DNA of 64,000 nt. Source: Halocatena salina. GTDB lineage: Archaea > Halobacteriota > Halobacteria > Halobacteriales > Haloarculaceae. Where the stretch lies: positions 1,240,001 to 1,304,000 of the forward strand of contig NZ_CP096019.1 in NCBI RefSeq assembly GCF_023115355.1, given 5' to 3'. Made by a program: the position numbers and the translations under genes. Below, piece by piece: positions 1 to 64,000 of this stretch (its first letter is position 1; each line of letters begins with the position of its first letter). The notes under the pieces were generated by a model. That model did no database searches and had not been told where the DNA came from. It saw nothing but the letters and a program-made list of their open reading frames with translations.

Positions 1-159
1 GAGGAACTCGATGTACTCCGGAAGGCTGTCGAAGGGGATGTCGTCTGGGACCGTATCGAGTCCATCGAGCGGATCGAAAGCGAACACGAACACGTCTATG
101 ATGTGTCAGTTGCAGGGTTAGAGACGTTCACGACCGGTCAAGGAGTCGTGACGCACAAC
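1..159 (+). other. C-terminal tail of an intein in rpoA2
   Basis: The last 53 codons before the A'' extein show intein C-terminal block F ([14 protein letters not shown]) and block G ending VVTHN, with the splice-site His-Asn at 154-159 followed by Thr (160-162) as the +1 nucleophile. The extein resumes with [10 protein letters not shown], a highly conserved site of A''. The N-terminal splicing domain, and any homing endonuclease, lie outside the window. What is seen is the block F/G signature and the exact junction; that splicing is active is inferred from the intact His, Asn and Thr. Confidence 0.9.
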
Positions 160-1125
160 ACGATGAACACCTTCCACTACGCGGGGGTCGCGGAGATCGA
201 CGTGACTCAAGGGTTGCCGCGTCTCATCGAGTTGGTCGACGCGCGGAAGACACCGGACACGCCGACGATGACGGTGCATTTAGAAGACGAGTACGCCGAC
301 AACCGCGAGAAGGCCCACGAAGTGGTGTGGAAGATCGAGGCGACCCGCATTCTCGCGTTGGGTGACGTGTCGACCAACGTCGCTGACATGCTGGTGCGGA
401 TCGATCTCAACGAGGAGACCCTCCACGAGCGGTGGCCGACGGTCGAGAGTTTGGACATCATCGTCACCGAGATCGCCGACACGATCGAGAGCGAGCTGGG
501 CGTCGAGACCTACCATCAAGGAACGATGATCGAGTTCGGCCCGGACGAACCGAGCTACCGCGATCTCCTCCAGTTGGTCGAAGAGCTTCGTGACATCGTG
601 TTCAAAGGGATCGGAGACATCTCCCGGGTCGTCATCCGGAAAGAGGACCGCGATGACAGGGATGGTCAGGAGTTCGTGTTGTACACCGAAGGGGCAGCCT
701 TCAAGAAGGTGCTCGAAATCGAGGGCGTCGACGCGAGCCGAACGACGACGAACAACATCCACGAGGTGTACCGCGTGCTGGGTGTCGAGGCCGCCCGCGA
801 ACGCATCATCGAGGAGACGATGGACACCCTCGAAGAGCAGGGTCTCGGTGACGTGAACATTCGGCACCTGATGTTGGTCGCGGACATCATGACCAACCGA
901 GGAACGATCGAATCGATCGGCCGACACGGTATTTCCGGAAACAAAGAGAGCGTCCTCGCGCGTGCTGCGTTCGAGGTGACCGTCAACCACCTGCTCGACG
1001 CCGCTGTTCACGGTGAATCCGACGAACTCGACGGTGTGACCGAAAACGTCATCGTCGGCAAACCGATCAAACTCGGTACTGGAGATGTCACCCTCCGAAT
1101 GGGATCGACGGCAACGGACGAATAA
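1..1125 (+). CDS. rpoA2: RNA polymerase subunit A'' (partial, intein-containing)
   Basis: This is the C-terminal part of the archaeal RNA polymerase largest-subunit half A''. The frame is open from base 1, so the gene begins before the window. Bases 160-1125 encode the conserved A'' region, beginning [10 protein letters not shown] and continuing through the GLPRL and VDARK segment of the cleft and jaw modules. Bases 1-159 instead encode an intein tail joined in frame (see separate entry), so active protein needs protein splicing. A GTG at 103 could be mistaken for a start but lies inside the intein. Polymerase genes would be expected upstream and ribosomal protein genes follow. The extein assignment is certain; the length of the intein cannot be seen. 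Confidence 0.96.
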
Positions 1126-1152
1126 ACGTCCGACCACCAGTCGAACTCCGGC

Positions 1153-1422
1153 CTACCGAACGGACATGACGAGCAACACGACCAGTCCGACCAGAACGAT
1201 GACGGCTGCGAGCGAATAAGACATACCGACGAGGACGCTGATCATCGTGGAGTGACCGATCAGTCCCGTGTTGATGGCCACCCAGTCGAGCAGGCGACCG
1301 AACACGAACAGGAAAACGACGAATGCTGTTATTTTTCCGCCAATGCTTGCGAAAAATTCGCTGAGTTTGTGACCGAGGGAGCTATCGGAATCGGCCTGAT
1401 CCGTCCGGGAGACGTTGGACAT
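1153..1422 (-). CDS. small membrane protein of unknown function
   Basis: This 89-residue protein has a short polar N-terminus (about 1-25) and two hydrophobic segments near residues 31-50 and 59-88, so it is probably a two-helix integral membrane protein. The ATG at 1422 is preceded by GGTAGGAT, a plausible ribosome site. It runs opposite to rpoA2 and rps12 and fills the gap between them, a place where many haloarchaea carry nusA. I do not recognise a family. The hydrophobic pattern and start support a real gene, but no motif confirms it. Confidence 0.6.
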   Translation of the reverse strand: MSNVSRTDQADSDSSLGHKLSEFFASIGGKITAFVVFLFVFGRLLDWVAINTGLIGHSTMISVLVGMSYSLAAVIVLVGLVVLLVMSVR

Positions 1423-1512
1423 ATCCTACCAATAATAGAGCAGGCGTAATGAGCATGGTGATCGGTTCGGCCGGAACTCGTACGGCTTTCCCCCGAACGA
1501 GGGCGAAAAGGG

Positions 1513-1524
1513 AGCCTTAAGTAG
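1513..1524 (+). promoter_or_regulatory. TATA-type promoter of rps12-rps7
   Basis: A CTTAAGTA box centred near 1519 lies about 30 bases before the rps12 ATG. With archaeal spacing of about 25-27 bases the transcript would begin almost at the start codon, giving a short or absent leader. Seen by eye only. Confidence 0.5.
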
Positions 1525-1548
1525 CTCGATCGGGTACAGGGGCGTACT

Positions 1549-1977
1549 ATGGCGAACGGCAAGTACGCCGCGCGGAAACTCAAGAAGGACCGCCAGAACC
1601 ATCGGTGGTCCGACTCGGAGTACGCGCGACGCGCTCGCGGACTCGGGGAGAAATCCGATCCCTTAGAGGGTGCTCCTCAGGGACGAGGTATCGTGCTCGA
1701 AAAAGTTGGCGTCGAGGCAAAACAGCCCAACTCGGCCATTCGGAAGTGTGTCCGGGTACAGCTCATCAAAAACGGAAAGCAGGTAACGGCGTTCTGTCCC
1801 GGCGACGGCGCGATCTCCTTCATCGATGAACACGACGAAGTGACCATCGCCGGGATCGGTGGTGCGAAGGGTCGCGCGATGGGCGACCTGTCGGGCGTGA
1901 ACTACAAGGTCGAAAAGGTAAACGGCGTCAGCCTGATCGAACTCGTCCGCGGGAACGCGGAAAAGCCGGTGCGATAG
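1549..1977 (+). CDS. rps12: 30S ribosomal protein S12
   Basis: Ribosomal protein uS12 helps form the decoding centre of the small subunit. The 142-residue protein has the archaeal form: a basic N-terminus, the [20 protein letters not shown] core and the family GDLSGV and YKV segments, at normal length. The ATG at 1549 follows a TATA-like box at matching distance. rps7 begins two bases after its stop, so the two are cotranscribed. Nothing is unusual in the gene itself; what is unusual is the gene upstream, because nusA is absent from its common place. Confidence 0.97.
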
Positions 1978-1978
1978 T

Positions 1979-2593
1979 ATGAGCGGCTCAGAAACACCGG
2001 ATCCCGATCAGCCGGCGGGAAGCGACGAGGTCGATGTCAACGCACAACTGTTTGCTCGGTGGAGCGTCTCCGATATCGCCTACTCTGATCCCTCGACCGA
2101 GCGCTATATCACGGTCACGCCGGTCGCACATACGATGGGGCGACACGCCTCAAAACAGTTCAAGAAAAGCGAGATCAGCATCGTTGAGCGGCTCATCAAC
2201 CGTCTGATGCGAACGGAGGAGAACACCGGCAAGAAAGGGATGACGACGAAGATCGTCCGCGAGGCGTTCGACATCGTCCACGATCGCACGGAGGAAAACC
2301 CAGTACAGGTGCTCGTGACGGCGGTCGAAAACGCTGCTCCCCGCGAAGAGACAGTTCGACTCAAATACGGCGGGATCTCCGTTCCTCAGGCCGTCGACGT
2401 CGCTCCCCAGCGCCGGGTCGACCAAGCGCTCAAGTTCCTCGCCGAAGGTGCACACGAGGCGTCATTTAAATCGACGACCTCGGTCGAACAAGCACTTGCC
2501 GAGCAGCTGATCGGGTCGTCCAACTACGACGTGCAAACCTACGCCATCAACCAGAAAGAAGAGAAAGAGCGCGTCGCCGCAGCAGCACGATAA
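1979..2593 (+). CDS. rps7: 30S ribosomal protein S7
   Basis: Ribosomal protein uS7 nucleates the 3' domain of 16S rRNA in the head of the small subunit. The 204-residue product has the extended acidic N-terminus typical of haloarchaea (about 1-30) and then the S7 fold, including a KKSEISIVERLINRL stretch, a GKKGMT segment and the GGISVPQAVDV and RRVDQALKFL motifs. It starts one base after the rps12 stop codon. fusA, often the next gene in archaea, is displaced about 3.6 kb downstream by three inserted genes. Confidence 0.97.
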   Translation: MSGSETPDPDQPAGSDEVDVNAQLFARWSVSDIAYSDPSTERYITVTPVAHTMGRHASKQFKKSEISIVERLINRLMRTEENTGKKGMTTKIVREAFDIVHDRTEENPVQVLVTAVENAAPREETVRLKYGGISVPQAVDVAPQRRVDQALKFLAEGAHEASFKSTTSVEQALAEQLIGSSNYDVQTYAINQKEEKERVAAAAR

Positions 2594-2630
2594 CTGTCGG
2601 CTCCGGTTTTCGTCCGAGTCGTCGGGAGAT

Positions 2631-3539
2631 TCATCCGTTCGTGCTGGCCGTGTACGCCCGTGTCACGTCCACGAGTGCGTTCCGGTATTCGGCTTCGTCC
2701 GGGTCGGTGGTGAGCGTCCGAAACCGTGATTTGAACGCGTCGAGATCGACGTTCGGGGCGTCGTTGGCAGCTGCGTGTGCGAGATCGTACAGCTGATGGT
2801 CGGTCTCGACCAGATCGTGGCGCTCACACAACGCGAGCGCAAACGCCGCGTTCACGGCAGTGATGTCACTAGACGCAGTCCGGCTATCCGAAGAGCGGAG
2901 CTGTTGGTTGCCCAAGGGACATCGTTCCTCGGTGTCGCCGGGCTTCGCCCGGCTGCTTGCGGAGTAAAGCTCCGCTCTGTCGACAGCAGCTGCTGGCTGC
3001 TGGCTGCTGGCCGAGCGAAGCCCGGTGATGTCGTGCTCGGAGTTTCGGGTGAGCCGTGGCCATACGATCGGAGCAGTCGCCGGCTGGTCCACGACTGCAC
3101 TCGCCAGTGCGGATTCGAGGAACGTGACCAGCTTGTTCGGCGGCGTGACATCAAGCGTGATGTCGTCGGCGTAGATATCCTTCATGTGATTTGCGATCTG
3201 ATAACAGTGTGTGAGTGTTCGTCGCTCGACGGACTGTCCGGCGAGCGCGAGGTAGATCGCTTCGGCCGTTGATTGTGTGTGGGAGGGATGTTTCTGTTCG
3301 TTGCGATGCATGTGTGAGAACTCGTGTAACGCCAGTTCACGCGCCATCGCCGAGCTTGCCGTCGTGTGGGACATATTGAGGAGGTGGTGATCGTCGTAAT
3401 GGGCCGTCCACGTCCGCTCGTCCGGGTCGGATCGAACTCGAACGTACACCCGTTTGTCGAGATCGTACTCCGTCTCGAATACATCACGCGCGCTCAAAAA
3501 CGGAGCCGTCGGACCACCACCCTGCACTCGGACCTCCAT
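2631..3539 (-). CDS. DUF5781-like haloarchaeal protein with inserted segment
   Basis: The product is about 302 residues. It resembles a conserved haloarchaeal family I know as DUF5781, often near rps7 and fusA. A central ALHEFSHMHRNE stretch contains HEFSH, an HExxH metal-site pattern, so a zinc-dependent hydrolase is possible but unproven. A conserved YQIANHMKDIYADDITL block follows. The ATG at 3539 is chosen over one five codons upstream because family members begin MxVRVQG. Between about residues 175 and 225 the protein becomes low in complexity (Ser, Ala, Gln, Arg rich). The DNA there is a nested palindrome (2892-3025), which looks like an in-frame insertion. Confidence 0.75.
   Translation of the reverse strand: MEVRVQGGGPTAPFLSARDVFETEYDLDKRVYVRVRSDPDERTWTAHYDDHHLLNMSHTTASSAMARELALHEFSHMHRNEQKHPSHTQSTAEAIYLALAGQSVERRTLTHCYQIANHMKDIYADDITLDVTPPNKLVTFLESALASAVVDQPATAPIVWPRLTRNSEHDITGLRSASSQQPAAAVDRAELYSASSRAKPGDTEERCPLGNQQLRSSDSRTASSDITAVNAAFALALCERHDLVETDHQLYDLAHAAANDAPNVDLDAFKSRFRTLTTDPDEAEYRNALVDVTRAYTASTNG
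2892..3025. repeat. nested palindromic element inside the DUF5781-like gene
   Basis: AGAGCGGAGCT (2892-2902) is a perfect inverted match to 2968-2978. CCGGGCTTCG (2938-2947) is a perfect inverted match to 3016-3025, and CCGGGC/GCCCGG (2938-2952) also forms a tight hairpin. A run of repeated GCTGCTG units occupies about 2986-3009. The reading frame of the host gene stays open through it. The layout resembles palindromic elements that insert in frame into proteins. Confidence 0.65.
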
Positions 3540-3705
3540 GCGTATGCATACCACAACTCGAACGAGTATGACTCTTGTGTCGGCATCGACAGCTCACGGC
3601 AAAGCGACCCAGATATTCTCAAGCTTCGTGTTCGGTCGGTGGTGTCAATCCTGTCACGTATTGATCGCAACTGTTAGGTAATTCCTCTTGGAATACTCGA
3701 ATTCG

Positions 3706-4476
3706 ATGGTCTCCGAAGAGAGGGACGTCGTCGCCATCGAGGCGACGAACCTCCGTAAGACGTATGGGTCCGAGATAGCCCTCGATGACGTGTCGCTTTC
3801 GATCCCGAGGGGTGTCGTGTATGGATTTCTCGGCCCGAACGGTGCAGGGAAGACGACAACAATGAGGCTGTTGACGGGTTTGACACGGCCAACATCCGGA
3901 ACGGTCACCGTCTGTAACGTCCCCGTGAACGACCGGCGACAGTTGGCCGACCATGTGGGCTATCTCCCGGAGTCCCCGCCCTTGTACGACGCGTTCAGCG
4001 CCCGCGAACAGCTCGACTACGTCGCGGAGCTTCGGGACCTCCCGTCAGGAGTTGCCAGGGAGCGGATCGAACGGTATCTCGATCGGTTCGAGCTCGCCGA
4101 GGACGCCGACAAACGAATCAGCACCTACTCCAAGGGGATGAAACAGAAAACCGCCTTCATCCAGAGCGTACTACACGATCCAGACGTGCTGTTGTTGGAC
4201 GAGCCGACCTCCGGACTCGATCCGCGGGCCGCCCGCCGCATCCGGGAATCGATCACCGAGTTTGCCGATGCGGGAACGACCGTCTTCCTGTCGACGCACA
4301 TCCTTCCCGTCGTCGAAGCGGTCGCCGACGAGATCGGCGTACTGTTCGACGGTCGGTTGGTCACCGAAGGGACGCCCGAAGGCGTCCAATCGCTCGCCGA
4401 AACCGGCGAGGACGGAACGCTCGAAGACGCGTTTCTCGCCGTTACCAGTCAGGAGGCAGCAGCCGACAACCGATGA
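3706..4476 (+). CDS. ABC transporter ATP-binding protein (ABC-2 export type)
   Basis: This is the cytoplasmic ATPase of an exporter. The 256-residue protein has Walker A GPNGAGKTT at residues 43-51, a Q-loop region near the LPESPPLYD stretch, an ABC signature of the YSKGMKQK form common in ABC-2 systems, and Walker B VLLLDEP followed by TSGLDP and the switch STH. The ATG at 3706 is preferred to an in-frame TTG at 3688 because TTG starts are rare here. The stop overlaps the permease start by four bases (ATGA), so the pair is translationally coupled. The substrate cannot be told. Confidence 0.93.
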   Translation: MVSEERDVVAIEATNLRKTYGSEIALDDVSLSIPRGVVYGFLGPNGAGKTTTMRLLTGLTRPTSGTVTVCNVPVNDRRQLADHVGYLPESPPLYDAFSAREQLDYVAELRDLPSGVARERIERYLDRFELAEDADKRISTYSKGMKQKTAFIQSVLHDPDVLLLDEPTSGLDPRAARRIRESITEFADAGTTVFLSTHILPVVEAVADEIGVLFDGRLVTEGTPEGVQSLAETGEDGTLEDAFLAVTSQEAAADNR

Positions 4477-6080
4477 ACGCGCGCCAAGACATCCGTCACG
4501 GTGTCCGTATCGCCCGCGCGGAGTTCGTTCGTGAACTTCGAGAGGCGACCGGAGACAGACGACAAATGATCGGGCTTCTCATGATGGGACTGTTCTACGG
4601 TGGGGGCCTCCTGTTTGTGCTTCCGGGGGTGTACGTTCTCGGACAGACGGTGGACTCGGTGAATTCGATACCGTACTTGGGTGGGATCGCAACCGTGTTA
4701 CCACTCCTCTTGCTGCTGCTCTCGATGTTCCGAACCGGTCAACAGATCGGCACTATCGAAGGCGAGGAGCTCATCCTACTGACCGCCCACCCGCGGGCGG
4801 TCGTGCTCGGGGTGATCGGCGCGGAAATCGCTCACTTGGCGGTGTGGCTCGGCGTTCCGAGCGGGCTGATCGCCGTCGTGTTCGCGCTGGGGATGGGAAC
4901 GCCCATGTTGCCGGTGACCGCCGGCCTCGTCCTCCTCCCGTTGTTCTGTTGGGTGTCCGTGTGGGGGTATGCGGGCGGGATCGGAATGTTGCGGCTGTTT
5001 CGATGGTTGCCCGGACTCGAGCGGCTTCTGAAGATCGGCTGGGTGATCGCGATGTTACTGATCATGTTCGGTTCACAGTACATCGGAACCGCCATCGCCG
5101 ACGGAACGTTCTCGATGGAAGGACTGCTCGAAACGCTCACGTTCGAGCCGCTACGATCGTACGCTGAACTCGTGTTCATCGGCACCGAGCTGTCCCACTC
5201 CCCATCGATCGGTGGGGTGGGGGTCCTTGGAGGACTGGTACTACTCACTCCGCTCGGACTTGCTGTGGCCACGAAACAGGCAGCAGTGTTCTGGTTCACT
5301 GACGACCCGACACCCGAGCAACCACAGCGGACCGAACGTACCTCCGGCGGATTTGACGCACCCCAACCGTTCGGCTCGAACAGTGCCAGAACCATTGCGT
5401 GGGGCCACCTGGTCCGTGCCGTTCGACAGCCCCAGGAATTCGCCCATCTCACGATGGTGCTGATCTATCTCGGTATGGGGGCTGCGCCGCTCATTCAGTC
5501 TGCCGGTATCATCGGCCCGATCGTCGCCGGGCTGGGCATCGTGCTCGCTACCCAACTCGCCGGCATGACGTTCGGCTTGAATCCCCTTGGCGACGATCGG
5601 CCCGCGTTTCCCTTGCTGTTGCTCACCGATGTGGGACCGCGAACGCTGGTGTGGAGCCGAGTGATCGCCGGGCTTGCGATCGGCGTTCCGATCGCCCTGC
5701 TCGTACCACTTGGCTCGATCGTCGTTGGAACCCCCGTGCTCCCTGCCGTCGGCTTTACGGTCGTCGGCTGTGCGATGTGTCTCACTGCAGCGACGTTCGC
5801 GGTCGGAATCGGAGCGGCATATCCGATCTACGAGGAGCGGGAGTTCTGGGGCACGGAGACGGTAGTCCCATCGACCGGTATAATGATGGTGTATCTGTGG
5901 GTCGTCAGTGGAGGGACGGTGATCGGACTGCTACTCACGTGGAGTGTACTTACCGGATCGGGAGGGTTCAGCCCTTTAGTTGTCGCCGGCGTCGGCGTGT
6001 ATCTCCTGATGACAGTCGGTGTTCCCTACGGGTCATACCGGTACGCAGTCCGGCGCTACCGAACGTACACCTTGCAGTGA
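4473..6080 (+). CDS. ABC-2 type permease, multi-span membrane protein
   Basis: This 535-residue protein is the membrane partner of the preceding ATPase. It opens with a cytoplasmic amphipathic stretch (about 1-35), then many hydrophobic segments, beginning near residues 36-58 and 65-85, with a polar loop near 265-300 that is rich in charged residues. No solute-binding protein gene is nearby, which fits an exporter rather than an importer. The ATGA overlap with the ATPase gene supports a two-gene operon. The pair sits between rps7 and fusA, so it has broken up a normally compact translation cluster. Confidence 0.85.
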   Translation: MNARQDIRHGVRIARAEFVRELREATGDRRQMIGLLMMGLFYGGGLLFVLPGVYVLGQTVDSVNSIPYLGGIATVLPLLLLLLSMFRTGQQIGTIEGEELILLTAHPRAVVLGVIGAEIAHLAVWLGVPSGLIAVVFALGMGTPMLPVTAGLVLLPLFCWVSVWGYAGGIGMLRLFRWLPGLERLLKIGWVIAMLLIMFGSQYIGTAIADGTFSMEGLLETLTFEPLRSYAELVFIGTELSHSPSIGGVGVLGGLVLLTPLGLAVATKQAAVFWFTDDPTPEQPQRTERTSGGFDAPQPFGSNSARTIAWGHLVRAVRQPQEFAHLTMVLIYLGMGAAPLIQSAGIIGPIVAGLGIVLATQLAGMTFGLNPLGDDRPAFPLLLLTDVGPRTLVWSRVIAGLAIGVPIALLVPLGSIVVGTPVLPAVGFTVVGCAMCLTAATFAVGIGAAYPIYEEREFWGTETVVPSTGIMMVYLWVVSGGTVIGLLLTWSVLTGSGGFSPLVVAGVGVYLLMTVGVPYGSYRYAVRRYRTYTLQ

Positions 6081-6189
6081 TCGAACGGTCGAAACGCCAA
6101 TACACAGGCTCTTGTAGCCATTGTACATCTATTCGTAGCGTCCATCGGAAACACTATGCTTTTCACTGCGCTTCTGATATAGCGCGGTA

Positions 6190-8382
6190 ATGGGCCGACG
6201 TAAGAAGATCGTACAGGAGTGTGAGCGGCTGATGGACAGACCGGAGAACATCCGGAACATCGCTATCGCTGCCCACATCGATCACGGAAAGACGACTCTA
6301 ACTGACAATCTATTGGCAGGTGCGGGGATGATCTCGGAGGATCTCGCTGGCGAGCAGTTGGCGATGGACACCGAGGAAGACGAACAGGAGCGTGGAATCA
6401 CCATCGACGCGGCGAACGTGTCGATGACTCACGAATGGGAGGGGACGAACCACCTCATCAACCTCATCGACACGCCGGGCCACGTCGACTTCGGTGGTGA
6501 CGTGACCCGTGCGATGCGCGCGGTCGACGGAGCACTCGTGGTCGTCGACGCCGTCGAGGGAACGATGCCCCAGACCGAAACCGTGTTGCGCCAGGCGCTC
6601 CGGGAAGGCGTTAAACCGGCGCTGTTCATCAACAAGGTCGACCGGCTCATCAACGAGCTACAGGAAGGTCCCGAGGAGATGCAACAGCGCCTTCAGGGTG
6701 TCATCCGCGACGTCAACGAACTCATCCGTGGGATGGCAGAAGAGAAATACGAAGAGGAGAACTGGCGAGTCACCGTCGAGGACGGCACCGTCGCCTTCGG
6801 ATCGGCGCTGTACAACTGGGCCGTCTCTCTTCCCTCGATGCAGGCAACCGGTATCGACTTCGGTGACATCATCGATTACAACCGACGCGGTGAAGAGGGT
6901 ATCAACGAACTCAAAGAGCAGTCGCCGCTGTCTGACGTCGTGTTGGACATGGTCGCGGAACACTTCCCAGATCCGTTGGAAGCCCAGCCCGAGCGCATTC
7001 CAACGGTGTGGCGGGGCGACAGCGAGAGTGACCTCGCGACGATGATGCAGGAAGTCGACAAGGATGGCGACGTCGTGTTCATGGTCACTGACATCGGCAT
7101 GGATCCCCACGCCGGAGAGATCGCCACGGGACGAGTGTTCTCCGGGACGCTCGAACGCGGACAGGATCTGCACGTGTCGGGCACCGCTGGAACGAATCGG
7201 ATTCAGTCGGTTGGGATCTTCATGGGCGGCGAGCGCGAGGAGGTCGAACGCGTTCCCGCCGGGAACATCGCCAGCGTCACTGGAATGCGCGATGCGATCG
7301 CTGGATCGACCGCTTCCAGCGTCGAGATGACGCCGTTCGAGTCGATCGAACACATCTCCGAGCCGGTTATCACGAAATCCGTCGAGGCACAGCACATGGA
7401 CGATCTGCCAAAGCTGATCGAGACGCTCCGGCAGGTGTCCAAAGAGGATCCGACGATCCAGATCGAGATCAACGAGGACACCGGTGAGCACTTGATCAGT
7501 GGACAGGGCGAACTCCACCTCGAAGTCACCACCCAACGCATCGAGCGCGAGCAAGGCATTCCGGTCACGACCGGTGAGCCGATCGTCGTCTTCCGGGAAG
7601 CACCCCGCGAAGATAGTGAAGTCGTAGAGGGAATCTCCCCGAACCGTCACAACCGGTTTTACATCAGCATCGAGCCGCTTTCGGAAGACCTCATCGAGCT
7701 GTTAAAACGTGGCGAGGCGACCAACGACATGCCGGAACTGGAACGGCGAGAGGCCCTCATGGAGGCCGGCATGGACAAAGACACCGCCCAAAACGTCGAG
7801 CACATCCACAGCTCGAACATCCTCATCGACGACACGAAGGGGATCCAACACCTGAACGAAACGATGGAGCTCGTTATCGAAGGGATCGAGGAGGCGCTCG
7901 AAGACGGCCCGCTCGCTGCCGAGCCGGTTCAGGGCGCGCTCATTCGCCTTAAAGACGCCAGGCTCCACGAGGACGCCATCCACCGTGGACCGGCCCAAGT
8001 GATCCCTGCGGTGCGTGAGGCAGCGCACAACGCGCTCATCGACGCACGGATCTCGCTGCTCGAACCGATCCAAGACGTTCGGATCGACGTCCCCAACGAA
8101 CATATGGGATCGGCCTCCGGTGAGATTCAGGGTCGTCGTGGCCGCGTCGACGACATGTACCAGGAAGGAGATCTGATGGTCGTCGAAGGGGTTGCTCCGG
8201 TGGCCGAGATGATCGGCTTTGCAAGCGACATCCGTTCAGCGACGGAGGGCCGCGCGTCGTGGAACACCGAAAACGCAGGCTTCCAGGTGATGGCCGACAA
8301 CCTCCAAACGGAGACCATCACGGAAATCCGCGAACGGAAAGGTATGAAAACGGAACTGCCGGCGACCGTCGATTACTTCTGA
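6190..8382 (+). CDS. fusA: translation elongation factor EF-2
   Basis: EF-2 is the GTPase that drives ribosomal translocation. The protein has 730 residues, the usual archaeal length. The P-loop AHIDHGKTT is at about 28-36, the switch [10 protein letters not shown] follows, and NKVD is the G4 motif. The C-terminal [12 protein letters not shown] motif places the histidine modified to diphthamide at residue 598. The ATG at 6190 matches the family N-terminus MGRRKKIV. It stands alone with about 110 bases before it and a small zinc-ribbon gene after it. Function is certain. Confidence 0.98.
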
Positions 8383-8471
8383 ATCGTTGGCGTTCGGTTC
8401 TGCCGCGTTCCCATCGTTCGACCACCTCATCTATCACCAGTGGTAAATGAGTTGCTATCGAAATGTGACTA

Positions 8472-8687
8472 ATGGACAACGATGAAACACTCTGTCCCGA
8501 TTGTTCCGTCGAGATGGAGGCGTTGACACTGCGAGCGCTCGGGTACAACAGCAAGATAGCACTCGTTACCGACGAGCCACAGGACGACCTACTCGGGCGG
8601 CTCGGTCCAAACAAAAAATACGACATCGTTCCATACGTCTGCCCGGAATGTTCGCTCACTCGGCTGTATGCGGATATTGACGAGTGA
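8472..8687 (+). CDS. small two-CPxC zinc-ribbon protein
   Basis: This 71-residue protein has CPDC near residue 8 and CPEC near residue 57, which together can bind one zinc ion. Between them is a short beta-rich stretch with no recognisable enzyme motif. Such tiny zinc ribbons are common in haloarchaea and usually have no assigned role; nucleic-acid or protein contact is a guess. It follows fusA on the same strand with a gap of about 90 bases. The start is the only good ATG. Confidence 0.72.
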   Translation: MDNDETLCPDCSVEMEALTLRALGYNSKIALVTDEPQDDLLGRLGPNKKYDIVPYVCPECSLTRLYADIDE

Positions 8688-8739
8688 GCACTGACGACAA
8701 CGATGGAAGATCGAACAGGTTCCATCGGTCACCGAGCCG

Positions 8740-9442
8740 GTCAGAAAGCACGTCTTCGAAACCAGCTTTCGACAAGTCCCGTTCCGACAGGGGTCGTCGC
8801 CCATTTACACTCTCCAAACAGCACCGAGGGCGTTTGGTCGTCGAGCGCAATGAGGTCGATCTCCTGTTCGTCGTAGCACCCGTTGCGATCGCTTCGAGGA
8901 TGCTCATGTACCGTAACGGATCTCGAAGCTTCGTCCGGAGACGGAACTCAGGTTCATTGTAGAGGATCGATGTCTTCGAAAGATGCTGGTTGAGAATGTT
9001 CGTTTCGAGGGAAACATCGTGATCGAACAGGGTGAGATCCATCGGCATCCCCCCGGTCACCGCGAACGACCGAACGCTGTCGGCAAACGAGTGGTCGATG
9101 AGCTCGAACGTGGTGGGGAATGAAAAGGGCTGAAGGTCTATCTGTGTGGTTCGATGGCCGTATAAGGGGCTTTCGTGACTCATCACCTCCGATTCTATGA
9201 GTCTGATACTCGATCCACAGAGAATGAGTGTCGACGTAGAATCGGCTGGCTGATCATCAACCATCCCCTGAAACGCCGAAAGCACCGACTCGTCCGAAGC
9301 AACGAGATACGGAAATTCGTCGGTTGCGGTGAGCTTTTCCTGTTGAACTCTCGCAGCGTCCTGGGAACAAGGTGGTACCGAACTGGTTCTGATCGTATTC
9401 CGCCCAGAGCACCTCGAGTTCCTCGACACGATCGTAGAACAT
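8740..9442 (-). pseudogene. decayed archaeal AAA ATPase with nuclease-like tail
   Basis: Remnants of one gene lie in order on the minus strand but in different frames. The N-terminus (from ATG at 9442, MFYDRVEELEVLWAEYDQ) matches the start of the archaeal ATPase family that carries a DUF234 tail. The stretch that should hold the P-loop is lost or scrambled near 9340-9390. The ATPase body is readable from about 9335 to 8890, ending ILEAIATGATT. The winged-helix segment is deleted, and the tail survives near 8850-8760 as EID...FGECKW, a nuclease-like metal site. Several frameshifts and two deletions make it non-functional. Confidence 0.8.
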
Positions 9443-9592
9443 TATTACGATGACGACTCAGCTGTCGTCCTTCCTGTCGTGTTACCCGACGATCAACCAC
9501 CGGCAAGCATGCGTGCAGAGCGAGTCGGTTAAGACGTTCTCGTGGTTTCACATCACAATGCGAACCGCCCTAGCCGTGATGGAGGTGGATCG

Positions 9593-10123
9593 ATGAGTGA
9601 ACGAACGGACGTGAGAGCGCACACGGTTCGGCTGGAGCTCAACGACGAGCCGGGCGAGCTGTTGAACGCGCTCGGTCCGATCGCCGAACACGGCGGCAAT
9701 CTCCTGTCGATCTTCCACGAGCGAGGGAACCGGACACCGCGGGGACAGATCCCCGTCGAGGTGGATGTCGAAGCAACGCCCGAACGCTTCGATCGGATCG
9801 TCGACGCGCTGCGCGAAACAGGGGTGAACGTCGTTCAAGCTGGTGCGGAGCGTTACAGCGAGGAGCTGACCGTGCTTCTCATCGGGCATCTGGTCGAGAC
9901 CGATCTCTCGGACACGCTCACCCGGTTTGAACGCTGTTCGAGCGCATCGGTGGCGGACGTGTCGCTTACGGTGGCAGACGACGCTGAGGACGTTTCCAGC
10001 GCCCGCGTTCGGCTCGCAGCACACGCCGGAGAGACCGACCGCGCGCTGGCAGCGATCCGTGAGGTGGCTTCGGAGAAGGATCTCACAGTGATCTCTCCGC
10101 TCACCAGGGGTGATTCAGGATGA
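9593..10123 (+). CDS. ACT-domain amino-acid-binding protein linked to homoserine dehydrogenase
   Basis: The 176-residue protein begins with an ACT domain (about residues 8-75, LNDEPGELLNALGPIAEHGGN) that typically binds an amino acid and controls an enzyme. A second alpha/beta half follows. GGAGGTG at 9581-9587 lies six bases before the ATG at 9593 and decides the start over a GTG at 9542. Its stop overlaps the hom start (ATGA), so both are made together. The likely role, by context, is allosteric control of homoserine dehydrogenase by threonine or another end product; this is inference. Confidence 0.88.
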   Translation: MSERTDVRAHTVRLELNDEPGELLNALGPIAEHGGNLLSIFHERGNRTPRGQIPVEVDVEATPERFDRIVDALRETGVNVVQAGAERYSEELTVLLIGHLVETDLSDTLTRFERCSSASVADVSLTVADDAEDVSSARVRLAAHAGETDRALAAIREVASEKDLTVISPLTRGDSG

Positions 10124-11061
10124 AACTGGCGATCATGGGCGCGGGCGCTGTCGGTGCTTCGGTCGCGGAGCTCGCAAGCACGTACGGACACGAGGTGACG
10201 GCGATCGCCGATTCGAACAGCGCGGCGATCGATCCGGACGGACTCGACACCGATGCCGTACTCACGAGCAAACGAACGTCGGGAGCCGTCGGGAACGACG
10301 ATCCCGACGACGTGCTCGATGGCACGTACGACGTGCTCGTCGAGGCGACACCGACGACGCTCGGTGATGCGGAGCCGGGCTACAGCCACACTGTCGGCGC
10401 ACTGGAACGCGACCGCCATGTCGTGTTGGCGAACAAGGGACCGGTCGCTGAGCGCTACGACGAGGTCCGCACACGCGAACGAAACAGCGACGGACGCGTG
10501 CTCTTCGACGCTGCTGTCGGTGGTGCGATCCCTGTTCTCACGACGATCAACGATATCGGTCGATCGAATGTCACCGCCGTCCGGGGCGTTCTCAACGGCA
10601 CGGCCAACTTCATCCTTTCGCGGATGGCCGCCGAATCCCTCGATTACGAGCACGTCCTCGCTGAGGCGCAGGATCTCGGCGTGGCGGAAGCCGATCCGAC
10701 GTTCGATGTAGATGGAACCGACGCGGCGCTGAAATGCGTCATCCTCGCAAACGTTCTCTTCGACGGCGGATACACGCTGTCCGACGCCTCCACCACAGGA
10801 ATTCGAAACATCCCGGGCACTGCCCTCCAACTGGCTGCTGAGGACGGCAGAACGATCCGGCTCGTCGGGGAAGTCGTCGACGACGAAATCTGTGTCGAAC
10901 CACGGCTGGTACCAGAAACCGGAACGCTCGCCGTTTCTGGCACACAAAACATCGTCCAGCTCCACACCGAACACGCAGGCCGATTGAACATCAGTGGTCG
11001 CGGTGCGGGTGGACACGAGACGGCAACTGCCGTACTCGGAGACATCAGCCGGTTGGGGTGA
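10120..11061 (+). CDS. hom: homoserine dehydrogenase
   Basis: This enzyme reduces aspartate semialdehyde to homoserine in the threonine and methionine branch. The 313-residue protein has an N-terminal NAD(P)-binding motif GAGAVG (residues 7-12), the ANKGP loop and the substrate segment GGAIPVL...GVLNGTANFIL typical of the family. It lacks the C-terminal ACT domain found in longer bacterial forms, and the separate ACT gene upstream probably supplies that function. The four-base overlap with that gene shows coupling. thrC, which acts later in the pathway, is at 61,784. Confidence 0.95.
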   Translation: MKLAIMGAGAVGASVAELASTYGHEVTAIADSNSAAIDPDGLDTDAVLTSKRTSGAVGNDDPDDVLDGTYDVLVEATPTTLGDAEPGYSHTVGALERDRHVVLANKGPVAERYDEVRTRERNSDGRVLFDAAVGGAIPVLTTINDIGRSNVTAVRGVLNGTANFILSRMAAESLDYEHVLAEAQDLGVAEADPTFDVDGTDAALKCVILANVLFDGGYTLSDASTTGIRNIPGTALQLAAEDGRTIRLVGEVVDDEICVEPRLVPETGTLAVSGTQNIVQLHTEHAGRLNISGRGAGGHETATAVLGDISRLG

Positions 11062-11159
11062 GTCTACAGCAAAACTCGAACGAGGCGACGCTACCGATCG
11101 ATCGTGGTATGACCTGTCAAACCGCTGTACGCGAAGGGAACAGGCGGGCTATGCTTTCG

Positions 11160-11173
11160 AAATCGTTTTATGA
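11160..11173 (+). promoter_or_regulatory. TATA-type promoter of tuf-rps10
   Basis: TTTTATG at 11166-11172, preceded by a purine-rich GAAA stretch that could serve as the TFB element, lies about 50 bases before the tuf ATG. This predicts a leader of roughly 25 bases. Seen by eye only. Confidence 0.5.
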
Positions 11174-11220
11174 GGCTCAGACGGTAGTAACCCCTACAGC
11201 GCTTTGCGCGTGAGATATCA

Positions 11221-12486
11221 ATGGCAGACAAACCGCACCAAAACTTAGCGATCATCGGTCACGTCGACCACGGGAAAAGCACGCTCGTCGGTCGACTGCT
11301 GTTCGAGACGGGAAGCGTTCCTGAGCACGTGATCGAGCAGTATCGAGAAGAAGCAGAGGAGAAAGGCAAAGGCGGCTTCGAGTTCGCGTACGTGATGGAC
11401 AACCTCGCCGAAGAGCGCGAGCGAGGTGTCACCATCGACATCGCCCACCAGGAGTTCGACACGGACGATTACTACTTCACGATCGTGGACACACCGGGCC
11501 ACCGTGACTTCGTGAAGAACATGATCACGGGCGCGAGCCAAGCCGACAACGCCGTGCTCGTCGTCGCCGCTGACGACGGCGTCCAGCCACAAACCCAAGA
11601 ACACGTTTTCCTCTCGCGCACCCTCGGTATCGGCGAACTCGTCATCGCTGTTAACAAAATGGATCTCGTCGACTACAGCGAGGACGATTACGAGCAGGTC
11701 AAAGAGGAAGTCACACAGCTCCTCAAACAGGTCCAGTTCAACGCGGACAACACCACGTTCATTCCGACCTCGGCGTTCGAGGGTGACAACGTGGCGGAGC
11801 TGTCGGACAACACGCCGTGGTACGACGGGCAGACGATTCTCGACGCACTCAACGATCTGCCGGAGGTCGAACCGCCGACGGACGCCCCGCTTCGGCTCCC
11901 GATCCAGGACGTGTACACGATCGACGGGATCGGAACAGTGCCGGTCGGCCGCGTCGAAACCGGCATCATCGAACCCGGCGAGAACGTCACGTTCCAGCCC
12001 AGCGATGCGGGCGGTGAGGTGAAAACCGTCGAGATGCACCACGAGGAAGTGCCCAAAGCCGAACCCGGCGACAACGTCGGGTTCAACGTCCGGGGCATCG
12101 GCAAAGACGACATCCGACGCGGCGACGTCTGTGGCCCGGCCGACGATCCTCCATCCGTCGCCGACACCTTCCAAGCACAGGTCGTCGTCATGCAACACCC
12201 CAGCGTGATCACTGCTGGGTACACACCGGTGTTCCACGCCCACACCGCACAGGTCGCGTGTACCATCGAATCGCTCGACACGAAACTCGATCCGGCCAGC
12301 GGCGAGGTCGAGGAAGAAAATCCCGACTTCATCAAAAGCGGAGACGCGGCCGTCGTCACGGTCCGTCCCCAGAAGCCGCTGTCGCTCGAACCGTCGTCGG
12401 AGATCCCCGAACTCGGGAGCTTCGCCATCCGCGACATGGGTCAGACCATCGCCGCTGGCAAGGTCCTGAGCGTCGAGGAGCGCTAA
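11221..12486 (+). CDS. tuf: translation elongation factor EF-1 alpha
   Basis: EF-1A carries aminoacyl-tRNA to the ribosome as a GTP complex. The 421-residue product has GHVDHGKST at residues 13-21, [12 protein letters not shown] (switch II) and NKMD (G4), followed by the two beta-barrel domains with the VGRVETG and GFNVRGI segments. Length and sequence are normal for haloarchaea. rps10 starts five bases after the stop, giving the classic tuf-rps10 pair. A T-rich TATA box lies upstream. Confidence 0.98.
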
Positions 12487-12491
12487 CATAG

Positions 12492-12800
12492 ATGCAGCAA
12501 GCACGCGTTCGGCTGGCGGGGACCAGCCCAAACGACCTCGACACCATCTGTGACGATGTCCGGGAGATCGCCGAGAAAACCGGCGTCAGTCTCTCGGGTC
12601 CGGTGCCACTTCCGACGAAAACGCTCGGTGTTCCGTGTCGAAAATCACCCGACGGTGAAGGCACGGCGACGTGGGAGCACTGGGAGATGCGTGTTCACAA
12701 ACGGCTCATCGACATCGACGCCGACGAACGCGCGCTCCGACAGCTGATGCGGATCCAGGTTCCGAACGACGTCAGTATCGAGATCGTCCTCGAAGACTGA
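12492..12800 (+). CDS. rps10: 30S ribosomal protein S10
   Basis: Ribosomal protein uS10, 102 residues, has the family N-terminus [12 protein letters not shown], the loop [18 protein letters not shown] and the C-terminal [13 protein letters not shown]. It belongs to the head of the small subunit. It follows tuf by five bases and is followed by tRNA-Ala about 100 bases on. Start and length are as expected for archaea. Confidence 0.97.
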
Positions 12801-12897
12801 GTACGAACCGAAACGGGTCCACACCGGCATCTCACGCGCTCGGGCTTCGCGCGTGAACGGAAACGGTTAAAAGTGATCGGTGGCTTGGTCGTACTGT

Positions 12898-12969
12898 GGG
12901 CTCGTAGATCAGTGGCAGATCGCTTCCTTCGCAAGGAAGAGGCCCTGGGTTCAAATCCCAGCGAGTCCA
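12898..12969 (+). tRNA. tRNA-Ala (CGC)
   Basis: A 72-base cloverleaf: acceptor stem GGGCTCG / CGAGTCC with the G3-T70 wobble pair that identifies alanine tRNAs, anticodon stem-loop CTTCC-TTCGCAA-GGAAG giving anticodon CGC, T arm CTGGG-TTCAAAT-CCCAG and discriminator A. No intron. CCA is not encoded. It lies just after the tuf-rps10 pair on the same strand. Confidence 0.97.
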
Positions 12970-12994
12970 TGACGAACGAAGTGAGGTATTTTGG

Positions 12995-13003
12995 CGTTTT
13001 TTG
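12995..13003 (+). terminator. oligo-T stop after tRNA-Ala
   Basis: A run of six T (12997-13002) follows the tRNA by about 28 bases, the usual archaeal U-tract type of terminator. A 7-base inverted repeat, TATAGTC/GACTATA, follows at 13007-13024. Confidence 0.5.
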
Positions 13004-13410
13004 TAATATAGTCTATCGACTATAGGCTCAATATAGATTGCTTGATCACCTCTATATTGAACCTTCGTTAGACCGTGTTTCGATTGATTACGAAAGAAAA
13101 TAGTCGAGAGATAAGCCCAGTTGTAGGGAAAGAGTATATTGAAGCTACCGTAGAAGGCTACAATAAGCCACAGCAGAATCGGAAGTGTTGAAGTATACGA
13201 TGAGAAGGTACAATACTGTAGACGGCCGAGGGCACTCCTACTGGCAGTAGATACGTACAATATATACACGGCGAATGAAACATGTCGTGATCCTGTGCTC
13301 AAACCTTCGGATAGAATCATGAGCTAATGAGCGCCTGCTCAAACGGAATGAGTGACCGTCTCGTCCAGTTCAAACCCCAGACAAACTGGGTGGACTCCGG
13401 TTTACCCCCA
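13004..13410. other. AT-rich gap without a recognised gene
   Basis: About 400 bases between the tRNA-Ala terminator and the converging deacetylase-like gene. Apart from the small inverted repeat at 13007-13024 I see no gene, RNA or mobile-element signature. A minus-strand open frame here runs through the tRNA and is not credible. Confidence 0.5.
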
Positions 13411-15024
13411 TCAACAGGGATAGATTTTGATGTCGTCGATATGAACCTCCTTAGAGGTAGTCCAGATCGCCAATCGCCAGCCGCCACTGTGATCGGTACC
13501 GATATCGGCGCGTGGACAGCCAAAGGGAGCATAGATCCGCGTCCACGTGTCATCGACTGACCGGGAGGTGTCGAACGTCTTGCCGGCCAAATCGTCAGTC
13601 GTAAACGAGTCCACTCGCGTTCGGACGGTTGCCATTTGTCCTGTTGGTGCCTTCGCGTAGAAGTCAAGCATCCCAGCCGGAAATACCGGGGCGAGTGTGA
13701 TGCGGCGCTCGGACAGTCCGTTTGTCCGTTCTCCACTGATTTTCGATCCCATCGCCCAGTAGTTGCTTCCCTTTTTTCCGCCGTCGGAACGGACGGCAGG
13801 GGCTGCGCCGTACGAACCCCACACACCGTTCTCCCACGTAGAAGCAAAGGAAGCGTCGGAGTCGTTGACGATGTTCCCATCAGGGAGATCCCACGGGATC
13901 AACAGGCCTCCTGTCGAAGTTGCTAAGTCAAGTGCTCCGGCGGCTCGCTTTTTCGCGGCGTGATCGAGAATCTCTTCCATCCGGTTCCAGTCCTCTATTT
14001 TATGTGTATGAAAGAAAAATCGGAGTCGATCGGTCGTTTTGGTGAGTCTGTCGATGATCTGTTTCGCTTCGGACGCAGTCATGTCGTCGTCTTCGATCTT
14101 GATCGACGCCGCACCGTGATGAGCGACGTTACCGACCGCACGCGGTCCATCCGAGGCTGGAGCGGCGTACCCGTGACCACTCGCTGCGAACGCCGTTCGA
14201 GTCATGTACGATTTCGCGCTGTCGATCTGACTAGTGTTGATCCCCGATCCCTTGCGCGGCATCATGTGCTGGATCGGAAACCCCATCTGCTCTAGCGCGC
14301 GCTTTTGATCGAGCAGAATTCGTTCCAAATCACCCAGATCATCAACATGCTCATCCAAGTGACCACCATCGGCCGTGTAGAGACCGACTTCACATCCGTG
14401 CATCATCATTTCGACCAGTTGAGAGCGTTCCAATCCAGTGCCGATCCGATCCGGTGTGGCTGCCATCATCCACGGAATCCCCCGGTCTTTCATTCGAGGG
14501 TACGTTTCAGTGTACTCTACCGGATAGCTCCCTTCCGAGTGAAACATCAAAACAGGCGTCGACTTGTTTACCGGATACGACGCGAGATGTTTCGGCATCT
14601 GCATGGGCCAGCTCGCCCAGCGAGCATCGGAGACACGTCCCGCAGCGAAATCATCGAGCGCGTGTCCGAACACTGAGCGCTCTTTGATGCGCTCGTGAAT
14701 CGTGCGGATCGGTGCCAGCGGCTCGGCTTTCGTACCGAGCGGCAGCTTGTACCACTCGGTCTCCTCCGCTGGCCACTCGTAGGCCCCGGCGTCAGTGATC
14801 GCAAACGCTGGAGTTTCCTCGGGTGGAGTTGGTAGCTCATCTTTCGTCCGTTTACGAATGATCGTGTCATAGATCGCAGATGCGTTGTAACTCATCGTGA
14901 GTTTATCATCAGACGGTGGAGAAGAGTCATCACTAGTTAATTGATAGTACCCTCCAGCTGCTGCGACTGTCGCAAGGAGTCCCAAAAAATTTCGTTTGCT
15001 TATTTTTATGGATGGTGGAATCAT
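13411..15024 (-). CDS. exported polysaccharide deacetylase-like protein
   Basis: The 537-residue protein starts at the ATG at 15024, before a KRNFLGLLATVAAAGG segment that looks like a Tat-type or membrane-anchor signal. The middle resembles a NodB-type polysaccharide deacetylase barrel: PVLMFHSEG on strand one, GCEVGLYT where active enzymes have GHEIGxHT, and RFFFHTH near the end. Because key positions differ, catalysis is uncertain. The last 130 residues form a beta-sandwich that could bind carbohydrate and end VHIDDIKIYPC. It is the last of three exported proteins encoded in a row on this strand. Confidence 0.7.
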   Translation of the reverse strand: MIPPSIKISKRNFLGLLATVAAAGGYYQLTSDDSSPPSDDKLTMSYNASAIYDTIIRKRTKDELPTPPEETPAFAITDAGAYEWPAEETEWYKLPLGTKAEPLAPIRTIHERIKERSVFGHALDDFAAGRVSDARWASWPMQMPKHLASYPVNKSTPVLMFHSEGSYPVEYTETYPRMKDRGIPWMMAATPDRIGTGLERSQLVEMMMHGCEVGLYTADGGHLDEHVDDLGDLERILLDQKRALEQMGFPIQHMMPRKGSGINTSQIDSAKSYMTRTAFAASGHGYAAPASDGPRAVGNVAHHGAASIKIEDDDMTASEAKQIIDRLTKTTDRLRFFFHTHKIEDWNRMEEILDHAAKKRAAGALDLATSTGGLLIPWDLPDGNIVNDSDASFASTWENGVWGSYGAAPAVRSDGGKKGSNYWAMGSKISGERTNGLSERRITLAPVFPAGMLDFYAKAPTGQMATVRTRVDSFTTDDLAGKTFDTSRSVDDTWTRIYAPFGCPRADIGTDHSGGWRLAIWTTSKEVHIDDIKIYPC

Positions 15025-15171
15025 AACTGCGATAAAACCGACGTGATAGAGCAATAAATAAATACTATATTGGCATAGAATATTGTAATCCACGACAATC
15101 AAGCACGGAAGGTATACCACAGATGTGACGTTCCTGCCGGGTGAACCGATCGCTGTAAGCGACGGATGATG

Positions 15172-16317
15172 TTAGACAGGCGGAATATCGAGTATTCCGA
15201 TGGTCCACTGGTCGTCGAGTGACTCCTGATCGCGGACGCCGTCGACGGCACAGCGCCACCCCTTATCGGGCCCGCGCCACCACGGATCGAACGTGTGCAT
15301 GCCGTTGTTCGCCCATCCGGTGCCGAACTCTTCGAGCACCGGCGATCCCGAAACTTCCTGATCCGTGTATGTAGACGGGGATAACTGGGTCACCTCACAA
15401 CACCGGATCGCATCGCCGTAGTTGTCGACCAGATCTTGGAAATACAGGTACAGGCGACCGTCGTGGATGATCGGCCGCCCGCCCTGTCGGGCAGCATCGC
15501 GGCGGTCGGTGACGACGGGATTCCGCTCGTGGGGCGTCCAGCCTTCCCGTTCGAGGTCTCGAGAGTGATACACCATCACCTGCTCGTTACCCCGGTCGGT
15601 GAACAGCCACCACCGGCCGTCGTACCGAACGAACGTCGGATCGTGGGGATAGTAGTCCACGTCGATCGCGTTGCCGATGTGAGTCCACTCGGTCGGAAAC
15701 CGATCGGCTTTGTACAACTCGACCTTCTGGCCCGTCGGCGGACACATGTAGTAGCTCCCGGCGTGTTTCCACACTAGCGGAAACGACGTGTGATACCGCT
15801 TTTCCAACACCACCTGATCGTACGTCCAATCCAGCCCATCGGAACTGGTGGCGTGGCCGATCGGCGCGTCCGGCTCCCGATCGCTGTTCAATATCTCGAA
15901 AAACATGTGCCACTCACCCTCCTCAACGAACAAAAACGGATCGGCAACGTACTCCACGTCGCCGTAATCCGTCACATCGTCCCCTGACAACACCGGCTGG
16001 GCGGCCGACGGCTGAACGTGGCTCCCCGTCGGGGGGGCCACATCGGCTGGCGCATGGGGCGACTCCGGAATCCTCGGACCCGTGTACGGGGACACTGCGT
16101 TGGCTGCGGTTTTAGTGCCGGAATCGGCTGTCTTTACCACGGACCCCGTCTGTGTCGAGGTTCCAAATCTATCGGTACTACCCGGTGTCGATCCGTCCGT
16201 TGAGGCGACTGTGTCGGTCGATGGCGTCGGAGTGGAGTCTGTCCCTGGCTGTTGACAGCCAGCACTGCCAGCGATGAGAGCGGTGCTACAGAGAAATCGT
16301 CGTCGAGTCCAATTCAT
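15172..16317 (-). CDS. Tat lipoprotein with GH43-like beta-propeller
   Basis: The 381-residue protein starts TRRRFLCS (Tat motif) and has lipobox AGSAGC near residues 16-21, so it is probably exported folded and anchored by lipid at Cys21. A Ser/Thr-rich spacer covers about 22-75. The rest reads as a five-bladed propeller of the glycoside hydrolase 43 superfamily: VADPFLFVEEGEWHMFFE, PHDPTFVRYDGRWWLF and a GGRPIIHDGRLYLYFQ blade, each repeating the Asp-Pro-x-hydrophobic start. It may act on or bind extracellular sugar. Substrate is unknown. It lies between two other exported-protein genes. Confidence 0.75.
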   Translation of the reverse strand: MNWTRRRFLCSTALIAGSAGCQQPGTDSTPTPSTDTVASTDGSTPGSTDRFGTSTQTGSVVKTADSGTKTAANAVSPYTGPRIPESPHAPADVAPPTGSHVQPSAAQPVLSGDDVTDYGDVEYVADPFLFVEEGEWHMFFEILNSDREPDAPIGHATSSDGLDWTYDQVVLEKRYHTSFPLVWKHAGSYYMCPPTGQKVELYKADRFPTEWTHIGNAIDVDYYPHDPTFVRYDGRWWLFTDRGNEQVMVYHSRDLEREGWTPHERNPVVTDRRDAARQGGRPIIHDGRLYLYFQDLVDNYGDAIRCCEVTQLSPSTYTDQEVSGSPVLEEFGTGWANNGMHTFDPWWRGPDKGWRCAVDGVRDQESLDDQWTIGILDIPPV

Positions 16318-16347
16318 TTTGATAATATATTATATAATAAAGTTATA

Positions 16348-17667
16348 CTAATTGTCTTGATTGTTCGGGCAGTCAGTTTCGGGGGTATCGGCAGTTGACG
16401 ATTGCTGCTGATCGTTGGCACGCTCCGTTTCGTCAGTGTCGTCGGCGTTGCTGTCGCCACCGTTTTGAGAAGTTCCGTCTGTTTCGTCAGCGTTCTCCCC
16501 GTCGGTTTCATCCGAGTCGTCACTAGCCCCGTCAGTGTTATCTCCACTGCCAGTGTCACTGTCGCTACTGGTGTCGTCGTCACCGCCGGTATCATCTTCA
16601 CCAGTATCGCCATCACTGCCAGTGTCCTCTTCGCCGTCGGGATCGTCTTCGAGTTCGTCTGAGTCTGGCGGATATACGTACAGTTCGAGGGTCCTGTCAG
16701 CTCCGTCAATCGTGATCTCCTTATCGTTTGAGCTCCAGATTTCGTCTCGGTACTCGCTGGTCGCTGAAACGGTGTATGTGCCGTTTTCTAGTTCAAACGA
16801 CGCTTGAACGTACGTCGGATCACCATCCACAGGAGCCGTCGTCTTCGTCTCACCGTTCACCGTGACGTCACCGCTAACGATGTCTGCATCGCTGGATTCG
16901 ACGAGATAGACGGACAGACTGTGAGTTTCAGTGTCGGGATCGTCTTCGAGTTCGTCCGAACCTGGCGGGTACAAGACCAGCGAGACGGATTCGTCCGCTC
17001 CATCGATCGTCACCTCCTGATCGTTAGCACGCCACGTTTCGCCGTGGAAATCACTGCTCGCTGAAACGGTGTACGTGCCGTCCTCCAATTCGAACGTCGT
17101 CAAAACCTTGGCAGGATCACCATCCACGGGGGCCGTCGTCTTCGTCTCACCGTTCACCGTAACGTCACCGCTGACGATAGCCCCATCGTTGGAGGCGATC
17201 AACGCAGCAGTCAAGGTATGGGTTTCAGTGTCGGGATCGTCTTCGAGTTCGTCCGAGCCCGGCGGGTACAAGACCAGCGAGAGCGCTTCGTCTTCCCCGT
17301 CGATCGTGACCTCCTGATCCGGAGCGTACCACATCTCATCTCGGAGTTCGCTGCTCGCCGAAACGGTGTACGTGCCGTCCTCCAATTCGAACGTCGTCTG
17401 GATGGTGGCAGGATCACCATCCACAGGAGCCGTCGTCTTCGTCTCACCGTTCACCGTAACGTCACCGCTGACGATGTCCGCATCGTCGGAGTCAACCAAC
17501 CCGACGGTCAGAGTGTGCGTCTCAGGGTCCCCGTCGGATGCATCATCCGTTTGGGCCAGCCCTGTTGCTGTCCCCCCAATTCCTATTGTAGAAACGACAA
17601 GACTGGCTTTGAGAATACTGCGCCGTGTGGTGCTTCGCTCGACGTCATCGACGTGATCCGATGTCAT
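16348..17667 (-). CDS. Tat-exported surface protein with three 99-residue repeats
   Basis: The 439-residue protein begins at the ATG at 17667 (a TTG three codons earlier is less likely), with Tat motif TTRRSILKAS and a signal ending near GLAQ. Three 99-residue beta-rich repeats follow; each includes VSGDVTVNGETKT, FELEDGTYTVSAS and YPPGSDELEDDPD or close variants. They resemble small surface-layer or carboxypeptidase-regulatory-like beta domains. The last 105 residues are an acidic Asp/Ser/Thr/Gly tail with no membrane anchor. The repeats are nearly identical in DNA too. A structural or adhesive role outside the cell is inferred. Confidence 0.75.
   Translation of the reverse strand: MTSDHVDDVERSTTRRSILKASLVVSTIGIGGTATGLAQTDDASDGDPETHTLTVGLVDSDDADIVSGDVTVNGETKTTAPVDGDPATIQTTFELEDGTYTVSASSELRDEMWYAPDQEVTIDGEDEALSLVLYPPGSDELEDDPDTETHTLTAALIASNDGAIVSGDVTVNGETKTTAPVDGDPAKVLTTFELEDGTYTVSASSDFHGETWRANDQEVTIDGADESVSLVLYPPGSDELEDDPDTETHSLSVYLVESSDADIVSGDVTVNGETKTTAPVDGDPTYVQASFELENGTYTVSATSEYRDEIWSSNDKEITIDGADRTLELYVYPPDSDELEDDPDGEEDTGSDGDTGEDDTGGDDDTSSDSDTGSGDNTDGASDDSDETDGENADETDGTSQNGGDSNADDTDETERANDQQQSSTADTPETDCPNNQDN
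16641..17531. repeat. three tandem 297-bp coding repeats
   Basis: The anchor GATCGTCTTCGAGTTCGTC recurs at 16641, 16938 and 17235, exactly 297 bases (99 codons) apart. Long stretches between the copies are identical in sequence. The array lies wholly inside the Tat-exported surface protein gene and keeps its frame. Confidence 0.85.
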
Positions 17668-18129
17668 ATACGACAATCATGAATTTCAGAACCGCCGGCA
17701 TAAGCTTCGTGGCCAGTAATAATGATCCTGCTACTTCTAAAAGGTCATCAACCACAAAGCAGTTGTGGAACTATCATTCAGGGAGCACCCGAATCCGCCG
17801 GGGGCTTCACGTTCACGCCGAACACTGATCTGAATCAGCGCGCGCGAGCCACACGGGAAATTTTCCGAGAACGACGCTTAACGAACGCCCAATACTACCC
17901 GACCGAACATCTTATTTTTGGTCAAAATACAACCTTATACTCTATTTATTATGCAATAAATAAGACATTCAGTCGATTACTAAGAGTAAAAATTGATATT
18001 GTCAACTCAAAGCTTATGTATTGTCGTTCCATGCTGTTTTGACGTGAAACACGATACGAGTGAGAAGAGAATTGGAGAATGGATGGACAAATATCAACAA
18101 AACACGCTCGATCACACGAGGGTGAGTCG
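17668..18129. other. intergenic region with AT-rich palindrome
   Basis: About 460 bases separate the surface-protein gene from the ammonium transporter gene. A perfect inverted repeat TATTTATT-ATGC-AATAAATA lies at 17943-17962, some 170 bases before the transporter start. It may be a promoter or regulator site for either gene. No gene is visible here. Confidence 0.4.
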
Positions 18130-19809
18130 ATGAACGAGCTGTTGTTGCAGATCGATCCGACGGCAGTGACCGAGGCGGTCAACTACACGTGGGTTCTGGT
18201 GGTGACGTTTCTCATTTTCTTCATGCACGCTGGCTTTGCGATGTTGGAGGCCGGGCAGGTGCGTTCGAAAAACGTCGCCAATCAGTTGACGAAGAACATG
18301 CTCACGTGGAGCATCGGCGTCATAGTGTTCTTTCTGGTGGGAGCGGGCATCAAGGCGTTCACCGCAGCACTGACTGGTGGTGAGACGTTCGGTGGTTTCT
18401 TCGCCGTGCTCTCGCCCGAAAGCACGATGGAGTGGGCTGATTGGCTGTTCGGTGCGGTGTTTGCGATGACCGCCGCGACGATCGTCAGCGGTGCGGTCGC
18501 GGGCCGTATGAAGCTGCGGGCATACGTCACGTACACGGTGTTGTTGGCGGCGGTGATCTATCCGGTCGTGACGGGACTCACGTGGGCTGGCGGTTGGCTC
18601 GACACCATCGGCTTCATTGACTTCGCGGGTGGCATGATCGTCCACGGAATGGGCGGTATCGCGGGACTCACCGCTGCGTGGATCGTTGGTCCTCGGATCG
18701 ATCGGTTCAACGAGGACGGCACTGCAACCGTCATTCCCGGTCACTCGATCACGTTTGCGGTGTTAGGAACGTTGATCCTCTGTTTTGGTTGGTACGGATT
18801 CAACGTCGGTACGGCGGCGGCTCCGTTGACCGAAGGGGCTGCCAGCCTCGCTGACTTCGCGTACGTCGGTCGGGTGGCGCTCACGACGACGCTCGGAATG
18901 GCCACAGGAGCTATCGGCGCAAGTGCCGTCTCGCTCCTAAAAACGGAGAAGGTCGACACGTTGTACGTTGCAAACGGTATGTTGGCCGGATTGGTCGGCG
19001 TCACGAGCAATACACACCTGCTTACGTGGTACGGAGCACTGTTCGTCGGCGCTATCGCAGGGGCACAACTGCCGATCACGTTCGAGGCGATCGAAAAACG
19101 GCTAACCGTCGACGACGTGTGTGCGGTTTTTTCGGTCCATGGCAGCGCGGGCATCATCGGCACACTCCTTGTCGGAGTGCCGGTACTGACCGTTCCGGAC
19201 GCTGGCGTGAGCTTTGCGAGCCAGCTGATCGGGGTGGCTCTCATCACCGGATGGACCGTGCTCACCACGTCGCTGATCTTCGGTGCGCTGAAAGCCATCG
19301 GACAGATCCGAGTCTCCCAAGCTCACGAACACGACGGACTCGACATCAGCGAACACGGTGTAGAAACGTATCCGGAGTTCGGACCGGAGGAAACGCCAGC
19401 AACTGACGGGGCTGGCGTCTCGGGTAGTGGCACGCTCCGAGCGGACGGCGGACGGTCAGACGAAAGTGGTATCAAATTGGTCATGGCGTACGTCCGTCCG
19501 GACAAACTCGCCGCGATCAAACGGGCGCTCGCAGACGTCGGTGCACCGTCGCTCACCGTGACGAACGTCTCGGGCCGTGGCTCACAGCCTGCGAGGAAGG
19601 GGCAGTGGCGCGGTGAAGAGTACACAGTGGATCTTCACCAGAAGGTGAAAATCGAGTGTGTCGTTGCCGATATCCCAGCCGACGCTGTCGCAGACGCGAT
19701 CCGTGACGCCGCAAGAACAGGTGAGCCTGGCGATGGGAAGGTGTTCGTCGTCCCCGTCGAATCGGCTATCCAAGTACGGACCGGAAACACAGGGCACGAC
19801 GCAGTCTGA
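18130..19809 (+). CDS. amtB: ammonium transporter fused to a PII signal protein
   Basis: The 559-residue protein joins two proteins that are usually separate. Residues 1-395 are an Amt channel with about eleven membrane segments and the pore twin histidines H172 (IVHGMGG) and H337 (VFSVHGSAG). A linker of about 50 residues follows. Residues 447-555 are a complete PII (GlnB/GlnK) domain: [13 protein letters not shown] start, T-loop RGEEYTVDL with the conserved Tyr498, and ending [20 protein letters not shown] proteins normally plug Amt channels according to nitrogen state, so fusion should make that control intramolecular. GGTGAG before the ATG at 18130 supports this start. Confidence 0.93.
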
Positions 19810-19851
19810 TCCGCTCAAAACAGCTCGAGACGCCACATCCAACCCGATTGT

Positions 19852-20331
19852 ATGACGAACGACGCCGATACACAGAACAAACGCATCATAAACGCGCTCC
19901 AGCGCGATGGCCGCGCAGACGTGCTGGACATCGCAAAGCGAACAAACATTCCAGCAACCACCGTTCAAAAACGGCTCAAACGGCTCACTGAAAGCGAGAT
20001 CATCACGGGATATGAGCCTCGAATCGATTACGATCGGCTCGGCTACGAACTGACCGTGGTCTTCAAGCTCGACATGAACGATCCGACTGGTGGGATCATA
20101 CACGATCTCAGAAACGATTCGTACATCATCAGCCTCTATGAGGTCACTGGCGAGTTCGACGTGCTCGCGATCGGGACGTTCCCCGATACAGCGACGATGA
20201 ACGAACGAGTACGGTCGATCTTGAGCAGCCCTGAGATCCGTGCTGGACGAACCAACATCGTCTCCAACACCGTTCTCGAAAACGAACCGATCGAACTCCA
20301 AAAAGCAGACACGACCCGAGGAAGCGATTAA
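19852..20331 (+). CDS. Lrp/AsnC family transcription regulator
   Basis: The 159-residue protein has an N-terminal winged helix-turn-helix (about 8-55, DVLDIAKRTNIPATTVQKRLKRL) and a C-terminal RAM/AsnC ligand domain. The order and length fit the Lrp family of archaeal regulators that sense amino acids or nitrogen status. It follows the Amt-PII gene by about 40 bases on the same strand, so control of ammonium uptake is the likely job. The effector is unknown. Confidence 0.9.
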   Translation: MTNDADTQNKRIINALQRDGRADVLDIAKRTNIPATTVQKRLKRLTESEIITGYEPRIDYDRLGYELTVVFKLDMNDPTGGIIHDLRNDSYIISLYEVTGEFDVLAIGTFPDTATMNERVRSILSSPEIRAGRTNIVSNTVLENEPIELQKADTTRGSD

Positions 20332-20399
20332 TCGTCGACGGTCGTCGGTTACTCGCCTTGATCGCGCTCTGTAAACGGATATCACGACCGTTTGGCGTC

Positions 20400-21340
20400 G
20401 TGGAGATACGGGCCAGTGTACGAGTCTCCTCGGGTTGTGCGAGATCGATGAACGTCTCGTGGCCGGTAGCATCGACCCACTGACGGAACGTCTGTTCCCC
20501 CATCCAGAGGGCTACAAACGCTGTTATGAGGTTCGGGATCAGTTCCGGAACCTCGTCGGCAGGCACGCGCTGATGGAGCCACTCGATGAACGATGGATCG
20601 GTGGCGGTATCGGCACCGATCCCGGCATCCATCGCTTCAGCCATTTCGCCGTCTTTCCGTGCCCGCACTCCGTGGAGACCGATGTCGGCCGTCATCGGTA
20701 ACTCGGCGTTCCCTCGTAACCATCGCAACAGTCTGGCCATCCGGGCTTTAGTTTCGGTGAGTGCAAGCGGGCAGAGCTCCATTTTAGTACAGGCAACTCC
20801 TATCCGAACGAAAGAATTCGATTCCGGTTTGTGGATTTCGAGGAGATCCTCCGCACACACCGCCTCGATCCGATTTTCGGGTACATCCATGATGATGGGA
20901 TTCTGGAGACGAGGGAGTCTGATTTCTCCGGATCCGTGCGTGTCTACCAACTCCGCGAGTGTGATCGTGTTTTCAGAACCCGCAGCCGCGGTTTACCCGC
21001 GTTGTAGGTGTACTCCGTCCGTAGATTCGCCCCCAGCGGTTACAGTTCGAACGCGACGCGTTCCTCAAGCGCCGACAGGATCGCCTCGGTACCCCACTCG
21101 TCGACGAAAAATCGCGCTCGGTTTTTGTTTCGATTCTGCCTGTTGCCCTTCTCGTGATACAGTTCGACGAACGCACGGACGATATCGTAGGCGTTCTCGG
21201 GTTCGACAAAGACGTCGAGTGATCTATCGCGCCGAGGCTCACGACCGCCTAGCCCGCCACCGACTCGGACGTTGAATCCCTTGATTTCAGTTCCATACCG
21301 TAGCTTCCACGCCGGTTCGAGAACGCCACCACAGTTGGTG
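20400..21340 (-). pseudogene. nirA: decayed assimilatory nitrite reductase
   Basis: Two parts of a ferredoxin-nitrite reductase remain on the minus strand. The first (about 21340-21042) has KGFNVRVGGGLGG, FVELYHEKGNRQNRNKNRARFFVDEWG, and stops at an in-frame TAA (21040-21042). The reading then continues PLGANLRTEYTYNAGK before a frameshifting deletion. The second part (from about 20985) has GSGEIRLPRLQNP and ACTKMELC, the first pair of iron-sulfur cysteines. The segment holding the second pair is deleted just before TADIGLHG. The N-terminal third is missing. It cannot make an enzyme. An intact nitrate/nitrite transporter gene lies directly upstream. Confidence 0.85.
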
Positions 21341-21498
21341 AATAGAAGGAGGGAAAGTGGACATTCGTTCCCTCTAGTAGATGCTACTACCGTATAGGAT
21401 TGTATAGCAGAATGCTGTAGCTGTTCATCTGAGCACACCCATTAACCAGAGTAATAATAAAAATAGTAATCCGTGGTTGCGGAGGTGATCGTCCGGGT

Positions 21499-22839
21499 TC
21501 AGTCCGGGTTGTGAGCAGTCTCGTCTTCGAGGTGGTGATCGGATGTGTTCGCCGGGGTGACCGAGACCACGCCGTCGATGTGTGCGCGTACGGCACGGGC
21601 TGGCTGGGCCACCCACGCGTTCACGAGGATGATCGGAAGCAGACAGACCGCGATGATCAGATAACCCGAGTGGATGTAACCGGCTGTGGCGGCAGTCGAG
21701 TAAACGAGCGGGAAGCTGATGCCGCCGAGCGTACCGACGCCGCCGACGATCCCCGCCGCCGCACCAGATCGGTGAGGGAACATGGCAGGCACCTGTGCGA
21801 AGATCGCTCCACTGGTAATTCCACAGCACATCCCCATGCAGAACACGATACCGACGGTAACCGGAAGTACTCCGGTACGACCGGCGACGGTGAACGCACA
21901 CATCATCACGACCAGTGTACCTAAGCAGACGATCGTCCACTGCTCGCGGTATCGGTCCTGAAAAATCGGGAGGATGTTTCGCTCACGACGAACGAGGATG
22001 TCGCTGATCCAGCCACCCAACGGCCGCAGCGTGCCAGCACCCAGCGAAAACATCGCTGCGAACGTGCTCGCCCGAACGAGATCCGATCCGAATCCTTCCC
22101 GGAAGTAGGTCGGCAGCCAGCCGTTGAGCGAAAGTTCGATACCGAAGCTCGCCACGTATCCGAGCGCGAGCGCGATGATACCGTATCGAGTAGCGGTGTG
22201 GAGCCAGGATTTGAGAGTTGCACTCTCTCGTGCCTGAGCGGCGCGTGCCTGCGTTGCGGCGTCTTCACCTAATAGGGCGTAGGTGATAGCCATCAAGAAA
22301 GTCAGACAGCCGGTGTAAAAGAAGGCTGCGCGCCAGCCGGCCCCGAACAGCGGTCCGGACCAGTCGCTGAAGAATCGCGGCAGTACGAGCGCTCCAGCAC
22401 CAGCCCCTGCGCTGCCCACCCCGGCGTAGATGCCTTCAGCAGTGCCAAGTTGCTCTTCGGGAAACCACTGTGAGACGTGTTGGATTCCGATGACGAACGC
22501 GATCCCTGCGGATCCGACGACGAGCCGAGCGACGAAAAACAGCTCGTACGTTTGAGCAAACGCACTCACGATCGAGGCTACACCCACGTAACCGAGGACC
22601 GTGGTGAACACCGTCGACGCGCCAAAGCGGTCGGTGAGCCATCCCGTGACGATGCGACCCGGCGGCGCGAGCCAGATAGCTGCACTGGCAAGCAGTCCGA
22701 TCTCACCCAACGACAACCCGAACGCCTCGGCGATCGGTCCTGTGAAGGGAGAAAACGAAAACCACACGAGAAACGCGAGATTGAACGCGGCGGTCGCAAG
22801 CACCAGCGTCCGCCATTTCGTCATCGACACCAGGCTCAT
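21499..22839 (-). CDS. narK: nitrate/nitrite transporter of the NarK/NNP family
   Basis: The 446-residue major-facilitator protein has twelve predicted membrane segments and the family signatures [16 protein letters not shown] and [17 protein letters not shown], the glycine-rich nitrate signatures of helices 5 and 11. It should move nitrate or nitrite across the cell membrane. GGAGGGAG lies nine bases before the ATG at 22839 and supports that start. It precedes the ruined nitrite reductase on the same strand, so it may once have been the first gene of a nitrate-assimilation operon. It looks intact. Confidence 0.92.
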
Positions 22840-23195
22840 TCGTCAATCTCCCTCCGTTCGGCAGCGCGAGCCGGTCGATCACGGATGATACACTCCGACA
22901 GACAGTAACTACGACCCTCTGTACCCCGGACAGACGTGATTTCGATCGACGTACTCATCCGTTTGATGGTATATCTGGCTGCTGTTGCTTTGTTACATTT
23001 CCAAACATCCGAGCAGTAATATTCGACACCGCCACTATTTTCTGGATTTTATCCATCGATTCTCACTACAACGCAGGTTATTAAAAGACTGTTTGTTAAA
23101 ATATTGAATTTCTTTATGTAGGAGATCGACGAGTGGTGAATCCATGTCGCCAGCAGATCCAAATCTCTTAACGTATCGACCAGTTTTTTCACATA
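22840..23195. other. divergent intergenic region
   Basis: About 355 AT-rich bases lie between the divergent narK and arginine decarboxylase genes and should hold both promoters. A TCTTAACGTA box near 23164-23173 is a candidate for the latter. No further gene is visible. Confidence 0.4.
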
Positions 23196-23672
23196 ATGGG
23201 ACTCATCCGTGTCGTGTGGGGGAGCGCACGCGCACCGACAGCGATGGCATCGTACGACGCGGCGCTCGCGGAGGCAAACGTTCACAACTACAACCTAGTT
23301 CAGGTGTCCTCAGTAATACCGCAAGACACATCGGTTGAAGCGGTAGGGGCCGCGCCGGATCTCGGACCTGCGGGCGAGCAACTGACCGTGGTAGAGGCAC
23401 GAAAAACCGTCGTAGACGGACGGGCCGTTGCGGGACTTGGATGGGCGACTGAACTGTCGGGTCGCGGAATCTTCTATGAAACCAGCGGTACCGATCCCGA
23501 GGGCGTTCGGTCTGACCTCGATCGAGGACTCGATGCCGGACAGGAACTTCGAGACTGGCAGTTCACTGATAGGGGTCAGAAGATCGTGGCAGCTCAAAGC
23601 GATGCTGGAGACGGGGAATACACGACAGCGATCGTGCTGGCGGTGTACGGGAAGAGCACGCCGTTGGTGTGA
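23196..23672 (+). CDS. pdaD: pyruvoyl-dependent arginine decarboxylase
   Basis: This enzyme turns arginine into agmatine, the first step of archaeal polyamine and agmatidine supply. The 158-residue proenzyme has the self-cleavage motif VSSVIP at residues 37-42; cut between Ser38 and Ser39, it yields a pyruvoyl group on the beta/alpha chain. The segments VWGSARAPTAMASYDAALA and LTVVEARKT match the haloarchaeal form. The ATG at 23196 is the natural start. It is far from the arginine operon at 47-56 kb. Confidence 0.93.
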   Translation: MGLIRVVWGSARAPTAMASYDAALAEANVHNYNLVQVSSVIPQDTSVEAVGAAPDLGPAGEQLTVVEARKTVVDGRAVAGLGWATELSGRGIFYETSGTDPEGVRSDLDRGLDAGQELRDWQFTDRGQKIVAAQSDAGDGEYTTAIVLAVYGKSTPLV

Positions 23673-23709
23673 CCCACACGCTTATCGAGAGGCGAGACGT
23701 TCCTCATTC

Positions 23710-24324
23710 ATGAGTACTCCGACGCTCTTTCACCTCCACTTCAACACGCCCGCCGTTACCGTAGCTGCCGAACGCCTCGCTGGCGCGGGGCTTCAGTTAC
23801 AGCGACGGTTCGGAAGCGTTCGTGGGGACAGCATTGCATTGGGACCCGACGAGGGAACACCCGACGATTTTCGATTGAAACTACAGACCCATCAGTACGG
23901 AGTCGTGAACGTCACGCTTGCCCCGGGACGACAGCCACGTTTCGATCATTTCGGCCTGCAAGTAACGGGGGTCGAGGAAGTTCGTGCCAAAGCAGAATCT
24001 CGTGGCTGGTCAGTGCGTTCGAACGACCGGCGCACGTTCGTCATGACGCCGTGGGGATTTCGAGTCGAGATCCACCCGACAACAAGTGACGTGGTGGCAG
24101 AACTCGACGAGCCGACCGTGGCACACCTCGAAAAAGTGGTCCTTCGCGTACCCGCTGTACCCACCGTTCGGACGGCGTTCAAGGACGTGTTCGGAAGCGT
24201 CCCCGAACTACGGATCGAATCGGGGGAGGAGCCGTGGATACACTCGTTTGCGATCGCGGAAAAACGAACGACGACCACGATACCGGTACGGACTCCCCTC
24301 ACTGGAGAGAACACGCCGACATAA
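23710..24324 (+). CDS. VOC/glyoxalase-fold protein of unknown function
   Basis: The 204-residue protein starts at the ATG at 23710 (MSTPTLFHLHFNTPAV). Residues 5-120 look like a vicinal-oxygen-chelate module: an LHFNTPAV strand with His, a central FDHFGLQV and an end TPWGFRVEIHP. A second half resembles a partial repeat. Metal-binding histidine and glutamate positions are visible, but no substrate can be assigned. It follows the arginine decarboxylase gene on the same strand with a short gap. Frames upstream of this ATG are shadows of that gene. Confidence 0.68.
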   Translation: MSTPTLFHLHFNTPAVTVAAERLAGAGLQLQRRFGSVRGDSIALGPDEGTPDDFRLKLQTHQYGVVNVTLAPGRQPRFDHFGLQVTGVEEVRAKAESRGWSVRSNDRRTFVMTPWGFRVEIHPTTSDVVAELDEPTVAHLEKVVLRVPAVPTVRTAFKDVFGSVPELRIESGEEPWIHSFAIAEKRTTTTIPVRTPLTGENTPT

Positions 24325-24424
24325 CCATCAGTTGTATTTACTATCGGTACCGAAAGCGGTCTGTTGCTAGCGGGGTTTCGCCAATCAGCATCATTTATGT
24401 TCTCTCTGCTCCTGGAACGGTCGA

Positions 24425-24757
24425 ATGCACGGTAACACACCATACACGGGTCCCTCTGAAGACGCTGATCTCTCTAGCGAACAGCTCCGAACGCTCCAAA
24501 ACGACGTAGCGAGCGTGACCGAACAGACCCGCGCGCTACTCCCTGACGAGTTCGTCGTCGGCTCGGAACTCACAAGCCGAACCGACGGCACGCACGGAAC
24601 CGTGAGCGTGCAACCGCCCGTGGGCCGGGTCATCTCGACTGGCGTCCCCACGGACGCCTCGGACGAAGAACACAGCGACCTCGCTCACGAACTTGCCGCT
24701 GGAGCAGCTCTTCAAGTCAAACGCGCCATCTCCGATGTCGATCCGACTGCCGGATGA
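24425..24757 (+). CDS. DUF5811-like haloarchaeal protein
   Basis: The 110-residue acidic protein starts MHGNTPYTG and contains RTLQNDVASVTEQTRALLPDEF and VQPPVGRVIS. I recognise this as a haloarchaeal family without known function (DUF5811 in my memory). No motif shows catalysis. It stands alone ahead of a small membrane protein gene on the other strand. Confidence 0.72.
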   Translation: MHGNTPYTGPSEDADLSSEQLRTLQNDVASVTEQTRALLPDEFVVGSELTSRTDGTHGTVSVQPPVGRVISTGVPTDASDEEHSDLAHELAAGAALQVKRAISDVDPTAG

Positions 24758-24772
24758 TCGGATCGGCCGCAA

Positions 24773-24961
24773 TTAGTCAACCTCTCTCGGTGGATCGATG
24801 AACAGCGCGTAGCCAAGCACCCCCAGCGAGGGAATGCCACCGACGCCCAACCCGAGCGTCGCCGAAATTGACGACACGACGCTCACGATCGCCCCCACGA
24901 CCACCGGAAGCATCATCACTGCAAGCACCGCGTCATACGTATGCAGCGACGCATCGATCAT
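24773..24961 (-). CDS. small two-span membrane protein
   Basis: The 62-residue protein begins at the ATG at 24961 (MIDASLHTYDAV). It has a hydrophobic segment near residues 7-32 and another near 40-55, ending in a charged DPPREVD. It lies just upstream of infB on the same strand in this reading, about 50 bases away, although its stop faces the DUF5811-like gene. The role is unknown. The long hydrophobic stretches and conserved-looking tail support a real gene. Confidence 0.6.
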   Translation of the reverse strand: MIDASLHTYDAVLAVMMLPVVVGAIVSVVSSISATLGLGVGGIPSLGVLGYALFIDPPREVD

Positions 24962-25020
24962 GACATTGCAATGTATCGATCCCAAGCTAATTAATAGTTA
25001 TTACCGCGAGCGCCGTCCGG

Positions 25021-26835
25021 TCATTTTCCCCAGAAGGGATCGACGTTACGTCGTTTGTCGAGATACCGCGACAACGCTTCTCGTTCGTCCGCCGGGATGT
25101 CTGCTCGGAGTTCCTGTTCAAGGATTTTGGCGTGTTTTTCTGGGAGTTCCGTCCACAGTTCATCTCCCTCTTTGATCTGACGGCCAACGGTCGGCCCGTC
25201 GATGGAAACGCTGACGCTTTCCCCTGCGCGGGCCGTGTCGAGATCTTCGCCCTGTGATTGGATACCCTTGAGGATACCAACGCGTTCGGGATCGTTTCCG
25301 TCGAACACGACGACGGGCGAGTTCCGATGGAGGGTTCCCGAGAGCACTTCCACGCCGACAACGGCCGGATTCGACTGTCGGAACACGTGGTCGTCGAGGA
25401 TTCGGAACGTGCACGGCCGCATGATGTTTTCGAGGACGGTGTCTTGCTGGGCGCGCTCAATTTCTGCCACGTACTCTTCGTACTCTTCGACCAGTTGGTA
25501 TATCACGTCGTCTTGGAACACACGGATATCTTCGTGGTCGGCGCGATCGTCGGCGTCAGCGAGGACGTCGACGTTGAACCCGAGGATGACGCGGTTTCGT
25601 TGCTCGTCTGCGGTGGTAGCAACGGCCACATCTCGGGCAGCCACGTCACCGACCTCGGCACGAACGATCGGGATATCCGTCTCTTGAAGCGTGTTGGCGA
25701 TCGCTTCGAGGCTCCCGAGCGTGTCAGCTTTGACCACGATGCCATTCTCGTCGGTTTCGACTGCGATTTCAGCTAGTTCGGCTTCGACGTCATCGGTGAC
25801 GGCATCGAGCGTCTGATCACGGACGACACGAACGGGCGCACCGGCGATGGCGTCGTCCAGATCGGGCGCTGCGATCTTTACACCTGCTGCTGCGCTCACC
25901 TCGTCGGTCCGCTCGAACTGCTTTTCGGTCCGAATCTCCGACAGAGCACGTGGCTGGAGAAGTGCGCGTACGTCGGTTTCGATCGTCCGATTCGTCGCGC
26001 CGACCACGATAGTGTCGTCGGTTCGGATCGTTCCGTCGTACAGGACCACGTCCAACGTCGTTCCGAATCCTCGTTCTTCCGTTACTTCGAGAACCGTTCC
26101 CGATCCCGGTCCCGTGGTGTCGATCTCCATCTCTTCTTTCATGTAACGTTGTGAGAGACCCATGAGAACGGTGAGCAGGTCGGGGATCCCCTCGCCGGTC
26201 AAGGCGCTGAGCGGAACAAGTCCGGCGTTGTGCTGGAAATCACGGACTTGCCAGTACATATCAGAAGAGATATCGTTATCACTCAGTTCGCCGATGAGTG
26301 AGTAGATCCGTTCGTCGAGTCGCTCGCGCGTCCGATCGGATTGAGCGTCGAGGCTGGCCTGAATGGGGCCGTCCTCCTGTGTGTTCCAGCCGGGAACGGT
26401 GTCGATCTTGTTGGCAGCGACGACGAAGGGTGTTTGGGTGCGTTTGAGGATATCGAGTGCTTCGATGGTTTGGGGTTGAAAGCCGTCGTTCACGTCGACG
26501 ACGAGGATGGCGATGTCGGCCAGCGCTCCGCCCCGCGAGCGCAGCGTCGAAAACGAGTGGTGCCCGGGCGTGTCGATGAACAACAACCCTGGAAGATCGA
26601 AGTCGTCGGGATCGACCAGTCCACCAGCGATGTCGGAAATCACATCGAGCGGAACGGCAGTCGCGCCGATGTGCTGGGTGATCGCGCCAGACTCACCCTG
26701 TGTGACGGCCGATCCCCGTATCTTATCGAGCAAACTCGTTTTTCCGTGGTCGACGTGACCGAGAACGGCGACGATAGGCGTCCGCAATCCACCAGAACCA
26801 GAACGTGTATCGGTATTGGTATCCGTATCAGACAT
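25021..26835 (-). CDS. infB: translation initiation factor aIF5B
   Basis: aIF5B is a GTPase that helps join the ribosomal subunits. The 604-residue protein has the P-loop GHVDHGKTS at 26-34, IDTPGHHSF (switch II) and NKID (G4), then beta-barrel domain II, domain III with AEVGDVAARDV, and domain IV with the QSQGEDLDTARAG segment. The ATG at 26835 is chosen over a GTG three codons upstream. The first 20 residues are a polar tail. A TTAAG-type box lies upstream near 26890. Sequence and length are normal for archaea. Confidence 0.97.
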   Translation of the reverse strand: MSDTDTNTDTRSGSGGLRTPIVAVLGHVDHGKTSLLDKIRGSAVTQGESGAITQHIGATAVPLDVISDIAGGLVDPDDFDLPGLLFIDTPGHHSFSTLRSRGGALADIAILVVDVNDGFQPQTIEALDILKRTQTPFVVAANKIDTVPGWNTQEDGPIQASLDAQSDRTRERLDERIYSLIGELSDNDISSDMYWQVRDFQHNAGLVPLSALTGEGIPDLLTVLMGLSQRYMKEEMEIDTTGPGSGTVLEVTEERGFGTTLDVVLYDGTIRTDDTIVVGATNRTIETDVRALLQPRALSEIRTEKQFERTDEVSAAAGVKIAAPDLDDAIAGAPVRVVRDQTLDAVTDDVEAELAEIAVETDENGIVVKADTLGSLEAIANTLQETDIPIVRAEVGDVAARDVAVATTADEQRNRVILGFNVDVLADADDRADHEDIRVFQDDVIYQLVEEYEEYVAEIERAQQDTVLENIMRPCTFRILDDHVFRQSNPAVVGVEVLSGTLHRNSPVVVFDGNDPERVGILKGIQSQGEDLDTARAGESVSVSIDGPTVGRQIKEGDELWTELPEKHAKILEQELRADIPADEREALSRYLDKRRNVDPFWGK

Positions 26836-26950
26836 GGAACTCACCCGGAGAGAACTCCTTGTGAGAGTCTATCCGTCTGCGGGGTTAAGTCTTAAGAAGC
26901 ATCTGTTGTATGAAAACTTCGACTGCCACCCGACTGAACGGTTCCCTCGT

Positions 26951-26960
26951 CTTTATATGC
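26951..26960 (+). promoter_or_regulatory. TATA box for the PRC-barrel/nob1 pair
   Basis: TTTATATG at 26952-26959 is centred about 27 bases before the ATG at 26983, so the transcript is probably leaderless. Confidence 0.6.
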
Positions 26961-26982
26961 TATCCTCCGGTATGACGAATAT

Positions 26983-27219
26983 ATGCCCACGATCCTCGCC
27001 GAAAACCTTTCGGAGAAGGCGATTACCGGTTCGGACGGCACACACATCGGGATATTACACAACATCACGATGGACGTCGAAAATGGACAGCTCAAGAATC
27101 TCATCGTCGATCCCAAAGTGGACGGCAATGAGAATTTCGCAACCGACGACTACGGGCACTATCTCATTCCCGTGGATCGGGTGACGGCCGTCAAAGACCA
27201 CGTTATCGTTCGTCGCTAA
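26983..27219 (+). CDS. PRC-barrel domain protein
   Basis: The 78-residue protein is a single PRC-barrel: SDGTHIGILHNITMD, an LIVDPK strand and a closing YLIPVDRVTAVKDHVIV. Such domains are found in archaeal RNA-processing proteins and are often encoded next to other RNA genes. The gene is followed five bases later by nob1, so a shared role in rRNA maturation is likely but inferred. The TATA box at 26952-26959 fits a leaderless start. Confidence 0.88.
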   Translation: MPTILAENLSEKAITGSDGTHIGILHNITMDVENGQLKNLIVDPKVDGNENFATDDYGHYLIPVDRVTAVKDHVIVRR

Positions 27220-27224
27220 GATAA

Positions 27225-27680
27225 ATGCGAGTTCTCGACGCTTCGGCATTCATCAAGGAGTACAACACTACTGGACGAACAGCTACGGTACCCCGCGTCC
27301 GTGAGGAACTCACCGCAGAGAGCGGCTATCGGTTCGACGCGCTCGAAGGGAGCGGAATGCACGTTCACGTTCCCGATGCGACGGCGATCGAGCACGTCGA
27401 GCGCACAGCGCGCGACACTGGTGATCTCGATGAGCTTTCGGAAACGGACGTTCGGTTGCTCGCTGCGACGCTCGAACTCGATGGAACGCTCGTTACCGAC
27501 GATTACGCGATGCAAAACGTCGCTGAGAAGCTCTCGATCGGGATCGATTCGATCGATCAGGAGGGTATCACTGAGGAACGCGACTGGGAGTTCCAATGTG
27601 TCGGCTGTGGCCGAGTGTACGACGACGATCCTGAGCGTTGTCCGATCTGTGGCAGCGAGTGTACGAGAAAACGCCCGTAG
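27225..27680 (+). CDS. nob1: endonuclease Nob1 (18S/16S 3'-end maturation)
   Basis: Nob1 cuts precursor small-subunit rRNA at its 3' end. The 151-residue protein has a PIN domain (residues 1-100, with Asp5 in VLDASAFI and the acidic TDDYA motif) and a C-terminal zinc ribbon with two CxxC pairs (CVGC and CPIC). The length fits archaeal Nob1. It follows the PRC-barrel gene by five bases in an apparent operon. Confidence 0.94.
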   Translation: MRVLDASAFIKEYNTTGRTATVPRVREELTAESGYRFDALEGSGMHVHVPDATAIEHVERTARDTGDLDELSETDVRLLAATLELDGTLVTDDYAMQNVAEKLSIGIDSIDQEGITEERDWEFQCVGCGRVYDDDPERCPICGSECTRKRP

Positions 27681-27820
27681 CCGATTTGTCGTCGTATCTA
27701 AGTATCGACGCGATGAACAGGAGGTATGGTCCATAGGAACGCTCACAGTGGAGCGGTCAGCGGTCTACGGTGCTCGCCCGATGTGATTCGATCCGATCGA
27801 ACGTCGCCAGCGAGGCGACG

Positions 27821-28930
27821 ATGAACGTCGCGGTGATCGGCGGCGGAGCCGTCGGCGTTACTGTCGCGTTCGAACTCACGAGGCAAGGCATCGACGTGAC
27901 CGTCTACGAGCGCGGCTTGATCGGTGATGGGAGCGCGAGCAGCGGCCGCGCGGCTGGTGTCTGTTATGACGCGTACGCAGGGGCGATCGATGCCACAGTC
28001 GGTAAACAGGCGCTCACCCAGTTTCGAGAGTGGTCCCGAGAGGGTCGGATCGAATTCACCCCGTGTCCGTACGTGTGGCTCGCTCGTTCGGGCGATACAA
28101 AGCGAGCGGCAGCCATCCGCGAGCAGGTGCCCCGAATGCAAGAACACGGCCGGAACGTCTCGTTCGTCCCAGCCAGCGAGCTTGCGGATCGCTACCCCGC
28201 ACTTCGAGTCGATGACGTCGCCGTGGCGGCGATCGCCGAAAACGCTGGCTACATGGATCCAGCGGCGTACACCCGATCGATCGCTGCCGCGGCGGATCGA
28301 TCGGGGGCAACGATCCAGACGGAAACGCCGGCCACACTCCGCTCGGAGACGATGATCGAAACGTCGACCGGCCGCGAGTCGTTCGATGCGGTGCTCGTCG
28401 CCGCCGGTGCACACACCAAACGCGTGCTCGCTGACGCGGACGTTCGAATCCCGCTCAAGCCCTATCGCGTGCAGGCACTCACCACCGAGTCGACTGAGAT
28501 CGACGTCCCGATGCTGTTCGACGCCACCGGTGGGTACTACCTCCGGCCACACGAAGAGGGCCTGTTCGTCGGCGACGGCACCGAACCGATCGAGCGTGAC
28601 CCCGACGACTGGGATCGCTCGGCTGACGGGTGGTTCATCGAGGCGGTCGATTCGTACACAGAAACCGCGATCGGACGGATGCTCGATACGAACGACGCGT
28701 GGGCCGGGCTGTGTACCGCCACGCCCGATGGCGATCCGCTGGTGGGCGAGCGACGACCGGGGCTGTTCGTCGCGGCTGGGTGGCAGGGCCACGGGTTCAT
28801 GCGTGCGCCTGCGATCGGGGAGCGTATCGCCCACCAACTGGTGGGTGGCGACGGGATCGACGCGTTCGATCCGACACGGTTCGAAGGCAACGAATCGTTC
28901 GAAATCGTCGAGGGAATGGACATCGAGTGA
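27821..28930 (+). CDS. FAD-dependent oxidoreductase (DAO family)
   Basis: The 369-residue protein starts at the ATG at 27821 and opens with the FAD-binding motif VIGGGAVGVTVAFELTRQG and an acidic end of strand two (TVYE). Later segments ALVG-like, VLVAAGAHTKRVL and the C-terminal GHGFMRAPAIGERIA match the D-amino-acid/sarcosine oxidase superfamily. The substrate is probably a secondary or D-amino acid, but the sequence does not show which. It is oriented away from the MBL gene, which converges on it. Confidence 0.85.
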   Translation: MNVAVIGGGAVGVTVAFELTRQGIDVTVYERGLIGDGSASSGRAAGVCYDAYAGAIDATVGKQALTQFREWSREGRIEFTPCPYVWLARSGDTKRAAAIREQVPRMQEHGRNVSFVPASELADRYPALRVDDVAVAAIAENAGYMDPAAYTRSIAAAADRSGATIQTETPATLRSETMIETSTGRESFDAVLVAAGAHTKRVLADADVRIPLKPYRVQALTTESTEIDVPMLFDATGGYYLRPHEEGLFVGDGTEPIERDPDDWDRSADGWFIEAVDSYTETAIGRMLDTNDAWAGLCTATPDGDPLVGERRPGLFVAAGWQGHGFMRAPAIGERIAHQLVGGDGIDAFDPTRFEGNESFEIVEGMDIE

Positions 28931-28974
28931 TCGCTACGGTGATCGATCATCGGTCAGCATCGTGCACCAGCGTC

Positions 28975-30726
28975 TCACAGCCCGATCGATGAATCCTGTT
29001 TGTGGGTTCGGTCGGTCGATCGTTCGGGCTGCGTTTCGTTCGTTTGCGCTAAGAGATCAGAGAGGTCCTTCTCGGATTTGTTCGCGTTATGGGCGTCGGG
29101 CGTTTCGATCGCATAAAGGAAATCCTGATGTGCACCAGGAGTAGCTCGAAGGTGCTGGCACAGCGTGTCACGCGTGTGTGCATCGTTGACGGCAGTATCG
29201 GTAGCCTCTTCAGCCTCACGGAGCTGCGTGTCGATGACGATCTCTCCCTTGGCGCGTTGTTTAGCCGCTGGTTGGTGTTGAACAGCCCGCGAGACCTCCT
29301 CGACCTTCCGGGGACCGTCGATCTCCTCGGGCGACGGAACGTCTGTCAGTGGGTGTTCGATGCCGCCGAATCGCTTGGGGAGGTTCGCCCGGAGTCGGGT
29401 GTGTAATGGAAGCCGTTCGTAGTCGCGTTCTCGTTCGACGGCATCGAAGTATGCTTCCTTGTTCCGTCTTACATCCGCCTTCGTGGTGACGTGTTCCTCC
29501 CGGTCGGCCTGCACCGTTTCATGGAGCTGGTCGTGGGCGTCCGGCGTCGGGGTGAGTGTCTGGCGGAGGTCCTCGACAGTTTCGGCGTCAGTGATCGCTT
29601 CGTCTACGATCTCCTCGGTCGTCTCGACCAGCATCGGCGCGGCGTCGGCCGCCCACTCGGGCGTGTCCTCGGGCAGGTGGTCAGGAGTGAGTGCTGCGAT
29701 CCGCTCCGGGGAGACGTCGTGTTCCCGACAGTAGTACTTCAGGGCGGCTAGATCCGCTGCGTCGGTCGTGTCGAAGTCGGTTGTCGGTTCCGGACGAACA
29801 CCATTCGAATCCAGTTCGGTACGGAGCGTCCCGTGTCCCACTGTCCAGTAAACATCGACATCCTGATCATGCAGGTGCTTGAGAGTCGCATCGTGAGGGT
29901 GGGCGTCGTGGGGATTTTCGCTCGTGTGCTTATTGTGCAGACCGCTGGAAACGAGCGCTGCTTCCGGATCGACCCGATCAAGGAACTCCTCACTGGTCGC
30001 GTTATTTGAGCCGTGATGGGAGAGAACGAGGACATCAGCGTCAAGGTTCACGTCGCTCTGTTCGTTGTCGTGCTGTGACATCAACCAACTTTCACCGTTG
30101 AGTCCACCGGTATCTTCTACATCGCCCATGAACAACATCGACTGTTCGTCCTCGGTTTTGAACGCGAGGCTGTTTGCATTTGCTCCGGTCGGTTTGAGGG
30201 TGTTCTTCCGCCCGGTTACAGGGCTGGTGAACGACACTGTTTCCGGTTCATCGGGAGGAGCCAAAACTTGGATATCTGAGTCCGGTGTGAGTAAATCGCC
30301 TCCTGAAACCTGTCTGATGGTCTCTGGGTCGTGTTCTTCCAATTGACGGTCATACGTTTCCCAGACGAGCGGACTCACGCCTTTTTCTGATTTTTCGGTG
30401 TCGGAATCACACAGTTTGTATCGATGTGCGTCAGGCTCGACGACGTTCTGTATCTCATAGCCGTGGTCATACAGCTCTTCGACACCCCCCGCATGGTCGT
30501 CATGAATATGCGTTAGAACGAATGTTTCGATCGGGATATGCTCCGACTCTGTCTCTGGCGTTGACCGTCCAGCTAAAACGGTATCGAGTTCGTCACCGAC
30601 TGCTGCTTCATCCGCATCGATCAGATTGAGCGTGCCGTCCTCCGTGATAATCGCATGTGCATCTGCCTGTCCAACATCCAATGTGTAAATCTCACGTCGT
30701 CCATTAGCCAGCGGCTCACCGGACAT
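28975..30726 (-). CDS. ComEC-like metallo-beta-lactamase fold protein with long C-terminal extension
   Basis: The 583-residue protein has a metallo-hydrolase domain over residues 10-310: YTLDVGQADAHAI (first strand), HIHDDH at 73-78, Asp202 in FMGDVED and SHHGS at 236-240, the full set of metal ligands. This matches the ComEC/Rec2-type nuclease-like domain that occurs alone with DUF3006 partners. Residues 311-583 are an alpha-rich extension I do not recognise, with a repeated motif near 380-403 and 514-541. No signal peptide. The DUF3006-like gene lies three bases upstream. Confidence 0.8.
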   Translation of the reverse strand: MSGEPLANGRREIYTLDVGQADAHAIITEDGTLNLIDADEAAVGDELDTVLAGRSTPETESEHIPIETFVLTHIHDDHAGGVEELYDHGYEIQNVVEPDAHRYKLCDSDTEKSEKGVSPLVWETYDRQLEEHDPETIRQVSGGDLLTPDSDIQVLAPPDEPETVSFTSPVTGRKNTLKPTGANANSLAFKTEDEQSMLFMGDVEDTGGLNGESWLMSQHDNEQSDVNLDADVLVLSHHGSNNATSEEFLDRVDPEAALVSSGLHNKHTSENPHDAHPHDATLKHLHDQDVDVYWTVGHGTLRTELDSNGVRPEPTTDFDTTDAADLAALKYYCREHDVSPERIAALTPDHLPEDTPEWAADAAPMLVETTEEIVDEAITDAETVEDLRQTLTPTPDAHDQLHETVQADREEHVTTKADVRRNKEAYFDAVERERDYERLPLHTRLRANLPKRFGGIEHPLTDVPSPEEIDGPRKVEEVSRAVQHQPAAKQRAKGEIVIDTQLREAEEATDTAVNDAHTRDTLCQHLRATPGAHQDFLYAIETPDAHNANKSEKDLSDLLAQTNETQPERSTDRTHKQDSSIGL

Positions 30727-30729
30727 ATC

Positions 30730-30993
30730 TCAGTCTTCTAATCGCTTCTCTCGATGCCGCTGAATCGCATCTTCGACCTCCTTCTGTTTCTTCTTAGTAA
30801 GTTCTTCGTCGTACTGCATTGCGACGAGTTCACCGTCTTCGATCTCTGGTTGATATTGGTCTCCAATCGCTGCATCGTCCGGTAATTCCCCAACATCTTT
30901 ATGGAAACGTTCAATTATTTTTTCATTTTCAAATAGAATCAGCGTTGCAATACCGTCTTCATGATCTTGATATGAGAGTCGACGCTCTTTCAT
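30730..30993 (-). CDS. DUF3006-like partner protein
   Basis: The 87-residue acidic protein reads RLSYQDHEDGIATLILFENEK, then LPDDAAIGDQYQ and an EDGELVAMQ strand, a pattern like DUF3006, a small beta domain usually encoded beside ComEC-like metallo-hydrolases. Its last 25 residues are a charged helix (KKKQKEVEDAIQRHREK). It ends three bases before the MBL gene. What DUF3006 does is unknown; a regulatory or delivery partner of the hydrolase is inferred. Confidence 0.72.
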   Translation of the reverse strand: MKERRLSYQDHEDGIATLILFENEKIIERFHKDVGELPDDAAIGDQYQPEIEDGELVAMQYDEELTKKKQKEVEDAIQRHREKRLED

Positions 30994-31311
30994 TATCTCT
31001 ATACAATATCATCACGGAACTTAATTATACCGGGACTGAACGATAGCCACGATCGGTACTGATGTGTCCAAGGAGAGGGAATCATCACCTCCTCACCATC
31101 GAACGCATCCCAGCCGAGAAATCCCCTACCGTGTACTCACAAGAACTGATCGATCAGTAGTATTGACAGATTCTTTTCCTGTTCGATAGCTTTTTACTCA
31201 CGCATTCCGATGAGAAGCACGAACGCCGCTCGACACACGAAAAGTGTCCGGGTGCTGGAAACACCCGAACGGCGGTGTTCACCCAACGCAGCTAACGAGG
31301 AGTTAACACCA
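30994..31311. other. gap of about 320 bases
   Basis: This stretch lies between the DUF3006-like gene and a small gene on the other strand and should hold both promoters. No gene or RNA is recognised. AT content is raised near 31000-31040. Confidence 0.4.
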
Positions 31312-31551
31312 ATGGATCCTAACGACACGGACGTAGAGAAAAGTATCGGTCGTGACCAGAACGACGAGCCGGTGGCTCGGGAGACGTGCATTAAGCCGTG
31401 GTGTGAGGCGGCAGTGAACACCCGGATCAGCAAAGAGGAAGATGGTAGTGTCGAGATCAAACGCTGTGCCAAAGGGCATTTCGTCCGAAAACGCTTGCTC
31501 GACGTCGACGGAGAGGCATACCGAACGTTCCGATCGATCCTCGGGCCGTAA
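31312..31551 (+). CDS. small putative zinc-binding protein
   Basis: The 79-residue protein starts at the ATG at 31312 with a GAGGAG ribosome site about ten bases before. It contains CIKPWC and, twenty-odd residues on, RCAKGHF, giving a Cys4-like/His site that may bind zinc. The rest is acidic and short. I do not recognise the family. It converges on the aldo/keto reductase gene. Confidence 0.6.
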   Translation: MDPNDTDVEKSIGRDQNDEPVARETCIKPWCEAAVNTRISKEEDGSVEIKRCAKGHFVRKRLLDVDGEAYRTFRSILGP

Positions 31552-31582
31552 ACCCTGATCGGTGACCGTCGCTGCGCAGTGG

Positions 31583-32566
31583 TCACACCAGCGACGGCGT
31601 TTCTTTCGCCTCCGCCAGCCGATCGAACTGGTCTTGGGACAGCGACAGCTCGGCGGCACCGAGGTTTTCGGTGAGCTGCTCGGTCGTTCGTGCGCCGACG
31701 ATGGGCGCACAGACCCGGGGATGGTCGAGTAGCCACGCGAGCGAGACCTGTGCTGGTGTTGCATCGAGTTCGTCGGCCACCTCGCTGACGACATCAAGCG
31801 CCTCGAAGTTCTCGTCGGTGAGATACCGATCGGCGAACTGGTCGGACTGGGCGCCGCGTGTTTGTTCAGGGACGCGGTCACCACGCCGGTATTTGCCGGT
31901 GAGAAAGCCACCGGCCAGCGGACTCCACGGACAGCATTCGATGCCGTAGCGCTCACACATGTCGAGATACGACGGTTCGATCTCGCGGTTGATGAGGTTG
32001 TAACGGGGTTGGGCGATCGTGAACGGCTCGTAGCCGCGTTTGTCCGCGATCTCGTTGGCCTCGACAACCCGCCACGCTTTGGGTTCGAACGTGGACGTAC
32101 CGAGATAGTTCACTTTCCCGTCCCGAACGAACCCGTTCAGCGTGCGCATGAACTCCTCCGGAGGTGTCTGCTCATCGAATCGGTGCGTGTACAGAACATC
32201 GAGGTAGTCGGTTCCGAGCCGGTCGAGAATCCGATCGATCTGCCGACGGAGGTGCTTCCGACCGAGTCCCTGCCCGTTGGGATCGTCCTCACGCGTCGGC
32301 CAATACACCTTCGAGGCGATGACGAACCGCTCTCGGTCGTACTGTTCGAGCCAATCACCGATCCACTGCTCGCTTTTCCCATCACCGTACATGTCGGCGG
32401 TGTCGATGAAGTTCCCGCCGTGCTCGACGTACAGATCGAGCAGTTCGTGGGCACGCTCACGGTCGACTTCAACCATGCCAGCGTCGGTCTCGCGGCCGAA
32501 CCGCCACGTCCCAAACGAGAGCGAGCTCACCGTCGTTCCTGTCTGGCCGAGTGAAACCGTCTCCAT
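31583..32566 (-). CDS. aldo/keto reductase
   Basis: The 327-residue protein starts at the ATG at 32566 and follows the NADPH-dependent aldo/keto reductase fold. The catalytic tetrad is visible as Asp and Tyr in DTADMYGDG, Lys in VIASKVYW and His in YTHRFDE. The cofactor segment PIVGARTTEQL is near the C-terminus. The family reduces aldehydes and ketones; the substrate is not evident. It lies downstream of the hisB/ACT pair on the same strand but about 50 bases away, so co-transcription is possible. Confidence 0.9.
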   Translation of the reverse strand: METVSLGQTGTTVSSLSFGTWRFGRETDAGMVEVDRERAHELLDLYVEHGGNFIDTADMYGDGKSEQWIGDWLEQYDRERFVIASKVYWPTREDDPNGQGLGRKHLRRQIDRILDRLGTDYLDVLYTHRFDEQTPPEEFMRTLNGFVRDGKVNYLGTSTFEPKAWRVVEANEIADKRGYEPFTIAQPRYNLINREIEPSYLDMCERYGIECCPWSPLAGGFLTGKYRRGDRVPEQTRGAQSDQFADRYLTDENFEALDVVSEVADELDATPAQVSLAWLLDHPRVCAPIVGARTTEQLTENLGAAELSLSQDQFDRLAEAKETPSLV

Positions 32567-32621
32567 AACACTACCCAGCGGTGCGATGAACTTAACCAGA
32601 ACGGGAAGGGACGCAGTCGCG

Positions 32622-33125
32622 CTATTCGATCTCGATGCGGTGAACGAACGACAACGCCCGGATATCGTTGATGAGATCACCGGGCAGCTCCACGTCGGTG
32701 ATGATCGTGAGCGAGGGCGTGTCCGCGAACTCTGGATCTGTGGTGAAAAGCTGCCGGATCGTGATGTCGCGTGCAGCGATGCGGTCGGTCACGTCGATGA
32801 TGATCCCGGATTCGCTGGCGTCATCGACGTACACGGTCAGGACGGTCAGATCGAGCACGGGAGCCAGATCCTTCAACGACGCGATGGCAGAGATGTTCTG
32901 GAAAATCCGTCGCAGCTCCTCGTCTTTGAGGAGTTCGTCGGTCGTGGCGTCGACGACGCGCCGGTCCACATCGATCTCGCGGGCGATCCCCGTGTTCGGA
33001 ATCTCGATCCCTCCCGAGACGACACGGCCGTCGTCGTTCACCGAAAATCCCCGTTCGAGCAACAGCCGAACGACTGCCTGTTGGCTTGGACTGTTCTCGA
33101 ACTTCTTCATGATCTCATCGAACAT
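32622..33125 (-). CDS. HTH-ACT regulator of amino-acid metabolism
   Basis: The 167-residue protein begins MFDEIMKKFENSPSQQAVVRLLLERGF, a helix-turn-helix, and ends with an ACT domain (DLTVLTVYVDDASESGIIIDVTD and VELPGDLINDI). It matches the archaeal family of predicted regulators of amino-acid metabolism that carry an ACT domain. Its ATG is one base after the hisB stop codon, so the two are read together. Control of histidine or another amino-acid pathway is likely but not shown. Confidence 0.87.
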   Translation of the reverse strand: MFDEIMKKFENSPSQQAVVRLLLERGFSVNDDGRVVSGGIEIPNTGIAREIDVDRRVVDATTDELLKDEELRRIFQNISAIASLKDLAPVLDLTVLTVYVDDASESGIIIDVTDRIAARDITIRQLFTTDPEFADTPSLTIITDVELPGDLINDIRALSFVHRIEIE

Positions 33126-33126
33126 G

Positions 33127-33714
33127 TTACAGTTCCCCTTTCGTGCTCGGCGTGTCCGACCGGCGTTCGTCGATTCGGGTGGCGTCGTCGAGCGCTCGGC
33201 CGAGACATTTGAACAACGCCTCGATCTCGTGGTGGGCGTTCTCACCCTCGACGCTCGCGTGCAGTGTCAGCCCGCCGTTCATTGCGAGCGATCGGGCGAA
33301 ATGAGCTGCCATCCGGCTCGTCATCTCCCCCACCTGTTGTTGGGAAAACGTTCCTTCGAACTCGAACCACGGGCGACCACTCACGTCGAGTACGATGCTG
33401 CCGATGGCTTCGTCGAGCGGCACGCGCCGATCCGCGAAGCGAACGATCCCACGTTTGTCCCCGAGCGCCTGTTCGAACGCGTCTCCAAGCGCGATGGCGA
33501 CGTCCTCAACCGTGTGGTGGTCATCGACTGCGAGATCACCTTCACAACGGACGGTTAGATCGAACAGCCCGTGTTTGGCAAACGATTCGAGCATGTGATC
33601 GAAAAACCCGATACCAGTGTCGATGGTTGCCTCGCCATCGCCGTCGATAGCGAGCGTGAGTTCGATCGCGGTTTCCGTTGTTTCCCGGGTGACAGCGGCA
33701 CTCCGATCGCCCAT
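33127..33714 (-). CDS. hisB: imidazoleglycerol-phosphate dehydratase
   Basis: HisB removes water from imidazoleglycerol phosphate in the sixth step of histidine synthesis. The 195-residue protein has the metal motifs FDHM (near residues 38-41), DDHHTVED and the C-terminal HHEIEALFK. The ATG at 33714 is preferred over a GTG three codons upstream. The order DHHTVED...[16 protein letters not shown] is diagnostic. The ACT regulator follows one base after its stop. Confidence 0.96.
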
Positions 33715-33775
33715 ACCCACCACTTCCCGTGGACGTACAAGCCGGTTGCGCTGTCGGTGTGCGTACGGTCACGCC

Positions 33776-35584
33776 CTACGTCCGAGGGTTCAGCTGCGTG
33801 AGCGACACCCGTCGGCCGTCAAGAAACACGTCGATCGCCTCGAATGATCCGCTTGGGAGTCGAAAGGCGGTCACATCGCCTCGAAACAGATAGTCGTCGT
33901 GGCCAGCAGCGACCGCTCCCGAAACTCGGTCGACACCCACGTGATCTTCACCGGTTGCCGTGGCCGTCGGATACACGATACCGGACACCTCGAAGGCGTA
34001 CGGCGTTCGAGATCCAGTTCCGGAAACACGGAGTTCGTGGATATCGGACGGATTCAACGCCGCGATCGTCCGCTCGTTCCCATCGACCAGAAGTTCGAGA
34101 TCGTCCTCGTCGCCTCGAATGAGATCGAACGAGATGATCGCTCCGGTGAACCGATAGTGATCGGACGAATCGCCAATCCGTCCCGAAGCGGTGGACTCAG
34201 AGCGTCTATCGTGGGACTGGGAGCCAACGCCAGAGACGGTGCCACTCACCGCAAACCGGTAGCGTGCTGTAGCGCCCCGAATCAGGAGGTCGTGTGTCGG
34301 CGTCACATCGAGTACATCCGCTGTGACCGGGTGGCCGTCGACGGTCACAGTGAGATCATCGGAATCACCGCTGGTAACGTTGAAGTGATCCACAGCGCGT
34401 TTGTACTCATACACGTCGGGATCGCCGTCTACGACGCCGTAGGCGCGGTCTTCGAACACCCATTCCTCGCTGTCCATCGACTGTGTCGCGGTGAACGACT
34501 CGGTAACGCCGAGTTGGTACTCGACGGGATCGCCAGTCGACCGGAGTCGGAGCTGGCTGCTCTCCTGTGGCGTCAGCTCGTCGTGGGTCCGCTTCACTCC
34601 GTCGACGTACACCGTGATGTCGTCCGAATCACCGTGAGTAACGTCAAAAGTGGTGATCTGACCGGTGAAATGATAGTAATCGACACCGCCGTGCACGAGG
34701 CTGTTCACGCGGCTGTCTCCGACCGCATCGTGAGCGTCGGTCGTATCGGTCGCTGTGATTGTCCCGTCGACAGCGATGGTGTACGCCACGCGCGACCCCT
34801 CGCCATCGACGGCGAGTACGTGAGTTGGATCACTAGCCGCTACCGCTGTCAGAGCATCAATGAGACGCTTAACGTGTGCCTTCTGCCACCGAATCCGTGC
34901 GGAGAGGTCGAGATCCTTGTAGGTCTCGATGATGTACGTCGGGATCCCCAACTCGAAGGCAGTTCGCTGGACGAACACACCCGTCGGATCCTCGGACGGA
35001 CGGGGAAGAAAGCGCGGGTGAAAGTGATTGACGGAAGCGTCGATCGATTCGTTGACGGCATCAATAGACAGCTGAGCAGCACAGCAGCCGTTCCGGAGCG
35101 GGGAGTAACCGACCGACTGCCCGAGCCAACCATCGATGTACCGACCCACCGACTCGTGCATGTCGATGACGAGATCCGGTTGAAATTCCGTCACCACGTT
35201 CCAGATCTCCCGCGCCAGCTCCGTGGTGGGGCTCTCAGTGAGGGGAAACTGCCGATTCAGATCTCCGTTCGCTTCCCTCGCTCCGTTCTGAACGGCCACG
35301 GCGTTTGCCCGCGGAAGCACGAGGAGAGCACCTGTGTCCGGAGTCCAGTCCTGAATGTCATCACCAGCGAGATATCCCGCCGGCTCATTGCCGTGCATCC
35401 CGCCGACGACGAGCGTCGTCAGTCCGTCGCTACTAGAGTCGTTGATCGACAGCGTCGTTTCTTGTTCCGTCCCTGCCATCAACTGGGTGCGTCGATCATC
35501 GGAACGAGCGCCCGTGCTCTCACTCCCGAGACCGACCAGTCCCCCTGCCACGCCGAACGCCTTGATGAACGAGCGCCGCCTCAT
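33776..35584 (-). CDS. secreted M14-type deacylase with beta repeats
   Basis: The 602-residue protein starts MRRRSFIKAFGVAGG, a clear Tat signal. Residues 50-250 form an M14 succinylglutamate desuccinylase/aspartoacylase-like domain with zinc ligands H64 and E67 (GGMHGNE) and H143 (DMHES), the DLNR motif at 108-111 and a candidate catalytic Glu220 (YIIE). The remaining 350 residues are about three and a half beta-rich repeats, each with a phrase like FDVTHGDSDDITVYVDG. A secreted peptidase or amide hydrolase is likely; the repeats probably bind a surface or a partner. The ATG at 35584 fits the signal peptide. Confidence 0.85.
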   Translation of the reverse strand: MRRRSFIKAFGVAGGLVGLGSESTGARSDDRRTQLMAGTEQETTLSINDSSSDGLTTLVVGGMHGNEPAGYLAGDDIQDWTPDTGALLVLPRANAVAVQNGAREANGDLNRQFPLTESPTTELAREIWNVVTEFQPDLVIDMHESVGRYIDGWLGQSVGYSPLRNGCCAAQLSIDAVNESIDASVNHFHPRFLPRPSEDPTGVFVQRTAFELGIPTYIIETYKDLDLSARIRWQKAHVKRLIDALTAVAASDPTHVLAVDGEGSRVAYTIAVDGTITATDTTDAHDAVGDSRVNSLVHGGVDYYHFTGQITTFDVTHGDSDDITVYVDGVKRTHDELTPQESSQLRLRSTGDPVEYQLGVTESFTATQSMDSEEWVFEDRAYGVVDGDPDVYEYKRAVDHFNVTSGDSDDLTVTVDGHPVTADVLDVTPTHDLLIRGATARYRFAVSGTVSGVGSQSHDRRSESTASGRIGDSSDHYRFTGAIISFDLIRGDEDDLELLVDGNERTIAALNPSDIHELRVSGTGSRTPYAFEVSGIVYPTATATGEDHVGVDRVSGAVAAGHDDYLFRGDVTAFRLPSGSFEAIDVFLDGRRVSLTQLNPRT

Positions 35585-35857
35585 CGATACTGGTTGAATC
35601 CACTCCAACACCAATGGAATAATACGGAGAGATTATTTAGTAACTAAACGCCTAAAATAAATAAGGAAATGGGCGCTCGCCTTTATTACCTGCGAAAGTA
35701 TAAGTTATATTATTCTATATTGGATCTATTCTACACCACAATTATTGAAACGACAGTACTAAGACACCACCTCTATTGTCCGGGCGTGTAGAACGTTCAA
35801 GATGGATATGCTATCCATCGAGATCGTCGGTAGAGAAAACATCCCGAACTACAATAC

Positions 35858-36541
35858 ATGACAGATAGAATCCTAACGCGGCGGAAGCTTCTCGGTACCA
35901 CCTCCGTCGCTCTTTTCGGAGGGGTTTCCGGATGTGGCAGTATTCTGGAGAACATCAACGCCACAGCACCAGAATCGGAATCGAACTCGGATCCCTCGAC
36001 GGACATGGGACCGCAATCCACGCCGGAGCCACCCGCCGTCTCGGAGCCGACAACGACGGAAGCGACAGTCGTATCGCAGTCGACGGACGGCTCGGAGTCG
36101 ACTTCGAAAGGAGATGCTGCCGAGCGGACACCGGGCGACTCGTGGACACCGCCGGAAACGCCCCACAAGCCGACGGAGGACAAACGTGACGGTCGCATCA
36201 ACGATGTCGACATCATCAACAAAGAGGAGGCGTCCGGCGGGGGGTACAGCAATTTCGATCTACAGGTCGGTGCCAATACGTGGCTGAAGGACGTGGATCC
36301 CGAACCCGAAGTGGACGGCGATCCGTATTTTGCCGTCGAAATCAACGGGACACTCGTCGCCCGGACGGATCTCGTACCGTTCAGAAAGCAAGGTTCGTTC
36401 AAGGTGCCGATCGATCAGGGAGGGCTCCAACAGTTCGGTGCTGGCACGCTCGAGATCCATATCCTCATGCTCGATATCGACAAACAGACCGACGATCTGT
36501 ACGGCGAGTGGACTGGTACGATCGAGTATCAGCCGGCGTAG
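35858..36541 (+). CDS. Tat lipoprotein of unknown function
   Basis: The 227-residue protein has LTRRKLLG (Tat) and lipobox GGVSGC near residues 20-25, so it is probably a lipid-anchored exported protein. A Ser/Thr/Pro/Glu-rich spacer covers about 27-110. The rest is a beta-type domain with YFAVEINGTLVA and TGTIEYQPA at the end. I recognise no enzyme motif. An AT-rich stretch of about 270 bases lies upstream and probably holds its promoter. Confidence 0.75.
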   Translation: MTDRILTRRKLLGTTSVALFGGVSGCGSILENINATAPESESNSDPSTDMGPQSTPEPPAVSEPTTTEATVVSQSTDGSESTSKGDAAERTPGDSWTPPETPHKPTEDKRDGRINDVDIINKEEASGGGYSNFDLQVGANTWLKDVDPEPEVDGDPYFAVEINGTLVARTDLVPFRKQGSFKVPIDQGGLQQFGAGTLEIHILMLDIDKQTDDLYGEWTGTIEYQPA

Positions 36542-36658
36542 GTAGGCGTTCGTCTCGTATCTAATTCTGTCTCGATGGAGCCGTCTATCGTGCATCGAAC
36601 GAGCAGGGAGAGCGACACGCTTGGAGAAAAATCTGTGAAAGCAACGGTGAGGAGAATA

Positions 36659-36731
36659 TGGGCCGGCGCAGATTCGAACTGCGGTTACGGCCACCCGAAG
36701 GCCGAAGGATACCAAGCTACCCCACCGGCCC
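36659..36731 (-). tRNA. tRNA-Pro (CGG)
   Basis: On the minus strand, acceptor stem GGGCCGG pairs with CCGGCCC, the anticodon stem-loop is CGGCC-TTCGGGT-GGCCG with anticodon CGG, the T arm is CCGCAG-TTCGAAT-CTGCG in type, and the discriminator is A. Length is 73 bases, with no intron and no encoded CCA. The trmY gene, whose product modifies tRNA, lies 57 bases upstream. Confidence 0.96.
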
Positions 36732-36787
36732 GCATTCCATACTGGGAGTACTGTAGTGTTAACGCTTCCGGGTTCGATCGATGTCGG

Positions 36788-37384
36788 TCAAAACTGCGTG
36801 TACCCGTTCGTATCGAGACAATGGTGGGCGACGGTGATCGCCTGGTCGGCATGCAGTCGTCGGGGACCGAGACGCACGCGCTGGGTTGCCACCTCCGAAA
36901 GGAGCTTCGTTTCGGTTTCGGTGAAATCACGGTGATCGGAGAGAACGAACACCGGATCGGATGGGAGATCGGACGTCCCGACGGGCTGGCCATCCTCATG
37001 GAGTTGAATCACGGTTCCCTCCTCAGCGGCGTTCGTGAGCGTAGTCTCGACACCGACCCGGGAGAGATACACGCCGGGAGAAGGGTTCGTTTCCATCTGT
37101 CCGATCGCATGATCACGTTGTTCGAGAGTGGCTCTGATGCGTGCAGCAGTGCTCCGTTCGTCCGGATGGAGCCCTCGGAGTTCGCTTCCCTCGAACCGGA
37201 TCGTGTACGAATCGGAAAGGACCACCCGGCACCGAACGTCCGAACGAATCGAATGCGAGAGGAAAAACGCCCCCGTGACACACCGACAGAGTACGTCCAA
37301 CCGTCCCGCTCCACCCGCCGTGTCTGCAAGCGAAAAATCGGGCGTCGTCGGCACCTCGTGACCGATGATGATGAACTGCCGCAT
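36788..37384 (-). CDS. trmY: tRNA pseudouridine-54 N1-methyltransferase
   Basis: TrmY methylates pseudouridine 54 in the T loop of archaeal tRNAs. The 198-residue protein starts MRQFIIIGHEVPTTPDFSL and has the SPOUT-type knot segments GVYLSRVG and PVFVLSDHRDF, with the family tail LHADQAITVAHHCLD. Start and length fit. It lies on the same strand as, and just before, tRNA-Pro, with only 57 bases between. Confidence 0.93.
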   Translation of the reverse strand: MRQFIIIGHEVPTTPDFSLADTAGGAGRLDVLCRCVTGAFFLSHSIRSDVRCRVVLSDSYTIRFEGSELRGLHPDERSTAARIRATLEQRDHAIGQMETNPSPGVYLSRVGVETTLTNAAEEGTVIQLHEDGQPVGTSDLPSDPVFVLSDHRDFTETETKLLSEVATQRVRLGPRRLHADQAITVAHHCLDTNGYTQF

Positions 37385-37431
37385 ACGGTCTCTGACATTG
37401 CGATCGACATACGTTCGTCGCTCGAAGGGAG

Positions 37432-38418
37432 TTATTTCACTTTCCGAATCGCAGATCGATACACCGAGAGCGGCTGTGTTCCGATGATAGTTTTCGATCG
37501 GTCGGAATCCGGGTTGTAAACATAAAATGCAGGCGTCCCGGGAACCGACGCCTGATCGGCTGCGTCGACCGCTGCGTCGATATCCGAAGCGAACGCATCG
37601 CTGTAGGTGTCATGAACCGTTTCGACTGCACTGGCGTCGATACCGACCTCCGTGGCTATTTCGAGAAGGTTCTGGCCATCGGCCCACCCACTCCCGGCTT
37701 TTCGTTGGCGTTCGAATACGGTTTGATGCCACTGCCAGAACTGGGCGGGATCGGTGTCCGCAACCGTCTCCCACACCGCTTTCGAGAGCATCGCTGCTGG
37801 CCACGAATTCTGTCCGATATTCGGTAGTTCGAGGAACACGAACCGTGTATGACCGCGCCGTACCTCCTTGCTGATGAGCTGGGGGTGGATCGAGGTTGCG
37901 AACTGACTGCAAAACTCACAAAGGTAATCACTCCAGTAGAGGATTTCGACCGGTGCGCGATCGGAGCCCATCACCGGATATCGACTGCGATCCAGCCCGA
38001 ACTTCGTTGTGCCCGATCCAACCGAGAGATACGGATGCTCTCGGGCGTGGGATGTCGTCTGTGTGGTCGTGCGTCGAGTCGTCGTTCGTTGTGGGGTCCG
38101 TGACGTTCGGGGTGGCGTCTCCGTCGGAGACGGGCTTGGGGAGGGGGTCGGTCGCGTCGTCTCTCGAGGTGTCGGGGATGGCACATCCGTTTCTACTGCC
38201 GTCGGCGACCCCGGCGTCGATCGTCGTGGCGTAGCGTTGGTTAGCGGTGGATGGTCCGGATCGCTTCTCGTGAGCGGGGTCGCTACCTCCGTCGATTCCG
38301 GTGGATCTCCATCCTCATCGGACTGACCGAGACAACCGGCCGTCACACCGACGAGTGTGACCATGGTGCTCTGAATGAGTGCCCGCCGCGTCGTGTTCGA
38401 TTTCGTATTTTCCGACAT
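37432..38418 (-). CDS. Tat lipoprotein with DsbA-like thioredoxin domain
   Basis: The 328-residue protein starts NTTRRALIQST (Tat) with lipobox VTAGC near residue 29. A long Pro/Thr/Ser/Arg spacer covers about 35-125. The C-terminal 200 residues are a thioredoxin fold of DsbA type with redox motif CEFC in SDYLCEFCSQF and cis-proline segment VPGTPAFYVYN. A thiol-disulfide exchange role outside the membrane is inferred. It lies downstream of nothing obvious on the same strand and starts about 35 bases before the trmY gene's end of the cluster. Confidence 0.88.
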   Translation of the reverse strand: MSENTKSNTTRRALIQSTMVTLVGVTAGCLGQSDEDGDPPESTEVATPLTRSDPDHPPLTNATPRRSTPGSPTAVETDVPSPTPRETTRPTPSPSPSPTETPPRTSRTPQRTTTRRTTTQTTSHAREHPYLSVGSGTTKFGLDRSRYPVMGSDRAPVEILYWSDYLCEFCSQFATSIHPQLISKEVRRGHTRFVFLELPNIGQNSWPAAMLSKAVWETVADTDPAQFWQWHQTVFERQRKAGSGWADGQNLLEIATEVGIDASAVETVHDTYSDAFASDIDAAVDAADQASVPGTPAFYVYNPDSDRSKTIIGTQPLSVYRSAIRKVK

Positions 38419-38574
38419 ATCAATTACATGGTCGTTTCCGACTCACTCGACAGCTCGCTGCGATGCTTACCACATAAGGAGATATGGTAATATACGTTAC
38501 GGATTCATTTCATATATTATAGTCTATCTTAGAATAATATGCAGCAAGAAGGTCGTTGCTCGTGTTCGACAGCG

Positions 38575-39543
38575 TTATTCTCGGAGTGCGGTACGGATGG
38601 CGTCTTCGACGGTTCGTTCGGCTTGCCAACCCAATTGTTCGCGTACGTTGGTGGTGTCGACGGTGAACGTATCGGTAAGCGTCTCGCCGCTTCGGGGGTT
38701 TTCGACCAGTTCGATGTCGGGATCGAGATTTCGCTCTTCGCGGGCGATCTGCTTGACCGACTGGGCAATTTCCATCACGCTCGGCGTTTCTTCGCTGCCG
38801 ATCGCGTACCGTTTGACGCCCGTTTCGCTGTCGTTCAACTGTGTGAGAAGTCGTTCAGCACACAGGACGTACAGCTGAGCGATGTCGAGGACGTGGACGT
38901 AATTTCGGACTTGTGTCCCGGGTTCGTACACCGTGAGGGGTTCACCTGCCAGTGCACGATTGACGAAGAAATTGAGCACGACCGGTTTCGAAACGGTAGT
39001 ATCGTCGATCTCGTGTGCACCGTACACGTTTGAGATCATCAACAGGTGTGCCGGGAACGACCCATCAGCGAACGTCTCGATGGCTCGTTCACCGAGGATC
39101 TTCGATCGGCCGTACCAGTTCAGTGGAGTCCGAGGTGCGTCGGTGGTGATCGGAAACGTCGTCGGATCGCCGACCACGGCCATACTGAACGGGAACACGA
39201 GCGCTCCCCCCGTGGTGTGACACCACCACGCGACGTTGTTCGTTCCTTGGACGTTCACCTCATAGGCGAGATCGGGATTCTCATCACAATCCTCGACACC
39301 GCTGAGGGCCGCAAGATGGAGCACCACGTCGGCACCATCCAACGCGTCTGCAAGCTCCGATCGGTGACGGATATCGACGTGTTGAACATCAACAGCATCG
39401 ATCTGGCGGATCATTCCGCTGTGAAAGTTATCGAGAGCGGTGATCTGCCAGTCGGGATGTACTTCCTGTAGTCGTTTGACGACACAACTGCCAGTGTAGC
39501 CTGCCGCGCCTGTAACGGCGATGTGTGGGGTTGTCGTTGTCAT
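38575..39543 (-). CDS. NAD-dependent sugar-nucleotide epimerase/dehydratase
   Basis: The 322-residue protein has the Rossmann motif GAAGYTGSCV (near residues 12-21) and the active-site pattern NWYGRSK (Tyr-x3-Lys) of extended short-chain dehydrogenases. Such enzymes change the stereochemistry of UDP- or dTDP-sugars. Its start is one base after the stop of the preceding epimerase gene, so it is the last of a three-gene operon that supplies sugars for glycoproteins or lipids. The exact sugar is not visible. Confidence 0.9.
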   Translation of the reverse strand: MTTTTPHIAVTGAAGYTGSCVVKRLQEVHPDWQITALDNFHSGMIRQIDAVDVQHVDIRHRSELADALDGADVVLHLAALSGVEDCDENPDLAYEVNVQGTNNVAWWCHTTGGALVFPFSMAVVGDPTTFPITTDAPRTPLNWYGRSKILGERAIETFADGSFPAHLLMISNVYGAHEIDDTTVSKPVVLNFFVNRALAGEPLTVYEPGTQVRNYVHVLDIAQLYVLCAERLLTQLNDSETGVKRYAIGSEETPSVMEIAQSVKQIAREERNLDPDIELVENPRSGETLTDTFTVDTTNVREQLGWQAERTVEDAIRTALRE

Positions 39544-39544
39544 G

Positions 39545-40495
39545 TTACTGTAACAGGGGTGGAGCCTGAATGTCGGTAAATCGCTGGGTGAGATCTCGAA
39601 CGCCTTCTCGAAGCGTCCACTCAGTAGTAAAGTTCGTTTCGGCTAACCGATCGAAACTGACGTGATAGGAGGGACCTGGGTGTTCGTCCGCACGGTAGGC
39701 TACGTCCACCGCTCCGACCTCCTCATCGATGAGCGCTGCCACGTCCCGGATACGGTGGTTTTCAGTGTCGCTTCCGACGTTGTAGACGGTGTGGGTCCAC
39801 TCGTCGGGGTGGAGCGCAGCGTGGGCGTACGCACGAGCGGCATCACGAACGTGGATGAACGGTCGCCAGTTCGAGCCGTCGCCGTACACGGTCAGCGCCC
39901 GGTCCGTCAGTGCTTGGAAGACGAACCGGTTGACGACGAGATTGAACCGAACCCCCGGCGCAGCACCGTGGTTCGTCGCCATTCGGAGCGCCGTTCGATC
40001 GAACCCAAACCGGTCTCCGAGGCTCGAAAGCAACTGCTCGGCCTCGAGTTTCGACTCCGCGTAAGGATTGATCGGCTCGGGATCGGCCGTTTCGTCAAGC
40101 TCCGTTCCGGTTGCTCGACCGTAGACGTTACACGAGGAAGCAAGCACGACGTTATCGACGCCGAGCTGTCCTGCGGTCTTGAGGACAGTCTCGGTTCCGT
40201 CGCGGTTGATCGACTCCGTCTCCTCGCGCCGATCGTGGGTGCTCTCTGCGCCAGTGATCGCTGCGAGATGGATCACGACATCGCAGTCATCCATCGCGCG
40301 TGCGACCGTTTCGGCATCACGTACATCACCACGGACGAAGTCGATCGATCTGGTGAGCGAGGACATGAGTGTTCGCGGCGATCCCGTCGACAGATCGTCC
40401 AACACGACGACGCGGTCGATCCGGTCGTCTCGGTCCAACAACCCGACCAGCACGCTGCCGATATACCCACAGCCACCCGTGACGAGGACGTTCAT
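39545..40495 (-). CDS. NAD-dependent sugar-nucleotide epimerase (UDP-glucose epimerase type)
   Basis: The 316-residue protein begins MNVLVTGGCGYIGSVLVGLL, with GGCGYIG as the NAD-binding motif, and has NPYAESK as the Tyr-x3-Lys catalytic pair. It belongs to the GalE/RmlB type of extended short-chain dehydrogenases. It shares one base with the sulfoquinovose-synthase-like gene (TAATG) and is one base from the next epimerase gene. Which sugar it converts is not shown. Confidence 0.9.
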   Translation of the reverse strand: MNVLVTGGCGYIGSVLVGLLDRDDRIDRVVVLDDLSTGSPRTLMSSLTRSIDFVRGDVRDAETVARAMDDCDVVIHLAAITGAESTHDRREETESINRDGTETVLKTAGQLGVDNVVLASSCNVYGRATGTELDETADPEPINPYAESKLEAEQLLSSLGDRFGFDRTALRMATNHGAAPGVRFNLVVNRFVFQALTDRALTVYGDGSNWRPFIHVRDAARAYAHAALHPDEWTHTVYNVGSDTENHRIRDVAALIDEEVGAVDVAYRADEHPGPSYHVSFDRLAETNFTTEWTLREGVRDLTQRFTDIQAPPLLQ

Positions 40496-41661
40496 TATTC
40501 GAGCACGTCGGGGAGGAAGCGGTCCTCGTGGGAAACGATCGTCTTCCGGTGTTCGGTGAGCGTTCCCAAAATGTCGCGCACGCCGCTCTCGAAGTCTTGA
40601 CGTTGCTCGCCGATGAGTTCCATATACCGGTCGTTGTCGATCTCCATGGCGTGTTCCTCGTCCTCCTCTCGGGGGTTTTCGACGTGGGTCACGTCGACAT
40701 CGAGGTCGAACTCGCCAGCCACATCGGCGATCGTGTTGGCGATTTCGACGATGCTGATCGGACGTGTCGTCTGATTGTACACGACGTGCTCGTCGGGCCG
40801 TTCGGTGTGATCGGTGAGCGCGAGTTGAGCCAGCCCCTCAACCGCGTCTTCGAGGCTGACGAACGGTTTGCGCTGCTCGCCTTTCCCATACACCGTAAGC
40901 GGATAGCCCGCAACCGCCTGTGCACAGAACCGATGGGCAACCACCCCGAAGTAATAGTCGAAGTCGAACCGAGTGTTCAGCCTGTCGTCGGCCCGCGTCT
41001 CCTCGGTTTCAGTGCCGTAGGTGATCGCCGTTCGAACGTCGCTGATCGGCAGCCCGAACTGTTTGTGCGCGAGCCGCAGATTGGCTGCGTCGTGACACTT
41101 CGTCAGATGGTACCAGCTCCCTGCCATTGCCGGGAACGGCACCGAATCACGCCGTCCCTCGTGTTCCATCACCGCTCCACCCTCGGGGATGGGGAAGTCG
41201 GGCGCGCCGTAGACGCCGGTCGTAGTGGTCTCGATGAAATGGGTGTCAGTCATGTCCTGCTCGTGGAGTCCCCACACCAGGTTCCGCGTGGCTTGCAAAT
41301 TGTTGTGCTGGGTGTAGTTCGCCCGCTCACCGTTGATCTGTGAGTACGGTGCAGAGGGTTGAGCTGCTGTGTGGACGATGACACTCGGTTCATGGGTCGT
41401 GAGCAACCGCTCGACGAACGCCCGATCCGTGAGGTCTCCTTCGACGAACGAGAGATTGCGAACGTCGTGGACGGTCCGCGCTCCATCAAGGCGGTCGTCC
41501 ATGTCGCTGATGGGAGCTGCGCTCTTCGATCCGACCGACTGTACCCACTCGCGGCGGCCGAAATTATCGACGAGTACGACCCGCTCGTCCGTTCGACGCG
41601 CAATGCGAAGCCCCGTTGGCCATCCGATGTATCCGTCACCGCCCGTGACGATGATGCTCAT
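40495..41661 (-). CDS. UDP-sulfoquinovose synthase-like protein
   Basis: The 388-residue protein has GGDGYIGWPTGLRIA and a VDNFGRREW loop, then QPSAPYS, HNNLQATRNLVW, and SWYHLTKCHD as the Tyr-x3-Lys pair. These match the SQD1 family, which makes UDP-sulfoquinovose from UDP-glucose and sulfite. If right, the cell has a sulfonated sugar on lipid or glycoprotein; the archaeal use is inferred. It is first in a three-gene operon, is divergent from a methyltransferase gene, and has a strong inverted repeat just before the start. Confidence 0.85.
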   Translation of the reverse strand: MSIIVTGGDGYIGWPTGLRIARRTDERVVLVDNFGRREWVQSVGSKSAAPISDMDDRLDGARTVHDVRNLSFVEGDLTDRAFVERLLTTHEPSVIVHTAAQPSAPYSQINGERANYTQHNNLQATRNLVWGLHEQDMTDTHFIETTTTGVYGAPDFPIPEGGAVMEHEGRRDSVPFPAMAGSWYHLTKCHDAANLRLAHKQFGLPISDVRTAITYGTETEETRADDRLNTRFDFDYYFGVVAHRFCAQAVAGYPLTVYGKGEQRKPFVSLEDAVEGLAQLALTDHTERPDEHVVYNQTTRPISIVEIANTIADVAGEFDLDVDVTHVENPREEDEEHAMEIDNDRYMELIGEQRQDFESGVRDILGTLTEHRKTIVSHEDRFLPDVLE

Positions 41662-41686
41662 GAGTTACTCAGTTAGCGAGTAACTC
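41662..41686. promoter_or_regulatory. GAGTNACTC inverted repeat at the sulfoquinovose operon start
   Basis: GAGTTACTC (41662-41670) and GAGTAACTC (41678-41686) are perfect reverse complements 7 bases apart, and each arm is itself nearly palindromic. They lie directly against the start codon at 41661, in the 120-base gap shared with the methyltransferase gene. An operator or RNA hairpin is possible; neither is shown. Confidence 0.5.
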
Positions 41687-41782
41687 TCGCGTGCCAAGTA
41701 GCTTTCCGTTTGACACGGCGCGCTAGATGGCAAACACAAACACTACTGTGCTGGAGTGTGACACAGAACCAACTGGTATGGA

Positions 41783-43135
41783 ATGACAGACCGTTCCTGG
41801 AACGCAGACCGTTCGCCGCTCGGTGATAGCAGCATAACGGATATCGATTGGACGTTCTCAGGGGCTAACACGCGGCGATTGACCCATGGGATGCATTCGT
41901 ATCCGGCACGGATGATTCCCCAGATCCCGGCGACTGTGCTCGCTCATTTCAAACGCGAGAATGTGATTCGAGAGGGGGATACGGTGTACGATCCGTTCTC
42001 AGGGTCGGGAACGACGGCGGTGGAAGGGCGGCTGGCTGGTTTACACGCTGAAGCCAACGATATCAATCCGTTGGCGTGTCTGTTGACGCTGGCCAAATCC
42101 CGACCGATCGATCCGGAGCCACTAGAAACTGCGTGTTCGTGGCTGACCGACGGACTCGAAGAGGAATTACGACGGGTGCGATCGGCGTGGGCGGCCGGCG
42201 ACTGTGAGCTGAATCCATCGGCGGTGCGAGAGGGGTGGTTTCCCGAGCCGCAACTGTACGAGTTGGTCGCCATACGTAACCGGATTGACGAACTTCGAGA
42301 CGAGCTGAGTGAAACGACGACTCCTGAGGTGGCCGAGGACGTGACCCGGTTTCTGCGGGTCGCGCTTTCGGTGACGGTCAGGCGGGTGAGCTACCAGCGC
42401 AACGGCGAGTACAAGCGCTATCGCATTCCCCGCGAAGACCGCGCCGATCACGATCCGGACGTGTACGCCCTCTTTGTGGAACTACTCCGGGAGAACGCTG
42501 AGCGGATGCGATCGTACAGTCGACGCGTCGATCACACCACGACTACGACCGTTCACTACGCGGATGCACGTGTCGCGCGGGCGGTCGAGGATAACAGCGC
42601 AGACATCGTCATCACCTCGCCACCGTACGGCGATCACTCGACGACAGTGGCGTATGGACAGTTCTCACAGGATCCCGCTATCATCGCGGATCGGCGTGGG
42701 TACGAGGAGATGAGGGCCGTCGACAAAACCGGACTCGGGGGCGCATACGGACAAGAACCGATTGATGCGCTTGAACAGTACTCACCCTCACTGAAGCGTA
42801 CGCTCGAAGCACTCCGGAAACGGGATGGACGAGCGACCGACGCGCTATCGTTCTTCAGTGATTTTTACGCCGTGATCGAACAGGTACGGCGGATACTCAA
42901 ACCCGGCCAGCCTGTGGTGTGGGTGCTGGCCAACCGGACGATGAGTCGGGTCCCGATCCCGACCCACCTCATCGCTACCGAGCTGTGTGAACATCTCGGC
43001 TTCGAACGAGAGCACGTCATTCCGCGCAAAATCCCGACGAAAACACTTCCTTGGGAGAACGCCCCCGAGAACGTCGCCGGACGAACCGGCGAGATGATGG
43101 CTTCTGAGTACGTCGTCATCATGCGCCGTCCGTGA
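41783..43135 (+). CDS. site-specific DNA methyltransferase (N4/N6 amino type)
   Basis: The 450-residue protein has the AdoMet site DPFSGSGTT (70-78) and the catalytic motif TSPPYG (278-283), which mark an amino-methyltransferase of DNA cytosine-N4 or adenine-N6. About 200 residues lie between them, so a target-recognition region may sit there. No restriction endonuclease gene is nearby, so this looks like an orphan enzyme. Some haloarchaea have an orphan methyltransferase for CTAG sites; this might be one, but specificity cannot be read from the sequence. Confidence 0.88.
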   Translation: MTDRSWNADRSPLGDSSITDIDWTFSGANTRRLTHGMHSYPARMIPQIPATVLAHFKRENVIREGDTVYDPFSGSGTTAVEGRLAGLHAEANDINPLACLLTLAKSRPIDPEPLETACSWLTDGLEEELRRVRSAWAAGDCELNPSAVREGWFPEPQLYELVAIRNRIDELRDELSETTTPEVAEDVTRFLRVALSVTVRRVSYQRNGEYKRYRIPREDRADHDPDVYALFVELLRENAERMRSYSRRVDHTTTTTVHYADARVARAVEDNSADIVITSPPYGDHSTTVAYGQFSQDPAIIADRRGYEEMRAVDKTGLGGAYGQEPIDALEQYSPSLKRTLEALRKRDGRATDALSFFSDFYAVIEQVRRILKPGQPVVWVLANRTMSRVPIPTHLIATELCEHLGFEREHVIPRKIPTKTLPWENAPENVAGRTGEMMASEYVVIMRRP

Positions 43136-43511
43136 ACAGCGAGGTTGATGGAACGTCACAACATCGATTGTCATGAGACCGTGACGATGCCCGATGGATC
43201 GCTTTGTAGATACAACTGATGAACGATAGACTGCCGAAATCAGTCGTGATTTTGGAGCCGTTCGCGTAGCGATAATCCTCTCTTTCCCACCCACTTTCCC
43301 CCCAACCCATCATCATTTATCGCGTCGGCCGAGACAGTTGTTGATCGAAAATAGTAATAGAGAAATGTGTGTTGTAGTGTGTATACGCCTCGATGATGTG
43401 TCCTCGCTGCATATCGATGAGTATCTGTTGTACCGTGTCGAGTTGGGAGGCGGTTGTACCTTCTGTCTGGCGTTTTCGGGTCTCTACTAGCAAATGGGGA
43501 GGTGTTCGGTG
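43136..43511. other. intergenic region upstream of the toxin-like gene
   Basis: About 375 bases, AT-rich in its middle, with an ATTTATCG box near 43314-43321 that may be a TATA element. GGGAGGTG at 43496-43503 is the ribosome site for the next gene. No further gene is visible. Confidence 0.4.
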
Positions 43512-45647
43512 ATGCGCGTGCGCCGGGTTGCGATCGTGTTGATGGCGGTCGGGATCGTGACGAGTGCGATCTACGCGACGGGTGCGTTTTCGGGGATACT
43601 GGTCTCACGGGACGCGAGCGTGTCGGTGACGGGCGACGCGTCAGGGTATCTGGGGTTGAAGCCCGCCCCCGGTCCTAATGGGGCGTACGCCCGCTACGGT
43701 GACGGCGGACAGTTGCGGCTCACGCTGAGCGAAGCAGTTTCCACTGAGAACGCCTCTGGCGAGGGACTCAATCCGGGGGCGGTGACGACCGTCGAGAACG
43801 TGTTCACGATCACCAATCAGGGTACCCAGTCTGTAGGGCTATGGTTGATGGATGGAAGTGATGCCGTGACGTTCACAGTCGACGGCCAGTCGATCGAAGG
43901 GCAGGGAAACGCGATCGCTCTCGGAACAGGTGACACCAAACCGGTGAGCGTCGAGATCGATACGCGCAACGCCGATGTGAATCAGAACCTGCTGGAATCA
44001 GTGACCTTTGAGGCAGACACCGACGTGAACGGGCAGGACGTGTCGGAGCAGATGGATGACAGCTCAGGGGAGATGGATGAGTCTGAAAGTAACGACGAGC
44101 AGTCCGGTGAGTCGCAATCAACCCCAACATCCAAAGAAAAGGAGGACGACGGCGAGAGCATACTGACTGACAACGTCTTCATGAACACCGCAGAGGATGT
44201 CAGCAACAAATTCATCAAAGCCGGGGAGGCGGTCCTTGATGCCGGAGGCGAGCTTCTCAAGGTTACCGGTGATTTCTTCAGTGGTGTCGCCGATTGGGGC
44301 CGTCAGAAGCTCCTCGAAAAGCTATCGTACGTCACAAACCAACCGATTGATGCACTGAAATCGCTGGGTGAAACGGGATGGAACACGCTCATCGGCTTTT
44401 TCCTCGGGGAAATCGGGATGCCTGGCGGGAGCTTCCAAGCTCAGGAGTCAAATTCAGTGTTCTATCTCGGTGGCTCGCTGCTTTCGGTCTTTAACCCCAT
44501 AACGGATAGCGTCGCTGGCATTCGAGATTTGGCTGCCCATCTTGTCAAAGGTCAGGCGCTCTACGCTGCTATCGAAGCGTTGGGACTCCTGCCAGGTGGA
44601 AGCGTAGTCGAAGACCTCGCGGATCTCAAAAAGATCACCGAAACGTGGGTGACGAATTTCCCACAGAAAGCGAGCAGAGGGCTACAACCACTTTCAGATA
44701 TGGTCCTGAAACATCTGCCCACGAGTGCTCAACGACCAATTAGGGATATCTTCCCGGATGCAGCGAAACGAAGCGATGACGCCAGCGCAGGAGTACGGAA
44801 AGGACCTGATGAGATAGATGAGAATATAATCAGGAATTTGAAACAGAATCCCGGTTACTCTGAGGCCCGAATGAAACGGCTGGTGAATAGTGAAAGATTC
44901 CACCCGAATGATCTCAAAACGCTTGCCAAGGAGAACACCAATCTCCGGTTTGTCGAGGGACTCAGCAAAAATGGTGTCTCCCCGGAGAACATCAAGACAC
45001 TCAGCAAAACCGATGCGAATCTCGAAATCGCAAGACGGCTCAGTAACCGAGACTTCTCCGGCGACGGGCTCGCCTACATCGCCAAATACGGGGACGAAAC
45101 CAATCCGAAACTCACGCTCGAACGGGCTGAGGAACTCAAAAATGCTGGTTACAAAGGAGAGGACATCGTAGCCATTTCCAGACACGCTGAGACCAGCTAT
45201 CTCATCCGTCCGCAATCGCCACTCGCGGAGAAGTTCAAGGGACCACTCCACGCTCACAAAGCCCAAAATCCAGCCGGAGCAGGCGTTACCACCAACCAGC
45301 TCCGCAAACTCCGCGAGCAAGACGTTCCGTCCGGGCATGTCAGCCACTACGTCGAAAACGGGTATAGTCTCAAACTGGTGAGCTTCCTCCGCGATCAAGG
45401 ACACTCCTCCGGTCGGATTAGGAGCTTCTTCCTGGGGTCACCTGAGAAAGTTAAAAAGCAGGTTGAAAGAATGAGGAAAATACGTGGCAGTGGTTCAACA
45501 GGCCTGAGCATAGCTAAGGATGTATATGGTTGGTGTAAGGTAAGAGAAAAGAATGGAGCAAAGGCTTGTCCAGTTAGCCTCACTAACACCACTAGCAAAG
45601 AAGGAAAACAAGCAATGATTAAGAGACACAATCTCAACCTTCCCTAA
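43512..45647 (+). CDS. exported multidomain protein resembling a polymorphic toxin
   Basis: The 711-residue protein starts at the ATG at 43512 because GGGAGGTG precedes it. Residues 1-170 are a DUF1102/SipW-type exported domain: a membrane-type signal (VAIVLMAVGIVTSAIYATGAFS), then VSVTGDASGYLGL and VFTITNQGTQSVGLW. An acidic linker (177-215), a helical part (216-300), a region like pre-toxin TG domains (318-372, FNPITDSVAGIRDL...ALGLLPGGSV) and helical repeats (435-640) follow. The last 67 residues (645-711) use AGA, AGG, ATA and AAA codons unlike the rest, as if swapped in. Toxin function is inference; no catalytic residues are recognised. Confidence 0.7.
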   Translation: MRVRRVAIVLMAVGIVTSAIYATGAFSGILVSRDASVSVTGDASGYLGLKPAPGPNGAYARYGDGGQLRLTLSEAVSTENASGEGLNPGAVTTVENVFTITNQGTQSVGLWLMDGSDAVTFTVDGQSIEGQGNAIALGTGDTKPVSVEIDTRNADVNQNLLESVTFEADTDVNGQDVSEQMDDSSGEMDESESNDEQSGESQSTPTSKEKEDDGESILTDNVFMNTAEDVSNKFIKAGEAVLDAGGELLKVTGDFFSGVADWGRQKLLEKLSYVTNQPIDALKSLGETGWNTLIGFFLGEIGMPGGSFQAQESNSVFYLGGSLLSVFNPITDSVAGIRDLAAHLVKGQALYAAIEALGLLPGGSVVEDLADLKKITETWVTNFPQKASRGLQPLSDMVLKHLPTSAQRPIRDIFPDAAKRSDDASAGVRKGPDEIDENIIRNLKQNPGYSEARMKRLVNSERFHPNDLKTLAKENTNLRFVEGLSKNGVSPENIKTLSKTDANLEIARRLSNRDFSGDGLAYIAKYGDETNPKLTLERAEELKNAGYKGEDIVAISRHAETSYLIRPQSPLAEKFKGPLHAHKAQNPAGAGVTTNQLRKLREQDVPSGHVSHYVENGYSLKLVSFLRDQGHSSGRIRSFFLGSPEKVKKQVERMRKIRGSGSTGLSIAKDVYGWCKVREKNGAKACPVSLTNTTSKEGKQAMIKRHNLNLP

Positions 45648-45785
45648 TCGAGGATGTATTAATTCTATTATACTATTAGTTATATAGTATGGATATAAAT
45701 ATCAAGACCTCATCATTACAGTTGCGATGAAGATCTACGCCAGAAGTTATAACCCTCAAAAAACATCGAATGAATTTTACTATTT

Positions 45786-46049
45786 TTATCCAGATTGATA
45801 AGATTCCACCATCGCCTCAATTATATCATATATTATATAATATATGATATATAATATTATGAATGTTATTAATAACCCCACTCCCGCTGGAGTCGAAAAG
45901 TTCCGCCCAAGGCGGTATCGTCCAGCAAACATTGGGTGAATGTCAATCAGTGCTGGCCGAATACCACCTTCAAACAAAATAAATGTAATTGCCACAATAA
46001 AAAATATTTCTCCCCAATAAATCACCTTATTCTTCAATTCATCGAGCAT
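45786..46049 (-). CDS. small two-span membrane protein, possible immunity candidate
   Basis: The 87-residue protein has two membrane segments (about 14-34 and 56-78) and a charged middle loop with RYRLGRNF. It uses AT-rich codons and has an AT-rich promoter region. It lies 140 bases after the toxin-like gene on the opposite strand. Immunity proteins are usually on the same strand as their toxin, so the link is weak. No family is recognised. Confidence 0.55.
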   Translation of the reverse strand: MLDELKNKVIYWGEIFFIVAITFILFEGGIRPALIDIHPMFAGRYRLGRNFSTPAGVGLLITFIILYIIYYIIYDIIEAMVESYQSG

Positions 46050-46886
46050 AGTTATATATAGTATGTATTAATTTCATTCTTTATTCAGCCTGATCTCATC
46101 CCAGAGTGCCTCCGTTGAGGATGACTGCAGCGCATAACTCATGACGGAACATATGGTGTCGTACCACAGTAGTTTACCGTCCAACAAATAATAATTACGG
46201 AGGATCGTTGTCGCGTCGGTCACAACAGCAAGTGAGCCGTGAAGTAGTGTAACCTAGGTACGGTGACTGATACGGTTCACATACAGAATCGCGACACAGA
46301 AAACAAGGCAGTACAGATTTGTGCTTTCCAAGTTTGCAATCGTTATTATCTTGTCAAACCACACAATCGGCCTGTTAAATCGAGACTGAAGGAGATGGGA
46401 GTTCTTATACAAAATATTCATATTAGAAATATTTTAACTTTATTCTTCAGAATTGGCAGATGTAGAATTTTCGGACGAGGGGCGCACGCATCAGCAACCG
46501 AGTTGTCGGAGTGGCTTTATTTGCTTGGTGCAGTAGTCAACGATACGTACGATGGTGTGATATAAAAGACAAAATGGAGAAGCTGTGAAGACCTGTAGTT
46601 ACATACCTCCAACAAATACAACGTCAACACAATAGAACATGAGCGTTCCAGTTAGTTGTACAAGAACAGAGCTCTCCCAAACGTTACAGGCATAATCGAC
46701 ACTATTGCTCCAAACAACATTTTACCACTACAAGCTACCCCCAGCTGTTCGACACTACCATCACGATCTGTCCTGCCATAGCCTTCGGCGACTGGTACAG
46801 GAACCAAAGGATCGATATCTCCTTCACAAACATCTCACGTCACCATCATCCATCGACGTTTTTCCTCAACACATAGAACCACCTAT
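46050..46886. other. AT-rich gene-poor region
   Basis: About 840 bases with no convincing gene. One open frame of 100 codons at 46263-46565 has no motif, a poor codon pattern and no ribosome site, so it is not called. The region and its neighbours look like acquired DNA. I found no inverted terminal repeats or transposase motif. Confidence 0.45.
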
Positions 46887-47387
46887 ATGACGATCACCGT
46901 CCGACCGGCGACGAAGCGAGACATTGACGCGATCCAGCGGGTAGCCCGTTCGTCGTGGCAGGCGTCTCACGCCCCACTCGTCGGGACAGAGGCGTCCCCC
47001 TCGTTTTTCGAACAGGAGTACGACAAAGCACGGATTCGCGCGAAGGTCACGAACGACGCTGGCCAGTTCGAGGTCGCAGTAGATGAAGACGGCGTCGTCG
47101 GATTCGCGGCAGCGGCTCCCTTGAACCAATCACCGCTAACGTTCGGGCTGAGTTGGCTGTACGTTCACCCTGACCACTGGAGCGAAGGGATCGGACAGCG
47201 ACTACACACCACCGTACAGCGTGCGATCGAACAGCGTGGGGGCGAGCGGCTCCGGTTAGGCGTCCTCGCGGAAAACGAACGCGCGATCAGATTTTACGAA
47301 CACGCAGGCTACACGCACCACGGAGACTACTACGACGACCGGATCGAAGCGCGGGGATATCTGTACGTGAAAGAACTCACTCGATGA
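46887..47387 (+). CDS. GNAT family N-acetyltransferase
   Basis: The 166-residue protein starts MTITVRPATKRDIDAI and follows the GNAT order: motif D region VGFAAAAPL, motif A VHPDHWSEGIGQRLH with the acyl-CoA pyrophosphate loop, and motif B LAENERAIRFYEHAGY. It transfers an acetyl group to an amine; the target is not visible. Its end overlaps the argF end by 11 bases on the opposite strand. It probably belongs to the accessory stretch rather than to the arginine operon. Confidence 0.9.
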   Translation: MTITVRPATKRDIDAIQRVARSSWQASHAPLVGTEASPSFFEQEYDKARIRAKVTNDAGQFEVAVDEDGVVGFAAAAPLNQSPLTFGLSWLYVHPDHWSEGIGQRLHTTVQRAIEQRGGERLRLGVLAENERAIRFYEHAGYTHHGDYYDDRIEARGYLYVKELTR

Positions 47388-48264
47388 GCGTGGTCAACAG
47401 CGCGTTCTGAGCGTGGAGTCGGTTCTCGGCCTGATCCCAGACGAGTGCCCGATCGCTTTCGAGTACGTTGTCGGTGATCTCTTCGCCCCGGTGGGCGGGC
47501 AGACAGTGCAACACTGCCTGTCCATCCAGCAGCGACTCGTTGAGTTGGTAGCCGTCGAACGCCTGTAGCTTCGCTTCGCGTTCATCCTCTTGCCCCATGC
47601 TCACCCAAACGTCGGTGTACACCACATCGGCACCGGCAACAGCCGCACTCGGATCGGTCGTCACCTCGATCGTGCCGTCGAACTCGGCTGCCCGGTCAAG
47701 CACGTCCTCACCGACGCCGTAGCCCGCGGGTGTAGCGATCGTAAGATCGATGCCAACCATCGCACAGCCGATGACGAACGACCGGGCGACGTTGTTGCCG
47801 TCGCCAACCCACGCGGCTTGCACGTCGAACGACTCGAACGCTTCACGGATCGTCAACAAGTCAGCGAGCGTTTGACACGGATGGGCGTCGTCGGTCAACC
47901 CGTTAATCACGGGGACGCTCGCGTATTCGGCCATCTCGACGGCGTCAGCATGATCGAACACCCGCACCATGATGGCATCGACGTATCGGGAAAGCGTTCG
48001 TGCGGTGTCCGACAGCGGCTCGCCTCGACCGAGCTGTGTGTCATCGGGGCTGAGGAAGATGGCGTGGCCCCCGAGCTGTGTCATGCCCGTTTCGAAGGAG
48101 ATGCGCGTTCGGGTGCTCTCCTTTTCGAACAGCATGGCGAGCGTTTTGTCCGTGAGCTGTCCGTCTGGACCGGCCGCCTTCAGTTCGGCGGCACGGTCGA
48201 TTGTGTCTAGTAACTCCGTCCGTGTGAGGTCGTCGACATCGAGAAACTGTGTTGTCGTGGTCAT
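47377..48264 (-). CDS. argF: ornithine carbamoyltransferase
   Basis: ArgF makes citrulline from ornithine and carbamoyl phosphate. The 295-residue protein has the carbamoyl-phosphate site STRTR (residues 50-54), the HPCQTLADL motif and HCLPAHRGEE as the ornithine site. The ATG at 48264 is preferred over a GTG three codons earlier and lies one base after the argE stop. It is the last gene of the nine-gene arginine operon. Confidence 0.95.
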   Translation of the reverse strand: MTTTTQFLDVDDLTRTELLDTIDRAAELKAAGPDGQLTDKTLAMLFEKESTRTRISFETGMTQLGGHAIFLSPDDTQLGRGEPLSDTARTLSRYVDAIMVRVFDHADAVEMAEYASVPVINGLTDDAHPCQTLADLLTIREAFESFDVQAAWVGDGNNVARSFVIGCAMVGIDLTIATPAGYGVGEDVLDRAAEFDGTIEVTTDPSAAVAGADVVYTDVWVSMGQEDEREAKLQAFDGYQLNESLLDGQAVLHCLPAHRGEEITDNVLESDRALVWDQAENRLHAQNALLTTLIE

Positions 48265-48265
48265 G

Positions 48266-49330
48266 TCAATCACCTCTGAGCGTGGTTCCGACAGCTTCGA
48301 GCACCGCGATGGAACGATCGAAGGCAGAAAGCGGAAGATGCTCGTTTGGTGCGTGATCGAGATCCGAGTCGCCCGGACCGTAGGTGATCATCGGGCAATC
48401 CCATTCGCTCGCGAAGATGTTCATATCGCTAGTCCCCGTTTTGCGGAGGAGTCTTGGCTCGCCGTCCTGTTCGCGGATACCAACACGGAACGCTCGTGCG
48501 ACGTCGGTTCGAGGCCCCATCATGACTGGAGGGACCTCGTCGTACCAGCGGATCGTTCCTCCGTTGAGCTGTGCGTCTGCGATCTCTCGGACTTCTGCGA
48601 CAGTGTGGGAGGGGGGTACCCTGAACTGGACGTTCATGGACGCTTCGACTGACAGCCCATCGTCGTTGGTGCCGCCTTCGATATCGATCGGTTTGCACGT
48701 AACCCGTTCGAACACGGGCGTCCAGTCATCGGGATCGAACGCCGCTTCGACGCGCTGCCACCAGTCCATCGCGTCTTGGATCGCATTGTTTTCCGGACGC
48801 GAGGTGTGTCCGGACTCGCTCGTTGCGACGTACGTCCCTGCCAGCAGTCCCCGGTATCCGAGGGTGATACCGTTCCAGCCACTGGGTTCACCGTTGATGA
48901 CTGTGTCGGGCGCATCTCGGTCAGCGATGAGATGACGCGCACCCCGCGAATCGACCTCTTCGCCGACGACGCCGACGAAACTCAGCCCCGTTCGAACGGC
49001 GGCAACGGCCATCGCAACCAATGGTCCTTTCGCGTCAACGCTGCCACGACCCCACAACGCCGGTTCGTCGGTTGTTTCGGCAGCATCGATCCGGACAGGG
49101 ATCTCGCCGGGAACGGTGTCGATGTGGGACGTGAGGAGTACGCTGTCGTCTGCGGGTGCACGGACGTTCCCAACCTCGTCGATCCACACCTCACGACCGT
49201 GGTTCTCGAAGTAGCTGGCGAGTCGTTCTGCACAGGCGCCTTCCTCACCCGAGACCGACCGAATGGAAACGATCTCTTCGAGCAGTTCGCGCGGTGTCGT
49301 TTCGGTGGAGACCGTCGTGCCAGTGCTCAT
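48266..49330 (-). CDS. argE: LysW-ornithine hydrolase (ArgE/LysK type)
   Basis: This M20-family metallo-hydrolase releases ornithine from LysW. The 354-residue protein has SHIDTVPG (metal His and Asp), GRGSVDAKGPL (bridging Asp) and GEEVDSRGA (catalytic Glu pair), and a late HAPNEH histidine. The ATG at 49330 lies just after the argD stop. Between argD and argF in an operon with lysW, the acceptor is almost certainly LysW-ornithine rather than acetylornithine. A lysine-pathway role (LysK) is less likely here. Confidence 0.9.
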   Translation of the reverse strand: MSTGTTVSTETTPRELLEEIVSIRSVSGEEGACAERLASYFENHGREVWIDEVGNVRAPADDSVLLTSHIDTVPGEIPVRIDAAETTDEPALWGRGSVDAKGPLVAMAVAAVRTGLSFVGVVGEEVDSRGARHLIADRDAPDTVINGEPSGWNGITLGYRGLLAGTYVATSESGHTSRPENNAIQDAMDWWQRVEAAFDPDDWTPVFERVTCKPIDIEGGTNDDGLSVEASMNVQFRVPPSHTVAEVREIADAQLNGGTIRWYDEVPPVMMGPRTDVARAFRVGIREQDGEPRLLRKTGTSDMNIFASEWDCPMITYGPGDSDLDHAPNEHLPLSAFDRSIAVLEAVGTTLRGD

Positions 49331-49334
49331 GCGA

Positions 49335-50465
49335 TCAGAGCACCTCCGTGAGCGCATTCACGACGCGATCGGCGTGGTCGTGATCGACGATCAACGGCGG
49401 GAGCAGCCGGAGCACCGACCGGCCGGCTGGGAGCGCCAGTATACCGTGTTCCAGCGCGAGCGTCGGCAGGAGCCGATTTGCACCCCGTTTCACCTCGACG
49501 CCGATCATGAGTCCTTGCCCACGGATATCGCGCACGTCCGCACCGACAGCCGTTTGTAGCTCCTCAACGATCGACGCTCCGATATCTGCGGCGTGATCGG
49601 TGAGCTGTTCGTCTTCAATCACATCGAGCGTCGCGGTTGCGGCCGCACAGACAACCGGCCCACCGCTGAACGTCGAACCGTGGTTGCCAGCGTCCTCTGC
49701 GATCCAGTCCCGACAGAGCGTCGCGCCGATCGGCAGTCCGCTGGCGAGTCCTTTGGCCGTCGTCAGGATGTCGGGAACGATGTCCGCCTGTTCGGTCGCC
49801 CACATGGTGCCGGTACGCCCCAGTCCGGTCTGGATCTCATCGAGCACTAAGGCCGCACCGTTGTCCGCCGTCGTCTCGCGGGCCGCTTGCAGGTATCCTT
49901 CCGGTGCGGGATTGATGCCACCCTCGCCCTGGATCGGTTCGAGAAGCACGGCCGCGGTTTGCTCATCAACAGCGGCGTCGAGTGCAGTTGCATCACCGTA
50001 GGGGACGAACTCGACGCCCCCGGCTAACGGTTCGAACGCTTCTTTGTACTTTTGTTTCCACGTCGCAGCGAGCGCACCGAGGGTCCGCCCGTGAAAGCCG
50101 CGCTTCGTAGCGACGACCTTCGAACGACCGGTCGCGCTCCGGGCGAACTTGATGGCTGCCTCGTTGGCTTCTGTACCCGAATTGCAGAGCCACACGTTTC
50201 TGATATCGCCCGGTGCGCTGGCCGCGAGGGCGCTGTGAAGCTCGTCCCGAACGTCGAGGGGATACGATCCCTGAACGTACAACAGTTGTTCGGTCTGCTG
50301 TTGGACCGCGTCGACGACCGCGGGGTGACAGTGACCGGTCGGCGTCACGGCGTAGCTCGCGCCGAAATCTAGATATTCGGTGCCGTCAGCGTCGTACAGA
50401 TACGGTCCCGATCCGCTGTCGATGCGTATCGGCTTCTCGCTGAAAACGAATCCATTTCCTGTCAT
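49335..50465 (-). CDS. argD: LysW-glutamate semialdehyde aminotransferase
   Basis: A class-III pyridoxal-phosphate aminotransferase of 376 residues. DEIQTGLGRTG is the cofactor-aspartate motif and TTAKGLASGLPIGA holds the Schiff-base lysine. It aminates the semialdehyde made by ArgC while it is bound to LysW. Gaps to argB and argE are one and four bases. In a LysW-type pathway the substrate is a LysW-bound semialdehyde; this follows from the neighbours. Confidence 0.93.
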   Translation of the reverse strand: MTGNGFVFSEKPIRIDSGSGPYLYDADGTEYLDFGASYAVTPTGHCHPAVVDAVQQQTEQLLYVQGSYPLDVRDELHSALAASAPGDIRNVWLCNSGTEANEAAIKFARSATGRSKVVATKRGFHGRTLGALAATWKQKYKEAFEPLAGGVEFVPYGDATALDAAVDEQTAAVLLEPIQGEGGINPAPEGYLQAARETTADNGAALVLDEIQTGLGRTGTMWATEQADIVPDILTTAKGLASGLPIGATLCRDWIAEDAGNHGSTFSGGPVVCAAATATLDVIEDEQLTDHAADIGASIVEELQTAVGADVRDIRGQGLMIGVEVKRGANRLLPTLALEHGILALPAGRSVLRLLPPLIVDHDHADRVVNALTEVL

Positions 50466-50466
50466 A

Positions 50467-51288
50467 TTACAGAGCCTCCGGCGTGATCAGCGTGCCGTTC
50501 GTCTCTTCGAGCGCCGTGCTGATCGGACGGTCTACGTTCGCGCTGGCGATCGTCGCGCTCGTTGCGCCGTTTTCGAGCGCCTCGGTCGCAGCCATCACTT
50601 TCCGGCTCATGAACCCTTCTGCGGCCTCAGTGAGCGTTTCGTAGGTGGCCGGTGAGTCGACGCGTTCGATCACTGATGACTCGTCATCGACGTCCGCGAG
50701 CACTCCCGGCACGTCGGTGAGCACCACAAGATCACCACCGAGTGCGCCAGCCACGGCTGCGGCTGCCCGGTCGGCATCAGTGTTCACCGCGACGCCGTCG
50801 TCAGCCAGCATCGGGACCGTCACGACGGGGGTGTATCCAGTTTCGAGCAGCGTTTCGAGGAGTTCGCCGTTCACGTCCTCGATGCGTCCGGAGTGATCGC
50901 CACGACGGATCTTCTTTTTCCCGTTTTCGAGCACGCGGACCGCTGATTTTCTGGCACCTGTCAGTAAACCGCCATCGACGCCCGACAGGCCGACCGCGTC
51001 CACGCCTTCGTTTTGCAGTCCGACGACGAGATCCGTGTTGAGCTTCCCGGGCAACACCATCGAGAACACGTCCATCGTGCGTTCGTCGGTGAACCGGCCG
51101 ACGACGCCCGAGGGCGTTTCGACGTACTCGGGAGACTCCCCGAGTGCTTCGAGCGTGTCGTCGACGGCGGTCGAACCACCGTGCACGACGACGACCCGCG
51201 TTCCATCCTCGACCAACGATGCGACGTCCGACAGCGCATCCGCAGGATCGACGGCCCGCGCACCGCCGATCTTGACCACGACGGTCAC
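50467..51288 (-). CDS. argB: LysW-glutamate kinase
   Basis: An amino-acid kinase of 273 residues that phosphorylates the glutamate carried by LysW. The N-terminal VVVKIGGARAV and VVVVHGGST are the nucleotide and substrate loops, and GRFTDERTMDVF and VVLTDVPGVL follow. The start is GTG at 51288, preceded by AGGGGTGG; an ATG at 51320 soon meets a stop and is excluded. The argC gene ends 28 bases earlier. Confidence 0.93.
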   Translation of the reverse strand: MTVVVKIGGARAVDPADALSDVASLVEDGTRVVVVHGGSTAVDDTLEALGESPEYVETPSGVVGRFTDERTMDVFSMVLPGKLNTDLVVGLQNEGVDAVGLSGVDGGLLTGARKSAVRVLENGKKKIRRGDHSGRIEDVNGELLETLLETGYTPVVTVPMLADDGVAVNTDADRAAAAVAGALGGDLVVLTDVPGVLADVDDESSVIERVDSPATYETLTEAAEGFMSRKVMAATEALENGATSATIASANVDRPISTALEETNGTLITPEAL

Positions 51289-51316
51289 GCCGACCACCCC
51301 TGAAAGCGCTGTGCGT

Positions 51317-52354
51317 TCATGGTTCCCCCACGGGATGCAGTCCCCGAAAGTCGAGTCCGGCAGTCTCCTCGAAGCCAAGCGCGACGTTGGCCGCGTGCAC
51401 GGCCTGCCCGGCCGATCCTTTCATCATGTTGTCGATCGCCGAGAAGACGACGATCCGACCGTTGGCGGGATCGAGTTCAAAACCGACCTCGGCGGTGTTC
51501 GTGCCCGCAACAGCTTTCGGTTCGGGATACCGATACACGCCGCCACCACCAGCGACGAGTTCCACGAACGGCTCGTCTTCGTACTGCTCGCGGTAGGCAC
51601 CCCAGAGATCTCCCTTCGTGACCGGCTCGTCGGGGAACACGTGACACGTTGCGCTCGCGCCCCGCACCATCTCCACCGCGTGCACGGTGAAGCTCACCGA
51701 GCCGATGAACTGCTCGATCTCGGCCTCGTGGCGGTGCCCGGTCGGAGCGTACGGCCGAACCACGCCCGAGCGCTCGGCGTGGGATGAGGCTTCACCGCCG
51801 CCAGCGCCGCCCTCCGAAGAGCCGACTTTCACGTCGACGACCGTTCGCTCGGAGCCCGACAGGATGTCGGACTCGACCAACGGTAACAGCCCGAGGATCG
51901 TCGCGGTCGCGTTACAGCCGCCCGCAGCGATCAGGTCGGCTCCCGAAAGACGATCGTGGGGGGTAAGCTCGGGTAGCGCATACACCGATTCCGAGAGGAG
52001 TTCCGGTCGGCTGTGACCGTCGTAGTACTCCTCGTACTGGTCGTGGCTGTCCAGCCGGAAATCCGCGCTCAGATCCACGACCGTCCCAGCAGCCTCTCGA
52101 AACGCGTCGATATGCTCCATCGATACTCCGTGAGGTGTCGCCGCGAACAGGACATCGACGCTCTGTAGCTCCTCGGGCGTGCTGAACCGGAGATCCATAC
52201 CCCGGAGGTTCGGATGAACGTGCCCGATCGTCTTGCGTTCGTACTGGCGACTCGTCGCTTGCACCACCTCGAACTCGGGATGACCGGCGAGCAGTCGGAG
52301 GAGTTCACCCCCAGTAAATCCGCTCGCACCAACGACAGCTGCCGTGGTGTTCAT
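51317..52354 (-). CDS. argC: LysW-glutamyl-phosphate reductase
   Basis: The 345-residue enzyme reduces the acyl phosphate to a semialdehyde. GASGFTGGELLRLL is the NADP-binding motif, and the catalytic cysteine is in AAGGCNATATILGLLPL. The ATG at 52354 shares one base with the argX stop (TGATG), which shows coupled translation and decides the start over upstream ATG codons. Its place after argX fits a LysW-dependent pathway. Confidence 0.94.
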   Translation of the reverse strand: MNTTAAVVGASGFTGGELLRLLAGHPEFEVVQATSRQYERKTIGHVHPNLRGMDLRFSTPEELQSVDVLFAATPHGVSMEHIDAFREAAGTVVDLSADFRLDSHDQYEEYYDGHSRPELLSESVYALPELTPHDRLSGADLIAAGGCNATATILGLLPLVESDILSGSERTVVDVKVGSSEGGAGGGEASSHAERSGVVRPYAPTGHRHEAEIEQFIGSVSFTVHAVEMVRGASATCHVFPDEPVTKGDLWGAYREQYEDEPFVELVAGGGGVYRYPEPKAVAGTNTAEVGFELDPANGRIVVFSAIDNMMKGSAGQAVHAANVALGFEETAGLDFRGLHPVGEP

Positions 52355-53217
52355 CAGGCGACCACCTCTTGGGTAGCTTTCTCTTCGAGCCAATCGACGA
52401 CTGCGCCCGGCACGTCGGTCGAGGCGACCTCATCGAGCGCTTTGAACTCGACGGTGTGGTTCACCTCATGAACCGTGTACGATCCCGAGCTGGTTTCCAT
52501 CAGATCGATTCCCAACAACCCCCCGCCGACGGCGTCGCTCGCACGGGCAACGAGGTCGCGGGCCGTTTCGTCCAGTTCGAACTCGTTGGTGTCTGCGCCT
52601 TTCGCGGCGTTCGTCAGCCAGTGGTCCGACGAACGGACCATCGCCGCGATAGGCGCACCGTCGACGGCCACCACCCGGACGTCTCGGTCGGGCTTCTCGA
52701 CGAACTCTTGGATGTAAAACACCTTGTGCTCGTAATGGCCGAGCGTCGCTTTGTGCTCTAGAATGGCCTCCGCGGCGCTGCGAGAATCGATCTTTGCCAT
52801 TAACCGTCCCCACGATCCAACGACAGGTTTTAACACGCAGGGATAGCCGAAGGACTCGATGATCTCCAGTGCGGTCTCCTTTGTGAACGCCACTTCCGTT
52901 CGTGGCGTGGGAATCCCAGCGTTTTCGAGCACGAGGCTGTTTTGGGCCTTGTCGGCACACACTGCCGCCGTCTCTGGGGTGTTCACGATCGGAACGTCGT
53001 AGCTATCGATAAAACGAGACGCGTACACGCTGCGGCTCGTGGCCAGACACCGATCGACGACCAGATCGCACGCCGATAACGCCGCTGGCGGTTCGGAAAG
53101 ACCGAACTGAAGTTTTCGAACGTCGAGTTTCGTGACCTCGTGATCACGCTCTCGAAGCTCGTTCAACAGGAGCTTTTCGTCGCGGCGAATCCGGGAATAG
53201 AGTACACCGATATTCAT
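52354..53217 (-). CDS. argX: glutamate-LysW ligase
   Basis: An ATP-grasp ligase of 287 residues that joins glutamate to the C-terminal glutamate of LysW. FGYPCVLKPVVGSWGRLM is the nucleotide-binding lysine strand, DVRVVAVDGAPIAAM a central part, and HEVNHTVEFK the family signature near the C-terminus. It is 42 bases after lysW and overlaps argC by one base. The close homologue LysX acts in lysine synthesis; the surrounding arginine genes favour ArgX. Confidence 0.92.
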   Translation of the reverse strand: MNIGVLYSRIRRDEKLLLNELRERDHEVTKLDVRKLQFGLSEPPAALSACDLVVDRCLATSRSVYASRFIDSYDVPIVNTPETAAVCADKAQNSLVLENAGIPTPRTEVAFTKETALEIIESFGYPCVLKPVVGSWGRLMAKIDSRSAAEAILEHKATLGHYEHKVFYIQEFVEKPDRDVRVVAVDGAPIAAMVRSSDHWLTNAAKGADTNEFELDETARDLVARASDAVGGGLLGIDLMETSSGSYTVHEVNHTVEFKALDEVASTDVPGAVVDWLEEKATQEVVA

Positions 53218-53259
53218 AGCTTTGGTTGCAACAGCGGCTGTGTGCCGACTTTCAACACC

Positions 53260-53424
53260 TTATTCTCCCCAGTCTTCTTCTAGTTCGGGCGCGGTGTCGA
53301 GCGCCACAGGTCCGGTCTCGATGACCTCCAGCTCGCTCCCACACGTGCCACAGTCGATGATCTCTCCTGCCTCAACGTCGTCGTGGAGCGATACGCTTAC
53401 CCCACATTCGATACATTCTGCCAT
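53260..53424 (-). CDS. lysW: LysW amino-group carrier protein
   Basis: This tiny 54-residue gene carries the growing amino acid. It has two zinc pairs, CIEC (residues 4-7) and CGTC (about 25-28), a very acidic character and the conserved C-terminus EDWGE, whose last glutamate receives the substrate. The ATG at 53424 is preceded by a TTTAAG-type TATA box about 30 bases upstream. It lies between argH and argX on the minus strand. The C-terminal EDWGE makes the call near certain. Confidence 0.95.
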   Translation of the reverse strand: MAECIECGVSVSLHDDVEAGEIIDCGTCGSELEVIETGPVALDTAPELEEDWGE

Positions 53425-53444
53425 GTGGAATACACTCGGCGACG

Positions 53445-53457
53445 TATATACTTAAAT
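53445..53457 (-). promoter_or_regulatory. internal TATA promoter before lysW
   Basis: TTTAAGTATATA on the minus strand, centred about 27 bases before the lysW ATG, predicts a leaderless transcript starting within the operon. A gap of about 170 bases after argH supports a separate start here. Confidence 0.6.
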
Positions 53458-53595
53458 CCATCGAACATACCATATATTATTAATAACACATACTCCACTC
53501 TATCCGTGTTATGAGCCCTTACCCTCGCGTTCCCTGATTGTATATCACGGATTTGTTATTCGTCCCCGGAGGGGGACGGGATCGGTGGTCGTCGT

Positions 53596-55071
53596 TCACA
53601 CATGGCTGTGAACCACCTCTGTGAGCGTTTCGTGTGCCTGTTCAAGCCCCGAGCGACGTCGGTCGAGTGCCTCACGGTCGGTATCGAGCGCGTCGGCAGT
53701 CGTGTCGAGCTGTTCGCCAACCGCCGACGGAGCGGGACCGCCGCGTGAATCGCGGCTTTCGACGCTGTGGACGGGGTCAAGCAGAGCGTGCAGTTCATCG
53801 CGTGTGAGGTAGGTTTCGAGTGGTTCGTCCAGCACGTCCGCCGCGGCGGCTTCGATCGCGTCGACATCGCCACCGTGTTGGGCGGCGTCAGCGAGGATCT
53901 CGTGCGCCGTTCGGAAGGGGAGTCCACACATGGCGAGCTTGTCGGCGACGGCCGTCGCTGTCGTGAAGCCGTCACCGGCGGCGTCGGCGAGTGCGGACTC
54001 GTTCCATGTGGCCGAGGTGAGCGCCCCGGCTGCCACGTCGGTCGCCTCGGTGACAGCGTCGATAGTGGACCACGCGTGCCCGCTCGCGCGCTGGAGATCG
54101 ATGTTGTACGCCCTCGGTAGTCCTTTCAGTGTCGTGAGTAGCCCATCGAGTCCAGCACTAGCCGTACCAGCCGTTGCCCGCACGAGTTCGAGCGTGTCGG
54201 GATTTTTCTTCTGGGGCATGATCGAAGAGGTCGAGGCGTACTCGTTCGAGAGATCGACGTACCCTTTGTTGGCGAAGACGATCAGGTCCTCTGCCAGTCC
54301 CGAGAGATGGGTGGCGAGTCCGGCGAGCGCCGCCGTGCTGTCGAGCAGGAAATCCCGTGCAGATGCGGCGTCCATCGAGTTCTCGACGACGCCTGCAAAG
54401 CCGAGCAGTTCGGCAGTCCGCTCCCGGTCGATCGGGAACGGCGTGCCAGCGAACGCAGCACCGCCCAACGGTGAGCAGTTCGTTCGGTCGTAGGCTGCTA
54501 GTAGCCGCTCGGTGTCGCGGGCGATCGCACGCTCATACGACAGCGCCCAGTGAGCGACCGTCGTCGGTTGGGCGGGCTGGAGGTGCGTGAACCCGGGCAT
54601 TACGGTGTCGGTGTGCTCATGGGCCACGTCCTCTAACGCTGCCCGGAGTGCGAGCGTCGCGGAAACGCTGTCGAGCAGATCCTCACGCAGCCGATAGCGA
54701 AGACACGTCGCAACCTCGTCGTTGCGGCTGCGGGCGGTGTGCATCTTGCCACCCACTGGACCAACTTGTTCGATGACGGCTGACTCGATGGCTTCGTGGA
54801 CGTCCTCACCATCAGGTAGTGAGTCGTGACCGTTGAGCGCGATCGCTTCGAGGGCAGTGAGGATCTCACTGGCTGCCGACTGCTCAATGATCCCTTGCTC
54901 GGCGAGCATCACGACGTGCGCACGGTCGACGGCGATGTCCGCCTCGAAGATGCGCTCGTCTGCCGCCAGCGAGGAGAGGAACTCCCGCGCTGGGCCGCCG
55001 CTGAACCGGTCGCCACGGACCGCCGCGCCCGTCCGGTCGAGAGATGCGTCGTTCGACGGGTTATCGGACAT
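53596..55071 (-). CDS. argH: argininosuccinate lyase
   Basis: ArgH splits argininosuccinate into arginine and fumarate. The 491-residue protein has the family signature SSIMPQKKNP (about residues 282-291) and an earlier TARSRND segment (about 113-119) and a HLQPAQPTT segment near residue 161. The ATG at 55071 shares one base with the argG stop (TAATG). It is second in the operon. The length is normal. Confidence 0.96.
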   Translation of the reverse strand: MSDNPSNDASLDRTGAAVRGDRFSGGPAREFLSSLAADERIFEADIAVDRAHVVMLAEQGIIEQSAASEILTALEAIALNGHDSLPDGEDVHEAIESAVIEQVGPVGGKMHTARSRNDEVATCLRYRLREDLLDSVSATLALRAALEDVAHEHTDTVMPGFTHLQPAQPTTVAHWALSYERAIARDTERLLAAYDRTNCSPLGGAAFAGTPFPIDRERTAELLGFAGVVENSMDAASARDFLLDSTAALAGLATHLSGLAEDLIVFANKGYVDLSNEYASTSSIMPQKKNPDTLELVRATAGTASAGLDGLLTTLKGLPRAYNIDLQRASGHAWSTIDAVTEATDVAAGALTSATWNESALADAAGDGFTTATAVADKLAMCGLPFRTAHEILADAAQHGGDVDAIEAAAADVLDEPLETYLTRDELHALLDPVHSVESRDSRGGPAPSAVGEQLDTTADALDTDREALDRRRSGLEQAHETLTEVVHSHV

Positions 55072-56309
55072 TATACGTCAGTGCCACCGTCCATGATCGC
55101 TTCCGGCACGTCCGTCTCTTCGGTCGCAGCGCGAGCAAGCCGGTCTTGATAGCCGTGATACTTCGCTACGCCCGTCGCGTCGGCCTGTTCGATTCCATCG
55201 ACGGTTTCGGTGTTGAACGACGCCGCGGATTCGGAGTACACTGCGTACTCGCTCTCGCGGGCGACCGGGCGCGCGTGTCCACCGTCGAGTTTCACGGTGA
55301 CGGTGCCGGTCACGCGCTGTTGGGTCGCGTCGATGAAGCCCGACAGCGCATCGACCAACGGAGCGGACAACAGACCCTGATAGGCCTTCTCACTCCACTG
55401 CTGATCGATGCTCGTCTTTGTCGAGCGTTCTTCTTGGGTCAACACCAACCCTTCGAGCGCTTCGTGTGCGGCCAGCAACACCGTGGCCGCCGGATGCTCG
55501 TAGTTCTCCCGGACTTTCAGTCCGAGCATCCGGTCTTCCATCATATCCGTCCGTCCGATGCCGTGGCTCCCTGCAAGCGCGTTCAGCTGTTCGATCAATT
55601 CGACGGCGTCGAGTTGTTCGCCGTCGACGCTGACGGCGTACCCGTCCTCGAAACCGATCTCGACGAGTTCGCTGTCGGTCCCGCTTGGCGGGTCGGTCCA
55701 TTCGTAGATCTCCTCGGGTGGCACGTAGCTCGGATCCTCGAGATCATCGCCCTCGATCGACCGGCTCCAGAGGTTCGTGTCGATGCTCCACGCGCCTTCG
55801 TTGCCGCCTTCGACTGGCAAGTTACGCTCGGCTGCGTACTCGATTTCGTACTCGCGGGTCAATCCGAGTTCACGCACGGGCGCGATGACGTTCAAGTCCG
55901 AATCACGCCAGACCGCTTCGAACCGGAGTTGATCGTTTCCTTTCCCCGTACAGCCGTGGGCAACGGCGTCACATCCCTCCTCGTGTGCCACATCGAGGAT
56001 CGCGGAGGCGATGACCGGGCGAGCCAAGGCCGTGCCGAGCGGGTAGCCTTGGTAGTCTGCGTTCGCCCGAACCGACCGCAAACAGAGTTCCGCGAACTCC
56101 TCGCGGGCGTCCACCACGAAGTGTTCGAGTCCCAGTGCATCAGCGGTCTCCCGTGCTTCTGCAAACTCAGTATCCGGCTGCCCCACGTCGACAGTCACCC
56201 CGATTACCTCGTCGTAGCCGTATTCTTCTTCGAGCAGCGGTACGCAAACGGTCGTGTCAAGTCCGCCCGAGAACGCGAGCGCAACTGTGTTCACATCGTT
56301 TTCTGACAT
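55071..56309 (-). CDS. argG: argininosuccinate synthase
   Basis: ArgG joins citrulline and aspartate using ATP. The 412-residue protein has the PP-loop LAFSGGLDTT (residues 11-20), GCTGKGNDQ and the segment EGGNEGAWSIDTNLW. The ATG at 56309 follows a short spacer, and frames upstream are non-coding. It is the first gene of the arginine operon; argH overlaps its stop. Confidence 0.97.
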   Translation of the reverse strand: MSENDVNTVALAFSGGLDTTVCVPLLEEEYGYDEVIGVTVDVGQPDTEFAEARETADALGLEHFVVDAREEFAELCLRSVRANADYQGYPLGTALARPVIASAILDVAHEEGCDAVAHGCTGKGNDQLRFEAVWRDSDLNVIAPVRELGLTREYEIEYAAERNLPVEGGNEGAWSIDTNLWSRSIEGDDLEDPSYVPPEEIYEWTDPPSGTDSELVEIGFEDGYAVSVDGEQLDAVELIEQLNALAGSHGIGRTDMMEDRMLGLKVRENYEHPAATVLLAAHEALEGLVLTQEERSTKTSIDQQWSEKAYQGLLSAPLVDALSGFIDATQQRVTGTVTVKLDGGHARPVARESEYAVYSESAASFNTETVDGIEQADATGVAKYHGYQDRLARAATEETDVPEAIMDGGTDV

Positions 56310-56613
56310 TGGTGTGTTTCGTGTATCTACTGAATCCTCTCGACAGTGGTTGAAACGCGGTTCGACACCGATCAGGAGAAGTGTAGTATAGTCGGGCCTA
56401 ACGGCCCGGTCGTCGTCGTCGGACTGGGACCGACTGTCCGAGACATGTCGTGTCGCCCATTTGGAAAACGAGATCGAGCCCACGGCTCAGCGCAGATGAG
56501 CTGTGATCGTGGGTCTCGGTTTGCATGTACATCTCGTTATTGGGAGGGCGGTATTAAACGCTTTCCGAACGGCAAGTATTCTGTGTTGTGTGTTGTCGGT
56601 GTTCGAGCACGGC
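56310..56613. promoter_or_regulatory. upstream region of the arginine operon with palindrome
   Basis: About 300 bases lie between argG and the converging end of the helicase gene, both on the minus strand. CGGGCC-TAAC-GGCCCG at 56393-56408 is a perfect 6-base-arm palindrome about 85 bases before the argG ATG, and an ACTATACTA box lies next to it near 56383-56391. This could be the promoter and operator for arginine control. No regulator gene is nearby. Confidence 0.4.
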
Positions 56614-58788
56614 TTACGGGGTGGGGGGTTGACCGGCCCACGCATTCATATCGGTGTAGAAGTTTAGCAGCGCGAACTTGAGCTTTTTCGGCTCGATGTC
56701 GATGGTCTCCGCCCGTTCTTCGGGAGGAAACGTCTCTACGACGCTGTACTGTTGTAGCTCGCGTTTGGCTTTCGTGGTGTATCGTTCGTCGACAAGCAGC
56801 CGTGCGCCGAAATCCTCCGGCGACCGGACGACCCGACCGACCGCTTGTCGTGTCTTCCGAACCGTCGGTATCTCTACGGCGTACTCCCACCCCGGATCGT
56901 TTCGGGTGCCATCGAATGCGTCTGCGTACGCCGATTCGACCGCGTTCATCCGGTCGTCAAGACGGGGATAGGGAACGCCGACGACGACGACCGTCCGCGC
57001 ATCGGTGCCGTCGAAGCTCACTCCTTCGGTGAGCGTTCCCCACAACGACGTGAGCAACACGCCGTTTCCATCCGCCGTGAACGCCTCCTTTTGGCGTTCG
57101 ACGCTCGTTCCTGCAGAATCGAGATAGAAGGTGGCGTCAATATCATCCACGAGACGATCGTGGTAGCGCTGTGCTTCGCGGTAGCTCGGGAAGAAACACA
57201 GCACATTTCCCGGGGTGAACCTGATCGCGTCTTCGAGCACGCCAGTCACTCGTGCCTGTAGCTCCTGTTCGTCACGTCGACGAGCGAAGAGGGCAGGGGT
57301 GTTGACTGCGTAGGTCCGTCGGCGTTCCTCGGGGAACTGTGGACCGTACGCCATCTGCATCGACTCCTCCGGATCGAGGCCAAGCACTGAAGCAAGCACG
57401 TCGAACGGGCGCAACGTCGCGCTCATCAGTACGCTTGCATGTAGTTCCTCGAACAGCGGCTGGGTGATCCGACGGGGAAGACAGGTGTACAGCTCGGCGC
57501 GTCCGTACACCGTCTCGTTCGCTTGATCACGCCGCACGCTCACCACTGGATACATTCCCTCCTCGTCGCTGTCCTGGAGCCAGTCGTCGATGAACGTCGC
57601 CGCCGGCAGCACATGACACTCCTTTCGCGTCTTCGTTTCGCCGTTCTTATAGGACTGTTCGTACGATCGATCAAGCTCAGTTCCGAGTTCGATCGCCTGA
57701 TCGAGATCCTCGTGGATACCTGCACCAGTGTAGGCGTCCAGAAATGCGAGCGTGAGTTCGTCCCGACGGGCGTCGTTCGTGATCGAGAGATCGTACCAGT
57801 CATCTCCGACGGCTTCGCGTTCACCGAACGCCAGGCCGTCGTCGTAGGTGGAAACGAGCGCGTCCTGAAACGCCTCGATGACGTTTTCTGCCGGGGTAGA
57901 CCGGGGATCATCGACCCCTTCCAGTTCCGAGAGTCCGCTCTGTAGAGTTTGCTCGGTTAGCGTCTGGGTCGCATGCTCGCGGGCCGCATCCTCGATGTTA
58001 TGAGCCTCATCGAAGACGACCACCACGTCGTCAGGATCCCGGCCCAGCCACCGGAAAAACTGCTCACGGATCACCGGATCCAGCACGTGATGATAGTTAC
58101 ACACCACGAGATCCACGCCTTCGACACCCTCCTTTAGGAGTTCGTATCCGCACAGACCGGCCTCGTGGGCGTACTCGTATATCTCGTCGGGCGTTCGAAC
58201 ATCTTCGAACAGCCATTCATAGAACGGCTCCGTCTCTGCGGTCAGATTGTTGTAGTAGTACTCACATGTGGACTGCTCGCGCAGCTCGTCGATAGTGTCA
58301 TCGAGTGCGTCGAGTTCGTCCATGATGGCGTTTCGTCCCGCTATGGCATCTGAATCCGTGGCGGTATCGAGCAGTTCACGCTCGGCTTCTGCCAGCTCAT
58401 CGCGGTCGGTTTCGGACTCGACCAACTCCCGGGTAGTGTCTCGGAGGGCTTGACACTCCTCGTAACCGACATCGATGTGGCACATATCGAGTTTTCCCCG
58501 GAAGACGACCGCACGGATCGGCTCCTGTCGGATGATGGCTCTGGCCTCTTCGATGAACTGACGGGTCTGTTGGTGGACGTTTGTCGTGATAACGACCGTC
58601 TTGTTCGCCGTACGTGCGTACTCTAACGCCGGTGCGAGTGCTGCGAGCGTCTTGCCCGTTCCACACGCACCCTCAAACAGCACATCCTGACCATCCGAAA
58701 GCGCCTCGTCAATGGTCTCCATCGCCTCCTGCTGGTGGTCGTACGGTGTTTCGTACGGAAAGAACCTGAGGTGCGACGAATTCGACAC
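56614..58788 (-). CDS. XPD/Rad3-like DNA helicase
   Basis: The 724-residue protein is a superfamily-2 helicase with an iron-sulfur cluster. Walker A GACGTGKT is at 40-47 and DEAH at 260-263. Four cysteines at C103, C112, C175 and C213 are placed as in XPD-family iron-sulfur domains. C-terminal motif V/VI segment is RQAVGRVVRSPED. It should unwind DNA 5' to 3' in repair. The start is a GTG at 58788 giving MSNSSHLRFFPYETPYDHQ, which fits the family. The next gene upstream is an unrelated repeat protein. Confidence 0.93.
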   Translation of the reverse strand: MSNSSHLRFFPYETPYDHQQEAMETIDEALSDGQDVLFEGACGTGKTLAALAPALEYARTANKTVVITTNVHQQTRQFIEEARAIIRQEPIRAVVFRGKLDMCHIDVGYEECQALRDTTRELVESETDRDELAEAERELLDTATDSDAIAGRNAIMDELDALDDTIDELREQSTCEYYYNNLTAETEPFYEWLFEDVRTPDEIYEYAHEAGLCGYELLKEGVEGVDLVVCNYHHVLDPVIREQFFRWLGRDPDDVVVVFDEAHNIEDAAREHATQTLTEQTLQSGLSELEGVDDPRSTPAENVIEAFQDALVSTYDDGLAFGEREAVGDDWYDLSITNDARRDELTLAFLDAYTGAGIHEDLDQAIELGTELDRSYEQSYKNGETKTRKECHVLPAATFIDDWLQDSDEEGMYPVVSVRRDQANETVYGRAELYTCLPRRITQPLFEELHASVLMSATLRPFDVLASVLGLDPEESMQMAYGPQFPEERRRTYAVNTPALFARRRDEQELQARVTGVLEDAIRFTPGNVLCFFPSYREAQRYHDRLVDDIDATFYLDSAGTSVERQKEAFTADGNGVLLTSLWGTLTEGVSFDGTDARTVVVVGVPYPRLDDRMNAVESAYADAFDGTRNDPGWEYAVEIPTVRKTRQAVGRVVRSPEDFGARLLVDERYTTKAKRELQQYSVVETFPPEERAETIDIEPKKLKFALLNFYTDMNAWAGQPPTP

Positions 58789-58940
58789 TATCGGCTCTTG
58801 CTCGCTCTCGGTGAAAAACGTTCGCGGTTCGGAGTGTCAGCATGTGTCAGCGCGTATCGGTGACGACGATCGAGACCAAACTTGCCGCGAAAAAACTGAA
58901 ATTGGTTGTAACGCCCCCGCTGCACAGCGCGTTTACGAAC

Positions 58941-59309
58941 TCAGAACAATCCGATCGGCAGCAGAGACAGCAGCTCACCCAACAGTCCAACCGGCAACAG
59001 GGATAGGACATCACCCAGCAGCCCGACCGGCAATAGGGACAGCAGCTCACCCAACAGCCCGACCGGCAACAGGGATAGGACATCACCCAGCAGCCCGATC
59101 GGCAATAGGGACAGCAGCTCACCCAACAGCCCGACTGGCAACAGGGACAGAACATCACCCACGATTCCCACAGGAATGTTCGAAAGAATGCCGTTGAGAC
59201 TGGGACCGCCAAGTCCCAATAGCAATGGGAACAATCCCGCCACGCCGTACATTTTCGTCGTCCGATCTGCCGCTTCGATGTCGTCGTCGAACACGTCTGG
59301 TTTCGACAT
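58941..59309 (-). CDS. hydrophobic protein with six 12-residue repeats
   Basis: The 122-residue protein starts at the ATG at 59309, which GGAGG precedes. A polar N-terminus (1-20, MSKPDVFDDDIEAAD) is followed by a hydrophobic segment (MYGVAGLFPLLLGLGG) and then six tandem units of the form GLLGDVLSLLPV or GLLGELLSLLPI, then GLF and stop. Acidic residues alternate Asp and Glu each 12 residues. This is a strongly hydrophobic, helix-prone repeat. I know no family. It may lie in or on the membrane, or form a peptide-like pore; this is speculative. The ribosome site argues that it is translated. Confidence 0.65.
   Translation of the reverse strand: MSKPDVFDDDIEAADRTTKMYGVAGLFPLLLGLGGPSLNGILSNIPVGIVGDVLSLLPVGLLGELLSLLPIGLLGDVLSLLPVGLLGELLSLLPVGLLGDVLSLLPVGLLGELLSLLPIGLF
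58953..59168. repeat. six tandem 36-bp coding repeats
   Basis: Six 36-base units in the hydrophobic repeat protein alternate between two forms (the Asp and Glu versions), so the larger period is 72 bases. Neighbouring copies are almost identical, and the frame is kept. The other strand also stays open through it, which gives a misleading repeated frame. Confidence 0.8.
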
Positions 59310-59455
59310 CTTCCTCCGATAGTGAGACGGAGTACCATATAGTACCTTCGATATGTCCATGTAGTGATTATTATATATCCAATAGAATCAGAAAGTACAG
59401 TGCTTATATTCGTATCCTATAACTCGTTGTGGAGAATAATGATAGATATTTATCA

Positions 59456-60466
59456 TTATATCGCAAGCAGGCCGGGGTAGTCGTTGATGAGTCCATCGAC
59501 GCCAGCTGCAGCCAGTTGGCTGGCCTGGTACCACGTTTCCACGGTGAAGACGTTTACCATCCTGTCCTCGGCGTGGGCAACCTCAACGAGATCAATGTCC
59601 GCGAACGGGCCACTGGTGTAATACTCGTCTTCGAAAAACGGGGTGTTTTGGATCATGTTCCGAGGCGGATGGATAGCCTCACAGTCGTATCGACGTGTCA
59701 CGTCCAACCCATCCGAAATCGAATCCCAGAACAAGAACGCGACGGGAAGCGACGGTTCGATCTCCCGGACGGTTGCGAGTGCCGCTTCGTAAAACGAGGA
59801 GATGAGAAACTGGTGGTCGTGGTCGGCAAGGATCGGTAGTACATCCTGGGTGAACGGTCGCCACAGCTCTTTTTGTCGTTCGAGCGTCGTCTCATCGAGC
59901 GACTCTCCCAAGCGAAGGTCGAAAGAGCCGGGATTTTTGAACTCGACGTTGACACCGACGTGGGACGGAACGGCTGCCAACAACTCATCCAACAACGGTA
60001 CCGTCTCGCCGCTTTCGAGCACCTCCGCTTTGAGTACCGTCTCTGTCGGCGTCTCCCACACGACGCCTGACGCGTCAGTGAGTCCTTGCTCACCACCATC
60101 ACGCCCGGCGAGCCGGTCGTCGTGAAAGACGACTACGTCCCCATCCGCCGTGGGCATGACGTCGATCTCGATCATTTCTGCGCCGATTCCGAGATCTCCA
60201 CCACGCTCGTGGTCGTGGTTCTGTCGCGTGGTGTCGTTCGTTGCAGAACTGTGGGAAAGCCCCGATGATAGCCGCGCTGCGAGCACCGTGTTCTCCGGGT
60301 ACGCGCCGGCAAATCCTCGGTGGGCGATGATCGACGGAACTGTCCGTTGCTCACCACGACCATCTCTCCGTGCGGCAGCCGTCTCGATCCCCCCGAATCG
60401 CGTTCCCGCCATGGTCATTCCTGCTCCGACTACGAACTGACGCCGATTTAGACTCGGTGATTTCAT
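59456..60466 (-). CDS. secreted glycerophosphodiester phosphodiesterase
   Basis: The 336-residue protein begins at the ATG at 60466 with Tat motif LNRRQFVVGAG and a signal of about 35 residues. The GDPD motifs are IIAHRGFAGAYPENT, EIDVMPTADGDVVVFHDD and VNVEFKN, which hold the His and Glu that bind metal and act in catalysis. It splits glycerophosphodiesters into glycerol phosphate and an alcohol, probably outside the cell. An insertion with many His and Asp residues lies near 75-90. No obvious partner is adjacent. Confidence 0.9.
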   Translation of the reverse strand: MKSPSLNRRQFVVGAGMTMAGTRFGGIETAAARRDGRGEQRTVPSIIAHRGFAGAYPENTVLAARLSSGLSHSSATNDTTRQNHDHERGGDLGIGAEMIEIDVMPTADGDVVVFHDDRLAGRDGGEQGLTDASGVVWETPTETVLKAEVLESGETVPLLDELLAAVPSHVGVNVEFKNPGSFDLRLGESLDETTLERQKELWRPFTQDVLPILADHDHQFLISSFYEAALATVREIEPSLPVAFLFWDSISDGLDVTRRYDCEAIHPPRNMIQNTPFFEDEYYTSGPFADIDLVEVAHAEDRMVNVFTVETWYQASQLAAAGVDGLINDYPGLLAI

Positions 60467-60689
60467 CACATTCGAAACGACGAAGACCAACTATTCAACT
60501 GTTTATATTATTGTATGGTACAGGTATATTTCATATTGAATAGACAGAATTGATATAGAGTGAAATATAGTTGATTGTTATTACCAGACATGTCCTCAAA
60601 CGACTACTAACGATGAGGAGATACTCACGTACCAACTTCGGATTTGAGTCCTAAGAACCACCAGTATAAAATTCATACATATAATACTG

Positions 60690-61658
60690 TTACTGGCACG
60701 TTTCACTGAGATTTTGACTCACAACGGACGTTCCGACCATCTCTGAATCCCGAACTGATATCGCCGTTACTTGATACCATTTTGGTGATGTCTCTCCGGA
60801 AGCGTTCGTCAGATTCGCTTGTGATTGCAGATCGTAAATCGGTGCGATAATGATGTGTGAACGTGTTACAGATGAGTCATTAATCCGATTGACGGTCGTT
60901 CTATTTCCCCACGCTGGTCCACATTGATGGGAGACAGACGTTGTGAGGTGTCCACGAGTTGGCTTCTCTGTCGTCCACGTAACAGCTGCGTGGGTGTCGT
61001 TGACACGCTCGACCGTGACATCAGGGGAGCCGATTCCCGACATCATATCTATCGTTGCGGCTGTTCCCACAATGCCGACTGCTCCAACTACCATTCCGAT
61101 TACGATTCCGACTGCGACACTTGTTTTCCATATTTGTCCTTCTGATTTATAATACGCCAGTCCGTGTTCTCGGACTGTTCGGAGAACGGAGACGCCAACG
61201 ATACTCCCAAAAAGAAGGAAGGTAAGCACACACGACGCGTAGATCGTAAACGGGCCAACCAAGCCGTACAAGGGGTTTCCGGGGAGTGGATAGAACGGTT
61301 GCATTCCGGAAGAATGAGTAAACACATCGAGGGTGACGTGCAGCCACGTTCCAGAAACGCTCGCAAGCGTGACCGATTTCGCTGACACGGGCCGGGAACT
61401 AACGCGTCGAACTGTTGATGGGAATCGGCGGGCGAATAGAAGTACGCAACCCGCAAAAACGAGCGCGACAGCGGCCGCGCCGAGATAGGTGTTGTGTAAC
61501 GGTCCATGAGTTGGTCCTCGAATAATTCCCAAGAACGCGAGCGCCGCGCGTACATCGAGTATCACGCTCGCAACGAGAAACGTTCCTAGATCCATGCGCC
61601 GCCGAAGGAGATAGCCGAACAGAAGCGTCGGACCGAAATGAAACGGTGTGAGTGGCAT
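60690..61658 (-). CDS. integral membrane protein with possible metal site
   Basis: The 322-residue protein begins MPLTPFHFGPTLL at the ATG at 61658. It has about five hydrophobic segments in the first 215 residues, then a soluble beta domain of about 110 residues with VTWTTEKPTRGHL. The pattern MPLTPFHFGP...D...HGPLHNT...WLHVTLDVFTH is like membrane proteins of the metal-dependent hydrolase type (YdjM/DUF457). Activity is unknown. It points away from thrC, so the 125-base gap is a divergent promoter region. Confidence 0.65.
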   Translation of the reverse strand: MPLTPFHFGPTLLFGYLLRRRMDLGTFLVASVILDVRAALAFLGIIRGPTHGPLHNTYLGAAAVALVFAGCVLLFARRFPSTVRRVSSRPVSAKSVTLASVSGTWLHVTLDVFTHSSGMQPFYPLPGNPLYGLVGPFTIYASCVLTFLLFGSIVGVSVLRTVREHGLAYYKSEGQIWKTSVAVGIVIGMVVGAVGIVGTAATIDMMSGIGSPDVTVERVNDTHAAVTWTTEKPTRGHLTTSVSHQCGPAWGNRTTVNRINDSSVTRSHIIIAPIYDLQSQANLTNASGETSPKWYQVTAISVRDSEMVGTSVVSQNLSETCQ

Positions 61659-61749
61659 GCATGATGTTCTTCCCACAGATATTTATTATAATTTCCTATT
61701 CATATACCGTATCTCAGGCATGTAGACAGCTCCACGCAGCCCAGACCGC

Positions 61750-61761
61750 CTTGTTTTTATC
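61750..61761 (+). promoter_or_regulatory. TATA box of thrC
   Basis: TTGTTTTTAT (61751-61760) is centred 25-30 bases before the ATG at 61784, so the thrC message is probably leaderless. Confidence 0.55.
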
Positions 61762-61783
61762 TCTCATGGGCCAACCATCGACA

Positions 61784-63031
61784 ATGGCAAACCTACAGCT
61801 GTCAGAACGTGTTCCCGAAGTGGCAGAGGATGGGGTGTGGTTGGAGTGCATCGAGACGGGCGAGACGTACGCCCCGTTCGAATCGATCCGGTACACGAGC
61901 GATGTGGACGGATTACTCGAAGTTCGGTACGCCGACTATCCGGGGTTCGACGCGTTTTCGGGACGCGGCGTCTGGCGGTATGCTGATGCGTTACCGTTCG
62001 AGGAGGGGGTGTCCGTTCCGGAGGGTGACACGCCGTTACACCACGTACCTCGGCTGGAGTCCGATGTCGGTGTTCGCAGCCTCCGTATCAAGCACGAAGG
62101 GATGAATCCGACCGGGAGCTTCAAGGACCGGGGCATGACTGTCGGAGTGCAGGCGGCCCGGCGGTTGGGTGTCGAGCGGTTGGTGTGTGCGAGCACGGGC
62201 AACACCAGCGCGGCACTCGCGGCGTACGGCGCGCGGGCGGGCATGGAAACGCTCGTGTTGCTCCCGGCGGGGAAAGTCGCAGCCGGGAAAGTCGCTCAGG
62301 CCAGCCTCCACGGCGCGCGCATTCTCGAAGTCGACGGGAATTTCGACGACTGTCTCGACATCGTTCGTGAACTGGCAGAACGAGGCGAGGCGTACCTGTT
62401 GAACTCGCTCAATCCGTTCCGGCTCGAAGGGCAGAAAACGATCGGCTTTGAGATCCTCGAACGGTTCTACGAGGACGAAGGCCGGTTCCCCGATCGGATC
62501 GTACTCCCGGTCGGCAACGCGGGCAACACGGCCGCCCTGTACAAGGCGTTCCGTGAACTCGTGGCAGCAGGTGCGCTCGATCGGTCGGAGATGCCGACGT
62601 TGACCGGCGTGCAAGCCGATGGTGCTGCCCCGATGGTCGAAGCGATCGAGAACGACCGCGATTCGGTCCAGCGCTGGACGGACGTCGAAACGCGAGCGAC
62701 GGCCATCCGGATCGGAAATCCCGTGAACGCACCGAAGGCCCTCCCCGGGATCCGCGAGACCGGGGGAACGGCTGTGGCCGTCAGCGACCGGAAGATCACC
62801 GACGCCCAGCAATCGCTCGCAGAAAACGGGATCGGCGTCGAACCCGCCAGCGCCGCTAGCGTTGCCGGTCTTCGCAAGCTCCGTCGACAGGGCGTGGTCG
62901 ACGCGGACGAAGATGTCGTGTGTCTCACGACCGGCCATCTACTGAAGGATCCCGACGCTGCTGTCGCTGCTGGGAACGACCCCGAACCAGTTCCGAACGA
63001 CGCTGACGCGGTGCTCGATCACGTCGTATAG
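61784..63031 (+). CDS. thrC: threonine synthase
   Basis: ThrC turns phosphohomoserine into threonine with pyridoxal phosphate. The 415-residue protein has the cofactor lysine K114 in TGSFKDRGM, CASTGNTSAALAAYGARAG and PVGNAGNTAALYKAF, and ends in a HLLKDPD segment. The ATG at 61784 (MANLQLSERV) is chosen because a TATA box lies about 27 bases upstream; an ATG at 61766 is an alternative. Its partner hom is at 10,120, so the pathway genes are scattered. Confidence 0.95.
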   Translation: MANLQLSERVPEVAEDGVWLECIETGETYAPFESIRYTSDVDGLLEVRYADYPGFDAFSGRGVWRYADALPFEEGVSVPEGDTPLHHVPRLESDVGVRSLRIKHEGMNPTGSFKDRGMTVGVQAARRLGVERLVCASTGNTSAALAAYGARAGMETLVLLPAGKVAAGKVAQASLHGARILEVDGNFDDCLDIVRELAERGEAYLLNSLNPFRLEGQKTIGFEILERFYEDEGRFPDRIVLPVGNAGNTAALYKAFRELVAAGALDRSEMPTLTGVQADGAAPMVEAIENDRDSVQRWTDVETRATAIRIGNPVNAPKALPGIRETGGTAVAVSDRKITDAQQSLAENGIGVEPASAASVAGLRKLRRQGVVDADEDVVCLTTGHLLKDPDAAVAAGNDPEPVPNDADAVLDHVV

Positions 63032-63071
63032 TTCGACGGATCGCGGCCTCCCGCTGGGCGCACGTAGGCCA

Positions 63072-63081
63072 ATTTATATGA
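63072..63081 (+). promoter_or_regulatory. TATA box of the gene at 63105
   Basis: ATTTATATG at 63072-63080 is centred about 27 bases before the ATG at 63105 and covers an earlier in-frame ATG at 63078, so that ATG cannot be the start. The message is probably leaderless. Confidence 0.6.
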
Positions 63082-63104
63082 TTGTTCGGGAAAACTCTCG
63101 GATA

Positions 63105-63539
63105 ATGGTTGCGCCACATCCGGAGTGGGATGATTGTGAGGGGGGGTTGATCAACCAGGAGACGAAGATCGTGGTGAGCCCTGTCGTCGCATGGTTTGAC
63201 GAGCACAGTACGGTGGTTCGCTCCGCCGACGAAGGGGAGGGAAACGCGTACTCGGTGAAAGTGTACCATGGACCGCCAGACCGCGAGATCCACGACGACA
63301 TCGTCGTGTTTCGAGATGCGCGACCAGCCTGGGAGTTCGCCCATCTTCTCACTCATTACTTCACTCACACCACGGAACCAGAAACGGCTACGAATCATCT
63401 CATTCGTTCCAAACGGGGATCGACGGACGATCGATGGGATCCGAACCATGCCGTCGAAGATCTCGGTGCCGAGGAAGTCCTTGAGGTGTTGCTCGCCCCG
63501 AATCCGCTGCCGAATGCGATAAACGAGATTCTCAGCTGA
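63105..63539 (+). CDS. haloarchaeal protein of unknown function
   Basis: The 144-residue acidic protein begins MVAPHPEWDDCEGGL at 63105, fixed by the TATA box at 63072-63080. It contains ETKIVVSPVVAWFDEHSTVV, SVKVYHGPPDREIHDDIVVF and a helical tail with AVEDLGAEEVLEVL. No known motif or signal peptide is seen. It lies between thrC and the cupin gene on the plus strand. Function unknown. Confidence 0.65.
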   Translation: MVAPHPEWDDCEGGLINQETKIVVSPVVAWFDEHSTVVRSADEGEGNAYSVKVYHGPPDREIHDDIVVFRDARPAWEFAHLLTHYFTHTTEPETATNHLIRSKRGSTDDRWDPNHAVEDLGAEEVLEVLLAPNPLPNAINEILS

Positions 63540-63629
63540 TCGGGGCGTTCTCGGGAGCCGAAGAAAGGAGAGTGCTTTCGTTGTGTAGGTCTGATACGTG
63601 GACCCAGCTAGCCCGAGCGACGTGAACGC

Positions 63630-64000
63630 TTACACGAGTTCGATCTCGTCGTCGCCGTCAGGAACCGCACAGATGAACGCGCCGTCATCGTTTCCTTCGT
63701 TTCGGTACCAGTGGACGACACCGGCCGGGATGAACAGCGAATCTCCCGCAGATACCGTAAACTCCTCGTCATCCAGCCCGACGACGTACTCACCGGTGAG
63801 CACGTACTGCTCGTGCTCGATCTCGTTGGTGTGTTTTGGAACGGTCGCACCGGGTTCAAGCGTGAACCGCCGGATGGCGAGGTTCGGTGCGCCCTGTTCG
63901 GGACCGATCAGTACACCTTTCGCCATACCATTGGCAGCATCGACCTCGGTGTATTCGATCTCCTCACCACGGCGAACGCGCGGCTGTCGTGAGTCCTCGC
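63630..64000 (-). CDS. cupin-domain protein (partial, cut by window end)
   Basis: A single cupin: PGATVPKHTNEIEHEQYVL with two His and a Glu (metal-site motif 1), and PAGVVHWYRNEG with the third His (motif 2). The frame stays open from ATG 63926 upstream to the window edge as EEIEYTEVDAANGM, which looks like protein, and no other start is seen there, so the true start may be outside. If not, the gene is 63630-63926 with 98 residues. Cupins bind a metal and often a small ligand; the specific role is unknown. Confidence 0.7.
   Translation of the reverse strand, partial: EDSRQPRVRRGEEIEYTEVDAANGMAKGVLIGPEQGAPNLAIRRFTLEPGATVPKHTNEIEHEQYVLTGEYVVGLDDEEFTVSAGDSLFIPAGVVHWYRNEGNDDGAFICAVPDGDDEIELV

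Follow-up and report, generated by a model that had tools for sequence, protein, structure and literature searches.

In the available text of PMC2996958, PARCEL repeats are described as amphipathic and tandem, variable in number, and carried by proteins of unassigned function that are often targeted to membranes, and the PARCEL motif as 25 residues long and horizontally spread in bacteria and eukaryotes. Nested leucine-rich repeats (LRRs) with units of 10/11 residues ('IRREKO') are described in PMC2946307, the accessible part of which defines the Asn position of an LRR as N, T, S or C. A further comparison is offered by the plasticins, glycine-leucine-rich peptides of amphibians, whose composition and amphipathic Gly/Leu pattern resemble those of the protein studied here, with no homology shown. 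Plasticins are secreted eukaryotic peptides made from a precursor with a signal. Lastly, the MscS-type channel of haloarchaeal genome G004 (L013:2803-4041) carries several copies of an N-terminal GTVGTAVATLPA repeat that lies in a hydrophobic stretch and has the spacing G--G------P- over 12 residues; there the repeat is joined to a mechanosensitive channel domain (PF00924, PF21082), which makes the protein context another one.

We analysed a repeat-protein gene in a 64,000-nucleotide stretch of DNA (the window). The protein is like the PARCEL proteins in its variable number of tandem amphipathic repeats, and is set apart from them, as far as the description in PMC2996958 extends, by a period of 12 residues (super-period 24), by its restriction to one genus and by a fixed syntenic locus. 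With LRRs, including those in the portion of PMC2946307 on IRREKO, it has in common the hydrophobic spacing LxxLxL--xL, the motif LPxG[LF] and an order-dependent match to solved LRRs; unlike them, it has a 12-residue unit, D, E or G at the Asn position in 26/29 full units, and helices in weak AlphaFold2 models.

Layout, promoter and predicted membrane character of the repeat protein

The gene occupies 58941..59309 on the (-) strand, with 122 codons plus a stop (ATG at 59309, stop at 58941-58943), exactly as the initial annotation had placed it. On either side lie a gene for a Rad3/DinG-type helicase of 724 aa (56614..58788, (-)) and one for a glycerophosphodiester phosphodiesterase (GDPD) of 344 aa (59456..60490, (-)). 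Orthologues are present between the same two genes in three of the six other genomes of the genus (G043, G039 and G044), giving four copies together with that of the window genome, G000. The acidic N-terminus (residues 1-22; 59244..59309, (-)) has a mean Kyte-Doolittle hydropathy of -0.9, and S2, D5, D8, D10, I11 and D15 are invariant in 4/4 copies; the conserved hydrophobic linker (residues 21-35; 59205..59249, (-)) holds invariant V23, G25-L26, P28-L29, L31-G32 and G34. The degenerate unit PSLNGILSNIPV (residues 36-47; 59169..59204, (-)) directly precedes six full 12-residue units (residues 48-119; 58953..59168, (-)), which form three D/E pairs with a 24-residue super-period. In order these units are GIVGDVLSLLPV, GLLGELLSLLPI, GLLGDVLSLLPV, GLLGELLSLLPV, GLLGDVLSLLPV and GLLGELLSLLPI, with the consensus GxxG[D/E]xLSxLP[V/I], and they are followed by the C-terminal GLF (58944..58952, (-)) and the stop. 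All four copies end two residues past the last PxG (GLF, GFL, GIL and GIL).

The six repeats claimed at the outset are present, with a periodicity far above that of shuffled sequences (54 lag-12 residue identities, whereas 20,000 shuffles averaged 16.5 with an sd of 3.3 and never exceeded 32). The claim that little besides a polar N-terminus accompanies them needs correction, as 47 of the 122 residues precede the six units and residues 21-47 are largely hydrophobic. The DNA repeats had been called near-identical at 36 bases; the array is periodic (TRF, 58951-59161), and matches reach 79% at a period of 36 bp and 92% at 72 bp, so that near-identity is greatest between alternate units. The better match at 72 bp suggests that the latest growth of the array was by two-unit steps. 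Elsewhere in the window, at 16348-17676 (-), lies a gene for a protein of 442 aa whose N-terminus looks twin-arginine-like by eye and which has three weakly Ig-like tandem repeats of ~99 residues (297-bp array at 16636-17485) and an acidic Ser/Thr tail.

Upstream of the repeat gene, a promoter-like element (59335..59350, (-)) consists of CGAAG (59346-59350) and then an ATAT-rich, TATA-like box, CTATATGG (59335-59342). It aligns in 4/4 copies at equal distance to the ATG, the box ending ~26 nt upstream of the start codon. The available part of PMC4983044 gives CGAAA as the BRE and TTWT as the TATA motif in haloarchaea, and reports 72% of the protein-coding transcripts of Haloferax volcanii as leaderless. 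The sequence GGAGG (59313..59317, (-)), 3 nt before the ATG, had been taken as support for translation, a role that we no longer assign to it: the orthologues have GGTGG (G043) or AAGGG (G039 and G044) at this position, and the accessible text of PMC3986360 states that initiation in Haloferax volcanii is not driven by Shine-Dalgarno (SD) motifs. A leaderless transcript is likelier because GGAGG is not conserved, the promoter is kept, and in Haloferax volcanii, so far as these two sources go, leaderless transcripts are common and SD motifs do not drive initiation (PMC4983044, PMC3986360). The repeat gene is thus probably transcribed as a leaderless mRNA from its own promoter.

Our main reading, to which we assign a rough probability of 0.5, is that of a genuine, genus-limited accessory gene with its own promoter, whose small product associates with the membrane and consists of short amphipathic helices. 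Array hydropathy is 1.5-1.8 in 4/4 proteins, a range typical of membrane segments, the best 19-residue windows reach 1.99-2.15, and Lys and Arg are absent from the arrays of all four proteins. The mean helical hydrophobic moment of the units was 0.364, 0.401, 0.224 and 0.252 in G000, G043, G039 and G044, against shuffled values of 0.204, 0.219, 0.159 and 0.187, on a unit list that also includes one degenerate row each for G000 and G043, and two and three improper rows for G039 and G044. Of 2,000 shuffles, none reached the observed moment for G000 or G043, and 0.45% and 0.3% did so for G039 and G044. The moment was above composition in 4/4 proteins and peaked at 95-100 degrees, as in an alpha helix; the G039 and G044 proteins, in which D/E and S are often replaced by Gly, are less amphipathic. 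AlphaFold2 gave 10-residue helices broken at each Pro, and no strand, for the window protein (mean pLDDT 54.5, pTM 0.31), and helices without strands for the G044 protein (pLDDT 40.4, pTM 0.18); at this low confidence the predicted helices are not established. The match of the sequence to LRRs, whose fold contains beta structure, also speaks against the helical reading. Membrane location, which had been suggested for the protein before, appears to be the best reading of its sequence.

Under this main reading, each unit would form an amphipathic helix of ~10 residues ended by Pro11-x-Gly1, with G1, G4, D/E/G5 and S/G8 on one face and L/I/V at 2, 3, 6, 7, 9 and 10 on the other. The array would zig-zag in or along the membrane, with its Leu faces in lipid, its small/acidic faces would mediate packing between helices or between partners, and the acidic N-terminus would remain cytosolic. 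Because slippage or unequal recombination would be tolerated in a modular scaffold of this kind, the number of units would not be fixed. As to function, we infer a dispensable role, probably at the membrane (packing, curvature or partner anchoring).

Alternative readings of the repeat unit

Among the rivals, the one with the most evidence is a half-length, nested LRR-like solenoid: the 12-mer LLPVGLLGDVLS reads LxxLxLxx[D/E]xLx, and two units would therefore make one 24-residue coil. When we searched the PDB with phmmer, LRRTM/VLR-type and designed LRR proteins were matched, the lowest E values being 4.5e-11 with the window protein as query and 4.1e-6 with that of G044. Exact repeats inflate these scores, but composition alone does not account for the match, since it was gone or nearly gone in three of three controls in which positions were permuted within the unit at equal composition and period (two with no match at E<=1, one with a single match at E 0.15). 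Moreover, at the best windows at least 8/9 of the LRR consensus positions (LxxLxLxx-xL) agree in all four proteins. What makes this solenoid unlikely in our view is the detail of the unit. The Asn position, position 9, agrees with the LRR definition in none of the six units of the window protein, and the three of 29 full units that escape D, E or G have S and belong to G039 and G044; further, Leu, Val, Gly or Pro stand at sites that are solvent-exposed in LRRs. Pfam LRR models matched none of the four proteins at E<=1, and the AlphaFold2 models of the window and G044 proteins (pLDDT 54 and 40) contain no strand.

The amphipathic units, rich in glycine and leucine, would also fit a toxin or antimicrobial, either secreted or acting on membranes, of plasticin-like, glycine-leucine-rich composition, with competition tuning the number of units, and the patchy presence of the gene (4/7 genus genomes) agrees with such a role. 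We regard this as rather improbable: neither a signal peptide nor a Tat motif was seen by eye, the net charge is negative with an array devoid of K/R, no immunity, processing or export gene adjoins, and selection is purifying, not diversifying. Quite improbable, too, is a half-unit solenoid with one 12-mer per coil, archaeal and lipid-facing, whether LRR-like or otherwise a new fold. A multi-peptide precursor cleaved to identical 12-residue peptides, for which the tandem identical units speak, is very improbable, as no recurring protease site is apparent, the units vary between species at many positions, and both an export signal and a protease neighbour are absent. The former description as peptide-like is accordingly not upheld, the array having no basic cleavage site (0 K/R) and the protein no export signal by eye.

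Selection, gain and loss within the genus

We looked for syntenic relatives that keep the frame, whose absence the initial annotation would have held against the gene, and the frame is kept in G043, G039 and G044. It is the sole one of six without internal stops in 4/4 copies. Frame-wise pN/pS, run on the pairs G000-G043 and G039-G044, was lowest for the proposed frame in both (0.34 and 0.20, respectively); antisense frame 1 came second (0.63 and 0.32) and is broken in G039 and G044. Between G000 and G043, differences at codon positions 1/2/3 numbered 36/6/57 over the 122 codons. The G043-G039 pair, across the deeper split, gave dN 0.59 and dS 0.90; such pairs are less telling, a weak signal being expected if units are aligned to counterparts that are not the true ones. 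The repeat open reading frame is a genuine gene under purifying selection. That there is no gene, just slippage-prone DNA with a chance open frame, is a view that the evidence for selection already refutes: the 36-bp period does leave several window frames open (sense 1 and antisense 1 are also stop-free), and similar-looking hydrophobic frames lie antisense to other haloarchaeal repeat genes, but no frame other than the proposed one stays open in every copy, its pN/pS is the lowest, and the N-terminus, stop phase and promoter-like element are all conserved.

The change in copy number postulated earlier was borne out between species, with 6 full units in the window protein, 6 in G043, 8 in G039 and 9 in G044, the last with an additional insertion of three residues (automatic unit lists, minus degenerate units and overlapping rows). 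Two units inside the G039 array are identical in DNA. The gene itself is present in four of the seven genus genomes. The genome that is sister to the window's own in the helicase tree (support 100/99), G042, is without ~429 bp matching window 58948..59376 (-); the missing stretch holds the promoter and the whole open reading frame except its last 7 nt. The repeat gene was lost cleanly in G042, in a single gap. A third lineage, G040 and G041 (mutually identical at the locus), also lacks the gene and carries a TrmB/MarR-like regulator and a hexapeptide transferase in its place. In the helicase tree (13 rows chosen from 26 loci), the genus is monophyletic and supported with an unresolved three-way root; therefore, the simplest account, though not the only one, is a gene present in the ancestor and lost twice. 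The GDPD tree was dropped as a species tree because the outgroup fell within the genus. As a separate observation, the helicase gene of G042 (L017:711-1309) is split at about residue 96, with the beginning of the gene in one open frame and the rest in another; an assembly error may be the cause, or the gene may be broken.

When G039 and G044 were compared, 241 bp over the promoter and N-terminus were 100% identical, against 76% for the array, 90.4% for GDPD and 92.9% for the helicase; a recent exchange of this block between the two genomes is one explanation. The identical run lies at L011:3222-3462, as compared with L012, and a second one, of 156 bp, lies at L011:2690-2845.

GDPD was matched in 48/146 family genomes, with loci for 30 places, all of which were scanned within about 1.5 kb: the helicase lies beside GDPD in 7/7 genus loci versus 0/23 other family loci. 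We rejected a functional link of the repeat gene to GDPD or the helicase. The adjacency is genus-limited, and both neighbours stay in position in genomes that lack the repeat gene, so that they yield no functional clue.

Relatives outside the genus and significance

In the family search (146 genomes, E<=1e-3), seven genomes were matched, four of the genus including the window's own and three outside it (G004, G096 and G102); the class search (391 genomes) matched eight, two of the genus and six outside (G096, G205, G217, G228, G284 and G318). By eye, seven of the eight distinct outside genomes seem to have been matched through frames antisense to repeat genes of acidic, Ser/Thr-rich or Gln-rich type; the match in G004 is the MscS-type channel, whose similar 12-residue N-terminal repeat is likely convergent. 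All these matches were set aside. In six-frame searches, such antisense frames of haloarchaeal repeat genes (L027-L032, L007 and L008) read as long hydrophobic repeats and can pass for membrane repeat proteins. With the N-terminus alone as query, nothing outside the genus scored better than E 0.01, and no relatives were found among the plasmids, phages and viral contigs searched. A strict codon pattern of the unit occurred in 1/392 phylum-draw genomes, the window's own, which is weak evidence of absence because other genus members examined, if any, need not match it. In agreement with the earlier statement that no family was recognised, Pfam, NCBIfam, PHROGs and PADLOC gave no significant family match, and 0/4 proteins hit known phage or anti-phage families in PHROGs or PADLOC at E<=0.1. 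Open-licence PMC papers searched for Natronosalvus, haloarchaeal repeat, glycine-leucine-rich/GxxxG and nested LRR terms included none on such a protein. Thus, in genome draws that are a subset of known species, no convincing relative outside the genus has been found so far.

If the LRR-like reading were true, the protein would bear on the origin of solenoid folds, and a fold with a single 12-mer per coil, if real, would be an example of solenoid repeats starting from a half-length unit. Should the amphipathic-helix reading hold, the small proteome of haloarchaea, so far little studied, would gain a modular membrane protein specific to one genus. Within one genus and at one locus, units have been gained, lost and rearranged beside a conserved promoter-like element and N-terminus, which makes the repeat locus a compact natural system for following the evolution of repeat proteins.
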